The position numbers and the translations under genes are program-made. Positions 1 to 64,000 of a DNA stretch of 64,000 nt are shown here, one piece after another (the stretch's first letter is position 1; the number at the start of each line of letters is the position of its first letter). A model generated the notes under the pieces. It was not told where the DNA came from, searched no databases, and saw only the letters and a program-made list of their open reading frames with translations. Source of the stretch: Phaeobacter sp. CECT 5382 (GTDB taxonomy: Bacteria > Pseudomonadota > Alphaproteobacteria > Rhodobacterales > Rhodobacteraceae); NCBI RefSeq assembly GCF_001457775.1, contig NZ_CYSG01000003.1:186001-250000 (forward strand). The letters run 5' to 3'.

Positions 1-1
1 C

Positions 2-1732
2 ATTCTGGCCGATGTTGCCCGGCTGTCTCCCGATTTAGAAACCAACCTCACGGATTGGGTCCAAGACGGCGGCTTGCTGGTGCGGTTTGCCGGGCCCAGA
101 CTGGCTGCCAGCGATACCGCCCGCGACACCGAAGAGCCCCTGATGCCCGTGCGCCTGCGCATCGGAGGCCGCAGCATTGGTGGCGCCATGAGCTGGGGCG
201 AGCCCAAGACTCTGGCGCCTTTTGCGGAAGGATCACCTTTCTTTGGCCTCGGCATTCCGGAAGAGGTTTCCGTCGCCTCGCAGGTGGTGGCGCAGCCAGA
301 TCCCCAGCTCGCCGATCGTGTCATTGCCGCGCTCGACGATGGCACCCCGTTGGTCACCCGCAAGCCGCTGGGCCAGGGGCAAGTGGTACTGTTTCACGTC
401 ACCGCCAATGCGGAATGGAGCAGCCTGCCGCTGTCCGGTCTATTTGTTCAAATGCTGGAGCGGCTGGCAGTGTCTTCTGCGACAAAACCACCCGAGGCAC
501 GCAGCCTCGAAGGCACCAGCTGGCAGCCGATTTCTGTGCTAGATGGGTTTGGCCGCAGCACCGAAGCTGCAACCCTGCCCGGTGTCGCAGGCCCCGATCT
601 GGTCACCGCCCAGGTCGGCCCGGCCTTGCAACCAGGTCTCTATGCAAGCGAAGACCGTCGTCTGGCCCGCAGTGTTTTGCGCGCAGGTGACAGCCTCTCT
701 GTCGCCAGTTGGGGAAGCGGTGTCAGCTTGACGGGATATAGTGCCGTCCGGGAGCAGCCTCTAACCGGAGCCCTTCTGGGGCTCGCACTTGCCCTGCTGG
801 CTTTGGACATCATTGCGACCCTGCTGATCACCGGCCAGCTTGTGCCACCACGCCCGGTTGCCATGATCGCCACACTTGGTCTGGGCCTTGCATTCGCCCT
901 GTCAACGCCAAGGCCTTTGCTGGCGCAAAACAGCTCCCCCCCCCCGCAGACCGAAACGGTGACTGAAACGCAAAGCCCGGCAGAACATGTCGACCGCGCT
1001 GCCGAGCTTACTCTGGCCCATGTCCTCACCGGGGATGCACGCGTGGACCGGGTGGCACTGGCCGGGTTGCGTGGCCTGTCGGACACCCTGTTTTTTCGCA
1101 CCTCGGTCGAGCCATCGAACCCGGTAAGTCTGGATCTTGAACGCGATGATCTCGCGCTTTATCCGCTGCTCTACTGGCCGGTCACAGCGCGCCAGCCGCT
1201 GCCTTCGCCCGCAGCCTACGACCGGCTGAATGGCTATCTCAGTTCTGGCGGCATGATCCTGTTTGACACGCGCGATGCCGATCTTGCCAGCACCGGGGCC
1301 ACCAGTGCTGCGGCACGCCGCCTGCAGCAACTGGCACTGCCGCTGGACATTCCCCCGTTGGAGCCAGTGCCGGGCGATCATGTTCTGACCCGCGCCTTTT
1401 ATTTGTTGCAGGATTTTCCCGGTCGCCATCCCCGCGGACCTCTCTGGGTCGAGGCCGCCCCGGCGGATGCGCAGCAGATCGAAGGCATCCCGTTTCGCGA
1501 TCTCAATGATGGGGTGACACCTGTGGTCATTGGCGGCAATGACTGGGCCTCGGCCTGGGCAGTGGACCGCGACGGACGTCCCCTGCTGCCGGTCGGGCGC
1601 GGCTATTCCGGCGAACGCCAACGCGAGCTGGCCTACCGCTTTGGCGTCAATCTGGTGATGCATGTGCTCACCGGCAACTACAAGTCCGATCAGGTCCATG
1701 TTCCGGCCCTGCTGGAACGGCTGGGGCAATAG
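2..1732 (+). CDS. DUF4159-type membrane protein, 5' end outside window
   Basis: The frame is open from base 2, so the start lies upstream and only the C-terminal 576 residues are seen. The first part resembles the amidotransferase-like or von Willebrand-linked membrane proteins found after moxR and DUF58 genes. Two hydrophobic stretches follow (LLGLALALLALDIIATLLI and a second near AMIATLGLGLAFAL). The last 240 residues look like a DUF4159 domain, with LYPLLYWPVTARQPLPS and a GGMILFDTRDAD segment. A run of ten C at 936-945 lies in the Pro/Gln-rich linker before that domain. The next gene starts 8 bp downstream, so the two are co-transcribed. Biochemical function is unknown; a role in an envelope stress or chaperone-like MoxR system is inference from usual gene order. 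Confidence 0.75.
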   Translation: MLADVARLSPDLETNLTDWVQDGGLLVRFAGPRLAASDTARDTEEPLMPVRLRIGGRSIGGAMSWGEPKTLAPFAEGSPFFGLGIPEEVSVASQVVAQPDPQLADRVIAALDDGTPLVTRKPLGQGQVVLFHVTANAEWSSLPLSGLFVQMLERLAVSSATKPPEARSLEGTSWQPISVLDGFGRSTEAATLPGVAGPDLVTAQVGPALQPGLYASEDRRLARSVLRAGDSLSVASWGSGVSLTGYSAVREQPLTGALLGLALALLALDIIATLLITGQLVPPRPVAMIATLGLGLAFALSTPRPLLAQNSSPPPQTETVTETQSPAEHVDRAAELTLAHVLTGDARVDRVALAGLRGLSDTLFFRTSVEPSNPVSLDLERDDLALYPLLYWPVTARQPLPSPAAYDRLNGYLSSGGMILFDTRDADLASTGATSAAARRLQQLALPLDIPPLEPVPGDHVLTRAFYLLQDFPGRHPRGPLWVEAAPADAQQIEGIPFRDLNDGVTPVVIGGNDWASAWAVDRDGRPLLPVGRGYSGERQRELAYRFGVNLVMHVLTGNYKSDQVHVPALLERLGQ

Positions 1733-1740
1733 GCGCGACA

Positions 1741-3795
1741 ATGACTCAAACCCTGCTCTTTGATCCGCTGCTGCCCTGGCCTATCTTGTGGGTACTGGCT
1801 GGGTTTGCGCTCATAACAATTGCACTGGCCGCCTGGCGTCAGCTGCCCGGCTGGGGGCTGCGTGGCCTGGCTGCACTCTGTCTGCTGGCGACCCTCATGG
1901 GGCCTTTGGCGCAAAACGAGACCCGGGCACCGCTCAGCGATATCGTTTTGGTCGTCGTCGATGAAACCGCCAGCCAGAAGCTGTCCACCCGTCCCGTGCA
2001 GACAGCCCAGGCACGGGTTGACCTGGAGCAGCAGCTGGCCACACGCGCAAATACCGAAACCCGCTGGATCACCCTTAAGGATGATGTGGGCGACGGCGGC
2101 ACCGCCCTGATGCAAGCCGTTTCGCATGCTCTTGCGGATGAGCCGCAGGGGCGTGTGGCCGGGGTCATCGCGCTTTCGGATGGTCAGGTGCATGACACCG
2201 ACCAGCAACTTACCCTGCCCGCGCCAATGCACCTGTTGATGACAGGCCAGGCACAGGACTGGGATCGCCGCCTGATCGTACGCAACGCCCCAGCCTTTGC
2301 TATCATTGGTGAACCCGTGACACTGACCCTGCGGCTGGAAGACAGTGGCGCAACACCCGAAGACTTCCGGCAGGCACCGCTGGATATCTCGATTGATGGG
2401 GCAGCCCCCCAGCGTTTCAATCTGCCTCTGGGAGTAGATTTTGATCTGCCCCTGACACTGCCCCATGGCGGGCGCAACGTGATCCGGTTTTCCACCCCCG
2501 AGGCTGCAGGCGAAATCACCGATCGCAACAATTCCGCCCTGGTGCAGATCAATGGCGTGCGCGATCGCTTGCGGGTGCTTCTGGTTTCAGGTGAGCCGCA
2601 TCCTGGCGGGCGTACCTGGCGTAACCTACTGAAATCGGACAGCTCTGTGGATCTGGTGCATTTCACCATCCTGCGCCCTCCCGAAAAACAGGACGGTGTG
2701 CCGGTGGATGAACTGTCGCTGATCGCCTTTCCCACCCGCGAGTTGTTTTTGGAAAAGATCGAAGATTTCGACCTGATCATCTTTGACCGCTACAAACGGC
2801 GCGGCATTCTTCCGGCCATATATCTCGACAATGTCGCCAACTACGTCGAAAAAGGCGGCGCGGTTCTGGTGGCAGCAGGGCCGGATTTCGCCAGTGCCTC
2901 GTCGATCTATCGCTCGCCCCTGTCGCGCGTGTTGCCCGCGATGCCAACCGCGCGGGTGATGGAACAGGCCTATCGCCCCAAGATCACCGACCTGGGGGAA
3001 CGCCATCCGGTCACCCTTGGGCTTGACCCAACTCCCGGTGATCTTCCCAGCTGGGGCAGTTGGCTCCGCCAGATCGAGGTCACAGCCCCCGAAGGCCATG
3101 TTTTGATGAGCGGCGTCAATGATCGCCCTTTGCTGGTTCTGAACCGGGTTGCCGAAGGCCGCGTAGCCTTGCTGGCCTCGGATCATGCCTGGCTCTGGAG
3201 TCGGGGCTATCAGGGGGGCGGACCGCAACTGGAGCTGCTGCGCCGCCTTGCACACTGGATGATGAAAGAGCCAGAGCTCGAAGAAGAGATGCTTTGGGCA
3301 GAAGTAAGCGGTCAAAACATGCAGATCTTTCGTCGCCGTATGGAGGGCGCAGCTGGCAAGCTGACGATCACCGCCCCCGACGGCAGCGAGGCAGAAGTCC
3401 CCTTGCAAGAGCGCGCACCGGGACTGTGGGAAGCGCAGTACTTGGGCGACCAGCAAGGTCTGTATCGCCTGCGTGAAGGCGATGTAAGCACCGTCGTTGG
3501 CCTAGGCCCGGCAGCCCCGCGCGAATTCCAAGACCCGCTTGCCACTGACACGGTGCTGGCCCCGGTGATCGCGCCCCTGCGCGGTGGCCTCATGTCGATC
3601 GAAGGCGGGGTGCCGAGGCTGCGGGATGTGAAACCGGGCCGCCCGGCTGCCGGGCGCGGCTGGATCGGCCTGACGCCGCGTGCTGCTTATGAAACCCTGT
3701 CTGTCTCGCAAAGCCAGCTGCTGCCGGCTTGGCTTGGCCTTTTGTTGGTTGCCGGCCTCGCACTGGCCGCCTGGTTACGTGAGGCGCGTCGCTAG
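1741..3795 (+). CDS. Large membrane protein, glutamine amidotransferase-like
   Basis: A 684-residue protein with two N-terminal membrane segments (about residues 7-30 and 38-55) and one at the C-terminus (about 660-678, LLPAWLGLLLVAGLALAAWL), so most of it sits as one large soluble region anchored at both ends. The middle (about 280-500) carries an amidotransferase-like fold region: VLLVSGEPHPGGRTWRNLL, then IIFDRYKRRGILP, then GGAVLVAAGPDFAS and RHPVTLGLDP, without an obvious catalytic Cys. It is the usual partner of the DUF4159 gene just upstream, 8 bp away. The pair likely forms a membrane complex; what it acts on is not known. The gene ends 25 bp before the convergent pbpC. Confidence 0.7.
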   Translation: MTQTLLFDPLLPWPILWVLAGFALITIALAAWRQLPGWGLRGLAALCLLATLMGPLAQNETRAPLSDIVLVVVDETASQKLSTRPVQTAQARVDLEQQLATRANTETRWITLKDDVGDGGTALMQAVSHALADEPQGRVAGVIALSDGQVHDTDQQLTLPAPMHLLMTGQAQDWDRRLIVRNAPAFAIIGEPVTLTLRLEDSGATPEDFRQAPLDISIDGAAPQRFNLPLGVDFDLPLTLPHGGRNVIRFSTPEAAGEITDRNNSALVQINGVRDRLRVLLVSGEPHPGGRTWRNLLKSDSSVDLVHFTILRPPEKQDGVPVDELSLIAFPTRELFLEKIEDFDLIIFDRYKRRGILPAIYLDNVANYVEKGGAVLVAAGPDFASASSIYRSPLSRVLPAMPTARVMEQAYRPKITDLGERHPVTLGLDPTPGDLPSWGSWLRQIEVTAPEGHVLMSGVNDRPLLVLNRVAEGRVALLASDHAWLWSRGYQGGGPQLELLRRLAHWMMKEPELEEEMLWAEVSGQNMQIFRRRMEGAAGKLTITAPDGSEAEVPLQERAPGLWEAQYLGDQQGLYRLREGDVSTVVGLGPAAPREFQDPLATDTVLAPVIAPLRGGLMSIEGGVPRLRDVKPGRPAAGRGWIGLTPRAAYETLSVSQSQLLPAWLGLLLVAGLALAAWLREARR

Positions 3796-3820
3796 GAAGT
3801 CGTCTGAAAAACCTGCCGAA

Positions 3821-5887
3821 TTAGTCGATCCGCACGGAAACCTGACCACTGCGACCGGAGCTGTCGACCACCGACAGGCTGGAAAACCCGGTACCGGGAT
3901 TGGGAACCTCGAACTCACGTCGGTGCTGCCCTTTGGCCAGCACACGCCCGTCCGCCAGCAGGGTAAAGGGGGCGGTGCCGCCGCGCAGTTTCACCACAAG
4001 TGCGTCGCCCGCCAGATCCAGCCGAGCCCCTTCCGGTGGAAACAGAACCTTTGGGTCGGCGCTGTCCTGCGCAAAGGCCGCATCCCGGCTGCGAAACCGC
4101 CGCAGGGGGAGCGGCAACTCGGCGGCAGTTACAATCAGCGTCGCCGTAGGTGGCGCGCGGTGTTGCGCGAAATCCGGTTTCAGCCGACCAAAGGCCTCGA
4201 ACAACACAGGCGCTGCCAGATCGCCACCAAAGGCCCCCGGCACGGGCGTGCCATCAGCGCGCCCCATCCAAATGCCAATCACATGACGCCCGTCCCAGCC
4301 GATGGCCCAGGCATCACGATGACCATAGGAGGTGCCGGTTTTATAGGCCAGCACCCCGGCCCGCGCACCTGGCGGCGGTGCCAGACCTCGCAGGATATCG
4401 CTCAGCTGCCAGGCCGCCACATCCGAGATCACCCGTGGCAATGCAACAGGCAACGTGCCTTGCCGCACCCGCAGCGTCAGCCCCTGACCGCCTGCTGCCA
4501 GCCCTGCATAAATCTGCACCAGATCCTGCAGCGACGTGCCGATGCCGCCAAGACTGATCGCCAGTCCTGGCTTGCCGCCAGGCAAAGCAGGCCGCGCACC
4601 TGCACGACGCAGGGCTGCCAACAGCTGTGCCGGACCCAGCTCGCGGGTGAGTTTCACAACCGGGATATTCAGCGACTGCTGCAAGGCAGCCCGCACCCGC
4701 AGATCTCCCCGGAAAACCCCATCGAAATTCTGCGGTGCGTAGCCATCGATCTCGATTGGCCCGTCGTGGATCAGGCTTTCGGGATGCACCAGCCCCTGAT
4801 CAAAAGCGAGCCCGTAGACCAGCGGCTTCAAGGTTGAACCCGGCGACCGCAGCGCCTGGGTCATATCGACAAATCCCTGCCGTCCGCTGTCCTCGTATGA
4901 GGGCGATCCAACCGAGGCCAGTATTTCGCCGGTCTGATGGTCCACCGCCATGAGCGCCGCCGAGATCCGTGGCCCTGCCCGGGCAGCAGCCGTCTGAACA
5001 AGATGCTCCATCTTGGTCTGGATTTCTGCATCCAGTGTCAGGGAAAGGCGGGTCTGAGCTGGCGCCTCTACGATAACACGATCCGCCAGATGCGGTGCCA
5101 GCCGTGGAAAGCGGCGCATCTGTCTTGGGACACCTGCCTGCAGGGCAACGGCGACCTCGGCCTGCGATATCAGATCCTGTTTCACCAGTCGCACCAGCAC
5201 CCGGTTGCGGGCTGCCACCGCCGCGCTATGCGCCCGGTCCGGGCGGCGTTGCTCTGGCGACTGTGGCAACGCGACCAGCAGTGCTGCTTGCGATGGCGTC
5301 AGGCGTTTGGGCTCTTTGCCGAACCAGGCAAGGCTCGCGGCGCGCAGCCCTTCGAGATTGCCGCCATAGGGCGCATGGGTAAGGTACAGTCGCAGGATCT
5401 GTTGCTTGCTCAGACGGTGTTCCAGCGCCAGTGCCAGACGCATCTGACGTAGCTTGCCGGCCCAGCGTCCGGTGCTGCCATCCTCCAGCAGGCGCGCCAG
5501 CTGCATCGTCAGGGTAGAGCCGCCTGAAACCGCACGCCCATTCCAAATCGCCTGCCCCACCGCGCGCAGCATCGCACGGGGGTCAACGCCCGCATGGCTG
5601 TAAAACCGCTTGTCCTCATAAGCGATGAGCATTGCCAGAAACAGCGGGTCGACCTCGTCCAGTGGCAGGGACATGCGCCAGATGCCATCCGCCACCGGAT
5701 AGACCCGCAGCAAAGCCCCGTTGCGGTCCAGCACCTCGGTCGAGGTTTCCGCCAGAGTGATCGGCAGCTCCGTCGTCGCGACCCAGCGATCAAAGGCTCT
5801 GGTGCCCGTCAGCAAGGCCACTGCCAAAGCAACAGGTGCAAGAAGCCACCACAGACGGCGGCGCCCTGATGAAGTGGCGTCCGTCAC
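3821..5887 (-). CDS. pbpC: Penicillin-binding protein 1C (peptidoglycan glycosyltransferase)
   Basis: A 688-residue bifunctional class A penicillin-binding protein acting at the outer face of the inner membrane. An N-terminal anchor (WWLLAPVALAVALLTG) is followed by the GT51 glycosyltransferase domain with EDKRFYSHAGVDPRA and GGSTLTMQLARLL, then a transpeptidase domain with the active-site serine in SPGSTLKPL, the SLN triad and the KTGTS box (YKTGTSYGHRDAW). The last 90 residues match the PBP1C C-terminal domain. The start is GTG and overlaps the stop of the alpha-2-macroglobulin gene by 4 bp (GTGA), so the two are translationally coupled. This pairing of pbpC with a yfhM-type gene is common in bacteria and is read as repair of the wall next to protease trapping in the periplasm. 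Confidence 0.95.
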   Translation of the reverse strand: MTDATSSGRRRLWWLLAPVALAVALLTGTRAFDRWVATTELPITLAETSTEVLDRNGALLRVYPVADGIWRMSLPLDEVDPLFLAMLIAYEDKRFYSHAGVDPRAMLRAVGQAIWNGRAVSGGSTLTMQLARLLEDGSTGRWAGKLRQMRLALALEHRLSKQQILRLYLTHAPYGGNLEGLRAASLAWFGKEPKRLTPSQAALLVALPQSPEQRRPDRAHSAAVAARNRVLVRLVKQDLISQAEVAVALQAGVPRQMRRFPRLAPHLADRVIVEAPAQTRLSLTLDAEIQTKMEHLVQTAAARAGPRISAALMAVDHQTGEILASVGSPSYEDSGRQGFVDMTQALRSPGSTLKPLVYGLAFDQGLVHPESLIHDGPIEIDGYAPQNFDGVFRGDLRVRAALQQSLNIPVVKLTRELGPAQLLAALRRAGARPALPGGKPGLAISLGGIGTSLQDLVQIYAGLAAGGQGLTLRVRQGTLPVALPRVISDVAAWQLSDILRGLAPPPGARAGVLAYKTGTSYGHRDAWAIGWDGRHVIGIWMGRADGTPVPGAFGGDLAAPVLFEAFGRLKPDFAQHRAPPTATLIVTAAELPLPLRRFRSRDAAFAQDSADPKVLFPPEGARLDLAGDALVVKLRGGTAPFTLLADGRVLAKGQHRREFEVPNPGTGFSSLSVVDSSGRSGQVSVRID

Positions 5888-8800
5888 CGGACCTCAACCC
5901 GGCTCGCAGCGGTATGTGCTCGGTAAGCCGGGCGATACATGTCCTCGACCTGTGCTGCCGGAAGATGGAAGACACCCGGCGTTACCGCACGGGCAATATA
6001 GGCCAAAGTCACCGGTTTGTGGCCTTTAACATCTATGGCCGCCAGAAACCGGTCACTGCGGAATTCGGCATGCTCGGCCTCGGCCAGCTTCAGCCAGTCC
6101 AGATCTCGCAGATCCCCCGAGCGCAGCAGATTGGGGTTGTCGATCTCAAGACCCGCAGCAAGCGGATCATTGACCATCAGTCGCGCGCCGACCGTCTCAT
6201 GCGGAGTGATCCGCAGCACGGTGACAAAGCGTGCCCCCATCTCGAAACTGCTCCCGTCAAGCTCTTGCCCATCTAGCGCATAGAAGCTGCGATCAATTGT
6301 ATATCCATAGCCGCCTGCCGGTGGTGCCACCTCTGGCACCCCAAGCGTGGTCAGGGTCAGATCTGTGGCCGCACCCGATGCGGTGGAAATGGCCTGATCC
6401 ACTGCAGCGCCATCTTCCATGATCTGCACCATCGGGCCTTGCGTGGGCTGGCCATTCACCAACAGGCCCGATTCTTCGGGATGTTTGATCAGGGCATGGG
6501 CCGCCAGCAGCGTCCAGCTGGCCTCTTGGGTGGACATCTGGCTGGCATCGCGCAGCAACGGTCGCGTCAGGCTCTCGTGGCTTATGGCCTCGGATCCGGC
6601 CTCGACCAGCAGGGCAAGGACAGCAGCGGCATCCCGGCGATGAGTGCCATAGTCAGCCCGCCAGACAGGTGTTTCCCCCTTGGCCTGCCGCAGCAGTTCA
6701 CCGGCACGGGCAAACATCCGGTCCGCCCGGCGCTGATCACCATAGGCTGAAAGGGCCGCGCCCAGCTGCGCCGCCGCCAGAGGGGTGGCAAAGGCTTTCG
6801 CCTTCACATCAGCATAGTAGCGCAGATCGCCCATGGCTGCGGCCCCTTCACGGGACAGAACCAGTAGCGCATAGGCGATATCCTCGCCACCGTGATCAAA
6901 GTCCGAGGCGTAGTTGATGCGGTTGCGCAGATTATCCATGGCACGGGCAAAGGCGGCTTCGGGCACTGCATGCCCCTGCACGCGGGCCCGTGACAAAAAG
7001 TCAGAGGTATAGGCATCCAGCCAAAAGTCCCCGCTTTCGGCCCGCCACAGCCCAAAAGCACCATTGCTGGCCTGTCGGGTCAGAACCCGGCGAATGGCGG
7101 CCTGAATGCGCGCGTCGACCAGAGGACCTTTGCCCAGCCCCATCGCATCGGCCACCGAAGACAGATAGAGCAGCGGCATCGCTTTCGAGGTCACCTGTTC
7201 GGTGCAGCCATAGGGGTATTGATCCAGACTGGCCAAAAGCCCCGGCACATCGAATTTCGCCAGCGGCCCGGCAGACAGAACTGCCCGCGCGGTGCCCGGT
7301 CTGAGCCCGTCAAAAACATCACTGGTGAAATGAAATGTGCTGCCTTTTTCAAGAGTGAGGCGCCGGGTCGTGGCAACCACCGGATTATTGGCCCGCACCG
7401 GCAGGCGCAGCACCTGTGTCAATGCCTTGCCATCCGGCGTTGTCAGCGACAGCACCACCTCAGGGTCGCCCACTTCGATCGCGGTGACCGGCAGTTCCAG
7501 CACTGCCTTGCCCTGATCCGCCAATGTGATCGATCCCGGCAAGGCACCAAGCGAGAGCCCGGCGCCAAGGCTGCTTGCCAACAGGGTCATCTCGCCGCTC
7601 GGCCCATCGGCATGCACCAGTTCAATGCGTACGCGGCTTTGATCTCCGGGGGCCAGGAACCGCGGCAGTGCCGCTGTCACCACCACCGGATCGCGCACCA
7701 GCATGTCGGCCTCGGCCTGACCAACAGCGCGCTGCGACCAGGCGATGGCCATGACCCGCACCGTGCCGTTGAAAGCCGGTAGATCCATCGGAAAGGCGAC
7801 CTGCCCTGCGGCGTCAACCTGCAAGGGACCAGAGAAGAACGCCACCAGATCCTGCGTCGGAGGCGGCGATTGCATCTGCATGCCACGGTTTGCGTCACCG
7901 CCAGACCGGATCTGCCCGAGCACCCCATTGCCCGGATCGATCAAGCGACCATAAAGATCACGCAGCTCCATGCCGAGACGCCGTTGGCCATGGTAGTATC
8001 CACTGGGGTCAGGGCTTTCAAAGCCCGTAAGGTTGAGGATCCCCAGATCCACAGCCGCAAGCGTCAGCCAGACCTCTTCGCCGGGCTGCGCCCCAGATAC
8101 CGTTACCTGCGCCACTTCTTGGTGGCGCGGGCGCGCCACTTCCGGCACTGCGATACTGACAGACAGTTCCTGCCCCGGCTGTTCCACGCGCGCATGCGCC
8201 AGCCCCAATGCCCGCGTAGGTGTGCGACTTGCCTGGCCCGAAAGTGGCTGCAGCACCATCGCCGTGACATAGGCCCCACTGCCCCAATCCTTGCTGACCG
8301 TGAGGGGGATGATCGCCTCGCCTGCCTGAACCTCGACCGCGTGACGTTCGATCACTCTATTGGACAGCACAGAGATCAGCGCGGTACCCGCGCTTTGCGA
8401 TACCAGACGCAGCTTGGCAGTGTCTCCGGGCTGATAGCTGTCGGTATCCAGCGACATCTCCAACCGGTCCGGTGTGGCAGAGCCATCCGCCGGGGCATAC
8501 CAGCCCGCGTAAAAATCAACTGCTGCTTCGACATAATCACCATCAAGCCGTTCCACCACCAGCTCGTATCGGCCCCAGTTTACCGGCTTGGACAGAACCA
8601 GCGGATCCGCGCCCAGCGTGACTTCGCCCGAGGCCACCGCATGGCGGCGCGTGCTCGGCTCCCAGTTCCAATTGCCATAGAGCTGATACCAGTGGTAGCG
8701 GGTCTCGACCCGGTTGAGGCTCCATTTCACCCGCATCGGCTGTGGGTTCAGCTGTTCCGACAGAGCGATCAGCTCGAAGCCTGCTTCGGTGCCCTCGGCC

Positions 8801-11352
8801 ACTACATCCTCAAACAGCGGCTTGATACCAAGGATGGGGCCTGCGGGTTGCACCGCCAGGTCCAGGCTGCGTTCCACCGGGCGCCCGGATCCATCCGCAA
8901 GCCGGGTTATGACAGAAACCTGCAGCGGCATGCCCATTGTTTCGGTTTCAGGCAGATCAACGGTCAGACGCGCCTTGCCTTCGGCATCGGTGACATCGCC
9001 ACCGAAATAGCTGCTTTGACTGTTGCGCGCCGCATCATAGCGGCCAAAGCGATAACCAGGCCATTTTGCCAGTTCCGCGGTCGGGCGCAGGCGCAGATCA
9101 CCATCGATGGTCAGATCCGCTCCAGGTGCGCCAAAGAGATAGCGCGCAGAGATCTCCAGCTGGGCGGCCTCACCAGGGCGCAAGATGGCAGCATTTGTGA
9201 TCTGCTGTTCGAAATCTATCCGTTCGGGCAGGAAATCCTCTACCAGGATCTGACGGCTGGCCAGCGCCGGTGCCTTTGGGTCGCTCTTGATATCCAGCCG
9301 CCAGGTGCCACGTGGGGCCGAGGTTCCCACGGGCAAGGCAAAGACATGACCGCCCATCTTGTCGCCGCTCGAGATATGACGACTGTATTCGACCCCATCG
9401 GGTCGGGTCAGGATGGCGCTTAGCGGCAGATCTTCGATGGCCTGCGCGGCACCATCACGGGTCAAGACCGTGACATGAAGGGTCTCACCTGCGCGGTAGG
9501 CACCGCGATCCGTGGCCAGAAACACATCCACGGGCCCCGGCGCCGGACGCCCCTCGACGCCGCGGTCCGACAGGTCAAAGGCTGCATCTTTCAGCGATAG
9601 AAAGGCAAAATCATCCTCGCCTTGTTGCGCCAGAACCATGGCCGGAGCGGCCCCTGCCCGCCCACGGGACAGGCCGGGAGCAAAATGCGCATAGCCAGTG
9701 ACATCGCTGACCGTTGTGCCCAGCACCGCATTGGCATTGGAGATCAGCGTCACCTTAACCCCCGCGCGGGGGTTTGCATCCGTCAGGCCCTGGACCTGCA
9801 CATGCAGCCCATCGCTGCCTGCCATGCTGCTCAACCCCAGATCTGTCAGCACAAACCACTGGGTGGCACCGGGATCGTCATAGGGGTCTGCCCCGGGAAT
9901 ACGCGCCGACAGCGCATAGATGCCCACTGGCTGATCGGCGATCGCCTCGACCAGAGGCAATCGCGTGGTCATGTCCTGGTTCAGCTCATTTTGCAGCACC
10001 GCGCTGCCGGTCCAGACCTCTTCGGCGATGTCACTGGCAAAATGTTCTTCCTGCCATTGCGACAGGGGACGGCCAAAATAGCCATCCTGAATGCTGCGCA
10101 ACAGGTTACGGTCACTGATACGACGCAGGCGCAGATCTATTTCTGTCAGGTTGACGCTTTCAATCGGCAAGGCTGCCTGATCGCTTTTGGCCAGCACATA
10201 GGCCCGCCCGGGAAACCGCACTGACGGGCTGCGATCCCCAATGTAATGCGTCAGCTCCACGTCCTTGAGCAGGGCTTCGCCACTGCTGGCAGGAAGGCCC
10301 CGGCGCAGCGTCAGGGTGTAGCGATTGCCGTGCTGCAAGCCATCAACGCAAAGCTGTCGCCCCTCAGCTGAGGCAACAAGCCCCGGATCCGGCAGTTTAA
10401 CGTAATCCCCATAGCTGATACCACTGCGCACCAAATCTTCAGAGAATTCAACACAGATGCGCGGCGCGGCACTGTCGTTTTCGACCTGACTATCTGTGAT
10501 GCGAAAACCATATTTGGCAATCGCCTTGTCCAACATGCGCGCCGTATCGCGACGCGGGAACCGGTCTTGCGCCAGACGCAGCATCGGCAACATGTCACGA
10601 CCACGTCCCAATGCCTCCAATGCCTGCGCAGCAGCAATCAGGCCGTTGGCCTGCACCGCCTCAGAAGGGGCGCGCAGATAAGCATTTAGTCCGGCGACAA
10701 GCGCCTGACCGCGTGTCTGATTTTTGTTGCGTTTTTTGGCATTGCCATAGTCCAGCAAAACTGCGGAGTATTCCGCCCAAAGCCCAGCTTCGTCGCTCAA
10801 CGCAACGGCCTGTCCTAGCCAGCGCAGCGCCGCCTGATAATTTCCGGCCCGTGCCTGTGCCTGCCCCGCAGCCACCATGTCGTCAAGCCCGGCGTCACCC
10901 GCCGGATAGCGCAGCGCTATTTGCTCGGCTTCGCGATAGGCGAGGACCAGATCCTGTTCGTTTAGAAATTCCAGTGCCTTGGCCCTGTTCCCCCCCTGCG
11001 CCAGCAGCTCCGGAGATTGTTGCTGTTTCAGCGCAGAGATCGCTCCAACATATGGCGAGGGCGTCTGCATGCTTTGCTTTGGGAAACAGGCATTGGATCG
11101 GGCATTGAAAGAAAACCCGGCGCAGGCCTCTTGTGCCGAGCAGGCTCGCTGGCAGGAGGCCAGATCCGTTTCAAAGAGCGCCTGCAGATCAGACCCAAAA
11201 TAATCAGTATCGGCCAATGTCTGATAGCGCAGCGGCGGAATCGCCTGGCTCTCCTGAGCGGAGGCAGCGGATGATCCGCCAATGAATACGAAGCTTAAAG
11301 ACAGTAACCCTAAGATGATAAGAACAAAACGCGTCATAAAATAACCTGGCAT
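5884..11352 (-). CDS. yfhM: Bacterial alpha-2-macroglobulin with N-terminal PAN domain
   Basis: An 1822-residue exported protein. The first 32 residues are a signal sequence, possibly lipid-free since no lipobox Cys is seen. Residues 45-95 look like a PAN/Apple domain with spaced cysteines (CQRAC, CAGFSF, NACF). Then come macroglobulin domains and the thioester motif GCTEQ with Cys1383 and Gln1386, which in this family forms an internal thioester that covalently traps attacking proteases. The ATG at 11352 has a strong GGAGG five bases upstream; an in-frame ATG at residue 6 has none. pbpC overlaps its 3' end by 4 bp. The expected role is a periplasmic protease bait that protects the cell after wall damage. 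Length is near the upper end for the family because of the PAN module. Confidence 0.93.
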   Translation of the reverse strand: MPGYFMTRFVLIILGLLSLSFVFIGGSSAASAQESQAIPPLRYQTLADTDYFGSDLQALFETDLASCQRACSAQEACAGFSFNARSNACFPKQSMQTPSPYVGAISALKQQQSPELLAQGGNRAKALEFLNEQDLVLAYREAEQIALRYPAGDAGLDDMVAAGQAQARAGNYQAALRWLGQAVALSDEAGLWAEYSAVLLDYGNAKKRNKNQTRGQALVAGLNAYLRAPSEAVQANGLIAAAQALEALGRGRDMLPMLRLAQDRFPRRDTARMLDKAIAKYGFRITDSQVENDSAAPRICVEFSEDLVRSGISYGDYVKLPDPGLVASAEGRQLCVDGLQHGNRYTLTLRRGLPASSGEALLKDVELTHYIGDRSPSVRFPGRAYVLAKSDQAALPIESVNLTEIDLRLRRISDRNLLRSIQDGYFGRPLSQWQEEHFASDIAEEVWTGSAVLQNELNQDMTTRLPLVEAIADQPVGIYALSARIPGADPYDDPGATQWFVLTDLGLSSMAGSDGLHVQVQGLTDANPRAGVKVTLISNANAVLGTTVSDVTGYAHFAPGLSRGRAGAAPAMVLAQQGEDDFAFLSLKDAAFDLSDRGVEGRPAPGPVDVFLATDRGAYRAGETLHVTVLTRDGAAQAIEDLPLSAILTRPDGVEYSRHISSGDKMGGHVFALPVGTSAPRGTWRLDIKSDPKAPALASRQILVEDFLPERIDFEQQITNAAILRPGEAAQLEISARYLFGAPGADLTIDGDLRLRPTAELAKWPGYRFGRYDAARNSQSSYFGGDVTDAEGKARLTVDLPETETMGMPLQVSVITRLADGSGRPVERSLDLAVQPAGPILGIKPLFEDVVAEGTEAGFELIALSEQLNPQPMRVKWSLNRVETRYHWYQLYGNWNWEPSTRRHAVASGEVTLGADPLVLSKPVNWGRYELVVERLDGDYVEAAVDFYAGWYAPADGSATPDRLEMSLDTDSYQPGDTAKLRLVSQSAGTALISVLSNRVIERHAVEVQAGEAIIPLTVSKDWGSGAYVTAMVLQPLSGQASRTPTRALGLAHARVEQPGQELSVSIAVPEVARPRHQEVAQVTVSGAQPGEEVWLTLAAVDLGILNLTGFESPDPSGYYHGQRRLGMELRDLYGRLIDPGNGVLGQIRSGGDANRGMQMQSPPPTQDLVAFFSGPLQVDAAGQVAFPMDLPAFNGTVRVMAIAWSQRAVGQAEADMLVRDPVVVTAALPRFLAPGDQSRVRIELVHADGPSGEMTLLASSLGAGLSLGALPGSITLADQGKAVLELPVTAIEVGDPEVVLSLTTPDGKALTQVLRLPVRANNPVVATTRRLTLEKGSTFHFTSDVFDGLRPGTARAVLSAGPLAKFDVPGLLASLDQYPYGCTEQVTSKAMPLLYLSSVADAMGLGKGPLVDARIQAAIRRVLTRQASNGAFGLWRAESGDFWLDAYTSDFLSRARVQGHAVPEAAFARAMDNLRNRINYASDFDHGGEDIAYALLVLSREGAAAMGDLRYYADVKAKAFATPLAAAQLGAALSAYGDQRRADRMFARAGELLRQAKGETPVWRADYGTHRRDAAAVLALLVEAGSEAISHESLTRPLLRDASQMSTQEASWTLLAAHALIKHPEESGLLVNGQPTQGPMVQIMEDGAAVDQAISTASGAATDLTLTTLGVPEVAPPAGGYGYTIDRSFYALDGQELDGSSFEMGARFVTVLRITPHETVGARLMVNDPLAAGLEIDNPNLLRSGDLRDLDWLKLAEAEHAEFRSDRFLAAIDVKGHKPVTLAYIARAVTPGVFHLPAAQVEDMYRPAYRAHTAASRVEVR

Positions 11353-11506
11353 GACTTCCTCCCAAATCCCTCACAGGCTGACACGGGCTTAACGCCATAG
11401 CAAGAAGTTAGCGGGTAAGACTCAGCCTCGACATTTAATTTCTGGCACAGCTTTCGGCACCTTCTTTTTCATGGAGCCGGTTTGATTTTTGGTGGAGCAC
11501 GCAGGG

Positions 11507-13891
11507 ATGAGCCTTGCTGACAAAATCGCGGAAGAACGCCGGGCACGACTGGCGGCAGAACGGTTGCTTGAGCTGAAGCAGGCCGAGCTGACAGCCGCGA
11601 ATCGAAAGCTTGGCCGCCACGCCCTGGCCCTGACCAAACAAATCGGTGCCTCGCAAGCAGAAGTTGCCACCGTTCGGGACGAAAATGCCAAGGTCAAATC
11701 CGACCTCAGCATGGCAAACGAAAAAATCGAAAAGGCCGAGCGACGCCTTTGGCACTCGATTCAGGCCTTTCAGGATGGTTTTGCCTTTTTCGATGCCGAC
11801 AGCCAGCTCATCGGTGCCAATACCGCCTACTTGAATAATTTTGACGGGCTAGAGGAGGTCACACCGGGGATTTCCTATGTCCGTATCCTGCAGATCCTCA
11901 CCGATGAAGGACTGGTCAATACCGGGGAGATGAAACCGGATGCCTGGCGCGCCATGATGACAGATCGCTGGATGTCATTGTCCCCCAATCCGATCGTCGT
12001 TCAGCTCTGGGATGATCGCTATCTGCGTCTGATTGACCAACGTGGGCACGGCGGCGATATGGTCAGCCTGGCCCTCGATATCACCTCGACAGTCCACTAC
12101 GAAGAAGAGCTGCGCAGCGCCCGCGAACATGCTGAGGCCGCCAACCGGGCCAAATCCGCCTTCCTGGCCAATATGTCTCATGAGATCCGCACGCCGATGA
12201 ACGGGGTTGTCGGCATGGCAGAGCTGCTCAGCGATACGGAACTGTCCGAAGAACAAAAACTCTACGCCAATACCATCCGCAATTCCGGCGAAGCTCTGCT
12301 GGTGATCATCAACGACGTTCTCGACTACTCCAAGATCGAGGCCGAAAAACTGGTGCTGCACGAAGAACCCTTTGATCTGGAACGCTGCATCCATGAAATC
12401 GTCATGTTGTTGCAGCCCAATGCGCGGGAAAAGGGTCTGACCATGCTGGTCGACTATGATCTCTTCCTGCCAACGCGGTTTGTTGGCGATCCCGGGCGCA
12501 TCCGACAGGTTCTGACCAATCTGGCAGGCAATGCGGTCAAATTCACCAGTCAGGGCCATGTCACGCTGCGGGTCACCGGCATTTCAAACCCGGACGAACA
12601 CACATGTTCGGTGCATTGCCTGATCGAAGACACCGGCATTGGCATTCCCGCAGAGAAAATCGACCACGTCTTTGGCGAATTCAACCAGGTTGAAGATGAG
12701 CGCAATCGCAAGTTCGAAGGCACCGGCCTGGGGCTGGCAATTTCCAAGCGCCTGATCGAATTGATGGACGGCGAAATTTGGGTGGAAAGCGACGAGGGCA
12801 AAGGCTCCTGCTTCGGCTTCCGCATTCCGCTGCCTATTGTCGAGGGCCCCTACGCCGCGACACCCAATCTTCCCGAAAGCCTGCGCCATATCCTGCTGGT
12901 CGATGATTCTGCATTGAATTGCGAAATTCTGCAGCGCCAGCTCATGCTGCTGGGGATCGAGGCCACAACGACTGATAGCGTTGCCGCCGCGATGGAGATA
13001 ATGAGCGATACCTTTGATCTGGTGATTTCTGATCATGCCCTGCCCGGCGGTGGCGGCCTGCAGTTGGCGCGGAAGCTGCGGCAAAGCCAATGGCAGGAAA
13101 TACCGATCCTGCTACTGTGTAGCAATCTCCATGAATTTGCCGCCAACGACATCAAAGAACTGCAGTTGGAGCTCCTGCCCAAGCCGACCCCGAGGGACGA
13201 GCTTTTTGCCAAGCTCGCGAGCCTGGGGGCACAGCTATCCACACTGGACCAAAGCGCCGATCAGCCTGATACAGCGGCGGCACCCGGAACCGCAGTCCCG
13301 GTATCAGACGTCCCAGCAGCAGTCCCACAATCTGTTGGATCAGATCCTGTCGTACCGCCCCCCAGCGGTGAGTCTGAACCAGAACCACATGTGCAAACGC
13401 TGGAAGAAGCCTATGCCGCCGACAATGCCGCAGCAGCATCGGTCGCGCCCCCTGCATCACAGATCCCGGCGGAAACCAGCGCACCGCGAATGCGCATCCT
13501 GGCCGCCGAGGACAACAAAACAAATCAGCTGGTGTTTCGCAAAATGGTCAAGGCGCTCAATATCGATCTGCGCTTTGCCAACAACGGGCTTGAGGCCGTC
13601 GCGCTTTATCAGGATTTCGAGCCAGATCTGATCTTCATGGATATCTCGATGCCTGAAATGGATGGCAAAGAGGCCACCGGTGCCATTAGAAAGATCGAAG
13701 AAAAAACCGGTCGTCACGTGCCGATCGTCGCGCTCACCGCCCATGCCATGAGCGGTGACTCCGAAGGTATTCTGGCCGCAGGTCTGGATTTCTATCTGAC
13801 CAAACCACTGCGCAAGGCATTGATCGTCGAACGCATCCTGGAACATGTTCCAGAAAACGTCTCGCCGGTCGAAATTACCTCTGCAGCCTGA
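11507..13891 (+). CDS. Hybrid sensor histidine kinase with two receiver domains
   Basis: A 794-residue cytosolic kinase with no membrane segment. Order: coiled coil (about 1-85), PAS domain (about 85-190), HisKA with phospho-accepting His225 in [11 protein letters not shown], HATPase with N-box GNAVKFT and G-boxes DTGIGIP and GTGLGL, receiver 1 (about 460-575, VDDS and ISDHALPGG), a Pro/Ala-rich linker, and receiver 2 (about 660-780, AEDN, MDISMPEMDG, TKPL). I chose ATG 11507 because GGAG lies nine bases upstream; in-frame GTG and TTG codons 15 and 18 bp earlier have no such site. The signal is probably internal or comes through a partner protein. It has no linked response regulator with an output domain here, so a phosphorelay to an unlinked Hpt protein is likely. 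Confidence 0.9.
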   Translation: MSLADKIAEERRARLAAERLLELKQAELTAANRKLGRHALALTKQIGASQAEVATVRDENAKVKSDLSMANEKIEKAERRLWHSIQAFQDGFAFFDADSQLIGANTAYLNNFDGLEEVTPGISYVRILQILTDEGLVNTGEMKPDAWRAMMTDRWMSLSPNPIVVQLWDDRYLRLIDQRGHGGDMVSLALDITSTVHYEEELRSAREHAEAANRAKSAFLANMSHEIRTPMNGVVGMAELLSDTELSEEQKLYANTIRNSGEALLVIINDVLDYSKIEAEKLVLHEEPFDLERCIHEIVMLLQPNAREKGLTMLVDYDLFLPTRFVGDPGRIRQVLTNLAGNAVKFTSQGHVTLRVTGISNPDEHTCSVHCLIEDTGIGIPAEKIDHVFGEFNQVEDERNRKFEGTGLGLAISKRLIELMDGEIWVESDEGKGSCFGFRIPLPIVEGPYAATPNLPESLRHILLVDDSALNCEILQRQLMLLGIEATTTDSVAAAMEIMSDTFDLVISDHALPGGGGLQLARKLRQSQWQEIPILLLCSNLHEFAANDIKELQLELLPKPTPRDELFAKLASLGAQLSTLDQSADQPDTAAAPGTAVPVSDVPAAVPQSVGSDPVVPPPSGESEPEPHVQTLEEAYAADNAAAASVAPPASQIPAETSAPRMRILAAEDNKTNQLVFRKMVKALNIDLRFANNGLEAVALYQDFEPDLIFMDISMPEMDGKEATGAIRKIEEKTGRHVPIVALTAHAMSGDSEGILAAGLDFYLTKPLRKALIVERILEHVPENVSPVEITSAA

Positions 13892-13928
13892 ACCAAAGCC
13901 CCGTCTGGCACCCCATCAGATCCAAATT

Positions 13929-14696
13929 CTACTGTGCGTTCCGCAGAAACACCGGCTTCAAAGGCTCCGACAATTGCGGCTGATAGGCATAGCCACCGCT
14001 GTCAAACTCCTGCAGCGCTGCAACGTCCTGCAACCGGTTTTGTATCACGTAGCGCGCCATCGCCCCCCGTGCCCGTTTGGCGTAAAAGCTCACGACCTTT
14101 GGCGTACCGTTCTTGTTTTCCATAAAGACCGGCGTCACCACCTGTAGCTTCAGCGCTTTCAAATCCACCGCGCCAAAATATTCCTGGCTGGCACAGTTCA
14201 CCAAAATCTGCGCGCCCACGGCTTCTGCCTGCGCATTCAGCGCCTCTGAAATCTGGCTGCCCCAGTATTCATACAGGTTCTTGCCACGCGGATTTTTCAG
14301 CCGTGACCCCATCTCCAACCGGTAGGGTTGCAGCGCATCCAGCGGACGGAACAGACCATAAAGCCCTGAAAGAATGCGAAAATGATCTTGAGCCCAGGCC
14401 ATTTCATCTGGATCGAGCGAGGCCGCTTCGAGTCCCTGATAGGTGTCGCCGGCAAAGGCCAGCGCTGCAGGTCGCAGGTCTTCGTTTTTGGGGTCTTCGG
14501 AAAAGTCGCGAAACCGGTCATAGTTGAGCTTGGCCAGATCCTCGCTGATATGCATCAGCTTCATCAGCTCGGCTACTGTCAGCTCGCGCGCCACGGCGTT
14601 CAGACGGATCGCATCATCCTGAAACGCAGGAAAGGTCATGTCCATGTTCCGCTCCGACCAGTCCAGTTTCTTGGCCGGGGATACCACTACCAGCAT
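13929..14696 (-). CDS. yaaA: Peroxide stress protein YaaA (DUF328)
   Basis: A 255-residue protein starting MLVVVSPAKKLDW, with LSGLYGLFRPLDALQPYRLEMG, NLYEYWG, NCASQEYFGAVD and FYAKRARGAMARYVI, all landmarks of the YaaA family. The family limits free iron and protects DNA during peroxide stress; it has a DNA-binding helix-hairpin-helix-like fold. It is cytosolic. Its 3' end faces the kinase gene (convergent, 37 bp apart). recQ lies upstream on the same strand, 44 bp away, so these two may be transcribed together, which would join DNA repair and iron/peroxide protection; that link is inference. Confidence 0.95.
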   Translation of the reverse strand: MLVVVSPAKKLDWSERNMDMTFPAFQDDAIRLNAVARELTVAELMKLMHISEDLAKLNYDRFRDFSEDPKNEDLRPAALAFAGDTYQGLEAASLDPDEMAWAQDHFRILSGLYGLFRPLDALQPYRLEMGSRLKNPRGKNLYEYWGSQISEALNAQAEAVGAQILVNCASQEYFGAVDLKALKLQVVTPVFMENKNGTPKVVSFYAKRARGAMARYVIQNRLQDVAALQEFDSGGYAYQPQLSEPLKPVFLRNAQ

Positions 14697-14740
14697 CGCG
14701 CTCTCCTCTGAATGTTTCTGCTTTGTTTCCGCTCCAAGAC

Positions 14741-16828
14741 TTAATCACTCTGATGCAAAACGTCCAGAAAAGCTGGCAAGAATCTCTCGGCCCGGCGTTC
14801 GCCTAGCAGCATCGTGATGCCGCGCTCATCCTCCGGCCGCATCTGCGCTAGTTTTGCCAGCATTGCGGCCGGACAGCTGAGCGGCTTCAGAGTGCCACAA
14901 GCCCCGCGCAATAGCTGCGTCTGCGCGTCCATCAGCGCATCATAGGTCGTGCCGGCCCCCTCGCGTGTGGCCAGTTTGCGCCGGGCAGGGTGCAGCTGTT
15001 CGATGGCACCAGTGATCACCGCAAGGAATTCATCGCCATAGCGTTCCAGTTTTTTGGCACCAACGCCACCGATCCGCGCCATCTGATCCAGGGTTTCTGG
15101 CCGGGTTTCCGCCATCTCGATCAAGGTCTTGTCGTTGAAAACCACATAGGCCGGCACTTTCTGCGCCTCCGCCAGGGCGCGACGCTTGGCTTTGAGCGCC
15201 GACATCAAGGGCGCGTCCTCTTCCGAGACCAGCGCCTTGACTGCCGGGCGGCGATCAGCCGATTTTATGGTATCTTTGCGCAGGGAGATCTGAGCATCGC
15301 CCTTTAGCACCGGCAGGGCTGCGTCAGTCAGGCGCAGCGCACCATGGCGTTCGGGATCCGGGCGCACCAGATCATGCCCCATCATCTGGCGAAAAACAGC
15401 TTGCCACTGGCGCTTGCCATATTCCTTGCCACAGCCGAAGACCGACAGATCGTCATGGCCCTTTTCCCGCACCCGGTCCGTTTGGTTGCCATAGAGAATG
15501 TCGATGAGATGGCCCGCGCCATAGGTCTCGTTGGTGCGCAGAATGGCCGAAAGTGCTTTTCGCACTGCTGTAGTGCCGTCAAAAACCTCCACCGGGCTGT
15601 CACACAGATCGCAATTGCCGCAGGGCTCTGACTCTTCTTCAAAATATTTGAGCAGGTTTTGACGGCGACAGGTCAGCGCCTCAGCCAGCCCCAGCAGGGA
15701 GTTCAGCCGCGCGTGGTCAGCGGAGCGGCGTTCCGGCGGGGCAAGCCCTTCGTCGATCTGATTGCGGCGTAGGCGGATGTCCTCGGGGCCAAACAGCGTC
15801 AGAGTTTCAGCCGGGGCGCCATCGCGCCCGGCGCGGCCGATCTCCTGATAATAGGCTTCAATGCTTTTGGGCAGATCGGCATGGGCGACCCAGCGGATGT
15901 CCGGCTTGTCGATGCCCATGCCAAAGGCCACCGTTGCCACCACGATCAACCCATCCTCGCGCGCAAAACGGGTTTCGACATCCCGGCGTTCCCCGGCCTC
16001 CATACCACCATGATAGTGACAGGCGGCATGGCCTGCATCGCGCAGGGCACGGGCCAGATCTTCGGTCTTGGCACGGGTGCCACAATAGACAATGCCAGAC
16101 TGGGTTTTACGCGCCCCGGCAAAGTCGAGGATCTGCCGGCGCGGCCCATCCTTGGCGGCAAAGGCCAGATGGATATTAGGCCGATCAAAGCCGCGCAGAA
16201 AGGCGCGGGGCGCCTGGCCGCTGAACAGCTTGCGCACGATCTCTTCGCGGGTCTCGGAATCAGCCGTGGCGGTAAAGGCCGCGAGCGGCACATCCAGCGC
16301 CTGACGCAGCTCTCCGATGCGCAAATAGTCGGGGCGGAAATCATGGCCCCACTGGCTGACGCAGTGCGCTTCGTCCACCGCTATGAGGCTCACATTGATG
16401 CGATGCAACATCCCCAGCGTCGCCCCCGAGGCCAGACGTTCGGGCGCCATGTACAAAAGCTTCAGCTCGCCCGCTTCAATGGATTGCCAGACGGCTTCGG
16501 TCTCTTCTTCGGTATTACCTGAGGTCAGCGCGCCTGCATTGACCCCGACGGCCTGAAGGGCGCGCACCTGATCGCGCATCAGCGCAATCAGCGGCGAGAT
16601 CACCACGGTGATGCCTTCGCGTTGCAGCGCGGGCAGCTGGAAGCAGAGTGATTTGCCGCCGCCCGTAGGCATGATGGCCAGCACGTTTTCCCCTGCGGTC
16701 ACCGCATCAACGATTTCTTCCTGACCAGGGCGAAAGGCATCAAAGCCGAATATATCGCGCAGCAGGGGCGAGGCGGCAGAACTGCCCATCTCACTGCCCA
16801 TCTCTTGGGTCGCTGGCGCGGCTGTCAT
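14741..16828 (-). CDS. recQ: ATP-dependent DNA helicase RecQ
   Basis: A 695-residue superfamily 2 helicase for DNA repair and restart of stalled forks. Walker A is MPTGGGKS, the DEAH box reads DEAHC, and helicase motif VI is QEIGRAGRDG. The RQC zinc site is present (CRRQNLLKYF then CGNCDLC), followed by a winged-helix region and an HRDC domain (about residues 525-600, KVPAYVVFNDKTLIEMA). The C-terminal 75 residues extend past HRDC. The length fits complete RecQ proteins. The start ATG at 16828 precedes MTAAPATQEMGSEMGS; later in-frame methionines at residues 10 and 14 are possible alternatives because this N-terminal stretch is not conserved. Confidence 0.95.
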   Translation of the reverse strand: MTAAPATQEMGSEMGSSAASPLLRDIFGFDAFRPGQEEIVDAVTAGENVLAIMPTGGGKSLCFQLPALQREGITVVISPLIALMRDQVRALQAVGVNAGALTSGNTEEETEAVWQSIEAGELKLLYMAPERLASGATLGMLHRINVSLIAVDEAHCVSQWGHDFRPDYLRIGELRQALDVPLAAFTATADSETREEIVRKLFSGQAPRAFLRGFDRPNIHLAFAAKDGPRRQILDFAGARKTQSGIVYCGTRAKTEDLARALRDAGHAACHYHGGMEAGERRDVETRFAREDGLIVVATVAFGMGIDKPDIRWVAHADLPKSIEAYYQEIGRAGRDGAPAETLTLFGPEDIRLRRNQIDEGLAPPERRSADHARLNSLLGLAEALTCRRQNLLKYFEEESEPCGNCDLCDSPVEVFDGTTAVRKALSAILRTNETYGAGHLIDILYGNQTDRVREKGHDDLSVFGCGKEYGKRQWQAVFRQMMGHDLVRPDPERHGALRLTDAALPVLKGDAQISLRKDTIKSADRRPAVKALVSEEDAPLMSALKAKRRALAEAQKVPAYVVFNDKTLIEMAETRPETLDQMARIGGVGAKKLERYGDEFLAVITGAIEQLHPARRKLATREGAGTTYDALMDAQTQLLRGACGTLKPLSCPAAMLAKLAQMRPEDERGITMLLGERRAERFLPAFLDVLHQSD

Positions 16829-17001
16829 CGGGGAGGCCTCATCGAGTCTGTTCTGCGGTTATGTGCTGCTCTGGTTTGAGCGCCACAATCCCACAGCTCG
16901 ATTCGGGCGGCAAGAGCAAGGGGCAAAGCTTTACGCTTCACCCCTTCACTTTTACCCGAACGATCCCCTGAAACTAAGTGCAAAGGATGTGTCGTGGCGG
17001 C

Positions 17002-17289
17002 CTAGTAGAAGGACGCCATATTATTCTGGATGATGATCCGCAGCGCATAGACCGCGATCAGCACCACCAAAGGTGCCAGATCCACGCCGCCAAGATTGGG
17101 CATAAATCGGCGTACGGGGCCATAAAGCGGCTCAAGAATACGCTGCAACATGTACCAGATCTGGCTGACCAGTTGCTGTTGCAGGTTCAGGACCTGGAAA
17201 TTGATCAACCAGCTCATGATCACATGCGCGATGATGAAGAACCAGACGATGTCCAGGATCAGCAGCAGAATTTGAAACAGAGAGAGCAT
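17002..17289 (-). CDS. YggT family membrane protein
   Basis: A 95-residue protein with two hydrophobic segments (LFQILLLILDIVWFFIIAHVIMSWL and DLAPLVVLIAVYALRIIIQ) separated by a short loop with LQRILEPLYGPVRRFMP, the conserved YggT signature. Members sit in the inner membrane and are linked to osmotic tolerance and cell division or photosystem assembly in different groups; no single activity is proven. It is divergent from the thioesterase gene, with 132 bp between the starts. The 173 bp between this gene and recQ contain no gene. Confidence 0.9.
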   Translation of the reverse strand: MLSLFQILLLILDIVWFFIIAHVIMSWLINFQVLNLQQQLVSQIWYMLQRILEPLYGPVRRFMPNLGGVDLAPLVVLIAVYALRIIIQNNMASFY

Positions 17290-17421
17290 TCTTTACCTCT
17301 TTGGAATATCGACCCTACAGGTAAGCAGCCCGCCCGATTTGTGCAAGGCTTCCGCGAGGTTGCAGTTGACCACTGGTTAATCGGTGGCAAGAGGGGCACA
17401 TTCCCACAGGAGAGTATCCCG

Positions 17422-17970
17422 ATGTTTCCGATTTTCCGCCTGATCAAAGACCTTTTGAAGGCGCGCCGCATGTCACCAATGGGTCTTACTGAAACCCATG
17501 TCTCCAGCCATATCTGCTGGCCTTGGGATCTGGACATCTGGATGGAGCTGAACAATGGCCGCGCCATGACGCTCTATGATCTGGGGCGCACCATGCAGGC
17601 ACAGCGGGTCGGGCTGATTGGGGCGCTCAGGCAAAACCGCTGGGGCATGACGGTGGCGGGCACCACAGTGCGGTTTCGCCAGCGCATTCGCGGCTTTGAA
17701 CGGTTTGAAATGCGCAGCCGCGCCGTGGCCTGGGATGACAAATTCATCTATCTGGAACAGTCGATGTGGAAGAAGAATGGCACCTGCGCCAGCCATGTGA
17801 TGCTGCGCACAGCGCTCACCGATCAAAATGGCATCGTGCCGCCCGCAAAGGTACTGGAGCGCATGGGGCTGAGCGGCACCGCAACCCCCGCAATGCCCGA
17901 CTGGATCGACGCCTGGCGCGCGGCTGATGCGCAACGTCCCTGGCCGCCAATGCAAGAGGGGCTTGCTTAG
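17422..17970 (+). CDS. Thioesterase-like hotdog protein
   Basis: A 182-residue protein. The start is ATG 17422, with AGGAGA about nine bases upstream; open reading upstream of it runs antisense to yggT and is not coding. The stretch THVSSHICWPWDLDIWMELNNGR followed by FRQRIRGFERFEM and MWKKNGTCASHVM fits the 4HBT/THEM6-like acyl-CoA thioesterase family, in which the N-terminal D-x-x-x-H/E-N region forms the active site. It would hydrolyse acyl-CoA esters in the cytosol, but the substrate cannot be told. The MFS gene begins 50 bp downstream on the same strand. Confidence 0.75.
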   Translation: MFPIFRLIKDLLKARRMSPMGLTETHVSSHICWPWDLDIWMELNNGRAMTLYDLGRTMQAQRVGLIGALRQNRWGMTVAGTTVRFRQRIRGFERFEMRSRAVAWDDKFIYLEQSMWKKNGTCASHVMLRTALTDQNGIVPPAKVLERMGLSGTATPAMPDWIDAWRAADAQRPWPPMQEGLA

Positions 17971-18020
17971 CGCATCACTCCTCTGTCTTATCGCCGGTAA
18001 CAAACACTCGCGGGGACAGA

Positions 18021-19385
18021 ATGAGCGAAATTTCCATGCGCAAGCGCATCTGGGGCTGGTGGTTCTTTGACTGGGCCAGTCAGCCCTATCATACGCTGCT
18101 GGTCACCTTTGTCTTTGGCCCCTTTTTTGCCGCCGTTGCCGCCAATTTCTACATGAGCGAAGGGCTGGAATCCGAAGCCGCCAAGGCGCAGGCCCAGACC
18201 ATGTGGTCGATGGGACTGACCGTGACGGGATTGCTCATCGGCTTTGGCGCGCCTTTTATTGGCGCTTTGGCTGATATTTCAGGACGAAAGCGTCCCTGGT
18301 TGCTGGGCTTTTCTCTGATGTATGTTCTTGGTGCCGCAGGTATCTGGTTCATGAACCCTGACGGTAGCAATCTCTGGGCAATGCTGGCCTGTTTCGGCCT
18401 CGGCTTTATCGGCGCCGAATTCGCACTAATCTTCGCCAACTCGCAGCTTCCAAGCCTTGGCGACAAAGACGACGTCGGCGCCATCTCTGGCTCTGGTTTT
18501 GCCTTTGGCTATCTCGGCGGCGTGCTGGCGCTCTTCATCATGCTGCTGCTTTTCGTCGAGCAGGGGTCCGGCAAGACCCTGATCGGACTGGATCCGTTGC
18601 TGGGACTGGACGCTGAGGCCCGCGAGGGCACCCGCGCCGTCGGTCCCTTCACCGCGCTTTGGTTCCTGGGCTTCATGGTGCCCTATTTCCTATGGGTCAA
18701 AGACGATGCCCGCACCGGAAAACGTGGCACTCTGGGCGAAGCAGTCAGTCTGGTTATTACCTCGGTCAAGGCCCTGCGTCGGCGCGCCAGTCTGGCACGC
18801 TATCTCGGCTCCTCCATGCTGTACCGCGATGCACTAAACGGGCTCTATGGATTTGGCGGCGTCTATGCCAGCCTAGTCCTGGACTGGGAAATCACCCTCA
18901 TCGGGATCTTTGGCATCATCTCCGCGATTGCAGCAGCCATGTTTAGCTGGGTCGGTGGCATAGCCGATAAACGCTACGGCCCCAAACCTGTCATTGTCGC
19001 CGCAATCTTGGTGCTGACCCTGGTCTGCATCACTGTGGTGAACATGTCGCGTGAGTCGCTCTTTGGTCTGCAATTGGCCGAAGGCTCCACGCTACCCGAT
19101 GCGATTTTCTTTGGCTGCGGCATGCTGATCGGAGGTTTCGGCGGAATCTTGCAGGCCGCCAGCCGCAGCCTGATGGTGCGTCATACCGATCCTGCAAAGG
19201 CCACCGAGAGCTTTGGTCTTTACGGTCTGTCCGGTCGCGCCACCGCCTTTTTGGCACCGGCCCTCATCGGGGTTGCCACAACCCTGACCGGTAGCGCACG
19301 ATTGGGCATCACCCCGGTGATCTTCCTCTTTCTACTGGGGTTGATTCTCTTGCACCGGGTGGAGGCACAGGGAGATCAGGGTTGA
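18021..19385 (+). CDS. MFS transporter, UMF1 (Atg22-like) family
   Basis: A 454-residue integral membrane protein with about twelve hydrophobic segments. The N-terminal motif KRIWGWWFFDWASQPYHTLL and the loop GALADISGRKRPWL are typical of the UMF1 family, a branch of the major facilitator superfamily related to yeast vacuolar amino acid exporter Atg22. Substrate is not known. GGGGACAGA just before ATG 18021 is the ribosome site. Its TGA overlaps the TTG start of mepA (TTGA), so translation of the two is probably coupled. Confidence 0.88.
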   Translation: MSEISMRKRIWGWWFFDWASQPYHTLLVTFVFGPFFAAVAANFYMSEGLESEAAKAQAQTMWSMGLTVTGLLIGFGAPFIGALADISGRKRPWLLGFSLMYVLGAAGIWFMNPDGSNLWAMLACFGLGFIGAEFALIFANSQLPSLGDKDDVGAISGSGFAFGYLGGVLALFIMLLLFVEQGSGKTLIGLDPLLGLDAEAREGTRAVGPFTALWFLGFMVPYFLWVKDDARTGKRGTLGEAVSLVITSVKALRRRASLARYLGSSMLYRDALNGLYGFGGVYASLVLDWEITLIGIFGIISAIAAAMFSWVGGIADKRYGPKPVIVAAILVLTLVCITVVNMSRESLFGLQLAEGSTLPDAIFFGCGMLIGGFGGILQAASRSLMVRHTDPAKATESFGLYGLSGRATAFLAPALIGVATTLTGSARLGITPVIFLFLLGLILLHRVEAQGDQG

Positions 19386-20275
19386 AACGGTTTTTAGCAG
19401 GTTTTTGTTTTATCATCGCATTGGTCGCATCACTTGGCTTTGAGGCAGGCGGAGCAGCGAATGCCGCGACCCCGGCCAAACAGTTGTTTGGGGCCAAGGC
19501 GTCCGGATCGCAACAGGCTCCAGCTTCTTATGGCTCTTATGCCAAGGGCTGCGTCGCAGGCGCAGTACAGCTGCCGGAAACCGGCCCCACCTGGCAAGCC
19601 ATGCGCCTGTCGCGAAACCGCAACTGGGGGCACCCTGAAACCGTTGATTTCATACGCAAACTCAGTCGGTTTGCCGCCAAACAGCCCGGCTGGGACGGCT
19701 TGTATATCGGCGACATCAGCCAGCCGCGTGGCGGGCCAATGCTATCGGGTCACCGCAGCCATCAGGTCGGTCTCGACATTGACATCTGGATGCGCCCGGC
19801 GGATCGGTTGAATTATAGCCGTGCCCAGCGCGAGAAGATCTCGTCAATTTCCATGCGTCGCTCCAAGGGCGCCTATGTCAACAGCGCCTGGAGCAGCGCC
19901 CACCACGAGATCCTCAAGGCCGCCGCCAAGGACAAACGCGTAGCACGGATCTTTGTCTTCCCGGGCGCCAAGGTCCAGATGTGCAAGGATGCCAAAGGTG
20001 ATCGGCGCTGGCTGCGCAAAATCAGGCCCTGGTGGGGACATCACTACCATTTCCACGTGCGTCTCGCCTGTCCGCGCGGTGCTCGTGGCTGTACCGATCA
20101 GGATCCGCCGCCCCGCGGTGACGGCTGTGATGCGGCGCAACAATGGGTCAATGACATCCTCAGCCCGCCGCCGCCGAAACCTGTTGACCCCAATGCGCCA
20201 GCCCGTAAACCCAGGCGGGAATACTCCCTGTCGGATCTACCCAAACAATGCGCCGCCGTCTTACAATCAAACTGA
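19382..20275 (+). CDS. mepA: Penicillin-insensitive murein endopeptidase
   Basis: A 297-residue exported zinc peptidase of the M74/LAS group that cuts D-alanyl-meso-diaminopimelate cross-links in peptidoglycan. A signal peptide covers about residues 1-28 (FLAGFCFIIALVASLGFEAGGAANA). Zinc-site landmarks are visible: HRSHQVGLDIDIW and WWGHHYHFHVRL. The start is TTG, which overlaps the upstream MFS stop by 4 bp; no ATG or GTG before the signal peptide gives an alternative. The 3' end overlaps the next gene by 28 bp. With pbpC and yfhM, it is one of several envelope-maintenance genes in this part of the window. Confidence 0.93.
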   Translation: MKRFLAGFCFIIALVASLGFEAGGAANAATPAKQLFGAKASGSQQAPASYGSYAKGCVAGAVQLPETGPTWQAMRLSRNRNWGHPETVDFIRKLSRFAAKQPGWDGLYIGDISQPRGGPMLSGHRSHQVGLDIDIWMRPADRLNYSRAQREKISSISMRRSKGAYVNSAWSSAHHEILKAAAKDKRVARIFVFPGAKVQMCKDAKGDRRWLRKIRPWWGHHYHFHVRLACPRGARGCTDQDPPPRGDGCDAAQQWVNDILSPPPPKPVDPNAPARKPRREYSLSDLPKQCAAVLQSN

Positions 20276-21189
20276 GCCTAGGGCTGGCCCTCGTCACAGG
20301 GCTGGCCGCTGCCGCAAGCGCACTTGGCATCGGTCAAGATAGACCAGAAAAACAGGGTCATCGCAACGCAGCCCAACTGGTCGGTGCCTTTACCTGGCAC
20401 GCCGAGCCAGACTGGTTTGGCGGTTTTTCAGGTATCGAAGTCTCGGCAGATGGCCGCGAGATGACAGTTCTGAGCGACCGCGCCACTCTGGCACGCGCAC
20501 GCCTTCACCGCACGGGCGGGGAAATCTCCGCTGTCCAATTACAAAGCGCCCAGCACCTGCGCTCTTCCAAAGGGGCCCTTCTGAGGGGCCGAATTGTCGA
20601 CAGCGAAGGGCTGGCTGTCGCGGGGGATGGATCGCTCTACATCTCGTTCGAAGGTGTGTCCCGCGTGGTCCATCACAAACGGGACACGGCACGGGCACGG
20701 GTTCTTGCGCGCCCCAAAGCGTTTCGCAAATTACCACTGAACAAGGCACTGGAAGCCCTGGCTATCGATGCAAGAGGGCGTCTTTACACCCTACCAGAGA
20801 ATGCCCCCAATGCCGCAGGAGACATCCCAGTCTGGCGCTGGGAAGAAGGTCGCTGGAGCCAGCCCTTTGCCCTGCCGCGCCACGGTGGATTTTTGCCGGT
20901 CGGCGCCGATTTCGGCCCTGATGGGCGGTTCTACCTGCTGGAACGCAACTTCGTGTTCATTGGCTTTCGCAGCCGCATCAGACGCTGGGATATCACCGAC
21001 CAGGGCCCCCAGAACGAGACCACACTGCTGGAAACAGCTACCGGGCTGCACGATAACCTCGAAGGCCTTTCGGTCTGGCAGGATGGCAGCGGCAACCTGC
21101 GTGCAACGATGATTTCCGACGATAATTTCCGCTCATTGCAACGGACGGAGCTGGTGGAATACATCCTGCCCGCTGGCACCTCTCGGTAA
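20248..21189 (+). CDS. Esterase-like activity of phytase family protein
   Basis: A 313-residue exported protein with a signal peptide (LSLGLALVTGLAAAASALG). The body matches the phytase-like/esterase-like beta-propeller family: GGFSGIEVSADGREMTVLSDR, VDSEGLAVAGDGSLYISFEG, ALEALAIDARGRLYTLPE and LEGLSVWQDGSG. Activity on phosphate esters is a family name only; no activity is assured. The start lies inside the end of mepA (28 bp overlap, different frame). The last codons and the stop are part of a perfect 19-bp tandem duplication (21173-21210). Downstream lies a 330-bp stretch without a gene. Confidence 0.8.
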   Translation: MRRRLTIKLSLGLALVTGLAAAASALGIGQDRPEKQGHRNAAQLVGAFTWHAEPDWFGGFSGIEVSADGREMTVLSDRATLARARLHRTGGEISAVQLQSAQHLRSSKGALLRGRIVDSEGLAVAGDGSLYISFEGVSRVVHHKRDTARARVLARPKAFRKLPLNKALEALAIDARGRLYTLPENAPNAAGDIPVWRWEEGRWSQPFALPRHGGFLPVGADFGPDGRFYLLERNFVFIGFRSRIRRWDITDQGPQNETTLLETATGLHDNLEGLSVWQDGSGNLRATMISDDNFRSLQRTELVEYILPAGTSR

Positions 21190-21210
21190 AACTGGCACCT
21201 CTCGGTAAAA
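21173..21210. repeat. 19-bp perfect tandem duplication across a stop codon
   Basis: CTGGCACCTCTCGGTAAAA occurs twice with no gap (21173-21191 and 21192-21210). The first copy contains the TAA stop of the phytase-like gene, the second repeats that end in noncoding DNA. Confidence 0.95.
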
Positions 21211-21281
21211 ACGTCTCGAACCCTTGCTAGGGCCTTACTCGGACCTTGGACTGACCCGTTGACCTCTCCACGATCGGCTGC

Positions 21282-21361
21282 GCGCCGCGCGCCAGCGCGG
21301 CGCCGGGCCCAACGGCAAAGCCACATTCTGTGAATGTGGTTGCGCGGGCGGGAGCCCCCCG
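21282..21361 (+). repeat. Intergenic hairpin element, copy A
   Basis: This fills part of the 330-bp gene-free stretch 21190-21519. It begins with arms GCGCCGCGC (21282-21290) and GCGCGGCGC (21295-21303), a perfect 9-bp stem with a 4-base loop. A CCCAACGG box follows, then a second stem CCACATTC/GAATGTGG (21321-21328 and 21332-21339), then a tail with GGGAGCCCCCCG. Similar units are at 27398-27468, 27503-27590 and 38366-38474. It could be a REP-like unit, a small MITE relic or a structured RNA; the rest of the gap shows nothing I recognise. Confidence 0.8.
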
Positions 21362-21519
21362 TTTTCCTCTCGCTCAGGCAGCACCAAAGCAGGACGAAGG
21401 CTTGAACTGGTCGCGGACAATGCTTGCAATGCTGGGCAATCGGGCCTAACTGGGCCAGTCTTTCGTGCTTTTGCCCGGAAACAAGTCGCCGCGACCTTGT
21501 ATAAAAAACGGAACTTGAA

Positions 21520-22143
21520 ATGAACCGCTCATACCTTCCTGGCATTCTTGCCATGGCCGCTGTTGTGGTGGCCTCCAATATCCTGGTGCAATTCCTCTTT
21601 GGCCAATGGCTGACCTGGGGCGCCTTCACCTATCCCATCGCCTTTCTTATCACCGATGTGATGAACCGCGTTTATGGCACTGGTCCTGCACGGCGTGTTG
21701 TCTTTGCCGGTTTTGTAGTCGGTGTTCTTTGTTCATTGATCGGAACACAGATCATCGGCGAATTCGGCCCGCTGGTCACCCTGCGCATCGCAATCGGATC
21801 GGGCCTTGCCTTCCTGACGGCACAGCTGCTGGATGTTTCGATCTTTGCAGCCCTGCGTGGTGGCAAATGGTGGCGCGCGCCGCTGATCTCTACCCTGGTC
21901 GGCTCTTCCGTGGATACCGCGCTGTTTTTCACCATCGCCTTTTCCGGAGCCCTCAGCTGGATCGAGCCCAGCAATGATGTGTCCTGGGCCGGTGAAATGC
22001 TGCCAATGCTGGGAACCGGACCAGTCGCGCCGCTCTGGGTCTCGCTTGCCGCAGCCGACTGGATGGTCAAGCTGTCGCTGGCGCTGCTCGCACTGGTGCC
22101 GTTCCGCATCATCGTGACCCGCCTGACGGCCAAACCGGCCTAA
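21520..22143 (+). CDS. VUT family (YhhQ-type) queuosine precursor transporter
   Basis: A 207-residue inner-membrane protein with about six hydrophobic segments. AMAAVVVASNILVQF, FTYPIAFLITDVMNRVYG and the C-terminal VSLAAADWMVKLSLALLALVPFRI match the VUT/YhhQ (ECF-type S-protein-like) family, which imports preQ0/preQ1 in Escherichia coli. The conserved FLITDVMNRVYG loop is intact. It stands alone, with a gene-free region upstream and hairpins downstream. I could not make a convincing preQ1 riboswitch from the leader. Confidence 0.88.
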   Translation: MNRSYLPGILAMAAVVVASNILVQFLFGQWLTWGAFTYPIAFLITDVMNRVYGTGPARRVVFAGFVVGVLCSLIGTQIIGEFGPLVTLRIAIGSGLAFLTAQLLDVSIFAALRGGKWWRAPLISTLVGSSVDTALFFTIAFSGALSWIEPSNDVSWAGEMLPMLGTGPVAPLWVSLAAADWMVKLSLALLALVPFRIIVTRLTAKPA

Positions 22144-22150
22144 GTCGACA

Positions 22151-22170
22151 GACTGTGGCGTGCCACAGTC
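22151..22170 (+). terminator. Perfect 9-bp dyad after the VUT gene
   Basis: GACTGTGGC at 22151-22159 pairs with GCCACAGTC at 22162-22170. There is no T run, so it may protect the 3' end rather than terminate. Confidence 0.5.
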
Positions 22171-22190
22171 ACAATACAACAGTTCCAGCA

Positions 22191-22220
22191 AAAGGCCGCC
22201 TCATACAGAGTGCGGCCTTT
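22191..22220 (+). terminator. Rho-independent-like terminator
   Basis: AAAGGCCGC (22191-22199) pairs with GCGGCCTTT (22212-22220), a 9-bp stem ending in T residues, 34 bp before arfB. It probably ends VUT transcription. Confidence 0.65.
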
Positions 22221-22253
22221 CCCATTTGCACAAGCCGCGCTAAATCCAGCCCC

Positions 22254-22673
22254 ATGCTTCATATCAAGGATAATATAGCGCTACAGGACTGGGAATTAAC
22301 CGAGAGTTTCATGCGCGCCTCGGGCCCCGGCGGGCAGAATGTGAACAAGGTGGCCACCGCAGTCGAGCTGCGGTTCGAGGCGGCCCGTTCCCCTGCGCTT
22401 ACGCCTGCGGTGAAGTCCCGTCTCAAACGGCTGGCCGGACGGCGCTGGACCAAAGAAGGGGCCATCCTGCTGCAATGCGACGAAACCCGGTCGCAGCAAC
22501 GTAACCGGGAACTGGTGCGCGAGCGTCTGGCGGATCTGATCCGCAAGGCGCTGGTCGTGCCCAAACGTCGTATTGCGACCAAACCGACTCGTGGCTCAGT
22601 CAAGCGCAGGCTGGAGTCGAAAAAGCAGCGCGGTGAAGTCAAGGCGACGCGGGGTAAGATCACCCCTGATTGA
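22254..22673 (+). CDS. arfB: Alternative ribosome-rescue factor ArfB (YaeJ)
   Basis: A 139-residue peptidyl-tRNA hydrolase that frees stalled ribosomes lacking a stop codon. The GGQ motif is at residues 26-28 (ASGPGGQNVNKVATAVEL), and the basic C-terminal tail (KRRLESKKQRGEVKATRGK), which enters the mRNA channel, is present. Length fits ArfB rather than full release factors. I start at ATG 22254 (MLHIKDNIAL); open reading 33 codons further upstream runs through the terminator and is not family-like. The gene is preceded by a terminator-like hairpin, so it likely has its own promoter. Confidence 0.93.
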   Translation: MLHIKDNIALQDWELTESFMRASGPGGQNVNKVATAVELRFEAARSPALTPAVKSRLKRLAGRRWTKEGAILLQCDETRSQQRNRELVRERLADLIRKALVVPKRRIATKPTRGSVKRRLESKKQRGEVKATRGKITPD

Positions 22674-22739
22674 AGCTTGCGATTGCACCTCCCTTTCCCC
22701 TTGGTCATGTTTGCCCAAAATCATTTGGAGGAAATGCAT

Positions 22740-23486
22740 ATGCGGCTTGAAGGAAAAACGGCTATCGTAACCGGTGGTGCTTCGGGATTTGGCCTTGGTA
22801 TTGTTGACAAATTTCTGGCCGAAGGTGCCCAAGTCATGATCGCCGACATCAATGGCGCTGCTGCCGAGCTGCTGGCCGCTGAGCGTGGCACAGCTGCCAT
22901 TTCGCAGCAGGTCGATGTGGCCGATGGAGCCTCCGTCAATGACATGGCAGCGGCCGCCATCAAAGCCTTTGGTCAGGTGGATATCCTGATCAACAACGCA
23001 GGCGTCACCCATCTGCCAACACCTCTGGACGAAGTGAGCGAAGAGGATTTTGACCGCGTCTTCAACGTGAACATGAAATCCGTCTATCTGACCGCCCGTG
23101 CGCTGGTGCCCCACATGAAACAACGCGCTACTGGTGCCATCCTGAACGTGGCCTCCACAGCCGGGGTCTCCCCACGCCCGAACCTGAACTGGTACAATGC
23201 CTCTAAGGGCTGGATGATCACTGCCACACGCACCATGGCAGTGGAGCTCGCACCCGCAGGAATTCGCGTCAATGCAATCAATCCGGTGGCCGGAGAAACA
23301 CCGCTGCTGAAGTCCTTCATGGGCGAAGACACGCCAGAGATCCGCGCCAAATTCCTGTCAACGATCCCGATTGGCCGTTTTTCCACCCCCGAAGACATGG
23401 GCAACGCCGCCTGCTACCTCTGCTCTGACGAGGCCAGCATGGTCACCGGCGTGGCGATGGAAGTCGATGGCGGGCGCTGTATCTAG
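22740..23486 (+). CDS. Short-chain dehydrogenase/reductase
   Basis: A 248-residue classical SDR. TGGASGFG is the nucleotide-binding loop, NNAG the core motif, and the catalytic set is a Ser in NVASTAG and YNASK. The Asp at the end of strand 2 (MIADING) points to NAD(H) rather than NADP(H). I chose ATG 22740 because GGAGGA sits seven bases upstream; another ATG two codons earlier is too close. The substrate is not determinable from sequence; annotated relatives are often called glucose 1-dehydrogenase or 3-oxoacyl reductase. It is a single-gene unit between arfB and a P1 peptidase. Confidence 0.88.
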   Translation: MRLEGKTAIVTGGASGFGLGIVDKFLAEGAQVMIADINGAAAELLAAERGTAAISQQVDVADGASVNDMAAAAIKAFGQVDILINNAGVTHLPTPLDEVSEEDFDRVFNVNMKSVYLTARALVPHMKQRATGAILNVASTAGVSPRPNLNWYNASKGWMITATRTMAVELAPAGIRVNAINPVAGETPLLKSFMGEDTPEIRAKFLSTIPIGRFSTPEDMGNAACYLCSDEASMVTGVAMEVDGGRCI

Positions 23487-23680
23487 TCGGAAACTCTGAT
23501 CACCGGGGCCTCAGGCAGTCGGGGTTTCCGGTGCTCATTTTCGGTTTTCGGGCCGGAAAGCCCCTTCTCGCGGTCGCGAGAGGTGACCGGTTTGCGCGGG
23601 ATCAAAGACCGCATCACAATCATGCCTAAAACGGGGAGGCGATTCTGTCTCGCCCCGGCTTTGCAACAGGAGATCAACGG

Positions 23681-24706
23681 ATGATCCCAGGCCCCAGAAA
23701 CCTGATTACCGATGTGCCCGGCCTTTTGGTCGGCAGCGCACAGGACTCGGCTCTGAAATCCGGCAGCACTGTGCTTTTGGGCGAGACGCCGCTGACCGCA
23801 TCGGTCCATGTCATGGGCGGAGCACCCGGCACCCGAGAGACGGATCTTCTGGCTCCGGATAAATCCGTGGCAAAGATTGATGCTCTGGTGTTGTCTGGTG
23901 GCTCTTCCTTCGGGTTGGATGCCTGTTCGGGCGTCGTCGACGGTTTGCGCGCACAGGGGCGCGGCTTTGCGCTTGGCCCTGCTATCATCCCGCTCGTCCC
24001 CGGCGCTATCTTGTTCGATCTGTTGAACGGCGGCGACAAGTCCTGGCAGAGCAACCCCTACCGGGCCCTGGGTCGTGCCGCCTTTGACGCTGTATCCGAA
24101 GAGTTTGAACTGGGCAGTCACGGGGCTGGAACAGGCGCTTTGACAGCGATGCTGAAAGGCGGGCTGGGCTCGGCTTCCTTTGTACTGGAAAGCGGTGTCA
24201 CGGTCGGCGCCCTTGTCGCAGCAAACCCGATGGGCAGCGTGACGACACCGGGCGCGCGCCATTTCTGGGCCGCCCCTTTTGAAGTAGACGGCGAATTCGG
24301 CGGATTGGGGCCGGATCCGGCCAGCGGGTTGGGGCGTCATCTCGACAGCCGCAAGATGCAGGCGATGCGAGATCTGGCCGCAGCGGGGGATCTCCCGACC
24401 GAACGCGGCAATACTACCATCGCTATCGTCGCCACTGACGCCGACCTCACCAAAGCGCAATGTCTGCGCGTGGCAACGGCAGCCCATGACGGCATCGGCC
24501 GTGCCACTGTTCCCGCCCATTCGCCCGGCGACGGCGATCTCGTCTTTGCCGCCAGCACCGGCTCTAGGCCACTTGCGCAGCCCGAAGCAGAGCTTGGCCA
24601 TATTGGCCATGTCGCAGCCCTGTGTCTCAGCCGGGCAATCGCGCGGGCTGTCTTTCACGCAACCCCAGAAGAAAAAGATCTCTTGCCCTGCTGGAGACCG
24701 GGCTAG
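23681..24706 (+). CDS. P1 family peptidase (DmpA/aminopeptidase type)
   Basis: A 341-residue protein of the DmpA-like self-cleaving N-terminal nucleophile family. ITDVPGLLVGSAQD, LVLSGGSSFGLDACSGV, ATGAGTGA-like GSHGAGTGALTAML and VGALVAANPMGSV are characteristic. Members release N-terminal D- or L-amino acids or beta-amino acids from short peptides. In the DmpA family the proform is cut just before the nucleophile; here the segment TERGNTTIAIVATDADLTKAQ holds the likely site, with the Thr following Asn. GGAG precedes ATG 23681. It is followed by a small 6-bp hairpin and then the cytochrome gene. Confidence 0.85.
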   Translation: MIPGPRNLITDVPGLLVGSAQDSALKSGSTVLLGETPLTASVHVMGGAPGTRETDLLAPDKSVAKIDALVLSGGSSFGLDACSGVVDGLRAQGRGFALGPAIIPLVPGAILFDLLNGGDKSWQSNPYRALGRAAFDAVSEEFELGSHGAGTGALTAMLKGGLGSASFVLESGVTVGALVAANPMGSVTTPGARHFWAAPFEVDGEFGGLGPDPASGLGRHLDSRKMQAMRDLAAAGDLPTERGNTTIAIVATDADLTKAQCLRVATAAHDGIGRATVPAHSPGDGDLVFAASTGSRPLAQPEAELGHIGHVAALCLSRAIARAVFHATPEEKDLLPCWRPG

Positions 24707-24718
24707 ATTGGAAGAACA

Positions 24719-24733
24719 GCGCCTGAAAGGCGC
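24719..24733 (+). terminator. Small hairpin after the P1 peptidase
   Basis: GCGCCT (24719-24724) pairs with AGGCGC (24728-24733) around a 3-base loop, 13 bp after the stop. No T run follows, so termination is uncertain. Confidence 0.35.
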
Positions 24734-24832
24734 CTGACAAACATGTCACGTTCATGTGGCGAAAACATCTATTGACTATACCCAAAAATGGGCACGTATT
24801 TGCCCTAGCCAACTCAAAACCGGAGCAAGCTT

Positions 24833-25306
24833 ATGAAAACCGTCCTGACCGCTGCAATCCTTGGCCTACTGGCCGCCCCCGCCTTTGCCGAGGGTGACCC
24901 GGAAAAGGGGCAAAAGGGCTTCAACAAGTGCAAATCCTGTCATGCCGTGACCTCGGACACAGGTGAAAAAATCGTTAAAGGTGGCAAGACTGGCCCCAAT
25001 CTCTGGGGGATCGTTGGCCGTACCGCCGGAACCTATGAAGGCTTCAAATATGGCAAGGATCTGGTTGCTGCTGGCGAAGGAGGCCTGGTCTGGGACGAAG
25101 AAACATTTGCCGCCTACACCACTGATCCGCGCGGCTTTCTGCGTGAACACCTGGATGACAGCAAGGCCAAATCCAAAATGTCCTTCAAGCTGAAAAAGGG
25201 CGCCGAAGACATCTATGCCTTCTTGGCCAACCACGGTCCAGTCGTCGAAGCCGAAGAGGCCGAGGCTGAAGGCACTGAGGCGACAGAAGAAGCTGCTTCC
25301 GATTAA
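24833..25306 (+). CDS. cycA: Cytochrome c2 with an acidic C-terminal tail
   Basis: A 157-residue periplasmic electron carrier between the bc1 complex and cytochrome oxidases. A signal peptide ends at AFA (residue 19). Heme c binds at C33-K-S-C36-H37, and Met116 in KSKMSFKL is the sixth ligand. FNKCKSCH, KIVKGGKTGPNLWGIVGRTAGTY and FLREHLDDSKAKSKM follow Rhodobacter c2 block by block. Unlike that protein, it has about 20 extra residues after FLANHG, rich in Glu and Ala (EAEEAEAEG). A possible -35 TTGACT lies about 60 bp upstream of the start. A hairpin at 25382-25405 may terminate it. Confidence 0.9.
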   Translation: MKTVLTAAILGLLAAPAFAEGDPEKGQKGFNKCKSCHAVTSDTGEKIVKGGKTGPNLWGIVGRTAGTYEGFKYGKDLVAAGEGGLVWDEETFAAYTTDPRGFLREHLDDSKAKSKMSFKLKKGAEDIYAFLANHGPVVEAEEAEAEGTEATEEAASD

Positions 25307-25381
25307 GGTACACCGGTTGCTGCAAATCCGGGCCTGGTTTTTAGGCCGAAACTGTTTGCTGTTCGAGAATCGGGCAATTTG

Positions 25382-25408
25382 GGCCGTGCCTTCAGGGGCG
25401 CGGCCTTT
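25382..25408 (+). terminator. Terminator-like hairpin after cycA
   Basis: GGCCGTGCC (25382-25390) pairs with GGCGCGGCC (25397-25405), with one G-T pair, then TTT. It lies between cycA and idi. Confidence 0.55.
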
Positions 25409-25486
25409 CGCGTAGTTGCTTTGCATCCCGTCTCGCGCTAGCCAAGGCAGGCTGCGAATGAACGGTAGCCTGATCATGGACCCGGA

Positions 25487-26029
25487 ATGCCCCATTTGAT
25501 CCCGGCCTGGGTGAACGGCGAACTGACACCAGTGGAGAAGCTTCTGGCTCATGAACAGGGGCTAAAGCACAAGGCCGTCTCGGTTTTTGTGGTCAAAGGT
25601 GTGAAGATTCTGATGCAGCGCCGGGCCTTGGGAAAGTATCATACCCCTGGGCTTTGGGCGAATACCTGCTGCACCCACCCGATGTGGCAAGAGGCCTCTT
25701 CGGCCTGTGCGGTGCGGCGCATGGAAGAAGAACTGGGCATCAAGGGGCTCTATCCAGAGTTTCGTCATCAACTGGAATATCGCGCCGATGTCGGCCATGG
25801 CATGATCGAACACGAAGTTGTGGACGTGTTTCTGGCCCACAGCCATCGTCCACTGACCCCTTCCCCCAATCCGGATGAAGTCATGGAAACGCGCTGGATG
25901 GACTATCATGACCTCCTGGCCGAAGTGCAGCGCCATCCCGAACGCTTTACCCCGTGGCTCAAGATTTATCTTCACAAATATGCCGACGTGATATTTGGCC
26001 CTGATTTGATCATCGCCTCCAAAACCTGA
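25487..26029 (+). CDS. idi: Isopentenyl-diphosphate delta-isomerase, type 1
   Basis: A 180-residue Nudix-fold enzyme that interconverts isopentenyl and dimethylallyl diphosphate for isoprenoid synthesis. The catalytic Cys is in LWANTCCTHP, the catalytic Glu in MIEHEVVDVF, and the Nudix helix reads AVRRMEEELGI. Metal-binding His are in KYHTPGLW and THP. Length and motif order are complete. The stop codon begins a 14-bp direct repeat (26028-26041 and 26043-26056). The FAD monooxygenase follows 102 bp downstream. Confidence 0.95.
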   Translation: MPHLIPAWVNGELTPVEKLLAHEQGLKHKAVSVFVVKGVKILMQRRALGKYHTPGLWANTCCTHPMWQEASSACAVRRMEEELGIKGLYPEFRHQLEYRADVGHGMIEHEVVDVFLAHSHRPLTPSPNPDEVMETRWMDYHDLLAEVQRHPERFTPWLKIYLHKYADVIFGPDLIIASKT

Positions 26030-26056
26030 CAGCGCCGGTCCAGACAGCGCCGGTCC
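26028..26056. repeat. 14-bp direct repeat starting in the idi stop codon
   Basis: GACAGCGCCGGTCC occurs at 26028-26041 and 26043-26056, one base apart; the first two bases are the last two of the TGA stop. Confidence 0.9.
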
Positions 26057-26131
26057 TGATCTTCTTTTCCCTTGCTTTGCCAGGACCCAACGTGGTTTTC
26101 TGTATCTGATAATTTAGGAGGCATACTTATT

Positions 26132-27397
26132 ATGTCAGTGATCATTGCCGGTGGCGGCATCGCCGGGCTCAGTCTCGGATTGACCCTGCACCAGATTGGT
26201 GTGCCCTTTCACATCTACGAGTCTGCCGCTGAGCTGAAGCCCATGGGTGTCGGGATCAATCTGCAACCCAATGCGGTTCGTGAATTGTTTGATCTCGGGC
26301 TTGAGGCCGAACTTGAACAGATTGGCATCCGGACACAGCAGCTCGGGTTCTATTCCAAACTCGGCAAAACGATCTGGGAAGAGCCCCGCGGTATGGCGGC
26401 CGGCTATGCTTGGCCGCAGTTCTCTGTCCATCGTGGCGCCTTGCAGATGATGCTTTACCAAGCGTTGGTGTCACGGGCCGGTCCCGATTGCATCACCACA
26501 GGCGCACGAGCCGTTGGGTTCCAAACCCATGAGACAGGCGCTGATTTGCTGCTGGCCGATGGCTCGCGTCAGTCTGCCCGGCTGATCATTGCCGCTGACG
26601 GCATTCATTCGGCCCTGCGGCGGCAGATGTATCCAACCGAAGGCGAACCCATATGGAACGGCCGCATCCTGTGGCGTGCCACAACCAGGACACGGCCATG
26701 GAAGGGCGAGGCTGCAATGGTGATGATCGGCCATGACGCCCTGCGTCTGGTGGCCTATCCGATTTCGCGTACCAGCCCGGATGGCACCGCTACAATCAAC
26801 TGGATCGCGGAAAAGAGCTTTGATCCCGCGACCCCGTGGAAGAAGGAAGATTGGAACCGGGCGGCGGATATCAATGATTTCCTGCCCGATTTCTTGGATT
26901 GGCGCTTTGACTGGATCGATGTTCCGGCGCTCATCCAGGGGGCAGAGACCGTCTATGAATATCCGATGGTGGATCGCGATCCCTTACCGCATTGGCAGGT
27001 CGGCCCTGTCACTCTGATGGGGGATGCGGCCCATCCAACCTATCCGGTTGGCTCAAACGGAGCCAGTCAGGCCATTCTGGACGCGCGTGTGCTGGGGGCG
27101 AGCTTTTTGGAAAAAGGCCTCACCGAGGAGGCACTTACCCACTACGAATCAGAGGTACGCCCAGTGGCCACAGCAATTGGGCAGACCAATCGCGCCGGCA
27201 AAGGACCAGATGCCGTGCTGCAGCAAGTGGAGGATCTATGCCAGGGTGATTACAACGATATTGAAGACGTCATACCGGCAACAGACCTGGCCGCCCATGC
27301 GGCGCGCTATAAGTCCATCGCTGGTTTTTCCATCGAAGAGCTGAATGCCCGCAGGCCGACCATCGCAGCTGGAGCACGCTATAAACGGCAGCCGTAG
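26132..27397 (+). CDS. FAD-dependent aromatic-type monooxygenase
   Basis: A 421-residue group A flavin monooxygenase. The dinucleotide-binding motif is at the very N-terminus (VIIAGGGIAGLSLG), and the second FAD motif is GDAAHPTYPVGSNGASQAILD. A DG-type motif lies in IIAADGIHSALR. Such enzymes hydroxylate aromatic or heteroaromatic acids using NAD(P)H; relatives include salicylate and 6-hydroxynicotinate monooxygenases, and the true substrate is open. TAGGAGG at 26115-26121 is a strong ribosome site ten bases before ATG 26132. The stop abuts an inverted copy of the intergenic element (27398). Confidence 0.85.
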   Translation: MSVIIAGGGIAGLSLGLTLHQIGVPFHIYESAAELKPMGVGINLQPNAVRELFDLGLEAELEQIGIRTQQLGFYSKLGKTIWEEPRGMAAGYAWPQFSVHRGALQMMLYQALVSRAGPDCITTGARAVGFQTHETGADLLLADGSRQSARLIIAADGIHSALRRQMYPTEGEPIWNGRILWRATTRTRPWKGEAAMVMIGHDALRLVAYPISRTSPDGTATINWIAEKSFDPATPWKKEDWNRAADINDFLPDFLDWRFDWIDVPALIQGAETVYEYPMVDRDPLPHWQVGPVTLMGDAAHPTYPVGSNGASQAILDARVLGASFLEKGLTEEALTHYESEVRPVATAIGQTNRAGKGPDAVLQQVEDLCQGDYNDIEDVIPATDLAAHAARYKSIAGFSIEELNARRPTIAAGARYKRQP

Positions 27398-27468
27398 CGC
27401 TCCCGCCCGTCATCGAGCCTTGCAGGCTCTCTTCCCGTTGGGCCCGGCGCCGCGCTGCCGCGCGGCGT
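27398..27468 (-). repeat. Intergenic hairpin element, copy B0 (inverted)
   Basis: Read on the minus strand it has the same order as copy A: outer stem with CGCCGCGC and GCGCGGCG arms, then CCGGGCCCAACGG, then a second stem GAGCCT/AGGCTC (27424-27429 and 27415-27420), then a tail containing GGGCGGGAGC. The tail end touches the stop codon of the monooxygenase gene. It lies head to head with copy B1. Confidence 0.75.
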
Positions 27469-27502
27469 GCGTTCTGCAGCCAGCCCAGTCAGCGACACAA
27501 CC

Positions 27503-27590
27503 GCGCCGCGCGTGAGCGCGGCGCCATGCCCAAGGCCGCCAAGGTCAATCGGCGTTAAGCCGAATGACCTGCGGGCGCGGGAGCCCCCCG
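27503..27590 (+). repeat. Intergenic hairpin element, copy B1
   Basis: Arms GCGCCGCGC (27503-27511) and GCGCGGCGC (27516-27524) match copy A exactly, with loop GTGA. CCCAAGG follows. The second stem is longer: AGGTCA-A-TCGGC pairs with GCCGA-A-TGACCT (27542-27570), eleven pairs with one A-A mismatch. The tail has GGGAGCCCCCCG, ending at 27590, just before the convergent glpK end. Confidence 0.8.
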
Positions 27591-27616
27591 CTCTTGGTCT
27601 TGTTAAGGACTGATGA

Positions 27617-29101
27617 CTAGACGCCGATAGTAGCCTGCACAGCCCGCTGCCAACGCGCGTAGGCCGCCTCGCGCAGATCCGCATCCATCTGCGGTGTAAA
27701 CTGGCGATCCAGAGCCCAGGTCGCAGCAAAACCCTCTTGATCCGGGTAGATCCCTGCCTGCATCCCAGCCAGCCAGGCCGCACCCAATGCTGTAGTTTCC
27801 TGCATTTTAGGGCGATCTACTGCAGCCCCCAACAGATCCGACAGGCTCTGCATGGTCCAGTCGCTACCGCTCATGCCGCCGTCCACGCGAAGGGTGACAT
27901 GTGTTTCGCCCTGCCAGTCCGCTCGCATCGCTTCCCATAAATCGCGGGTCTGATAGGCTACGCTTTGTAGCGCCGCGCGGGCAAACTCAGAAGGGCCCGA
28001 ACTACGGGTCAGTCCAAAGACAGCGCCGCGACAGTCCGGCTGCCAGTAGGGTGCACCAAGCCCGGTAAAAGCCGGCACCAACAGCACATCCTGGCCGGGA
28101 TCCGCCTGCGGCGCCAGATCGCCGGTCTCGGCGGCGGTTTTTATGATGCCAAGCCCATCGCGCAACCACTGCACCGCAGCGCCGGCAATGAAAATCGAGC
28201 CCTCCAGCGCATAGGTGGGTTTGCCATTCAGCTGGTAAGCCACGGTGGTAAGCATGCGGTTCTTTGAAACGACCGGCGCGTTGCCCGTATTCAGCAACGC
28301 AAAGCAGCCCGTTCCATAGGTGGATTTCATCATCCCTGGCGCAAAACAGGCCTGGCCAATCGTGGCCGCCTGCTGATCCCCCGCAACCCCAAGAATGGGC
28401 ACCTCTGCCCCGAGGATGTCCGACGTCGTGGTGCCGAAATGAGCTGCACAATCCTGCACCTCTGGCAGCATCTGCATCGGTACATCCAGCAGGGCGCAAA
28501 TCTCGGCACTCCAGGCGCCCTCACGGATATCATAGAGCATGGTCCGCGAGGCATTGGTGGCATCGGTGACATGCGCAGCCCCACCCGTCAGCCGCCAGAT
28601 CAGGAAACTGTCGACAGTGCCAAAAAGCAGCTCACCGCGTGCCGCCCGCGCCCGCGCATCCGGCACCGCATCGAGAATCCATTTTACCTTGGTTCCCGAA
28701 AAATACGGGTCCAGCAACAGACCGGTTTTGTGGCGGATCATCGCCTCGTGACCGCCAGCGCGCAGCACCTCGCAGTGATCCGCAGTGCGGCGATCCTGCC
28801 AGACGATGGCGTTGTGGATTGCCTTACCACTGGCCCTGTCCCAAACCACCGTCGTTTCGCGCTGGTTGGTGATACCGATCCCGGCAAGATCTCCTGCCGT
28901 CACCCCTTTGTCTGCTAATACTTGGCGACAAGTCGATACAGTGGTCTCCCACAGATCTTCCGGGTCATGTTCGACCCAGCCAGCCTGGGGGAAATGCTGC
29001 GCAAATTCCCGCTGGGCCGTCGCCACAGCCTGCATCTGGGCGTCAAACAAAATCGCCCGCGTCGAAGTGGTGCCCTGGTCGATTGCCAGAATATAGGTCA
29101 T
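27617..29101 (-). CDS. glpK: Glycerol kinase
   Basis: A 494-residue FGGY kinase that makes sn-glycerol 3-phosphate from glycerol and ATP. The N-terminal phosphate-binding motif is [15 protein letters not shown]. Typical internal segments are [39 protein letters not shown] and [24 protein letters not shown] is the usual helix before the glycerol site. It stands alone on the minus strand, without glpF or glpD in the window, and ends 26 bp from the intergenic element B1. Confidence 0.96.
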
Positions 29102-29193
29102 GTCCCGCCCCCCGTGATAATTCTCCTCAAGGCACGAGTTTAGACATGAAATATGCGGCGCGACCAGCCCTTACTAAAAAGTTAGTTAGGCTG

Positions 29194-30063
29194 CTACTTT
29201 GCCGCTGGTTCAACGGCCACATTATCGATCAGGCGCACGCCTTCCAACCAGGCGGCCACAAAGAGCCGCGCCGGACACACCGCATTGTTCAATGGGCGCA
29301 GATCGTCAGCCGCGCACAGCGACAGGTATTCGATCTCATCAAACCCTGCTGCGGCAATGTCAGCCTTCGCAGGCCCCACCAGGTCGTCAAAGTTGCCACC
29401 GGCTGCCAGGTCCGAGGCAAGTCGCATCAAAATAGGATGCAACTTGCCTGCCTGCACCAGGGCCGCGTCGGACAGGCGCATGTTTCGCGACGACATCGCC
29501 AGACCAGAGGCTTCGCGCACTGTCGGACAGCCAATGACCTCGATCGGGATATCCAGATCCCGCGCCATCCGGCGCACCACCAACAGTTGCTGGTAGTCTT
29601 TTTCGCCAAAAAACGCCTGATGGGCACCCGTTTGAAGGAACAATTTTGCCACCACCGTGGCAACCCCGTCAAAATGCCCGGGCCGCTTGGCCCCTTCCAT
29701 CACATCCGTCACGCCTGCGACCGTAACACTGCTGGCAAAACCCGACGGATAGACCTCTTCCGGGTCGGGCACATAGATCACGTCGACACCATAGGGGCTG
29801 AGCTTATCCGCATCCGCATGTTCGGTACGCGGATAATTGGCCAAATCCTCGGGTGAATTGAATTGCTTTGGATTGACAAAGATCGTCACAATGACCCGGT
29901 CACAGGCGGCCTTTGCAGCCTCGACCAATGACAGATGGCCTGCGTGCAAAGCACCCATCGTGGGCACCACGCCGACGACCTCTCCGGCGCGGATCCAATT
30001 ACGATGTATGGCCCGCAGATCAGCGAGACGGCGAATAATCGGAGCAGTCATGGCTGGCGTCAA
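29194..30063 (-). CDS. panC: Pantothenate synthetase
   Basis: A 289-residue ATP-dependent ligase that joins pantoate and beta-alanine, the last step of vitamin B5 synthesis. The HIGH-like motif is [17 protein letters not shown]-like is MSSRNMRLS, and [20 protein letters not shown] and VEVIGCP-like [19 protein letters not shown] are present. The start ATG overlaps the panB stop by 4 bp, giving a panB-panC operon on the minus strand. Confidence 0.96.
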
Positions 30064-30902
30064 TCCTTGGGAGAAGTCTTGGAAGGCGCCTGATCGGCAA
30101 AAACATGTTCCGCCGCAGGGAAGAGCCGCGCGCGCACTTCTGCGGCATATTCGGCAATCGCCGCTTCGGCCTGCACGCCAAGATCACCGTAGCGTTTTAC
30201 AAACTTTGGTTTGAAGGCGGTGAACAGCCCCAGCATGTCATCCACCACCAAGACTTGCCCATCACAGCCGGCCGAGGCCCCGATGCCAATGGTCGGGATG
30301 GGCACGGCGGCCGTGATCTCATCCGCCAGCACCTGTGGCACTTTTTCCAGCACGACCGCAAAGGCACCAGCCTCAGCCACGGCGCGTGCGCCGTCCAGCA
30401 CCTGTGCGCCACCTTCAGCGCGGCCCTGTACCTTGTAACCACCAAGCGTGTTGATCGACTGCGGTGTGAGACCAACATGGCCCATCACCGGGATGCCGCG
30501 TGCCACCAGAAACCGGATGGTCGAAGCCATCTCGACGCCACCCTCCAGCTTGACCGCCGCCGCGCCGGTTTCGCGCATCAGGCGGGCCGCATTGCGAAAC
30601 GCCTGCTCCGGGCCTTCTTCGTAGGACCCAAAGGGCATGTCGATCACCAGCATTGCACGGGATAGTCCGCGCGCAACGGCCTGTCCGTGCAGAATCATCA
30701 TCTCCATGGTCACGCCCAGCGTCGACGGAAGCCCATGAAGCACCATGCCGACACTGTCGCCGACAAGGACAAAGTCGCAATGCGCGTCCATCATCTGCGC
30801 CATAGGCGTTGTATAGGCCGTCAGGCTGACGATTGGCTGTTTACCCTTCAGAGCAAGGATATCCCCTGCGGTGATTGCGGGGGTCTGAGTGTTCGCGCTC
30901 AT
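30060..30902 (-). CDS. panB: 3-methyl-2-oxobutanoate hydroxymethyltransferase
   Basis: A 280-residue TIM-barrel enzyme that adds a hydroxymethyl group from methylene-tetrahydrofolate to alpha-ketoisovalerate, giving ketopantoate. [33 protein letters not shown] carries the metal-binding Asp residues, [22 protein letters not shown] is the family signature, and [18 protein letters not shown] closes the site. It is the first gene of panBC. The start is divergent from the ABC operon 163 bp away. Confidence 0.96.
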
Positions 30903-31065
30903 GATTTTCCCTGGTTTCGTACGGCTTGCGCACGCCTAGCAACTAACGCCGCGTGCTTCCAGTGCGCGAAATGTCCCGCTCCCCTTGATTACCTCACGGA
31001 AAAGAGGAAACACTTGGTATTAAGACCCCGGCAACAGGGGATTTTCGCAGACAGGGAGTTATGAG

Positions 31066-32544
31066 ATGACATTCAGAACAATCATTTTTGCCGCCAGTTC
31101 GACGCTGGCCCTGATGGCCGGGGCTGCCTTTGCCAAGGAAAACGTCACCATCGGACTGCAGCTGGAACCCCCTCATCTGGATCCGACCAGCGCCGCTGCC
31201 GGCGCCATTGATCAGGTGCTTTATTCCAATGTCTTCGAAGGTCTGACCCGCTTCATGGGCGACGGATCTGTGGTAGCGGGCCTGGCCAAAAGCTGGGATA
31301 TCTCAGCCGATGGCCTTGTCTATACATTCCACCTGAACACAGGTGTCACCTTTCATGATGGCAGTTCGATGGATGCAGAGGATGTGAAATTCTCGCTGGA
31401 TCGTGCGCGCGCCGAAGACAGCACAAATGCGCAAAAGGCACTGTTTGCCGATATCGCCAGCGTCGATGTTGTTGACCCTGCCACCGTCAAAGTGACCCTC
31501 AGCAAAGCCAACGGCAACATGTTGTTCAATCTGGCCTGGGGCGATGCTGTCATCGTCGCGCCTGAAAGCATCGACAATATCAAAACCACACCCGTGGGCA
31601 CCGGCGCGTTCAAGTTCTCCGGCTGGGTACAGGGCGACCGAATCGATCTGGAAAAGAACGCCAACTACTGGGGCACACCGGCGCATCTTGATGGCGCGAC
31701 CTTCAAGTTCATCTCAGACCCAACTGCGGCCTTTGCGGCCATGATGGCAGAAGATATCGATGCGTTTTCCGGCTTTCCTGCCCCAGAAAACCTGCCGCAG
31801 TTCGACGCTGACCCAAGGTTCCAGGTGCTGGTTGGATCGACTGAAGGTGAGACCATCCTGTCCACCAACAACAAGCAAGCACCGTTTGATGATGTCCGCG
31901 TGCGTGAAGCTCTAGCCCATGCCATCGACCGTCAGGCCATCATCGATGGGGCCATGTTCGGCTACGGCACCCCGATCGGCACCCATTTTGCGCCGCACAA
32001 CCCGGCCTACAAAGACCTGACCGCCGGGTCCGCTTTTGATCCCGCCCGCGCCAAAGCGCTGCTGGCCGAAGCGGGTCTTGCGGATGGGTTCGAAACCACG
32101 CTGCATCTGCCGCCACCATCTTATGCGCGACGCGGCGGTGAAATCATCGCGGCCCAGCTGGCGCAGGTCGGCATCAAGGCCGAGATCATCAATGTGGAAT
32201 GGGCCCAGTGGTTGGAAACCGTGTTCCGCGGCAAGGATTTTGGCCTGACTATCGTCAGCCATACCGAACCCATGGACATCGGCATATATGCCCGACCGGA
32301 ATACTACTTCCAGTATGACAACGCAGATTTCCAGGCGTTGATGGCCAAACTCAACGCCACTACCGACCCCGATCAGCGCACCGCCATGCTGCAAGAAGCG
32401 CAGGAAACCATCTCAAAGGACTATGTGAATGGCTACCTGTTCCAACTGGCCTCTCTCAGCGTGGCCAAAACAGGATTGCAGGGGCTTTGGGCCAATGCCC
32501 CCACACAGGCAACCGATCTGACAGCCGTCAGCTGGGCTGAATAA
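31066..32544 (+). CDS. Peptide-type ABC transporter substrate-binding protein
   Basis: A 492-residue family 5 periplasmic binding protein (SBP_bac_5). The signal peptide ends at AFA (about residue 24). Typical parts are LVYTFHLNTGVTFHDGSSMDAEDVKFSLDRA and VREALAHAIDRQAIIDGAMFGYGTPIGTHF. The ligand could be a peptide, an opine or another small polar compound. It is the first gene of a seven-gene run and is followed by a strong hairpin at 32561-32588, a common way to raise binding protein levels above the permeases. Confidence 0.9.
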   Translation: MTFRTIIFAASSTLALMAGAAFAKENVTIGLQLEPPHLDPTSAAAGAIDQVLYSNVFEGLTRFMGDGSVVAGLAKSWDISADGLVYTFHLNTGVTFHDGSSMDAEDVKFSLDRARAEDSTNAQKALFADIASVDVVDPATVKVTLSKANGNMLFNLAWGDAVIVAPESIDNIKTTPVGTGAFKFSGWVQGDRIDLEKNANYWGTPAHLDGATFKFISDPTAAFAAMMAEDIDAFSGFPAPENLPQFDADPRFQVLVGSTEGETILSTNNKQAPFDDVRVREALAHAIDRQAIIDGAMFGYGTPIGTHFAPHNPAYKDLTAGSAFDPARAKALLAEAGLADGFETTLHLPPPSYARRGGEIIAAQLAQVGIKAEIINVEWAQWLETVFRGKDFGLTIVSHTEPMDIGIYARPEYYFQYDNADFQALMAKLNATTDPDQRTAMLQEAQETISKDYVNGYLFQLASLSVAKTGLQGLWANAPTQATDLTAVSWAE

Positions 32545-32560
32545 AACAATTCTCATTGCT

Positions 32561-32588
32561 GCCGGGCGCGAACATATTTGCGCCCGGC
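32561..32588 (+). terminator. Intra-operon hairpin after the binding-protein gene
   Basis: GCCGGGCGC (32561-32569) pairs perfectly with GCGCCCGGC (32580-32588). No T run follows, so partial termination or 3' end protection of the binding-protein message is likely. Confidence 0.6.
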
Positions 32589-32614
32589 TCACCCCTCTTT
32601 TCAGGACAAATTCA

Positions 32615-33022
32615 ATGATTGATTTCTATCCGGCAGGATCGCGCCCCAGCCGCCAAGCCCCGGCCCAATGGTTCACGGGCACGGTCTGGATGGATCCTAT
32701 CATCTCAGCGCAATCCCCTGCCCGGCTGAACGCGCTGCGTGTCAGTTTTGAGCCCGGCGCGCGCACGGCCTGGCATACCCATCCATTGGGACAAACCCTG
32801 CATATTCTGCAGGGCACCGGGCTGATCGGGATGCGTAACGAAGCCCCACGATACATGCAGCCGGGTGACACGATCTGGATCCCCGCCGATGTAGAGCATT
32901 GGCACGGGGCCGCACCGGAGTGCGGCATGGTCCACCTGGCCCTGCAGGAAGAGGTGGACGGCTCTGCCGCAGACTGGCTGGAACATGTCAGCGACGCAGA
33001 CTACCTACGCGACGCCAGCTGA
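32615..33022 (+). CDS. Small cupin-domain protein
   Basis: A 135-residue single cupin. Motif 1 is GARTAWHTHPLGQTLHILQG, giving two His and a Gln for metal binding; motif 2 is PGDTIWIPADVEHWHG. Relatives include the metal-dependent cupin hydroxynitrile lyases and quercetinase-like proteins, but many act as small isomerases or are uncharacterised. Its place between the binding protein and the first permease is unusual and suggests a role in handling the transported compound; this is inference. The gene ends 10 bp before the permease. Confidence 0.8.
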   Translation: MIDFYPAGSRPSRQAPAQWFTGTVWMDPIISAQSPARLNALRVSFEPGARTAWHTHPLGQTLHILQGTGLIGMRNEAPRYMQPGDTIWIPADVEHWHGAAPECGMVHLALQEEVDGSAADWLEHVSDADYLRDAS

Positions 33023-33032
33023 TCTGACACCC

Positions 33033-33980
33033 ATGCTTCGCTATGCCCTCAAACGCGGTCTGTCGCTACTACTCAGCCTCGCCGTTGCCTCGCTGGTGAT
33101 CTTCTTTGTCATCGAGGTGGCACCGGGAGATCCCGCGTCCTTCATGCTTGGGATCAATGCCGAACCCGATACCGTGGCCGCCCTGCGCGCCGAGCTGGGT
33201 CTCGACCAAAGCAAGGCCCAGCGCTATCTCGCCTGGATTGGCGGCATGGTGACGGGCGACTTTGGCATGTCATATACTTATCGCACGCCCGTGGCTGGCA
33301 TGATTGCAGACCGTATGTGGGTATCGCTGCCGCTAGCGCTTTATGCGCTGGCGCTATCCACGTTGATTGCCTTTCCGGCTGGCATCTATGCCGCTGCGCG
33401 ACGGGGAAAGGCCGGTGACATGGCCGTCATGGGGGCGACCCAACTGGGCGTGGCGGTGCCGAATTTCTGGTTTGCCATGATCCTGGTGCTCATCTTTGCC
33501 ATCAATCTGCGCTGGTTCGGCGCGGGCGGCTTTGCCGGTTGGGACAAGGGATTTGGCACCGCCATTCATTCCCTCACCCTGCCCGCAATCGCGCTGGCGC
33601 TACCGCAAGCCGCCATTCTGGCCCGCGTCATGCGGTCCGCCCTGCTGGATATCCTGGGAGAAGATTTCATGCGCACCGCCCGCGCCAAGGGGCTGACGCG
33701 CCGTCAGGCTCTGTGGCGGCACGGGCTGCGCAATGCGATGATTCCGGTATTGACCATCATCGGGCTACAGTTTTCCTTTTTGCTGGCAGGGGCCATCATC
33801 ATCGAACAAGTGTTTTTCCTGCCCGGCCTTGGACGGCTGGTGTTTCAGGCAATTTCGTCACGCGATCTGATCGTGGTGGAATCGGTGGTGATGATCCTGG
33901 TCTTTGCCGTGATCAGCGTGAATTTCCTGGTCGATCTGACCTATGCGCTGGTCGATCCCCGCCTGAGGAGCCGCACATGA
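33033..33980 (+). CDS. Peptide-type ABC transporter permease (DppB-like)
   Basis: A 315-residue inner-membrane protein with about six segments. The N-terminal MLRYALKRGLSLLLSLAVASLVIFF and the coupling-loop motif EDFMRTARAKGLTRRQALWRHGLRNAM are those of the DppB/OppB family. I start at ATG 33033, 10 bp after the cupin stop; an upstream in-frame start would overlap the cupin gene by 38 bp and adds residues not found in the family. The stop overlaps the next start (ATGA). Confidence 0.9.
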   Translation: MLRYALKRGLSLLLSLAVASLVIFFVIEVAPGDPASFMLGINAEPDTVAALRAELGLDQSKAQRYLAWIGGMVTGDFGMSYTYRTPVAGMIADRMWVSLPLALYALALSTLIAFPAGIYAAARRGKAGDMAVMGATQLGVAVPNFWFAMILVLIFAINLRWFGAGGFAGWDKGFGTAIHSLTLPAIALALPQAAILARVMRSALLDILGEDFMRTARAKGLTRRQALWRHGLRNAMIPVLTIIGLQFSFLLAGAIIIEQVFFLPGLGRLVFQAISSRDLIVVESVVMILVFAVISVNFLVDLTYALVDPRLRSRT

Positions 33981-34789
33981 GCCGCAACCTTCTCTTGGGC
34001 ACTGTGCTGTCATCGCTGGTGGTGCTGGCGGCCCTGGTCTCGTTCTTCTGGACCCCTTTTGATCACACGGCGATGGATATTCCGGCCAAACTGCAACGCC
34101 CCAACGGTCTGCACTGGCTTGGCACCGATCACTTTGGTCGCGATATCTTTTCCATGATCATGGTCGGTGCGCGCACCTCCATTGCCGTAGCACTGGTGGC
34201 CGTGGGCATCGGCATGGGGATCGGTATCCCGCTGGGCCTGACAGCAGCGGCACAACAAGGCAGCTGGCTGGATGAGGTGATCATGCGCGCCAACGATCTG
34301 GTCTTTGCCTTTCCCTCGCTGGTGATTGCGATCCTGATCACCGCCATTTTTGGCGCCGGGGCCGTGAACGCCATCATCGCCATCGGCATTTTCAACATCC
34401 CCGTCTTTGCCCGTATCACCCGCGGTGCAGCCCTGTCGCTCTGGGCGCGCGAGTTCATTCTGGCGGCACGCGTCTCCGGCAAAGGCGCTGCCCGTATTTC
34501 AGCCGAACATATCCTGCCAAATGTCGCCAATCTGCTGATCGTGCAGGGCACCATTCAGTTCTCGCTTGGCATTCTGGCCGAGGCAGGCCTGTCTTATGTG
34601 GGGCTTGGCGCACAGCCTCCCACGCCCAGCTGGGGCCGTATGCTGGCCGATGCCCAGACCATGGTCAGCTTTGCGCCCCATCTGGCGCTGATCCCTGGCT
34701 CTGCCATCATTCTGACGGTGCTGGGTCTCAACCTGATGGGAGACGGCCTGCGCGACTGGCTGGACCCAAAGCTGAGGGTATCGCGCTGA
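33977..34789 (+). CDS. Peptide-type ABC transporter permease (DppC-like)
   Basis: A 270-residue inner-membrane permease. HWLGTDHFGRDIFSMIMVGARTSI is the hallmark of DppC/OppC proteins, and the coupling loop is REFILAARVSGKGAARISAEHILPN. The start overlaps the DppB-like stop by 4 bp. Its TGA shares one base with the ATG of the ATPase gene, so the subunits are made together. Confidence 0.92.
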   Translation: MSRNLLLGTVLSSLVVLAALVSFFWTPFDHTAMDIPAKLQRPNGLHWLGTDHFGRDIFSMIMVGARTSIAVALVAVGIGMGIGIPLGLTAAAQQGSWLDEVIMRANDLVFAFPSLVIAILITAIFGAGAVNAIIAIGIFNIPVFARITRGAALSLWAREFILAARVSGKGAARISAEHILPNVANLLIVQGTIQFSLGILAEAGLSYVGLGAQPPTPSWGRMLADAQTMVSFAPHLALIPGSAIILTVLGLNLMGDGLRDWLDPKLRVSR

Positions 34790-36381
34790 TGAGCCTGCTT
34801 CAGATATCAAACCTGTCACTGCGGATCGGCAGCCATGCCATTCTCAAAGCTGTGTCGCTCGCAGTCGCCCCCGGTGAAATCGTCGCCGTCACTGGTGAAA
34901 GTGGTTCTGGCAAGTCGATGACCGCCTTTTCAGTTATGGGGTTGCTGCCCGAGACAGCCATGGCCAGCGGCAAGATCATGCTTGAGAGCACAGATCTGCT
35001 GACCCAGAACGAAGCGCAGATGTGCACCCTGCGCGGGGCAAGTATCGGCATGGTGTTTCAAGAACCCATGACGGCGCTGAATCCGGTCAAGACAATCGGC
35101 GATCAGGTGATGGAGACCATCCTGATCCACAAGGCCATGCCAGCGGATCAGGCCCGCACCCGCACACGCTCGTTGCTGGATCGTGTTGGCCTGTCTGCGG
35201 ATCGCTTTCCCCTGTCGCGCTACCCGCATGAGCTGTCCGGCGGCCAACGCCAGCGGGTGGTCATTGCCATGGCCATCGCCCTGCGCCCCAAGCTGTTGAT
35301 CGCGGATGAACCAACAACGGCGCTGGATGTCACCACCCAGGCGCAGATTTTGGATCTGCTGCGCGATCTGGTGCACGAGTTTGACATGGGGCTGCTGATC
35401 ATCACCCATGACCTGGCGGTTGTTGCTAATCTCGCCGATCGCATCGTGGTCATGCGCCATGGCGAGGTCGTGGAAACAGGCTCTACACAGGTACTTTTGC
35501 GCGATATGCAGCATCCCTACACAAAGATGTTGTTTGCCGCCTCGAGCCATCAGGTGACCTTGCCGGAACCTCCGGCACCGCAACCGCTGCTGGAGGTCAG
35601 GGGCGCGATACGGGACTACCCCTTGCCACGTGAGACACTGTTTGCAAAACCAAAGCAGTTTCGGGCCGTCAAAGATGTCTCTTTCACCCTCTATCGTGGC
35701 GAGCGTCTGGGACTGGTGGGTGAGTCAGGCTGTGGAAAATCGACCCTAACTCGGGCCATTTTGGGGCTAGAGCCGCTTCAGGGCGGTGAAATTCTGCTGG
35801 ATGGCACCCCCATCACCACGACCCAAAACTCAGAAATCCGCCGCAAGATGCAGGTGGTGTTTCAGGACCCCTTTGGCAGCTTCAACCCACGCCACCGGGT
35901 GGACAAACTGATCACCGAACCCTTCCATATTTTGAGCGATCCGCCACAGGGTTCCGCCCGCAGTGATCTGATCACCGAAACCTTGCGGGCGGTGGGGTTG
36001 CAGCCCGAAGACGCACAGAAATACATCCACCAGTTTTCCGGCGGCCAGCGCCAGCGCATCGCCATTGCCCGCGCCCTGATCACCCGCCCGGAACTGATCC
36101 TGTTTGACGAAGCCGTCTCGGCGCTGGATGTCTCGGTGCGCGCCCAGATCCTCGATCTGCTGGCAGAGCTATGTGAGGCCTATGCCCTCAGCTATCTGTT
36201 CATCAGTCATGATCTCAGCGTGGTGCGCACCATTACTGATCGCTGCCTGGTGATGCAAAAGGGCGAAATCGTCGAAGCGGGCGCGACCGAGGCGATCTTC
36301 TCCTCCCCGCAACACCCCTATACCCAAGCCCTGATTGCGGCCGCCCCGGTGCTGCCCGAAATCGATCTGGGGGCGGCATGA
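34789..36381 (+). CDS. Fused ABC transporter ATPase (DppD-DppF type)
   Basis: A 530-residue protein with two nucleotide-binding domains in one chain, so it supplies both ATPase sites. Domain 1 has Walker A GESGSGKS, signature LSGGQRQRV and Walker [13 protein letters not shown]. Domain 2 starts near residue 265 and has [17 protein letters not shown] and [12 protein letters not shown]; the usual Glu after Asp is kept (FDEA). This domain order is that of YejF/GsiA-type importers. The GNAT gene overlaps its 3' end by 4 bp. Confidence 0.93.
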
Positions 36382-36875
36382 GCACGGCATCAAAGGTCTC
36401 TCTTTCCCTGATCATGCCGCGCGAACAGACAATGCTCGCCTCGGTTCTGGCCCCCTATTTCAACGAGGTCGCCCCGACGGCGCGCATAGATGTCACCGAA
36501 CGGGCCAGCCAGATGCTGCACCGCAAAGACGTAACCGCCTTCTGGATCCGAAATGGCGCGACCCGTATCGGCTTTGCGTTGGTGCTGAACCTGCCGGATG
36601 ATCGCCGCGAGCTGACGGAGTTTTCCATCTCGGCGCAGCACCGTCGACAGGGCTTGGGGCAAGAGGCCGCTCGGCTGTTGCTACAGGAATTCCCTGGCCG
36701 GTGGCGCATGGGGATTTCGGCCCATTCAAAGCACGCACTGGCCTTCTGGGGCACCTGTCTTAGCATTCTGCCCGGCGTGCGTGAGCTGCGCGAAGGTGCG
36801 CCGTTCACCGAACATCAGACCAAAAGCTACACATTTGACATTGCAGGACCACAAAATGCCAGGACGACAAAATGA
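36378..36875 (+). CDS. GNAT-type N-acetyltransferase
   Basis: A 165-residue protein. The acetyl-CoA-binding motif A is ELTEFSISAQHRRQGLGQEAARLLL (Q/R-x-x-G-x-G pattern in RRQGLG). Upstream strands (TRIGFALVLNL) and the end (ALAFWGTCLSILPG) fit the fold. The acceptor is unknown. The start overlaps the ATPase stop and the stop overlaps the aldehyde dehydrogenase start, both by 4 bp, so it belongs to the operon. It might acetylate the imported compound or an amine derived from it (inference). Confidence 0.78.
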   Translation: MSTASKVSLSLIMPREQTMLASVLAPYFNEVAPTARIDVTERASQMLHRKDVTAFWIRNGATRIGFALVLNLPDDRRELTEFSISAQHRRQGLGQEAARLLLQEFPGRWRMGISAHSKHALAFWGTCLSILPGVRELREGAPFTEHQTKSYTFDIAGPQNARTTK

Positions 36876-38329
36876 CTGATGCAAACCCGATCTGGTTCGA
36901 CCCGACCCTCTGCCTGATTGGCGGTCAATGGCGACCCGCAGCTGGCGGTGAAACCCTGCCATTGGTGAACCCGTCTGATGGCAGCGCGCTCTGTGAAATC
37001 GCCCGCGGCGGTGCCCCTGACATTGATGCGGCAGTACAGGCCGCGGAGGCCGCGCTCAATGGTGAATGGGGTCGGATGACGGCCCTGGATCGGGGCCGCA
37101 TCCTGACCCGTATCGGCCAACTAGTGTTGGAGCGGGTGGATGAACTCGCTGCCATAGAGGCGATCGATGTGGGCAAACCCCTAACCCAGGCACGTGCCGA
37201 CGCCGTAGCGCTGGCGCGCTATTGCGAGTTTTATGGCGGGGCCGCTGACAAGGTGCATGGCGAAACCATTCCCTATCTGGACGGCTACACGGTTTATACA
37301 CTGCGCGAACCGCATGGGGTAACCGGTCATATCGTGCCCTGGAACTACCCGATGCAAATCATCGGCCGGTCTGTCGGGGCGGCACTGACCATGGGCAATG
37401 CTTGTGTGCTGAAACCCGCCGAAGAGGCCTGCCTCACAGCACTGGCCTTTACCCATATCGCCATGGAGGCAGGGCTGCCGGCCGGGGCGCTAAACGTGGT
37501 GCCGGGCATTGGTGCCGAAGCTGGCGCTGCGTTGACCGCGCATTCTGGGGTGCACCATATCTCGTTTACCGGGTCTGTCGCCACCGGTGCACTGGTCCAG
37601 CAGGCTGCTGGCAAGAATGTGATCCCCGTCACGCTGGAGTTGGGCGGGAAATCCCCTCAGCTGGTGTTCGACGATGCCGATCTGGATGCGGCCCTGCCGT
37701 TTCTGGTCAATGCCGGCATACAAAATGCCGGTCAGACCTGCTCTGCCTCCTCGCGTATTCTGGTCCAGCGCGGTGTCTATGACGAGGTCAAGCAACGCAT
37801 GTCAGCCGCCTATGCCGAACTGACCGTCGGCCCCGCCAGCGAGGATCTACGCCTTGGGCCGCTGATCTCAAACCGGCAGAAAGAGATCGTCGAAGGGTTT
37901 CTAAAGAAGGGGGCGGATCTGGAACTGGCGGCCACAGGGCGCATCGTCGACCAAGCCCCCGCGACAGGCGCCTATGTCCGCCCCAGCCTGTTTGCAGATG
38001 TCCCTGCAGATCATGCTTTGGCTCGGGATGAAATCTTTGGCCCGGTCCAGGTCCTGATCCCCTTTGATACTGAAGAAGAGGCGCTGCAGATCGCCAATGC
38101 CACCGAATATGGGCTTGTGGCCAGTGTCTGGTCCCGCGACGGCGCCCGCCAGATGCGACTGGCCAAGAAGTTGCGTGCTGGCCAGGTCTTTCTCAACAAT
38201 TATGGTGCCGGTGGCGGGGTTGAGCTGCCATTTGGGGGTGTTGGGAAATCCGGCCATGGCCGCGAAAAGGGCTTTGAAGCACTCTATGGGTTTTCACAGC
38301 TAAAAACCGTAGCGGCCCATCACGGCTAA
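36872..38329 (+). CDS. NAD(P)-dependent aldehyde dehydrogenase
   Basis: A 485-residue ALDH superfamily enzyme. The catalytic Cys is in NAGQTCSASSR, the general base Glu in TLELGGKSP, and the cofactor-binding segments VPWNYPM and FTGSVATG are intact. It resembles betaine-aldehyde and gamma-aminobutyraldehyde-type dehydrogenases, but sequence alone does not fix the substrate. As the last gene of the ABC operon (4-bp overlap with GNAT), it likely oxidises an aldehyde made from the imported compound. The intergenic element copy C follows. Confidence 0.9.
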   Translation: MTDANPIWFDPTLCLIGGQWRPAAGGETLPLVNPSDGSALCEIARGGAPDIDAAVQAAEAALNGEWGRMTALDRGRILTRIGQLVLERVDELAAIEAIDVGKPLTQARADAVALARYCEFYGGAADKVHGETIPYLDGYTVYTLREPHGVTGHIVPWNYPMQIIGRSVGAALTMGNACVLKPAEEACLTALAFTHIAMEAGLPAGALNVVPGIGAEAGAALTAHSGVHHISFTGSVATGALVQQAAGKNVIPVTLELGGKSPQLVFDDADLDAALPFLVNAGIQNAGQTCSASSRILVQRGVYDEVKQRMSAAYAELTVGPASEDLRLGPLISNRQKEIVEGFLKKGADLELAATGRIVDQAPATGAYVRPSLFADVPADHALARDEIFGPVQVLIPFDTEEEALQIANATEYGLVASVWSRDGARQMRLAKKLRAGQVFLNNYGAGGGVELPFGGVGKSGHGREKGFEALYGFSQLKTVAAHHG

Positions 38330-38365
38330 AGAGGCGCTTTGGAAAGTAACGCCGCCTGAGGTTTT

Positions 38366-38474
38366 GCGCCGCGCAAGCGCGTCGCGGGGGGGCAGGCCGC
38401 GCCTTTGGCGCGGCCTGCCCGGCCCAAGGGGATCTGTGGCATTTCTATGCAACGGAGACGCGCGGGAGCCCCTG
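38366..38474 (+). repeat. Intergenic hairpin element, copy C (variant)
   Basis: The outer stem is GCGCCGCGC (38366-38374) with GCGCGTCGC (38377-38385), one mismatch from copies A and B1. An extra 14-bp perfect stem follows (38390-38403 with 38407-38420, loop TTT). Then come CCCAAGG (38423-38429), a weak second hairpin (GCAT/ATGC) and the tail GCGCGGGAGCCCC. It lies between the convergent aldehyde dehydrogenase and pncB genes. Confidence 0.75.
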
Positions 38475-38500
38475 TTTTCTGGTTTGTGGCAAGACCAGCG

Positions 38501-39802
38501 TCAGACAACAACCTCTTGCCTGACCTGCTCGCCGACGCCAAAGACACGTTTGTAGCGTGCAATCTCTGTCGCTGGTCCCATCGCCTTTTCCGGATTATCG
38601 GATAGTTTGACCGTCGGACAGCCATTGGCTGAAATGGCTTTGCAGACCAGCGAAAATGGTGCCAGCCCGTCCCCAGGGACAAGCCCGCGAAAATCATTTG
38701 TCAGCAAAGTACCCCAGCCAAAGGATACCTTGGTGCGGCCAGAAAACTGCTGATGTAGTTCGATGATTTTTTCCACGTCCAGTCCGTCAGAAAAGATCAC
38801 ACGTTTCTGGCTCGGATCTTCGCCGCGGTCCTGCCACCATTTGATTGCAATTTCGGCACCCGTTGCCGGATCACCGCTGTCGATACGGATGCCGGTCCAG
38901 CCTGCCAGCCAGTCGGGCGCGTGATCCAGAAAGCCCTTGGTACCATAGGTGTCAGGCAAGATGATACGCAGGTTGCCCTCGTGTTCATCATGCCAATCGG
39001 ACAGTACATCATAGGGGGCTCGCGCCAAGGTCGCATCATCTGCTGCCAGCGCCGAATAGACCATCGGCAGCTCGTGTGCATTGGTGCCGATCGCCTCGAC
39101 CTCGCGCTTCATCGCGATCAGGCAATTCGAGGTGCCGGTAAATTTTGCCCCCAGACCTTCGCGCATCGCCTGCACGCACCAGTCTTGCCAAAGGAACCCA
39201 TGCCGCCGCCGGGTACCGAAATCGGCAATGCTTAGGCCATCAACATCACGCAGCTGTTCGATCTTTTCCCAGACCCGCGTCATTGCTCGGGCATAAAGCA
39301 CCTGCAGTTCAAACCGGCCCATGTCATTCAGCACTGCACGAGAGCGCAGCTCCATCAAGACCGCCAGCGCCGGGATCTCCCAGAGCATGACCTCGTGCCA
39401 TTTGCCCTCAAAGGTCAGCTCATACTGATCGCCCTTACGCTCCAGGTGATAGGGCGGCAGGCGCAGGCCTTCGAACCATTCCATGAAATCGGGGCGAAAC
39501 ATCTGCCGCTTTCCGTAAAAGGTATTGCCCCGCAGCCAAGTGCTTTCACCGCGCGACAGCGACAAAGAGCGGATATGGTCCAACTGCTCACGCAGCTCGC
39601 CCTCGTCGATCAGCCGCGCCAGCGGGATCTTGGTAGATCGGTTGATCAAAGAGAAGGTCACATTGGTGTCCGGCTTGTTGCGAAACACCGACTGACACAT
39701 CAGCAGTTTGTAAAAATCGGTATCAATCAGGGATCGGATGATCGGGTCGATCTTCCATTTGTGATTGTAGACGCGGGTTGCGATATCCACCGGCGACCTC
39801 AT
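38501..39802 (-). CDS. pncB: Nicotinate phosphoribosyltransferase
   Basis: A 433-residue enzyme that joins nicotinate to phosphoribosyl pyrophosphate, salvaging it to NAD. LIDTDFYKLLMCQSVF, LSIADFGTRRRHGFLWQDWCVQAM, GTSNCLIAMK and GTNAHELPMVYSAL (with the phosphorylated His) mark the family, followed by WTGIRIDSGDP and IFSDGLDVEKI. I prefer ATG 39802; a GTG eleven codons upstream is possible and neither has a strong ribosome site. The kinase gene upstream ends 51 bp away and pncA precedes that, suggesting one transcript. Confidence 0.93.
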   Translation of the reverse strand: MRSPVDIATRVYNHKWKIDPIIRSLIDTDFYKLLMCQSVFRNKPDTNVTFSLINRSTKIPLARLIDEGELREQLDHIRSLSLSRGESTWLRGNTFYGKRQMFRPDFMEWFEGLRLPPYHLERKGDQYELTFEGKWHEVMLWEIPALAVLMELRSRAVLNDMGRFELQVLYARAMTRVWEKIEQLRDVDGLSIADFGTRRRHGFLWQDWCVQAMREGLGAKFTGTSNCLIAMKREVEAIGTNAHELPMVYSALAADDATLARAPYDVLSDWHDEHEGNLRIILPDTYGTKGFLDHAPDWLAGWTGIRIDSGDPATGAEIAIKWWQDRGEDPSQKRVIFSDGLDVEKIIELHQQFSGRTKVSFGWGTLLTNDFRGLVPGDGLAPFSLVCKAISANGCPTVKLSDNPEKAMGPATEIARYKRVFGVGEQVRQEVVV

Positions 39803-39853
39803 GCAAGTTGCTTCAAGAATTGATAGGACAGGCACGGCACCGGGGCAAGGGAT

Positions 39854-42175
39854 TCAACCGGTTCGTTGGCTGCGGGCGGGATGGCTATAGTCTCTTAGCA
39901 CTTGCAACAACTGGTTTCGGTTGACGGGCTTGGTGACAAATTCATTCATGCCCACCGCCAGACAGGCCTCACGATCCGTGTCAAAGGCATTTGCTGTAAG
40001 GGCTATGATCACCGGTTGGGCGTGCGCTGAAGATCGAATGATATGGGTTGCTTCCAGACCATCCATGACCGGCATACTGATATCCATGAGGATGATGTCC
40101 GGCGCAAATCTTTTGGCCAAATCCACTGCTTCGGCACCATCCTTGGCGAATTCGAGCTCAATCGGCGCATTCTTCAGGAATTTCTGCACCAACAACCGGT
40201 TGACCCGATTGTCCTCTGCTACCAATACCCGCATTCCGTCCAGTTCTGTGTCATCACTTTTGCATACGGCTTCGACTTCTGTTCTGTCATTTGCAGTTTC
40301 AACCGCGGGTCGCTCACCTACAGCTTCAACCGCTGGTAAGATCTGAGCACCGCTGGCAGTTTCAAACGGCAAAGCAATGGTAAAGCAAGACCCGGCACCT
40401 AGTTGAGACGTGACAGCGATTCGCCCTCCCATGGCTTCGGCCAGACGGCGCGAAATCGCCAGACCCAGCCCAGATCCTCCAAAGCGGCGGCTGATTGCAG
40501 CATCTGCTTGAGAGAAGCGTTCGAAAATCCCCGTGAGCATCTCAGTTGCAATGCCGATCCCAGTGTCAGCAATCGCACAGGTGAGGAGCACGGACCCATC
40601 CGTATCCGTCTCTGCCTCAAGGCTGATCTTGACCCTGCCTTTTTCAGTGAACTTGATGGCATTCCCCACCAGATTGATCAAAATCTGACGCAGGCGATGA
40701 TCATCACCATGCAGGAACTGTGGCACATCCGCATCGCGTTCAAAGATCAGCTCCAGCCCTTTGATTTCAGCCTGAGCGCGCAGCAAGCGGATGGTTTCCT
40801 CAAAGCAGCGGTGAAGATCAAAATCGCAGGGGTTTAGCGTTATCTCTCCGGCATCCAGTTTCGACAGATCCAGAATGTCATTGATCAGCGCCAGAAGCGT
40901 GCGCGCGGAGCTGAGAATAGTATCGGCATAGAGCTGTTGCTCGGCGTCCAGTCTTGTCTCTTCGAGCAGCTGCGCCATACCGATGACACCGTTCATGGGT
41001 GTGCGGATTTCATGGCTCATGGTGGCCAGAAAATCGGACTTGGCGCGGTCGCCTTCCTCGGCTGCAGTGCGGGCTTCCTCTAGGTGTTGGGCATTCTGTT
41101 TCGCAGCGGTGATATCCCGTTCGATGGCAATATAGGACATCGAGCCACCGTCTTGGTCCAGGATCGGGACCTGATTGGTCTCCAGCCAAATACCGCTACC
41201 ATCTTTGTGCTTGTTCAGGATTTCAACTCGGAACGGTCGCCCGTCGCGACGCCCGTCATTAATCGCCTGGATCGCCTGAAGGTCGGTGTCCGGATGGTTC
41301 AGGAATGTACCGGGATCATGCCCTAGGACTTCGTTGAAACGATAGCCGGTTATTTGGGTGAAAGCCTCGTTCACCCATTGCACCTTGCCGCTTTTGTCGA
41401 CCAGAAGAATGCTGTCATTGGCGTGGCGAGCAACCAGTGCCAGCTTTCTTGCCTCAGCCTGTTGATCCAAAAGACGCTGGTAGGCGCCCTCAAGCTCCTG
41501 TTGTTGCAGGGCCTGTGTCAAAAGAATGCTGCGACTGTGCGCGAAGCTGCGCGCCACAAAAATGAGGTACCAGAGCAAAGCCCCGTAGAGCACCAACAGG
41601 CCAGCCAATTGCAGCTGGAAGTCCATATGCTCCACATTCACGGCTCCCACCACCAGCAACAGGATCGGCGCCGTAGCATAGCAAATCAGCCGGGCATAGG
41701 TCGCCCAGCGATGATAGGGGAGCAGCAGGCCCGCATTAATCGCCCCACCGGCCAAGAGCCCGACTGTGAAAAGGGGATCCATGAAGACCGGCGCAGTCGT
41801 CGGCCCCAGAAGCAGCGCGCCCCAGAAGGGGCCAGCTGCGCCAATGCACATCGCAATACCCTGCAGAAATGCCGTGACGGTCGTCAGGCGCCGAAAACGC
41901 TGGCCGGACTCTCCGGCCTGCATGCGTTGATAGGCGTACCGCAAGCACAGACCATCGACGATTTCCGCAATCCCCGCCACCAGAAGCGCAGTTATCCCAA
42001 CCTGGGGCGCGACAATGGAGCCAAGCATCAGGCAGACCAAAGTGATAAAGCCCATTCTCGCCCAGAAAATTCTTATCTGGCCGCGCAAGTAGCGCAGAAA
42101 CAACCCGTCCAGGCTATATTGGTCGTGATGCTGCGCCAGAGGGCTTTTGCCCGACTTGCTGCCCTGTTCGGTCAT
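39854..42175 (-). CDS. Membrane PAS hybrid sensor histidine kinase
   Basis: A 773-residue kinase. About residues 35-220 hold six to seven hydrophobic segments with little loop sequence, a membrane sensor of no named class that I can assign. PAS (about 250-365, [22 protein letters not shown]), HisKA with His388 in [11 protein letters not shown], HATPase (GNAIKFT, DTGIGIA, GSGLGL) and a C-terminal receiver ([18 protein letters not shown]) follow. I chose ATG 42175 (AAGG six bases upstream) over a GTG ten codons earlier. It lies between pncA and pncB on the same strand with 73 and 51 bp gaps, an odd place for a sensor. Confidence 0.88.
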
Positions 42176-42248
42176 CTTACGCCTTGTCCCCGCACCTGAG
42201 ACCACAGGAATACCAGCCCGCCTCTTTCAAAAATCCTAAAATGACCCG

Positions 42249-42842
42249 CTATTTTAACCCCACCCCGGCGGCCGTCATATCGGCCAGTGCCCTGTCCAGA
42301 GATCCATCAAGGTCAATGCCCCGGCAGGCCTGCAGCTCGACCGTTACATCAAAGCCCAACCTAGCCGCATCCAGAGCTGAGAATGCAACGCAGAAATCAG
42401 TTGCCAACCCCGCCAATGTCAGCCGTGTTATGCCTCTGTTGCGCAGGTAGCCCTCCAGCCCGGTTGCTGTCTTTTTATCATTTTCAAAGAAGGCGGAATA
42501 GCTATCCACCACCGAACGAAAGCCCTTGCGCAGAATGAGATCACCGCGGGTAATAAGGTCAGGGTGGAATTCGGCACCTGCACTGCCCTGCACACAATGG
42601 TCCGGCCAAAGCACCTGACTGCCATAGGACATCTCGATTGTGTCAAACGGATGCTTGGAAACATGTGTCGAGGCAAAAGAAGAATGCCCCGCCGGATGCC
42701 AGTCCTGGGTCAGAATCACCGTTGCGAAATCGCGCATCAAATCATTGATCGGCGCGACCACCTCATCGCCATCGGGAACCGCAAGTGCCCCGCCCGAACA
42801 AAAATCGTTTTGCACGTCAATCACAATCAGGGCCTGAGACAT
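42249..42842 (-). CDS. pncA: Nicotinamidase
   Basis: A 197-residue isochorismatase-fold enzyme that converts nicotinamide to nicotinate plus ammonia. The triad is the Asp in VIDVQNDF, the Lys in LRKGFRS and the Cys in GLATDFCVAFSA; the metal site is in TQDWHPAGHSSF. Length is typical. It is the first gene of the pncA-kinase-pncB run and supplies the substrate of PncB. Confidence 0.95.
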   Translation of the reverse strand: MSQALIVIDVQNDFCSGGALAVPDGDEVVAPINDLMRDFATVILTQDWHPAGHSSFASTHVSKHPFDTIEMSYGSQVLWPDHCVQGSAGAEFHPDLITRGDLILRKGFRSVVDSYSAFFENDKKTATGLEGYLRNRGITRLTLAGLATDFCVAFSALDAARLGFDVTVELQACRGIDLDGSLDRALADMTAAGVGLK

Positions 42843-43047
42843 TCTGTGCTCCTTACTGCCGCCTGTCCGTCCAGTCTAACCTGCGCAAACATTCTTGGAA
42901 ACCAATGCCTTTACGATAATTTAACCACTTTCGATCTGTTTCACGCGCCGTTTCGGGCCAGTTTCAGGCATGCGTCTCACCGAGTTTGATATTGTCAGAC
43001 TGATTGTTTTTCTTGAAATGCGCGCCCGGGAGTTCTAAGGGCCGAGC

Positions 43048-43938
43048 ATGTTCAGAATTGCCGCACTGTACCACTTCACCCGCTTCGCCGATCCTGCCGC
43101 CCTGAAACCAGCGCTGTTGGACCTCTGTCTGAGCGCGCACGTCACCGGCTCACTCCTGCTGGCCCATGAAGGCATCAACGGCACCATCGCCGGCCCTGTC
43201 GAGGGCATCGAGACAGTCCTGGCCCATATTCGATCCCTTCCCGGCTGTGCCGATCTGGAATGGAAAGAGGCGAGCAGCGACCATCCTCCTTTTGGCAAGA
43301 TGAAGGTTCGTCTGAAAAAGGAAATCGTCACCATGGGGCAGCCGGATGTCGACCCCAAAGCTCGCGTCGGCCACTATGTCGACCCCGAGGACTGGAACGA
43401 TCTCATCCGGGCCGAGGACGTCGCGGTCATCGATACCCGCAACGACTACGAGGTGGCAATCGGCACCTTTGAAGGCGCCATCGATCCCGAAACCGAGAGC
43501 TTTCGCGATTTTCCAGCCTGGTGGGAGGCCAACAAGGAGCGGTTTCACAACAAACGCGTGGCGATGTTCTGCACCGGCGGCATTCGGTGCGAAAAATCCA
43601 CCAATTACCTGCTCAGCCAGGGGGTCGAGGATGTGTACCACCTGAAAGGCGGGATTTTACGCTATCTCGAGGAAACCCCCGTCGAGGACAGCAGTTGGCA
43701 GGGGGAGTGTTTTGTTTTTGACAATCGCGTTTCCGTTGGCCACGGGCTGGTCGAAGGCCCGCATGAGCTGTGTCATGGCTGCCGCCACCCAATCCTGCCC
43801 GAAGACAGATCCCGGCCCGAATTCGAACTAGGTGTATCCTGCCACAACTGCATCGATGTCACCTCAGAAGCGGACAAGACCCGTTTTCGCGAGCGGCAGA
43901 AGCAAATGCGACTGGCACAGGCCCGCGCAGAGGGCTGA
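43048..43938 (+). CDS. trhO: tRNA uridine 5-oxyacetate-type hydroxylase, rhodanese fold
   Basis: A 296-residue protein of the TrhO/YceA family, which hydroxylates uridine 34 in tRNA with oxygen. An N-terminal ferredoxin-like part (MFRIAALYHFTRFAD, SLLLAHEGINGTIAG) precedes the rhodanese domain with active loop FCTGGIRCEKS. The C-terminal part has paired cysteines (CHGCRHP, CHNCID), likely a zinc-type site. ATG 43048 is used. Directly after the stop lies a 12-bp imperfect tandem repeat (43947-43970). Confidence 0.93.
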   Translation: MFRIAALYHFTRFADPAALKPALLDLCLSAHVTGSLLLAHEGINGTIAGPVEGIETVLAHIRSLPGCADLEWKEASSDHPPFGKMKVRLKKEIVTMGQPDVDPKARVGHYVDPEDWNDLIRAEDVAVIDTRNDYEVAIGTFEGAIDPETESFRDFPAWWEANKERFHNKRVAMFCTGGIRCEKSTNYLLSQGVEDVYHLKGGILRYLEETPVEDSSWQGECFVFDNRVSVGHGLVEGPHELCHGCRHPILPEDRSRPEFELGVSCHNCIDVTSEADKTRFRERQKQMRLAQARAEG

Positions 43939-44381
43939 TAGGCACTTTCTGCTCAAACTTCTGCCCAAACAACAGACCTCATTTCCAGCTGCGTGACCAG
44001 GCCGCGCGGGATGTATGCGGGATGTATCCTGTGAGCGGCCAAACTGAACGCCCGGCTGAACGTCCCAGAGCCTTCCCAGTGCGTTTTTTGCTTTGAATAT
44101 TTCCGCCCCACCTGCGCAGAGACCCGCTCACAGCCCCTGATTGCAATCACAACAGATACTTCATACCGAAAAGTTTTTTTGTTGCGAAACCATGCTCAAT
44201 TGATGCATGATTTAGATAGGTTTAAGTATTTTCACGATAAGTTGTGCAGTCAGTCGAGCGTTTTCAGATGACCCTGCAAATATGTTATCCCCTTATTTCA
44301 TTTGGATATTTTCCAATTGGTGACGCTGTTCCCAATCCGGATTTGCGCACCGGAGAAAATTTGTGCGGCTGAAGATCTGGT
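43939..44381. other. 443-bp gene-free stretch
   Basis: Besides the repeat after trhO, this holds a perfect 11-bp tandem repeat GCGGGATGTAT (44006-44016 and 44017-44027). From about 44160 it turns AT-rich, as expected for the promoter region of the PAS-GAF gene. I see no gene or RNA in it. Confidence 0.7.
43947..43970. repeat. 12-bp tandem repeat after trhO
   Basis: TTCTGCTCAAAC (43947-43958) and TTCTGCCCAAAC (43959-43970) differ at one base and start eight bases after the stop codon. Confidence 0.8.
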
Positions 44382-45323
44382 ATGAGTAAAAATGAGGCTA
44401 TCGTGAGTTTGACCCAAGTAAAGCAAATGACCCCAAGTATTTCCCTAGGTGATATTCGCATCCCTGATCTGTTTCGCGATCTGCCAGATGCGGTGATCGT
44501 GGCGGATGAAAACCAGCGTATTTCTTGGGTAAACCCCGCCTTGCAGGACATGTTTGGCTATAGCCTTGAAGAGCTGGCAGGTCAGACCACAAAGAACCTT
44601 TATGCCGATCACCAGAATTACGAAGAACAGCGAAATGGGCGCTTCAGCCTCACTGCCAGTCAGCGCGGCCACACCTATGACATGCGCTACAGACGCAAGA
44701 ATGGCAAAGCTTTTTTGTCGCAGACAACGGGTGGGCCAATCCGTGACAAAGACGATTTCATTCTGGGCTATTTCGCCATCATCAAGGACATTTCCAAGAC
44801 CCGCGCGTTCGAGGATCTGCTGCACAGCCTGTTCCATATCTCATCGGATCAGGACAAGGATGCCACCCAGAAGATTCAGGAAATCATGAAGCTCGGCTGC
44901 GAGCATTTCCAAACCGATTCAGGTCTGGTGAGCTGGGTTCATGATGGAACCTACACGATCCTCTACAGCTACTCCGATCTGGTAGATATTCCACGCGGCA
45001 CGACCTTTCCGCTGGGCGAAACCTATTGTTCGGAGATGCTGTCCGGCAACGGCCCGCTCGCCTGCCACAGTGCCAGGCATTCCAAGTTTGCGGCACACCC
45101 CTGCTATGATCTTTTCCTGCTGGAGACCTATATCGGCGTGCCGCTCATCGTGGACGGGAAACTTTTCGGCACGCTGAATTTCACCTCTCCAGACGAACGC
45201 CACCCGTTTGAAGACGGTGACCTCGAGGTGATCAAGATGTTTGCCGCCTGGATTGGCCAGCAGCTGAGTTTTGAAAAAGCCACCAATCAGCTGCCACAAC
45301 CGGGACAACCTGCGCCGACCTAG
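44382..45323 (+). CDS. PAS-GAF sensory protein without output domain
   Basis: A 313-residue cytosolic protein. A PAS domain (about 28-150; PDAVIVADENQRISWVNPALQDMFGYSLEEL) with a PAC-like end (GYFAIIKDISKTRAFE) is followed by a GAF domain (about 165-300; TFPLGETYCSEMLS, VPLIVDGKLFGTLNFTSP). GETYCSEML with nearby Cys and His is common in GAF domains of light- or redox-sensing proteins, though ligand cannot be stated. No kinase, cyclase, phosphodiesterase or DNA-binding domain is present, so it must signal through partners. Confidence 0.85.
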   Translation: MSKNEAIVSLTQVKQMTPSISLGDIRIPDLFRDLPDAVIVADENQRISWVNPALQDMFGYSLEELAGQTTKNLYADHQNYEEQRNGRFSLTASQRGHTYDMRYRRKNGKAFLSQTTGGPIRDKDDFILGYFAIIKDISKTRAFEDLLHSLFHISSDQDKDATQKIQEIMKLGCEHFQTDSGLVSWVHDGTYTILYSYSDLVDIPRGTTFPLGETYCSEMLSGNGPLACHSARHSKFAAHPCYDLFLLETYIGVPLIVDGKLFGTLNFTSPDERHPFEDGDLEVIKMFAAWIGQQLSFEKATNQLPQPGQPAPT

Positions 45324-45338
45324 CCCGCTGCACTGCCT

Positions 45339-45375
45339 TTTTTGCCCACCGCATATTGGCTTTTTGCCCACCGCA
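45339..45375. repeat. 15-bp direct repeat after the PAS-GAF gene
   Basis: TTTTTGCCCACCGCA occurs at 45339-45353 and 45361-45375 (22-bp period), starting 15 bp after the stop codon. Confidence 0.9.
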
Positions 45376-45476
45376 ATGACCTATTGTGCTGTACCACAAA
45401 TTGGGGCTGCCCTGATCTGACAGGATCCGGCAACGCAACAGGCCGCTCCTCTGTTCAGGGCATCCTCTTCAGGGTA

Positions 45477-45905
45477 TCAGGCGCCGATGTTGTCATGATC
45501 GGTCAGGCATTCCGAATGATCGCGCAGCACTTCCAGAACTCGGCATTGCGCCACGGAATGATGGCTGCAATCGCAGATCATCCGTTTCAGCTCGACCTGC
45601 AAGACCTGCAAGCGGGCGATACGGTCTTCCACCTGTTTCAGCTGCCGCTGGGCGATGGAATCAGCCTCGGCGCAGGATTGCGCCGGATTGTCCGCCAGAT
45701 CCAGCAACTCGCGGATTGCCTCAAGCGAAAACCCAAGTTGTCGACCGTGCCGGACAAAGGCGAGCCGGTCCAGCTCCGCTTCATCATAGCGGCGCTGGCC
45801 GCCCGCGGTTCGCTGCGGCGGCGGCATCAGCCCGATTGTCTCGTAGTAGCGGATGGTCTGCACCTTGGTACCGGTGCGTTTGGCCAAGGCGCCGATTGTC
45901 AGCAT
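45477..45905 (-). CDS. MerR family heavy-metal regulator (ZntR/CadR type)
   Basis: A 142-residue activator. The winged helix at the N-terminus (MLTIGALAKRTGTKVQTIRYYETIGLMP) and dimerisation helix are complete. Metal ligands are suggested by a Cys in PAQSCAEAD and the C-terminal loop CDCSHHSVAQC, the pattern of Zn/Cd/Pb sensors rather than CueR. I start at ATG 45905, where the family usually begins; a TTG three codons upstream would overlap zntA by 8 bp. It is downstream of zntA on the same transcript, so it would control its own level through the promoter at 48252-48282. Confidence 0.88.
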   Translation of the reverse strand: MLTIGALAKRTGTKVQTIRYYETIGLMPPPQRTAGGQRRYDEAELDRLAFVRHGRQLGFSLEAIRELLDLADNPAQSCAEADSIAQRQLKQVEDRIARLQVLQVELKRMICDCSHHSVAQCRVLEVLRDHSECLTDHDNIGA

Positions 45906-45906
45906 T

Positions 45907-48222
45907 TCATCCAACCTCTTTTGCTTGCAGCAAGCGCAGTGCGTTCATTACCACCAAAAGCGAGACCCCCACATCCGCCGCAATCGCCCCCCACATCGAG
46001 GCCATTCCCAATGCGGTGGCCACCACAAAGACCGCTTTGGTCAGCAGCGACAAAGCGATGTTCTGATGAATCACCGCCATGGTGCGGCGCGCGTGGCGGA
46101 TCAACCAGGGCAGACGGCTGATATCATCGCTCATAAGTGCAATATCTGCCGTTTCAATCGCGGCATCCGACCCCATAGCGCCCATGGCGACAGCAAAATG
46201 CGCCCGCGCCATGGCCGGGGCGTCATTGATCCCATCCCCCATCATCGCGACCATATCATAGCGGCGGGTCAGGTCTTCGATCGCGGCAACCTTGTCCGCT
46301 GGCAGCAGTTCGGCATGGACCTCATCAATCCCGGTCTCGCGGGCGACGGCTTCGGCGGTTGCCGCATTGTCCCCGGTCAGCATCACCACCTTCTGGACCC
46401 CAAGGTCATGCAACGTCTGGATCATTTGCCTTGCCTCCGGGCGCAGCCGATCACGCAGCGCAATCAGCCCCAGCAGTCCCGCCGCAGTACCGACCACGAC
46501 CAAGGTCGCCCCTGCCGCTTCGATCTCGCGCATCTGCGCCTGCGGCAGATCTGCCTCAAACCCTTTTTCCGCAGCATAGCGCGCAGAGCCCAACCAGACC
46601 TCCTGCCCCCTGTAGGTGCCTTCGACGCCGCGCCCTGGCACGGTGCGGGTGTCCTGCGCGGCTGGTCCCGCTACATGTTCACGCTGTGCCTTCTCAAGAA
46701 TAGCCAAGGCCAGAGGATGCACCGCACGCGCCTCCAGCGCCGCCGCCACCTGCAGCAGATCGTTGCGGCCCGTGTCGCCCAGAGGGTAAAGCCCGGCAAC
46801 TTCGGGGCGGCCCTCTGTCAGGGTGCCGGTCTTGTCCAGCGCGATGGCCTGCAGCCGACCCGGGGCTTCGATATAGGCGCCCCCCTTGATCAAGACCCCG
46901 GCACGGGCCGAGGCGGCAAGCGCTGCAACGATTGAGACCGGCGTTGAAATCACCAGTGCACAGGGGCAGGCAATGACCAAGAGCACGAGTGCGTTGTAGA
47001 ACCAGAACCCCCAGTCTGCCCCCGCCAGCAGCGGTGGCAAAACCGCCAAAGCAATCGCGAGACCCATCACCACAGGTGTGTAAATGCGGGCAAATTTGGT
47101 CACCCATTGCTCGACCGGTGCGCGACGGGCGTGGGCCTCTCCGACCATGTGGGTGATCTTGGCCAGCACCGTGTCCTGCGCCAGCTTTGTGGCCTCAACC
47201 GTCAGACTGCCATCGCCATTGATGGTGCCGGAATAGACCTCGTCGCCGACCTCTTTGGCGACCAGCGCACTTTCGCCCGTGATCGGCGCCTGATCGACCG
47301 CCCCGGCCCCGGCTGTCACCACCCCGTCCAGCGGAATGCGGTCGCCACCGCGCACGACAAAATGCTGGCCGATCTGCACCTCTTCGGCGGGCACATCAAT
47401 CTCGCTGCCATCCGTGCGGATCAGGCGGGCTGTGGGAGGTGCCAGGTTCAGCAGCGTCGCCACGGCGTTGCGCGCGCGCCCGACGCTCCAGGATTCCAGC
47501 GTGAGCGAAAGCGCAAAGAAGAAGGCAACGGTGGCGGCTTCAAAATACTCGCCCAGGGCCAGAGCGCCAAAGACCGCCACTACCATCAGAAGGTTCATAT
47601 CCGGCGCAAGGTGACGCAGTGCATACCAGGCCTTGGGCAGCACCAGCCAGACACCGAACACCACCGCAATCAGGAACAACCCCAGCTCTGGTAATGGCAC
47701 CGGCAAATCGCCATGTCCGGCAAACAGCTGGCCCAGCCCTGCCGCGCCGGAATGCCCGATATGCCAGGCCAGGCCAGCCCCCCAAAAGGCGGCACTGGCC
47801 CCGGTGAATTGCTTTTGCCGCGCCAGATGCGCCGCCTGATCCGCCTCGGCGCCCTTGGCATCCCACAGTTTGGCATTCATCCCTGTGCGTTTGACCCGCG
47901 ACACCACTTCGGCATCCGAGATATACTGGGCTGTTTCCAGCAGGGTCATGCGGCCATTCAGAACATCAAAAGCAAGGTGTTCAGCACCGCCTATCGCAGG
48001 GCCTATAGCCCGGTTCAGGATTGCGACCTCTTCGGCACAGTCCAGCCCGTTGACCCGAAAACTGCGCCCGGAGCTCAGCTGATCAGGACGGACCAAAGGC
48101 ACAGCGGCAGTACTGCCACAGCAGCCGCCCTGCGATGCGGCATGGCTATGACCATCATCAGCCACCGGCTGCTGAGCGGACTGGTCCTGAGAGATCGACG
48201 AAGAACAGCTATCGTGGGGCAT
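45907..48222 (-). CDS. zntA: Zn/Cd/Pb-exporting P1B-type ATPase
   Basis: A 771-residue heavy-metal efflux pump. The N-terminus is rich in Cys and His (HDSC, GHSHAAS, GGCCGS), then a degenerate metal-binding domain with GLDCAEE, typical of Zn/Cd/Pb pumps. The membrane motif is C419-P420-C421, the phosphorylated Asp is D463 in DKTGTLTEG, and the hinge motif is GDGINDAPA. Length is complete. It overlaps or abuts merR and starts about 30 bp after a MerR-type promoter, so metal entry should induce it. Confidence 0.94.
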   Translation of the reverse strand: MPHDSCSSSISQDQSAQQPVADDGHSHAASQGGCCGSTAAVPLVRPDQLSSGRSFRVNGLDCAEEVAILNRAIGPAIGGAEHLAFDVLNGRMTLLETAQYISDAEVVSRVKRTGMNAKLWDAKGAEADQAAHLARQKQFTGASAAFWGAGLAWHIGHSGAAGLGQLFAGHGDLPVPLPELGLFLIAVVFGVWLVLPKAWYALRHLAPDMNLLMVVAVFGALALGEYFEAATVAFFFALSLTLESWSVGRARNAVATLLNLAPPTARLIRTDGSEIDVPAEEVQIGQHFVVRGGDRIPLDGVVTAGAGAVDQAPITGESALVAKEVGDEVYSGTINGDGSLTVEATKLAQDTVLAKITHMVGEAHARRAPVEQWVTKFARIYTPVVMGLAIALAVLPPLLAGADWGFWFYNALVLLVIACPCALVISTPVSIVAALAASARAGVLIKGGAYIEAPGRLQAIALDKTGTLTEGRPEVAGLYPLGDTGRNDLLQVAAALEARAVHPLALAILEKAQREHVAGPAAQDTRTVPGRGVEGTYRGQEVWLGSARYAAEKGFEADLPQAQMREIEAAGATLVVVGTAAGLLGLIALRDRLRPEARQMIQTLHDLGVQKVVMLTGDNAATAEAVARETGIDEVHAELLPADKVAAIEDLTRRYDMVAMMGDGINDAPAMARAHFAVAMGAMGSDAAIETADIALMSDDISRLPWLIRHARRTMAVIHQNIALSLLTKAVFVVATALGMASMWGAIAADVGVSLLVVMNALRLLQAKEVG

Positions 48223-48251
48223 GAGTGGCCTCGTGTTTTTAAAGACCTGTC

Positions 48252-48282
48252 CTAGATAGACCCTTCAGCCACTAGAGGTTCA
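48252..48282 (-). promoter_or_regulatory. MerR-type promoter/operator of zntA
   Basis: On the minus strand, -35 TTGAAC (48282-48277) and -10 TATCTA (48257-48252) are separated by 19 bases, the over-long spacer used by MerR-family activators. An imperfect dyad ACC...GGGT (48278-48259) fills the spacer and resembles sites of ZntR/CadR/PbrR type. It is 30 bp from the zntA start. Confidence 0.82.
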
Positions 48283-48364
48283 AGAGGTTTATTCAAAAAC
48301 TTTTGGCCGATCTCGGTGCGGTTGCGACCCAGCTCAGTTGAGGGCAGCAACCGCAGCTTTTCGG

Positions 48365-49411
48365 CTAGCCCGCCAGCGCGCGCTGCAACTCGGCCGGAGG
48401 CACTTGCTGCGCATCGCAATAGGCGCTGCGGCGCACTGCCTGCGGGCTGACACCTAACTGTTTGTGAAACCAGCGCGACAGGTTCGACCGGGTGCCAAAT
48501 CCAGTCGCCGCGACGATCTCATAGACATTCATGCTGGTATGCGTCAGCAGCTGATGGGCTCGTTCGATCCGCAACATGCGATAGGCGGTGTGCGGCCCAC
48601 CTCCGGTACGGTCACGGAACCGGCGTTGCAGTTTGCGGGTGGATACCCCCTGCTGTCGGGCCAGTTCGCAGATCGAGATCGGCTCTTCGATATGCTGCTG
48701 CATCAGGTGCAGGCTTTTCTCGATCAAATTATCACCACCGGCCCGTTGCAAAATATCCAACGTGGCTTTGCTTTGGAACCGCGTGTCGCCCGCATCCAGT
48801 CCGACATATTCGCCCAGGGCGTCTGCCATGAACTCACCATGCTCGCGGCCGATGAGATCCAGCAGCAAACGCAGGGTCGCCAGCGGGCTGACTGCGGAAT
48901 GGACCGGATCGGCAAGGTGGTACTGCGTGCCGACCGCAGCGCTTTGCAGTGCTTCTTCGCTGGCGGCCGCAGCAAAATTTGAATGCACCGCAAGAGCGTG
49001 GCCATCGAACATACCCGCCTCGCGCAGAAGAAAGACGGCACCGCCCACCAAAACCGGCTGACGACAGCGGTGCAGCAGTGTTTGCAGAGCTGCGCGGTCG
49101 CTGGAGCTGACACGCCAGCGTGCCCGTATATCGCCAAGAAAGATGCACATGCTACGCTGCTGGCGACCATGGCTCAGGTGGTTGAAATCAGACAGACGCA
49201 GAATTGACACGGCATAGCGTGCGTCAGGTATGACCTCATTGGCGCTGAGCAAAAGATCCGCCAGAATCTGGCCCGCCCCGGGTGCTGCCCCATCCGGCAG
49301 CAGGATCGCCACCTGATTCACGTAAGGGACAGTCGCCCGGGAGACTTGTGTCTCGGCTGCCGCAGGGCAGCTCTTGGTCTCGGTAGTTGGAACTCGGCTT
49401 TGGAACGTCAT
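48365..49411 (-). CDS. GlxA family AraC-type regulator
   Basis: A 348-residue protein. Residues about 30-200 resemble the DJ-1/PfpI-like amidotransferase fold, without a clear catalytic Cys nucleophile; residues about 245-335 are an AraC-type double helix-turn-helix (ELARQQGVSTRKLQRRFRDRTG and IVAATGFGTRSNLSRWF). The family includes CdhR, GbdR and related activators of carnitine, betaine and glycine use. GGAGGAGG precedes ATG 49411. It lies 111 bp after gcvP with a strong hairpin between, so it can be partly independent. A role in glycine control is inference from place. Confidence 0.85.
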   Translation of the reverse strand: MTFQSRVPTTETKSCPAAAETQVSRATVPYVNQVAILLPDGAAPGAGQILADLLLSANEVIPDARYAVSILRLSDFNHLSHGRQQRSMCIFLGDIRARWRVSSSDRAALQTLLHRCRQPVLVGGAVFLLREAGMFDGHALAVHSNFAAAASEEALQSAAVGTQYHLADPVHSAVSPLATLRLLLDLIGREHGEFMADALGEYVGLDAGDTRFQSKATLDILQRAGGDNLIEKSLHLMQQHIEEPISICELARQQGVSTRKLQRRFRDRTGGGPHTAYRMLRIERAHQLLTHTSMNVYEIVAATGFGTRSNLSRWFHKQLGVSPQAVRRSAYCDAQQVPPAELQRALAG

Positions 49412-49476
49412 GTCCGCCTCCTCCGATTGCTTGCACGAAATCCCGGTACGGGGTCTCGCAGTTTCAAAGGGGAGTT

Positions 49477-49510
49477 GGTGCCGCCCCTTTCATTTGCGGG
49501 GCGGCACCAG
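49477..49510 (-). terminator. Hairpin between gcvP and the GlxA-type gene
   Basis: GGTGCCGCCCC (49478-49488) pairs perfectly with GGGGCGGCACC (49499-49509), extended by one T-A pair to 49477/49510. No T run follows on the minus strand; it likely slows transcription or protects the gcvP message. Confidence 0.65.
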
Positions 49511-49522
49511 TGAGTATTGCGA

Positions 49523-52384
49523 TCAGCTGTCGCCGTCTTCTTCGTAGTCCGACATCGGCGGGCAGGTGCAGATCAGGTTGCGATCGCCATAGGCGTTATC
49601 CACGCGGTTGACCGGCGACCAGTATTTGTCGACACCCAATGAGCCGGGAGGGAAGCAGGCAGCTTCGCGGCTGTAGGGCCGGTCCCAGTCCCCCACCAAG
49701 TCACGCACCGTGTGTGGTGCGTTCTTCAGCGGGTTGTTTTCGGGGTCGATCTTTCCGTCGATCACATCCTGTGCTTCACCCCGGATCGACAGCATGGCGT
49801 CACAGAAGCGATCCAGCTCGTCTTTGGGCTCTGATTCCGTGGGCTCAACCATCAGCGTGCCAGCCACAGGCCAGGACATGGTTGGCGCATGGAAGCCCGA
49901 GTCCACCAGGCGTTTGGCCACGTCATCGACGCTGACGCCGCCTTGGTCGTTCAAAGGACGGGTATCCAGGATGCATTCATGCGCCACACGACCGGTCGCG
50001 GAGGTGTAAAGGATGCCATAGGCGTCTTTTAGGCGGGCCGCGATGTAGTTGGCGTTCAGGATCGCAACCTTGGTTGCCTGTGTCAGACCTGCGCCACCCA
50101 TCAGCAGGATATAGGCCCAGGACACGGGCAAGATCGAAGGAGAGCCAAAGGGCGCCGCCGAAACCGGACCAACAGCAGAGCCATATTCCGGGTGACCCGG
50201 CAGGTGTTCTGTCAGGTGCGCCTTGACGCCGATGGGACCCATGCCGGGGCCGCCGCCGCCATGCGGAATGCAGAAGGTCTTATGCAGGTTCAGGTGGCTG
50301 ACATCGCCGCCAATCTTGCCGGGCTGGGCAAGGCCCACCATGGCGTTCATGTTGGCGCCGTCGATATAGACCTGGCCGCCGTGCTCATGGGTGATGTCAC
50401 AGACTTCCTGCACGGTTTCTTCAAACACACCGTGGGTCGACGGATAGGTGATCATGCAAGCCGCCAGATTATCCGAGTGCTTTTCAGCCTTGGCACGGAA
50501 ATCGGCGACATCGATGTTGCCGTTGTCATCTGCTACAACCGGAACCACCTTGTAGCCCACCATCTGCGCCGAGGCGGGGTTGGTGCCATGGGCCGAGGTC
50601 GGGATCAGGCAGACATTGCGGTGGGCTTCACCGCGCGCTGCGTGGTAGTTGCGGATGGTCAGCAGGCCGGCATATTCCCCCTGCGCGCCCGAGTTGGGCT
50701 GCTGGCTGATCGCATCATAGCCGGTGATCTGGCAGAGCTTTTCGTTCAGATCGTCGATCATCGCGTGATAGCCCATCGCCTGATCTTTGGGGCAGAAGGG
50801 GTGCAGGTTGCCGAACTCGGGCCAAGTGACCGGGATCATCTCGACGGTGGCGTTCAGCTTCATGGTGCAGGACCCCAGCGGGATCATCGAACGATCCAGC
50901 GCCAGATCGCGATCTGCCAGACGGCGCATGTAGCGGGTGATTTCTGCCTCGGCCCGGTTCTTGTGAAAGATCGGATGGGTCAGGTATTCACTTTCACGCA
51001 GTGCATGCTCGGGCAGACGGTAGGCACGGTTGGCCTGGCTGTCGTCCTTTTTCGTGATGCCAAAGGCACCCCAGACGGCCTCGATGGTTTCTGCGCGGGT
51101 CTGCTCGTCGAGGCTGATGCCGACCTTGGTTTCACCCACCTTGCGCAGGTTGATGCCACGGGCAACGGCAGCTTCCATGACAGTCTGCTGCAGTGGGCCG
51201 ACCTCAACCGTGATGGTGTCAAAGAAGACTTCGGGCTCAACGCTGAAGCCGTGCTCTTCGAGACCCGCCGCCAGACGCGAGGTTTTACGGTGGACCGACT
51301 GCGCGATCGCCTTGATGCCGTCGGGGCCGTGGTAGACAGCGTACATGGAGGCCATGACAGCCAGCAGCGCCTGTGCAGTGCAGACGTTGGAGTTGGCTTT
51401 TTCGCGACGGATGTGCTGCTCGCGGGTTTGCAGCGCCAGACGGTAGGCTTTGTTGCCACGGCTGTCGATGGAGACACCGATGATACGGCCGGGCATGGCG
51501 CGCTTCAGCTTATCTGTGGTGGCCATATAGGCCGCGTGTGGGCCACCATAGCCCATGGGAACACCAAAGCGCTGGGTCGAGCCGATGGCAATATCAGCGC
51601 CCATTTCACCGGGGCTTTTCAGCAGCGCCAGCGACAGGATGTCAGCGGCCACAACGGCGATGCCTTTGTGGTCATGCAGGGCTTTGATTTCATCGGTGAA
51701 ATCGCGCACATGCCCATAGGTCCCAGGATACTGGAAGATGGCACCAAAGACGGCACCGGCGTCCAGCTCATCGGGGTCGGCAACCACAACGTCGATGCCC
51801 AAAGGCTCAGCCCGGGTCTTGATCACGGCGATGGTCTGTGCGTGGCAATTCTGGTCAACAAAGAAAGCCGCGTTGTTGGCTTTGGAGCGCGAGCCACGAT
51901 GCGCCATGGCCATGGCTTCGGCGGCGGCGGTAGCCTCGTCCAGAAGCGATGCGTTGGCGATATCCATGCCGGTCAGATCGCTGACCATAGTCTGGAAGTT
52001 CAGCAGCGCCTCAAGGCGACCCTGGGAGATCTCGGGCTGATAGGGTGTATAGGCCGTGTACCAAGCCGGGTTTTCCAAAATGTTGCGCAGGATCGGCGCA
52101 GGTGTCGAGGTGCCATAATAGCCCTGACCGATCAGCGAGGTCAGTACCTTGTTCTGGCCAGCCACTTCTTTCATGTGGAACAGCGCGTCACGCTCGGTCA
52201 TCGCCGGGCCCCATTCCAGCGGTTCTTGCTGGCGGATGGCGGCGGGCACGGTGGCGTCGATCAGGTCATCAAGGGTTTTGAAGCCGATCACCTTCAGCAT
52301 CTCGGCCATTTCAGCCGGCGAAGGGCCGATGTGGCGACGGTTTGCGAAGTCGTAAGCTTCATAATCGGTAAGTTTAAAGGCCAT
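49523..52384 (-). CDS. gcvP: Glycine decarboxylase (P-protein)
   Basis: A 953-residue fused P-protein that decarboxylates glycine with pyridoxal phosphate and passes the methylamine to lipoyl-GcvH. The PLP lysine is Lys702 in [57 protein letters not shown] and GSCTMKLNA are classic. The start ATG at 52384 ([21 protein letters not shown]) has AAGGA ten bases upstream; a longer frame reaching back into gcvH is spurious. It is third in gcvT-gcvH-gcvP, 77 bp after gcvH. Confidence 0.97.
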
Positions 52385-52431
52385 GTTTTTGGTCCTTAAG
52401 TCAGGGCTGTGAAAGATCCCGAAAGAGGGTC

Positions 52432-52453
52432 CCCGCCGACCAGAGTCGGCGGG
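52432..52453 (-). terminator. Hairpin between gcvH and gcvP
   Basis: CCCGCCGAC (52432-52440) pairs with GTCGGCGGG (52445-52453) around a CAGA loop. There is no T run, so processing or protection within the operon is more likely than termination. Confidence 0.55.
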
Positions 52454-52461
52454 CAGTGATA

Positions 52462-52827
52462 TTAGCCGATCAGGGCTTTGTAGCCGTCCAGATCCATCAG
52501 CTCTTCGAGCTGACCTTTGTCCGCCAGTTTGATCTTGTAGATCCAAGCGTCGCCCTCGGGGCTTTCATTCAGCGCACCGGGGGTGTCGGCCAGCGATTCG
52601 TTGGCCTCAACCACTTCGCCATCCAGCGGTGCGTAGATTTCCGATGCCGCCTTGACGGATTCGATCACGCCGATCTCGTCGCCTTTTTCAAAATCGTCGC
52701 CAGCTTCTTTTTGCTCAACGAAAACGATCTCACCCAGCTGGTCAGCCGCATGCTGGGTGATGCCTACAGTGGCGATATCACCTTCAACGGTGACCCATTC
52801 GTGCTCTTCGGAATAATAGGTGGTCAT
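52462..52827 (-). CDS. gcvH: Glycine cleavage system H protein
   Basis: A 121-residue lipoyl carrier. The lipoylated residue is Lys59 in [15 protein letters not shown], and YYSEEHEWV at the N-terminus and EAWIYKIK-like [11 protein letters not shown] at the end are standard. The lipoate is made in place by LipA from the same block. It lies 43 bp after gcvT. Confidence 0.97.
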
Positions 52828-52870
52828 AGCAGACTCTCCTCGTATCTTATCGTTAGTCTTGTTCTGATTT

Positions 52871-53968
52871 TCAGCGTTTGTAGTTCTGGGTCACAAAGGG
52901 CAGCGCGACGATTTCGGCCGGCTGGGCCTTGCCCCGGATGATCAGATTTACTTTCTCGCCTGGCTCGCCATGCCCTGCAGAGACATAGCCCATGGCAACG
53001 GGCCCACCGACAGTTGGACCAAATCCGCCCGAGGTGATGGCACCGATGGTGTTGCCCTCAGAGCATTGCACCTCAACACCCTGACGGGCAGGCGCGCGAC
53101 CTTCGGGCTTGATGCCGACCAATTTTCGCGCAGCACCTTCAGCCAGTTCCTTCTGGATGCGCGCAGCCCCCGGAAAGCCGCCCTCTTCGCGGCGGCGCTT
53201 CTGCATCGCCCAGGTCAGCGAGGCCTCAACAGGCGAGGTGTCGTTATCGATGTCATTGCCATAGAGGCAAAGGCCTGCCTCAAGGCGCAGGCTGTCACGC
53301 GCGCCCAGACCTGCAGGCTCGCAGTCTTCATGCGCTAGGAAAGCGCGGGTGATTTCCACGGCCTTGTCTTCTGGGATCGAAATCTCGTATGCCGTCTTCT
53401 GCTTGAAAAAAAAACGCGACAGGCGGCATTCAACCCCCATGATCTCGGCCACGATGGTTTCCATGAACTTCATGTCACGGGCAGCGGGGCACAGATCACC
53501 AACGACGTTTTCCGCCGATGGACCCTGCACGGCAACCAGAGCGCGGTCAAAGATCTCGGTGACCTCAACGCCCTCAAGGTTTTTCGCCATATGAGGGATG
53601 TCCTGATGGCGCATCGAAGCATTGACCACGACAAAGAAGTGATCGCCTGCATTGGAGACGATCAGATCGTCCATGATGCCGCCGTTCTCATTGGTGAAGA
53701 ACGTGTAGCGGGCCTTGCCCTCTTTCAGCGTGGTGAAAGCGGAAGGTGCGATCTTTTCCAGCTGAGTGGCAACATCACCACCTTTGAGGATCACCTGCCC
53801 CATGTGAGAGACATCAAACAGACCGGCCTTTTCGCGGCACTGCTTGTGTTCGCCCATGATACCCATGGGGTATTGAACCGGCATTTCCCAGCCAGCGAAA
53901 TCAACCATCTTGCCGCCGAGTTCGACGTGCAGATCGTAAAGCGGGGTGCGTTTGGGTGCGTCAGTCAT
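52871..53968 (-). CDS. gcvT: Aminomethyltransferase (T-protein); contains adapter artefact
   Basis: A 365-residue protein that moves the methylene group from aminomethyl-lipoyl GcvH to tetrahydrofolate. GGKMVDFAGWEMPVQYP and LFDVSHMGQV mark the N-terminus. The start is ATG 53968 (MTDAPKRTPL); upstream in-frame sequence overlaps the stress-protein gene. At residues 186-196 the conserved GYTGEDGYE-type segment is replaced by FFFKQKTAYEI, the translation of a poly-T plus Illumina P7 adapter sequence (53382-53414). Reading frame is kept and both flanks (CRLSR and SIPEDKAVEI) are normal. I take the real gene to be intact and the sequence to be in error there. Confidence 0.93.
   Translation of the reverse strand: MTDAPKRTPLYDLHVELGGKMVDFAGWEMPVQYPMGIMGEHKQCREKAGLFDVSHMGQVILKGGDVATQLEKIAPSAFTTLKEGKARYTFFTNENGGIMDDLIVSNAGDHFFVVVNASMRHQDIPHMAKNLEGVEVTEIFDRALVAVQGPSAENVVGDLCPAARDMKFMETIVAEIMGVECRLSRFFFKQKTAYEISIPEDKAVEITRAFLAHEDCEPAGLGARDSLRLEAGLCLYGNDIDNDTSPVEASLTWAMQKRRREEGGFPGAARIQKELAEGAARKLVGIKPEGRAPARQGVEVQCSEGNTIGAITSGGFGPTVGGPVAMGYVSAGHGEPGEKVNLIIRGKAQPAEIVALPFVTQNYKR
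53382..53414 (-). other. Illumina P7 adapter plus A run (assembly artefact)
   Basis: Bases 53382-53405 on the plus strand match the 24-base complement of the Illumina P7 flow-cell primer (ATCTCGTATGCC... ending CTGCTTG) with no mismatch, followed by nine A (53406-53414), as when a read runs past its adapter. The native sequence probably resembles the adapter here (GAAGACGGC and TACGAGAT in both), which may have let adapter-bearing reads be joined. Confidence 0.93.
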
Positions 53969-53993
53969 TGTTTGATGCCTTTGTGTTCGAAGA

Positions 53994-54407
53994 TCAGTCG
54001 CGGACAACCATAACGGTGCAATGAGCATTACGCACCACACGGGCGAGATTGGGTCCGATCTCGTAGTTCGGGAAATCACCCTTGGCCGAAGCCATGATGA
54101 TCATGTCAAAACCGTCTTTATGCGCGAGTTTGAGAATACCGCGGTAGGCGCTGCCTTCTTCGATATGCACAGGCACATCGGATGCATTGCCGTTATCCAG
54201 GATCGCCTGCACTTTAGCGCGCACATAGTCTTTGGCTCCGGCGCCGTAGTTGGCGGGCAGATTGGGCAATTGGATAATCTCGGGGATAACCTCCACCGCG
54301 TGCAGCTCGGCACCGTAGAATTTGGCTTGCTCCAGGGCGAGCGGAAGTGCTTTTTTCCACGACCGGTCATCAGTGTGATCAATCGTCAGCAGGATCTTTG
54401 TAGCCAT
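53994..54407 (-). CDS. Universal stress protein (UspA family)
   Basis: A 137-residue cytosolic Usp-fold protein. KILLTIDHTDD is the first strand and loop, and GPNLARVVRNAHCTVMVVR at the end carries a diverged G-x-x-R-N-type nucleotide site; the usual G-2x-G-9x-G(S/T) is only partly kept. I start at ATG 54407, with GGAG eight bases upstream. It sits between the symporter and gcvT in the glycine block (82 and 25 bp gaps), an uncommon placement. Its function here is unknown. Confidence 0.85.
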   Translation of the reverse strand: MATKILLTIDHTDDRSWKKALPLALEQAKFYGAELHAVEVIPEIIQLPNLPANYGAGAKDYVRAKVQAILDNGNASDVPVHIEEGSAYRGILKLAHKDGFDMIIMASAKGDFPNYEIGPNLARVVRNAHCTVMVVRD

Positions 54408-54489
54408 CTGTCGTCTCCTCAAGAGGTTAATTCAAGTTTGGGGAGTGGGGGCTGTACGCGCCAGCCCCCCGGGACTTTTCTATGGTTGC

Positions 54490-55863
54490 TTACTCAGCAG
54501 CCGAGGAACCGCTTCCTTCAGACGCCCCGTTTGATGCGAAGAATTCGCGGGTGAGCTTGAAAACGATCGGGCTCAGCAGGGCCAGCGCGATCAGGTTCGG
54601 GATGGCCATCATGGCGTTCAGCGTATCAGCCAGCAGCCAGATAAAGCCGAGATCCGCAGTGGCGCCGAAATAGATCATCACGATCCACAGAACACGGTAA
54701 GGCATCAAAGCCCGGGCGCCAAAGAAGAAGCCGACGCATTTTTCACCATAAAAGGACCAGCCGAGGATAGTGGTGAAGGCAAAGATCGACAGGGCAACCG
54801 CAATCAACGCACCACCCAAACCAGGCAGAGACTGCTCAAAGGCCAAAGAGGTCAGTGCGGCACCGGATTCGCCAGAGGTCCAAGCACCGGATGCGATGAT
54901 CGCCAGACCGGTGATCGAGCAGACAATAATGGTGTCGATGAAGGTACCCAGCATGGCGACCAGACCCTGGTTCACAGGGCCAGCGGTCGAGGCCGCAGCA
55001 TGTGCGATAGGGGCAGACCCCAGGCCCGCCTCATTCGAGAACACACCACGGGCCACACCGAAACGGATCGCCATCCAGACAGCTGCACCCGCAAAGCCAC
55101 CTTCAGCTGCCGAAGGCGTAAAGGCATGGGTGAAGACCAGGCTCACCGCGTCAGCGATACCACCGATGTTGATCAGCAAAACCAGCAAACCCGCCACGAT
55201 GTAGCTGACGGCCATGAAAGGCACCAGTTTCCCTGCCACTGCACCAATGCGGGAAATCCCGCCAAGGATAACGGCAGCCGTCAGAACCATCAGGATCACG
55301 CCGGTCACCGACGTGTTCACGCCAAAGTTGGATTCCAGCACCGAGGCAACACCATTTGCCTGCACACCGTTGCCGATGCCAAAGGCCGCAATCGCGCCGA
55401 ACAGAGCAAATGCACCACCAAGCCAGGCCCATTTCGCATCGAGACCGTTTTTGATGTAATACATTGGACCGCCAACATAGTTGCCCAGCTCGTCCTGTTC
55501 GCGATATTTAACCGCCAGAACTGCCTCTGCATATTTGGTGGCCATACCGACAAGGGCGGTCATCCACATCCAGAACAAGGCACCCGGCCCGCCCAGAAAG
55601 ACGGCAGTCGCCACGCCGGCAATGTTGCCGGTGCCGATGGTGGCAGACAGCGATGTCATCAGCGCATTGAAGGGGCTGATCTGACCTTCTCCGCCTGCTT
55701 CGCGGCCCTTGAACAGCAGATTAAAGCCAGTGCCCAGTTTCAGGATTGGCATGAATTTCAGGCCAACCTGCAAGAAAAAGCCAACGCCCAGAATGAGAAC
55801 CAGCATCAGCGGCCCCCAGACGACGCTGTTCACTTCGCCTACAATATTACTCAACGCTTCCAT
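54490..55863 (-). CDS. Alanine/glycine:cation symporter (AGCS family)
   Basis: A 457-residue inner-membrane carrier with about eleven hydrophobic segments. SATIGTGNIAGVATAVFLGGPGALFWMWMTALVGMATKYAEAVLAVKYR is the AGCS signature (seen here in parts: SATIGTGNIAGV, GGPGALFWMW, TKYAEAVLAVKYR), and FSNEAGLGSAPIAHAAAST follows. These proteins import alanine or glycine with Na+ or H+. Its place between lipA and the gcv genes argues for glycine as substrate. It lies 24 bp after lipA. Confidence 0.93.
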   Translation of the reverse strand: MEALSNIVGEVNSVVWGPLMLVLILGVGFFLQVGLKFMPILKLGTGFNLLFKGREAGGEGQISPFNALMTSLSATIGTGNIAGVATAVFLGGPGALFWMWMTALVGMATKYAEAVLAVKYREQDELGNYVGGPMYYIKNGLDAKWAWLGGAFALFGAIAAFGIGNGVQANGVASVLESNFGVNTSVTGVILMVLTAAVILGGISRIGAVAGKLVPFMAVSYIVAGLLVLLINIGGIADAVSLVFTHAFTPSAAEGGFAGAAVWMAIRFGVARGVFSNEAGLGSAPIAHAAASTAGPVNQGLVAMLGTFIDTIIVCSITGLAIIASGAWTSGESGAALTSLAFEQSLPGLGGALIAVALSIFAFTTILGWSFYGEKCVGFFFGARALMPYRVLWIVMIYFGATADLGFIWLLADTLNAMMAIPNLIALALLSPIVFKLTREFFASNGASEGSGSSAAE

Positions 55864-55887
55864 GGTTTCCCTCCCAATGCGTTTCGG

Positions 55888-56835
55888 TCAAACACTCTCG
55901 GCCAATGCCCTGTCCCGGGCCTGTTTGAGAGCGGCAAAATCTTCGTCCGCGTGAAACGAGGAGCGTGTCAGCGCCGTGGCCGACACCCCAAGAAAGCCCT
56001 TGTTGCGGGCAATCTGTTCCAGTTGTTCGAATTCTTCCGGCGACCAGAAACGGTCGATCGGGTGATGCTTTGGTGTCGGCTGCAGATATTGGCCGACGGT
56101 CAGAAAATCGACATTCGCAGCCCGCAGATCATCCATCACCTGGCGCACGTCGCTCATGCTCTCACCCAGGCCCACCATCAGGCCCGACTTAGTGAACAGA
56201 GACGGGTTGGCGCGTTTGGCGTCATCCAGCAGGCGCAATGATGTGTAGTAGCGGGCACCGGGACGGACGGTGGCATAAAGATGCGGCACCGTTTCCAAGT
56301 TGTGGTTGAACACATCCGGCGCCGCGTCAAAAACTGCCTCTGCCGCCGCACCCTTGCCGAGAAAATCAGGTGTCAGCACTTCGACGGTTGTTTCGGGGTT
56401 CTGGTGGCGTACGGCGCGAATGGTCTGGGCGATGTGGGCGGCGCCGCCGTCCTCTAGGTCATCACGATCCACCGAGGTGATCACCACGTGGCGCAGTCCC
56501 AGTTTCTTGACCGCCTGCGCGACGCGACCGGGTTCAAACGCATCCAATGCGTCGGGGCGGCCGGTTGTGACATTGCAGAAAGAACAGCCTCGGGTGCAGA
56601 TCTCGCCCATGATCATCATGGTCGCGTGACGTTTGGACCAGCATTCGCCGATATTGGGGCAGGATGCCTCTTCACAGACCGTGGCAAGGTTGTTGTCTCG
56701 CATCAAGCGGCGGGTCTCGTAGTACTCGGCGCTTTCGATCTTTTTCTTGCGGATCCACTTGGGCTTGCGTGGTATCACGCTATTGGCCTTCTTGGCCTTT
56801 TCGGGATGACGCAGACGCGGTGCTTGGATGTTCAT
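55888..56835 (-). CDS. lipA: Lipoyl synthase
   Basis: A 315-residue radical SAM enzyme that inserts two sulfurs into octanoyl chains to form lipoate. The auxiliary cluster motif is [12 protein letters not shown], the SAM cluster motif CTRGCSFC, and the C-terminal RSS motif is in [16 protein letters not shown] lies nine bases before ATG 56835 ([11 protein letters not shown]); a longer frame overlaps lpdA. It supplies lipoate for GcvH and other lipoylated proteins. It starts 14 bp after lpdA. Confidence 0.97.
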
Positions 56836-56849
56836 TTGGGTTAACCTCC

Positions 56850-58232
56850 TCAGGCGTGGATCGCGCGTTCCAGTGAATCGAGACAAGCTTCCTTCACCGC
56901 TTCCGCCATCGACGGATGCGCGTGACAGGTCGCCGCGACCTCCTGAACCGTGATGCCCTTGGCCATGGCCAGCACCAGCTCCGAGATCAAATCACCGCCA
57001 TGGGCACCACAGACATGGGCGCCTAGGATCTTGCCTGCGGGATCCGCCAGTACCTTCACCGCGCCATCTGTCTCACCGCTGGAGCGAGCACGGGAATTGG
57101 CCATGAAGGCGAATTTTCCGACCTGGTATTCAACGCCATCCTCTTTCAGCGCCTCTTCGGTCAGACCAACCGAGGCCACTTCGGGGTCGGTGTAGACCAC
57201 GCCGGGAACGGTGTTGTAATCCACATGAGCCTGCTCCCCTGCGAGCATTTCCACACAGGCAACACCGTCTTCCTCGGCCTTATGCGCCAGCATTGGGCCG
57301 GGCACGCAGTCGCCAATGGCATAGATGCCAGGCACCGAGGTCTGGAAGGTCTCGTCAACCTCAATAACTCCACGCGCTGTCATTGACACGCCAAGCGCAT
57401 CCAAGCCCAGGCCGCGGGTGACTGGGCGACGACCGATGGCGATCAACACCTTGTCGGCTTCCAGCTGCTCAATTTTATCTTTGCCAACGCGTTCCAGCGT
57501 CAGCGACAGACCTGCATCTGTCTTTTCAATGGACTTCAGTGCCCGCCCCAGCTGGAACTTCATCCCCTTTTTGCTGAGCGCGCGTTGCGCCAGTTTGGCA
57601 ATCTCGCCGTCGATGCCGGGCAGCACCCGATCCAAATATTCGACAACAGTCACCTTTGCGCCCAGGCGTGACCACACTTGACCAAGTTCAAGCCCGATCA
57701 CGCCGGCGCCAACCACCACTAGATGCTCTGGCACAGAGGAGAGATCCAGAGCACCGGTGCTGGTCAGCACATCCACCTCATCGATCTCCACTCCAGGGAG
57801 GGGCGTGGGTTCGGATCCGGTGGCAATGAGAATGTTTTTTGCTTCGATCGTGGCGTCGCCAACCTGAACCAGTCCTGGCGCGGGGATGCTGGCCCAGCCT
57901 TCAATCAGCTCAACTCCGTTCTTCTTGAACAGAAAGGCGATACCTTTAGTCAGATCGCTGACAACCTTGTCCTTGCGCGCCATCATGGCAGGCACATCCA
58001 GCTTTGCGCCTTCGACTGATACTCCATGCGCGGCAAGATGAAAGAGTTCGGAAAATTTGCCCGAGGATGTCAGCAGTGCCTTTGACGGGATGCAGCCGAC
58101 ATTTAGACAGGTACCGCCCAATGAGCCGCAGCCTTCAACACAGGCAACTTTCAACCCCAACTGGGCTGCACGAATTGCCGCGACATATCCACCAGGGCCA
58201 CCGCCAATTACCACCAGATCAAAGCTGCCCAT
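56850..58232 (-). CDS. lpdA: Dihydrolipoyl dehydrogenase (L-protein)
   Basis: A 460-residue FAD disulfide oxidoreductase. [17 protein letters not shown] binds FAD, the redox pair is C42-LNVG-C47 in [16 protein letters not shown], the NAD motif is [15 protein letters not shown], and [13 protein letters not shown] near the end has the His/Glu pair. It reoxidises the lipoate on GcvH; because it heads the lipA-symporter-gcv block it is likely a copy dedicated to glycine cleavage, apart from those of the 2-oxo-acid complexes (inference). It is divergent from the XRE-cupin gene. Confidence 0.95.
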
Positions 58233-58408
58233 CCGAATTCCCCTCTCAGGCCTTTACGTTCCGAAACATGAATGTATGCGCCAGTATGCGGCTCTTGTGA
58301 TCGTTTAGGAAACTTTTCCCCTTTAATCAACAAAAGATCTCGTGTGGAAATTTTGACTAGGGAATACATCAAAGCTAAGGTTCAGTCGCAACAGGAGAAA
58401 TCACCCGA

Positions 58409-59023
58409 ATGGAACCAGTTCAGTCAGAAGAAACAGGGCTCGCACCCGAGTCGATGGAGGCTCCGGACGGGGAAGTCCTAGGCAAAATGATTCGCGATGC
58501 GCGCAAGGAAAAAGGCCTGACACTGGAAGAAGCGGCTAAGGCAGCTGCCATTGGACGCTCGACTCTGTCGAAGATCGAAAACAATCAGACCCGTCCCAGT
58601 TTCGAGATCATCCGCCGTCTGATGCAGACGCTGGAGCTGGAAACGCCGCAGCTTTTTGTGCAATCGGCCCAAAGCAGCATTTCCGGGCGACGCGACTACA
58701 CCCTGTCAGGCCGTGGCGAGCACCAGGAAACCAAGACCTATGATCACGAACTGCTGTGCACCGAGCTCACCAGCAAGCGGATGCTGCCATATATCAGCAC
58801 GATCAAGGCGCGGGACGTTACCGAATATGAAAGCTGGGTCCGCCATCGCGGCGAAGAATTCATGTATGTGATCAGCGGCGATCTGGTACTCTATACGGAA
58901 CACTATCGCCCGCTAAACATGACGGCCGGTGACTCGGTTTATTACGACAGCGGCATGGGCCACGGCTGTGTTTCCACCAGCGAAGAGGACGCCAAAGTGC
59001 TCTGGGTCTCGCTGGAAATCTGA
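58409..59023 (+). CDS. XRE-family regulator with C-terminal cupin
   Basis: A 204-residue protein. An XRE-type helix-turn-helix (about 24-78; IRDARKEKGLTLEEAAKAAAIGRSTLSKIENNQTRPSF) is joined to a cupin (about 125-200; HRGEEFMYVISGDLVLYTEHYRPLNMTAGDSVYYDSGMGHG). Such proteins often sense a small metabolite in the cupin. AGGAGA precedes ATG 58409. It is divergent from lpdA (176 bp between starts), so control of the glycine block is likely, but not proven by any site I can define. Confidence 0.88.
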   Translation: MEPVQSEETGLAPESMEAPDGEVLGKMIRDARKEKGLTLEEAAKAAAIGRSTLSKIENNQTRPSFEIIRRLMQTLELETPQLFVQSAQSSISGRRDYTLSGRGEHQETKTYDHELLCTELTSKRMLPYISTIKARDVTEYESWVRHRGEEFMYVISGDLVLYTEHYRPLNMTAGDSVYYDSGMGHGCVSTSEEDAKVLWVSLEI

Positions 59024-59047
59024 CCCGATTTACGAAGATCCGCCAGG

Positions 59048-59335
59048 TCAGCAACCCTCAACGATGGTGATGCTGGCCTCACAGGCTCCAGCACGCAGCG
59101 CCCGGGCCTCTTTGTATTCCGGTGAATTATAACAGGCGCGTGCCTGTTGCAGGCAATCGAATTCGATCACCACATGGCGCTGCCAGCTCGCACCCTCAAA
59201 GGTTTCAGCTTCGCCGCCGCGGGCAAGAAAGCGCGCGCCATGGGCCTGAAAGGCTGCAGGGGCGACGGCCTGATAGCCCGCATAGGCTGCGGGGTCAGTC
59301 ACTGTGACATGGGCGATCCAATAGGCTTTTGCCAC
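59048..59335 (-). CDS. DUF1330 family protein
   Basis: A 95-residue protein. AKAYWIAHVTVTDPAAYAGYQ at the start and GASWQRHVVIEFDCLQQARACYNSPEYKEAR match DUF1330, a small dimeric alpha-beta barrel family without known activity. The start is GTG at 59335 (AGGA eight bases upstream) or the adjacent GTG at 59338. It begins 4 bp after the GntR gene ends, so the two are coupled. Confidence 0.85.
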   Translation of the reverse strand: MAKAYWIAHVTVTDPAAYAGYQAVAPAAFQAHGARFLARGGEAETFEGASWQRHVVIEFDCLQQARACYNSPEYKEARALRAGACEASITIVEGC

Positions 59336-59339
59336 CACG

Positions 59340-60041
59340 CTATTCCTGTTCTTCCGTCGACAGCAGTCGTTCGGCCACCGCCGAGGCATCCGCCAGATGG
59401 GTCTCGACAGCCTGCCGCGCCGCAGCTGCGTCGCCAGCAACAATCGCGTCACAAATCGCCTGCATGTGAAACAGCCCCGGCTGTTGCCGCTCGGCCGCCG
59501 ACAGGGTCATGGCCCGCAACCGGCTGATCCGGCCATTGAGGCGATTGACCACCTCCCAGGCGATGTGATGGCCTGCTGCCTCGAACATCACCTGATAGAA
59601 CCGGGTCGAAGCCTTGAACAAAGCCCCCGGCACCGCATCCGCCGCGTTTTGCGCAAAAGCCTGCTTCAGCGCCGCAAGTGCGCTCTGCAAATCTCGGTGC
59701 AACTGCTTTGACCCTGATTGCGCACAGGCCATGGCCGCTTCGGTTTCCAGCATGCGGCGAATCTCATAGATCTGGCGCGCATCTTCCCAGGAGAGCGGCG
59801 CCACGATGGGGCCGCGATTGGGCAGGATTTCTACCAACCCCTCGGCCTCCAGATAACGAATCGTTTCGCGAACGACGGTGCGCGAGACGCCAAGCTGATC
59901 GCAAAGCGGGCGCTCGACCAGCCGTTCTCCCGGAGCAAACAACCCCGAAATGATGGCGTCCCGCATCTTCTCCTGCACAATTTCGCGCAGCGTCGCAGGG
60001 GGTTGGTCGATTTTCAGCTGAGCAAAAGCAGGGTTTTCCAT
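59340..60041 (-). CDS. GntR family regulator, FCD (FadR) subgroup
   Basis: A 233-residue regulator. The N-terminal winged helix has ERLVERPLCDQLGVSRTVVRETIRYLEAEGLVEI; the C-terminal FCD domain (about 85-220) has the metal-site pattern in YEIRRMLETEAA, RFYQVMFEAAGH and the final HLADA region. It likely represses the divergent operon from 60151 through the palindrome at 60097-60112 and is relieved by a small organic acid. The DUF1330 gene follows on the same strand. Confidence 0.9.
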   Translation of the reverse strand: MENPAFAQLKIDQPPATLREIVQEKMRDAIISGLFAPGERLVERPLCDQLGVSRTVVRETIRYLEAEGLVEILPNRGPIVAPLSWEDARQIYEIRRMLETEAAMACAQSGSKQLHRDLQSALAALKQAFAQNAADAVPGALFKASTRFYQVMFEAAGHHIAWEVVNRLNGRISRLRAMTLSAAERQQPGLFHMQAICDAIVAGDAAAARQAVETHLADASAVAERLLSTEEQE

Positions 60042-60096
60042 GCCATCTTCCTAGCAGCGCCTCGGCGGCAAGACAACAGGATCTTGACTAACAAGA

Positions 60097-60112
60097 TTAT
60101 GGTATACCATAA
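60097..60112. promoter_or_regulatory. Perfect 16-bp palindrome, GntR operator
   Basis: TTATGGTATACCATAA is an exact dyad with the TGGT-ACCA core typical of FCD-type GntR operators. It lies between the GntR start and the DUF1185 start, 13 bp after a possible -35 TTGACT (60084-60089). Confidence 0.82.
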
Positions 60113-60150
60113 GTCAATCTAACAGTTTCACTTCAACTCAGGTGCCACCA

Positions 60151-60753
60151 ATGCCCGCAATCATTCGCAAAACCCTGCTTCATGTCGAAGAAACCCTGAT
60201 CGAGGGCGGCAAAGAAGCCGCCACCCCGCTCAAGATGATTGCCGCCATCGCGGTGATCAAAAACCCCTGGGCGGGCCGTGGTTTTGTCGATGACCTGAAA
60301 CCGGAAATCCACGACTGCGCCCCCGGCCTGGGCGAAATGCTGACCAAGATGGTGCTTGATGCCGCCGGTGGCGGTGACATGGTCGAGGGCTACGGCAAAT
60401 CTGCCATCGTGGGGCTCGATGGCGAGATCGAACACGCATCGGCACTGATCCACACCCTGCGGTTTGGCAACCACTACCGCGAGGCCGTCGGCGCCAAAAG
60501 CTACCTCGCCTTTTGCAACACCCGCGGCCCCGCCAACGCACCGCTGATGATCCCCTTGATGGACAAGAACGATGGTGGCCGACGCTCGCATTACCTCACC
60601 ATTCAATGCTCGGTGGCGGATGCCCCGGCTGCGGATGAAATCGTCGTCGCTCTAGGTGCTTCGATCGGTGGGCGCCCGCATCACCGTATTGGTGACCGAT
60701 ATCAAGACCTCAAGGATCTGGGCCATGACGTCGACAACCCTGCAGCTGTCTGA
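60151..60753 (+). CDS. DUF1185 amino acid synthesis family protein
   Basis: A 200-residue protein. IIRKTLLHVEETLIEGG, PLKMIAAIAVIKNPWAGRGFVDDL and the GRPHHRIGDRYQDL end match the DUF1185 (AA_synth) family. The family name is historic; the reaction is not known. AGGTG lies before ATG 60151. The next gene overlaps it by 29 bp. It is the first gene after the GntR operator. Confidence 0.85.
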   Translation: MPAIIRKTLLHVEETLIEGGKEAATPLKMIAAIAVIKNPWAGRGFVDDLKPEIHDCAPGLGEMLTKMVLDAAGGGDMVEGYGKSAIVGLDGEIEHASALIHTLRFGNHYREAVGAKSYLAFCNTRGPANAPLMIPLMDKNDGGRRSHYLTIQCSVADAPAADEIVVALGASIGGRPHHRIGDRYQDLKDLGHDVDNPAAV

Positions 60754-62464
60754 GCCCTTCGGCACCCTCTGCTATCGTGAGGTCGGCACGGGCGAACCGC
60801 TGGTGCTGATCCACGGGGTTGGCATGCAGAGTGCTGCCTGGGCGCCACAGCTTGAGGCGCTGTCGAAAACCCATCGTGTTCTGGCATTGGACATGCCAGG
60901 CCACGGTGGCAGCAGTGCCCTAGCCGCAGGTGCAGAGCTTGCAGAATTCGTCGCTTGGCTGAAATCCGCGCTCACGGCGCTGAACACCGGGCCGGTCAAT
61001 CTGGCGGGACATTCCATGGGGGCGCTGATCGCGGGCGGCTTTGCCTGCGAGCACCCCGACATGCTGCGCCGTGTTGCGCTACTGAACGGCGTCTTTCGCC
61101 GCTCAGATCAGGCCCGCACCGCAGTTCTGGCCCGCGCCGCTGAGATCAAGACCGGCAAGGTCGATCTGGAAACGCCACTCAGCCGCTGGTTTGGCGACAC
61201 ACCGGTCGAACAGCAGGCTCGTTCGCTGGTTTCCAACTGGCTATCGCAGGTCGAAATGGAGGGCTATGCCACAGCCTATGGTGCCTTTGCCCGCAGCGAC
61301 GCCACCTACGCAGACAGATGGCAGCAGATCAGCTGCCCCTTGCTGGCCCTGACCGGCGATGCCGACCCCAATTCCACCCCGGCGATGTCGCGCGCCATGG
61401 CAGAACTAGCCCAGGACGGCGAGGTGGAAGTCCTGCCCGGTCGTCATATGGTCAACCTTACCGCAGCCGAAACCGTGACCCATAGTCTGCTGCGCTGGCT
61501 CCGCCGCGCTGAAACCGCACCAACACCGAAGGAGACCCCAATGGCCCCTGCCCCGCTTGATCCGCGCGCCCTGCGTGATGCCTTTGGCACCTTCCTGACC
61601 GGCGTTACGGTGGTGACCAGCCACGACGCTGAGGGGGCTCCAATTGGCTTCACGGCCAATTCCTTTTCCTCGGTTTCGCTCGACCCGCCACTGGTGCTGG
61701 TCTGTCTGGCTAATACCTCGCGCAACTATGACGCCCTGACACAGGCCAGCGGCTTTGCAGTAAACATCCTCGCCGAAGACCAGAAAGACATCTCCAATAC
61801 CTTTGCCCGCCCCTCTGACGACCGATTTGCAGCGGTGGACTGGCAAAAGGGCCCGCAGGGCGCGCCCATTCTTTCGGGTGTTTCGGCCTGGTTTGACTGC
61901 TCCATGCACAAAACGGTTGAGGCCGGTGATCATGTCATCCTGATCGGCAAGGTCGAAGGTTTTGACACCAGCACCGCGCCTGGTCTGGGCTATGCCCGTG
62001 GCGCCTATGTCACCCCGGCTGCCGAGGCTGAGGCGTTGGCGCAGGGAGCCAATCTGGTGGTGTCAGCGCTGATCGAACGCGCTGGCGAAGTGCTTTTGGT
62101 CGACGATGGCAATGGGGGGCTTACCCTGCCGCAAAAACCTGTGGGGCGTGCCGGTGCTTCGGCTGCCCTGACTGAACTGATCGCGGCCTCAGGCCTCGAA
62201 GCAGATCCCGGGTTTATTTATTCGGTCTTTGAAGACGCCGCGCGCGAACACCAGCATATCTCGTTCCTGTGTCAGGCCGCCGATGGCGCGCCAAAACAGG
62301 GTTGTTTCACACCGCTCAGCGCTTCGACCATGATGGAGGTGACCGATCCGGCCCTGCGCATCATGCTGGAGCGTTTCGCCAGTGAAAGCCGCATGGGCAA
62401 CTACGGGGTATTTTACGGCAATCAGATCAGCGGCGATGTCCGCAAAATCGTGTCAGGGAGTTGA
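60725..62464 (+). CDS. Alpha/beta-hydrolase, flavin reductase and Nudix-like fusion
   Basis: A 579-residue fusion. Residues 1-265 are an alpha/beta-hydrolase with oxyanion motif LIHGVGMQ, nucleophile Ser97 in AGHSMGA and a His in GRHMVNL. Residues about 273-425 are a flavin reductase of the HpaC type (FGTFLTGVTVVTSHD, GFTANSFSSVSLDPPLVLVCL). Residues about 440-530 look Nudix-like (ALIERAGEVLLVDDGNGGLTLPQKPVG) but lack the catalytic REXXEE box. GGAG and an in-frame ATG at 61541 lie at the first junction, so a separate reductase might also be made. It would supply reduced FMN to the downstream LLM enzyme. Confidence 0.85.
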   Translation: MTSTTLQLSEPFGTLCYREVGTGEPLVLIHGVGMQSAAWAPQLEALSKTHRVLALDMPGHGGSSALAAGAELAEFVAWLKSALTALNTGPVNLAGHSMGALIAGGFACEHPDMLRRVALLNGVFRRSDQARTAVLARAAEIKTGKVDLETPLSRWFGDTPVEQQARSLVSNWLSQVEMEGYATAYGAFARSDATYADRWQQISCPLLALTGDADPNSTPAMSRAMAELAQDGEVEVLPGRHMVNLTAAETVTHSLLRWLRRAETAPTPKETPMAPAPLDPRALRDAFGTFLTGVTVVTSHDAEGAPIGFTANSFSSVSLDPPLVLVCLANTSRNYDALTQASGFAVNILAEDQKDISNTFARPSDDRFAAVDWQKGPQGAPILSGVSAWFDCSMHKTVEAGDHVILIGKVEGFDTSTAPGLGYARGAYVTPAAEAEALAQGANLVVSALIERAGEVLLVDDGNGGLTLPQKPVGRAGASAALTELIAASGLEADPGFIYSVFEDAAREHQHISFLCQAADGAPKQGCFTPLSASTMMEVTDPALRIMLERFASESRMGNYGVFYGNQISGDVRKIVSGS

Positions 62465-62469
62465 GTGAC

Positions 62470-63507
62470 ATGAAGTTTTCCTTGTTTGCGCATATGGAGC
62501 GCATCTCGCCCGATCAGGACCAAAAGCAGCTTTATGATGAGTTCATCGAACTGTGCAAAATCGCCGATCGTGGCGGCATGCATGCCATCTGGACCGGAGA
62601 GCACCACGGGATGAATTTCACCATCTCGCCCAACCCCTTTCTGAATCTCGTCGATATGGCACGCCATACAGAAAATGTGCGCCTGGGCACCGGCACCGTA
62701 ATTGCGCCTTTCTGGCACCCAATCCGACTGGCAGGCGAGGCCGCACTCACCGATATCATCACCGATGGGCGGTTGGATCTTGGCATTGCCCGTGGCGCCT
62801 ATTCCTATGAATATGAACGCATGATGCCCGGTATGGACGCCTGGGAAGCCGGCCAGCGCATGCGCGAGCTGATCCCTGCAGTGCAGAACCTGTGGAAAGG
62901 CGATTATGCTCAGGAGGGAGAGTTCCACTCCTTTCCCAAAACCACGTCCTCGCCCAAGCCATTGCAGCAGAACGGGCCGCCGATCTGGGTGGCAGCGCGG
63001 GATCCCAACAGCCATGAATTTGCTGTGTCCAATGGATGCAACGTGCAGGTCACGCCGCTCTGGCAGGGGGACGGTGAAATCGCCAGCCTGATGACCCGTT
63101 TCACGGATGCCTGCGCCAAATTCCCCGACGTGCCCCGCCCCAAGATCATGCTGCTGCAACACAGCTATGTGGCCGACAGCCCAGAGGACGTGGACCTTGC
63201 CGCGCAGGAGCTGAACAGGTTCTACTGCTATTTTGGCGCCTGGTTCAAAAACGAACGCTCCGTCGATCAGGGCTTGATTGCGCCGCTTTCGGAGGAAGAA
63301 ATCAAAGCGCATCCCTTCTATTCACCCGAGGCCATGAAGCGCGATCTGGTGATTGCCGAGGCCCCCGGTGTGATCGAACGGGTAAAGAAATATGAGGCGA
63401 TGGGCTATGATGAGTATTCGTTCTGGATAGACTCCAGCATGAGCTTTGAGCGCAAGAAAGCCTCGCTTGAACGTTTCATCAACGACGTCATGCCCGCTTT
63501 CGCATAG
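62470..63507 (+). CDS. LLM class (luciferase-like) flavin monooxygenase
   Basis: A 345-residue TIM-barrel FMN-dependent monooxygenase of the bacterial luciferase-like family. FSLFAHMERI at the start, MHAIWTGEHHGMNFTISPNP, TGTVIAPFWHPIRLAGEAAL and GRLDLGIARGAY are typical. It needs reduced flavin from a reductase, probably the fused one upstream. GGGAG nine bases before ATG 62470 sets the start; a TTG three codons earlier is too near. The end carries a 15-bp near-exact repeat (63492-63524). Confidence 0.9.
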   Translation: MKFSLFAHMERISPDQDQKQLYDEFIELCKIADRGGMHAIWTGEHHGMNFTISPNPFLNLVDMARHTENVRLGTGTVIAPFWHPIRLAGEAALTDIITDGRLDLGIARGAYSYEYERMMPGMDAWEAGQRMRELIPAVQNLWKGDYAQEGEFHSFPKTTSSPKPLQQNGPPIWVAARDPNSHEFAVSNGCNVQVTPLWQGDGEIASLMTRFTDACAKFPDVPRPKIMLLQHSYVADSPEDVDLAAQELNRFYCYFGAWFKNERSVDQGLIAPLSEEEIKAHPFYSPEAMKRDLVIAEAPGVIERVKKYEAMGYDEYSFWIDSSMSFERKKASLERFINDVMPAFA

Positions 63508-63524
63508 CCGCCCGCCTTCGCATA
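63492..63524. repeat. 15-bp repeat across the LLM stop codon
   Basis: GCCCGCTTTCGCATA (63492-63506) and GCCCGCCTTCGCATA (63510-63524) differ at one base; the first includes the TA of the TAG stop. Confidence 0.85.
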
Positions 63525-63534
63525 AGGACAGATC

Positions 63535-64000
63535 ATGCAGGAATATCAGCAGTATATCGGCGGCCAGTTTGATGCGGGCGCCGCCCAGTTCGACAGTATC
63601 GATCCCGCGACCGGTGCGGCCTGGGCCAGGATGCCCGCGGCCAGTGTGGCAGACGTGGACCGGGCCGTTCAGGCAGCCGAACAGGCTTTTTTTGCCTCTG
63701 ACTGGGCCAATATGACGGCCAGCCAGCGCGGTAAGCTTTTGTTGCGACTGGCGGACCTCGTGGCCGAAAACGCGCAGCGTCTGGCTGAGCTGGAGACACG
63801 TGATACTGGCAAGATCATCCGTGAGACCACGGCTCAGATCGCCTATGTGGCCGAATTCTATCGCTACTACGCTGGCCTTGCGGATAAGATCGAAGGTGCC
63901 CACCTGCCGATCGATAAACCCGACATGGAAGTCTGGCTTCGGCGCGAACCGCTCGGTGTGGTGGCCGCGATTGTACCGTGGAATTCGCAACTGTTCCTGT
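63535..64000 (+). CDS. Aldehyde dehydrogenase, 3' end outside window
   Basis: The first 155 residues of an ALDH superfamily enzyme: YQQYIGGQFD at the start, RGKLLLRLADLVAENAQRLAELETRDTGK in the N-terminal domain, and REPLGVVAAIVPWNSQL at the window end; the catalytic Cys would come later. AAGGA lies seven bases before ATG 63535. It is the fourth gene of the operon from 60151 and would oxidise an aldehyde made by the upstream monooxygenase. Confidence 0.88.
   Translation, partial: MQEYQQYIGGQFDAGAAQFDSIDPATGAAWARMPAASVADVDRAVQAAEQAFFASDWANMTASQRGKLLLRLADLVAENAQRLAELETRDTGKIIRETTAQIAYVAEFYRYYAGLADKIEGAHLPIDKPDMEVWLRREPLGVVAAIVPWNSQLFL

What the first reader, a model, noticed from the sequence alone, without database searches (positions are those of the whole stretch)
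53382..53414. Illumina P7 adapter embedded in gcvT
The 24 bases at 53382-53405 equal the complement of the Illumina P7 primer and are followed by nine A. In protein terms FFFKQKTAYEI, a translation often seen in contaminated assemblies, replaces the GYTGEDGYE-type motif of T-proteins, while both flanks are normal and frame is kept. A real insertion matching a synthetic oligo exactly is not credible. The affected residues lie in a conserved folate-site region, so the deposited protein would be misread as inactive.
Basis: partly seen in the sequence, partly recalled or inferred. Interest (0 to 1): 0.85.

Follow-up and report, generated by a model that had tools for sequence, protein, structure and literature searches.

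The report
Sequencing primer overwriting a bacterial gene
A stretch of a synthetic sequencing primer has overwritten, base for base, part of an ordinary bacterial metabolic gene in this genome record; it is a laboratory and software error, not biology, and it seems to fall where the real DNA already resembles the primer, so similar errors can be looked for elsewhere.

Summary
Window 53382-53405 is the exact complement of the Illumina P7 oligo, followed by nine A, inside an otherwise normal gcvT. It is a sequencing artefact.

The tools add four things. (1) It replaces bases without adding any: 10 of 10 genus relatives compared have exactly 33 bases between the same flanks. (2) It is not ordinary adapter read-through: no index or read-2 adapter adjoins P7, and it lies deep in a 350-kb contig. 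(3) The assembly holds a second exact P7 and a 28/29 P5 match, both same-length replacements. (4) Index-free P7 replacements occur in unrelated records. All 7 of 7 compared keep length; at 6 of 7 the unaltered relative resembles P7's 3' end (score 13-17; none of 31,980 control positions reached 11).

Best explanation: index-free P7/P5 oligos misprimed on sequence resembling their 3' ends, and column-wise consensus or polishing wrote the oligo over the true bases. No reads were available. One index-free site (kdpA) fits neither point; the own kinase site fits only the first. Biologically, not a real feature.

The parts
53382..53405 (-). exact 24-base P7 oligo (5'-3' on the - strand, in the sense direction of gcvT)
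53406..53414 (-). nine T (A on +) directly 5' of P7; read as the 5' T spacer of surface-bound oligos (9 here, 11 at the second own site, exactly 10 at L044, L048, L179, L183, L184, L185)
   Evidence: that Illumina's grafted oligos carry T10 is recalled; a T10 added to P7/P5-type surface primers of a paper's own design is described in PMC11123353 (one passage read)
53382..53414 (-). same-length replacement of 33 bases of gcvT that encode the GYTGEDGYE-type motif in relatives
   Evidence: 10 of 10 relatives compared have 33 bases here, no gaps; for the motif in solved T-proteins
52871..53968 (-). gcvT, glycine cleavage system aminomethyltransferase (T-protein), 365 aa, frame intact
   Evidence: (NF010093 491.5 bits, cut-off 459)
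52462..52827 (-). gcvH (lipoyl carrier protein, named by me from its sequence), next gene of the same cluster; no anomaly seen
49523..52546 (-). gcvP (glycine decarboxylase, named by me from its sequence; true start probably internal to this ORF); no anomaly seen

Best explanation
The 33 bases are an error in the deposited sequence, not DNA of the organism. Proposed chain: (1) a P7 oligo without an index (the flow-cell surface oligo, or the P7 primer of library amplification) annealed by its 3' part to the gcvT motif, whose natural sequence in the nearest relative ends in the same bases as P7; (2) extension gave truncated molecules in which P7 abuts genomic DNA directly; (3) on the flow cell these carry the surface oligo's T tail, so reads run genomic DNA, then P7 complement, then about ten A, and stop; (4) assembly consensus or short-read polishing aligned these reads without gaps and took the majority base at each column, overwriting P7 plus its tail and keeping the original length and frame. 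Shown: exact oligo identity, absence of index, same length, resemblance of the native site in relatives, mixing of oligo and native bases at sister sites. Inferred: that priming is the cause, which index-free oligo it was, and which software step wrote it.
For: Exact P7 with T9 and no index or read-2 adapter. Same-length replacement at both own P7 sites: 10 of 10 relatives compared give 33 bases for gcvT and 10 of 10 give 35 for the kinase. Own P5 site: 11 of 11 relatives give the same length (39), with 12-16 of 29 columns native P5-like against a local mean of 7.0. Over the two own P7 sites and five sites elsewhere (L044, L179, L184, L185, L200), 7 of 7 keep length, and for 6 of 7 the closest comparator resembles P7 anchored at its 3' end, gaps allowed, with scores 13, 13, 13, 17, 17, 13. 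A control of 31,980 window positions had none at 11 or more, maximum 10. Nearest gcvT relative: 8 of 8 terminal bases equal P7's 3' end; so do 3 of 10 relatives. Recurrence: 5 of 325 plasmid records matching the same Klebsiella phage-plasmid stretch carry P7 there; I read 3 of the 5, with differently named strains and identical 30-base flanks. Mixing: in two of those the off-oligo columns equal the unaltered comparator (2 of 2 and 2 of 2), and the one mismatch inside the own P5 is the base of 11 of 11 relatives. P7 matches outnumber P5 matches, as expected if P5-primed molecules lack the read-1 start: 29 against 3 plasmid records, 9 against 4 E. coli genomes (classes not separated, and the queries differ in length).
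Against: No reads are available, so priming is inferred. The own kinase site's comparators (flanks 71-86% identical) do not resemble P7's 3' end (scores 0, 4, 0). Resemblance at some of the six positive sites rests partly on a gapped alignment: the ungapped 3' run is 8 (gcvT), 8 (L044), 6 (L184), 6 (L200), but only 4 (L185) and 2 (L179). The P5 resemblance is weaker: other positions in the same loci reach 15-17 of 29, the ungapped 3' run is 1-2, and two T-tail columns of the own site differ from T without clear agreement with relatives. One index-free site, kdpA in NZ_LR882052, replaces 15 bases by 28 and its native sequence is not P7-like (best score 2), so index-free P7 can arise another way. 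L048 cannot be judged because relatives differ in length there. Why truncated molecules should outnumber true ones is not explained by data here.
Confidence: 0.8

Rival explanations
1. Ordinary adapter read-through: short inserts read into the library adapter, untrimmed reads were assembled, and a scaffolding or gap-filling step left a piece of adapter inside the contig.
For: P7 with a T/A tract is what read-through ends in, and it is common: 120 of 133 P7 rows carry an index plus read-2 or Nextera adapter. The three such E. coli sites that I compared with K-12 (cheB/cheY, phoU/bglG, kdpE) change the length of the locus.
Against: At the window site P7 abuts gcvT directly, with no index or read-2 adapter. 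It lies at position 239,382 of a 349,773-base contig, and length is preserved to the base at the three own sites. Read-through gives no reason for the native site to resemble P7.
Confidence: 0.1
2. Software-only recruitment: reads made of pure adapter sequence were mapped to the most P7-like places of the draft and overwrote them during polishing, without any mispriming.
For: It also predicts P7-like native sites and mixing of oligo and native columns.
Against: Such reads would carry index and adapter on the 3' side and would probably be clipped where resemblance ends. Yet the T tract columns, where the comparators have T at only 0-5 of 9-11, are overwritten too, and the junction with genome is sharp.
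Confidence: 0.08
3. A real insertion or substitution in the organism's DNA.
For: The reading frame of gcvT is kept.
Against: 24 of 24 identity to a synthetic oligo. Two P7 copies 204 kb apart and a P5 copy in one genome. The kinase copy puts a stop codon in its gene. The gcvT copy destroys a motif kept in the three solved T-proteins whose alignments were printed.
Confidence: 0.005

Closest known systems
Illumina adapter contamination of assemblies (e.g. Moeller et al. 2024, PMC11536531; abstract, Results and Discussion read)
   Same: synthetic Illumina sequence left in public microbial genomes, isolates included
   Different: that study searches the universal adapter AGATCGGAAGAG and reports it concentrated at contig ends. 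Here the universal adapter start has no exact match in the genome, the oligo is P7/P5 without index, sits deep inside a contig, and replaces rather than adds bases.
PCR or solid-phase mispriming (general knowledge)
   Same: junction at the 3' end of an oligo, native site resembles that 3' end
   Different: in the held library I found no paper that ties flow-cell or P7/P5 mispriming to overwritten assembly sequence (only the capped listings were seen, plus passages of PMC3163567).
GcvT / aminomethyltransferase T-protein
   Same: whole protein 85-95% identical to the ten intact genus relatives, above the GcvT equivalog cut-off
   Different: the GYTGEDGYE-type motif is overwritten in the record

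Membership tests
Ordinary Illumina adapter read-through contamination | P7 or adapter sequence identical to the synthetic oligo | tested here: met
   24 of 24
Ordinary Illumina adapter read-through contamination | index and read-2 adapter between P7 and genomic DNA | tested here: not met
   genomic gcvT starts directly at P7's 3' end; 120 of 133 rows elsewhere carry an adapter
Ordinary Illumina adapter read-through contamination | location at or near a contig end | tested here: not met
   position 239,382 of a 349,773-base contig
Index-free P7/P5 mispriming written in by consensus (proposed) | P7 directly on genomic sequence, T tract of about 10 on its 5' side | tested here: met
   T9 in gcvT, T11 in the kinase
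Index-free P7/P5 mispriming written in by consensus (proposed) | same-length replacement | tested here: met
   not met at the kdpA site L182
Index-free P7/P5 mispriming written in by consensus (proposed) | native site resembles the oligo's 3' end | tested here: met
Index-free P7/P5 mispriming written in by consensus (proposed) | raw reads with one-sided genome-P7-A10 junctions | not testable with these tools
   no reads held
GcvT T-protein | passes the curated equivalog model | tested here: met
   NF010093 491.5 bits, cut-off 459
GcvT T-protein | GYTGEDG(F/Y/V)E motif | tested here: not met
   overwritten in the record; present in the three solved T-proteins whose alignments were printed

The most novel reading that the evidence does not exclude
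Public bacterial, plasmid and phage sequences, some labelled complete, contain a systematic, sequence-directed error. Where a genome resembles the 3' end of the Illumina P7 (or, more rarely, P5) oligo, index-free mispriming makes junction reads that consensus or polishing writes over the true bases without changing length. The error can recur at the same site in separate projects, escapes length, frame and contig-end checks, and can create false losses of conserved motifs. gcvT's GEDGYE codons are one predicted hotspot; other gcvT cases were not searched for.
Probability: 0.6. Interest if true: 0.55.

Novelty: not a real feature. Interest (0 to 1): 0.33.

Why it matters
As biology it does not matter: the organism very probably has a normal gcvT. 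As data hygiene it does. The altered protein keeps its frame and passes the GcvT model, so it would enter databases as an apparent active-site variant. Sister sites show the same overwriting in records titled complete (L179, L184, L185). A screen for index-free P7 or P5 flanked by genome on both sides, away from contig ends, would find such errors; trimming of contig ends, as in PMC11536531, would not.

Tried and rejected
Real insertion: rejected (see rivals). Plain adapter read-through: rejected for this site, kept for most other P7 sites. The T tract as proof of flow-cell priming: dropped, because ordinary read-through sites show the same tract; only the missing index separates the two classes, and it cannot tell a surface oligo from an index-free PCR primer. 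G328 site L048: inconclusive because relatives differ in length there. kdpA site in NZ_LR882052: tested and does not fit. Own kinase site: same length met, P7 resemblance not met; the anchored score was computed for 3 of its 10 comparators, the ungapped counts for all 10 (3' run 0 in 10 of 10). Index-free sites L079, L100, L110 and L127 have no comparator here, and none was fetched for L183. Two K-12 regions (L196, L197) were fetched with L191 and L194 in mind but not used; L193 and L195 were not compared either. No printed source was found for the peptide or for oligo mispriming in assemblies (of which only listings were seen; the papers opened are PMC11536531, PMC11123353 (one passage) and PMC3163567 (12 passages, whose one mention of mispriming concerns mixed sequencing primers)).

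Rows dropped before counts: one of 11 gcvT relatives (G003, split match) and one of 11 kinase relatives (L043, cut at its contig start). In one search, for L044, 3 of the 5 relatives fetched were used; the other two (L206, L208) align only on one side of the site. In one search the 133 rows count each of the two own sites twice. Of the 13 rows without a recognised adapter, four are the own sites, two (L062, L090) show a damaged Nextera adapter by eye and one (L109) is cut by its locus end, which leaves L044, L048, L079, L100, L110 and L127. The local null (up to 600 positions per comparator) includes the site itself; for L185 one sampled position in 600 reached the score, for the other five positive sites none did. 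The null takes every fourth position of the window, both strands, leaving out stretches that hold 15 bases of either end of P7.

Full report
What was checked. The + strand at 53382-53405 is the exact complement of P7 and is followed by nine A at 53406-53414. On the - strand this lies in gcvT (ORF 52871-54079, T-protein from 53968) and reads SRFFFKQKTAYEIS in an unbroken frame. The protein still matches NCBI's GcvT equivalog above its cut-off (491.5 against 459 bits). Solved T-proteins align along nearly its whole length, and the three alignments printed have GYTGEDG(V/F)E where the record has the oligo.

It is a replacement, not an insertion. In 10 of 10 genus relatives compared, the same flanks enclose exactly 33 bases without gaps (an eleventh with a split gcvT match was left out). 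The nearest relative (95% protein identity) has a native sequence whose last 8 bases equal the last 8 of P7, and 3 of 10 relatives do.

It is not alone. A search of the own genome with up to 2 mismatches found two P7 places, both exact and both on contig C3. The second (34849-34872, + strand, T11 before it) lies in what reads as the receiver part of a hybrid histidine kinase. There too the length is kept in 10 of 10 relatives compared (35 bases), and the frame resumes after a stop codon created by the oligo. A P5 search found one place, with one mismatch in its 24-base pattern, on contig C13. Over the full P5 it matches at 28 of 29, in a gene that reads as a mechanosensitive-channel-like membrane protein (my reading of the translation). 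Length is kept in 11 of 11 relatives (one with gaps further along its flank), which match P5 at 12-16 of 29 columns against a local mean of 7.0; other positions of the same loci reach 15-17, so this resemblance is weaker than that at the P7 sites. The universal adapter start has no exact match and four one-mismatch matches.

Two classes of P7 in public records. P7 occurs in 3 of 394 genomes of the family, the own one included: the own genome and G328 hold index-free copies, while G231 holds four with index and read-2 adapter. Of the 133 P7 rows then held, 120 carry an index followed by read-2 or Nextera adapter, mostly at contig ends: ordinary read-through. The rest reduce to eight index-free places: the two own sites, L044 and L048 of G328, and L079, L100, L110 and L127. 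Searches of annotated records with T10+P7 gave matches, whole or partial, in 9 of 5,426 E. coli genomes, 62 phage records and 29 plasmid records. Of the 16 such places that I read, L179, L182, L183, L184, L185, L198, L199 and L200 are index-free; L180, L181, L186 and L191-L194 show an index and adapter, some with altered letters; L195 holds only a part of P7 and fits neither class. The three adapter-bearing E. coli sites compared with K-12 do not keep length.

Same length and resemblance. For the seven index-free sites aligned with an unaltered relative (own gcvT, own kinase, L044, L179, L184, L185, L200), 7 of 7 keep the length exactly. I scored the comparator's native sequence against P7, anchored at the 3' end with gaps allowed. 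Six of seven score 13-17 with their closest comparator; the own kinase scores 0, 4 and 0 with three distant relatives. Without gaps the matching 3' run is 8, 8, 6 and 6 at gcvT, L044, L184 and L200, 4 at L185, 2 at L179 and 0 at the kinase. A control over 31,980 positions of the window (every fourth position, both strands) has mean 0.7, maximum 10 and none at 11 or more. Two further index-free sites are told as fully: kdpA (L182) replaces 15 bases by 28 and is not P7-like, and L048 cannot be judged.

Recurrence and mixing. In a Klebsiella phage-plasmid tail gene, 5 of the 325 records that match the stretch carry P7; they are the first five rows of the listing. The three I read, from differently named strains, have identical 30-base flanks. 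Two are incomplete copies, and at their four off-oligo columns all four bases equal the unaltered comparator. The single mismatch inside the own P5 is the base found in 11 of 11 relatives; two further off-oligo columns in its T tail do not agree clearly with relatives. Eleven Vibrio phage records list P7 at the same coordinate (one read, L200), while at least one related phage, read as comparator, lacks it. Twelve Salmonella plasmid records match P7 in whole or part; only one was read, and whether they share a site was not tested.

Interpretation. A missing index means the priming oligo had P7's own 3' end free. Library index primers do not, while flow-cell surface oligos and index-free amplification primers do (recalled designs). 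That Illumina's grafted oligos carry a T10 spacer is recalled; PMC11123353 describes adding ten T to P7/P5-type surface primers of its own (one passage read). T runs of 9-11 fit molecules copied from the surface, but because ordinary read-through shows the same run, the spacer does not tell flow cell from PCR. The native resemblance at the 3' end, recurrence at one site in separately named strains, and replacement without length change together point to mispriming followed by column-wise consensus or polishing. P7 matches outnumber P5 matches (29 against 3 plasmid records, 9 against 4 E. coli genomes). That fits, since P5-primed molecules would lack the read-1 start, but the classes were not separated and the queries differ in length.

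Literature. Moeller et al. 2024 (PMC11536531; abstract, Results and Discussion read) describe adapter contamination in isolate and metagenome genomes, concentrated at contig ends. In the listings I saw no paper that describes index-free, same-length overwriting or links it to P7/P5 mispriming, and no paper in the library prints the peptides searched. The listings are capped and the library lacks most subscription journals, so this is weak evidence of absence.

Verdict. The feature is an artefact and gcvT is very probably intact in the organism. As an artefact it is a variant of a known kind, adapter contamination, with a mechanism that the evidence here supports but that reads must prove.

Noticed in passing
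G000:C3:34849-34872 (L001:1501-1524), outside the window: Second exact P7 in the same assembly, in a hybrid histidine kinase; puts a stop codon in what reads as the receiver domain; same-length replacement.
   Followed up: yes
G000:C13:86751-86774 and following (L210:1501-1529): P5 oligo at 28 of 29 bases in a mechanosensitive-channel-like gene; same-length replacement; its one mismatch is the base of 11 of 11 relatives.
   Followed up: yes
G328 (same family): L044, L048, L046: Two index-free P7 sites with exactly T10 and one index-bearing P7 near a contig start in one genome; L044 is a same-length replacement with P7-like relatives, L048 could not be judged.
   Followed up: partly
L182 (NZ_LR882052.1, kdpA): Index-free, incomplete P7 (22 bases, T6) that replaces 15 bases by 28; the record calls kdpA frameshifted; native sequence not P7-like, so its origin differs and is unexplained.
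   Followed up: partly
L186 (MK327946.1, T4-like phage, baseplate hub region): P7 with index and Nextera adapter inside the genome, with about 180 extra bases relative to related phages; looks like read-through misassembly.
   Followed up: no
plasmid records H50, H51, H58-H60, H64-H67, H70, H73, H78: Twelve Salmonella plasmid records match P7 in whole or part, several at similar coordinates; beside traB in the one read; may be a recurrent site.
   Followed up: no
G003:C35 (L014, L015, L027): gcvT match split over three overlapping places in one genus relative, perhaps frameshifted or misassembled.
   Followed up: no
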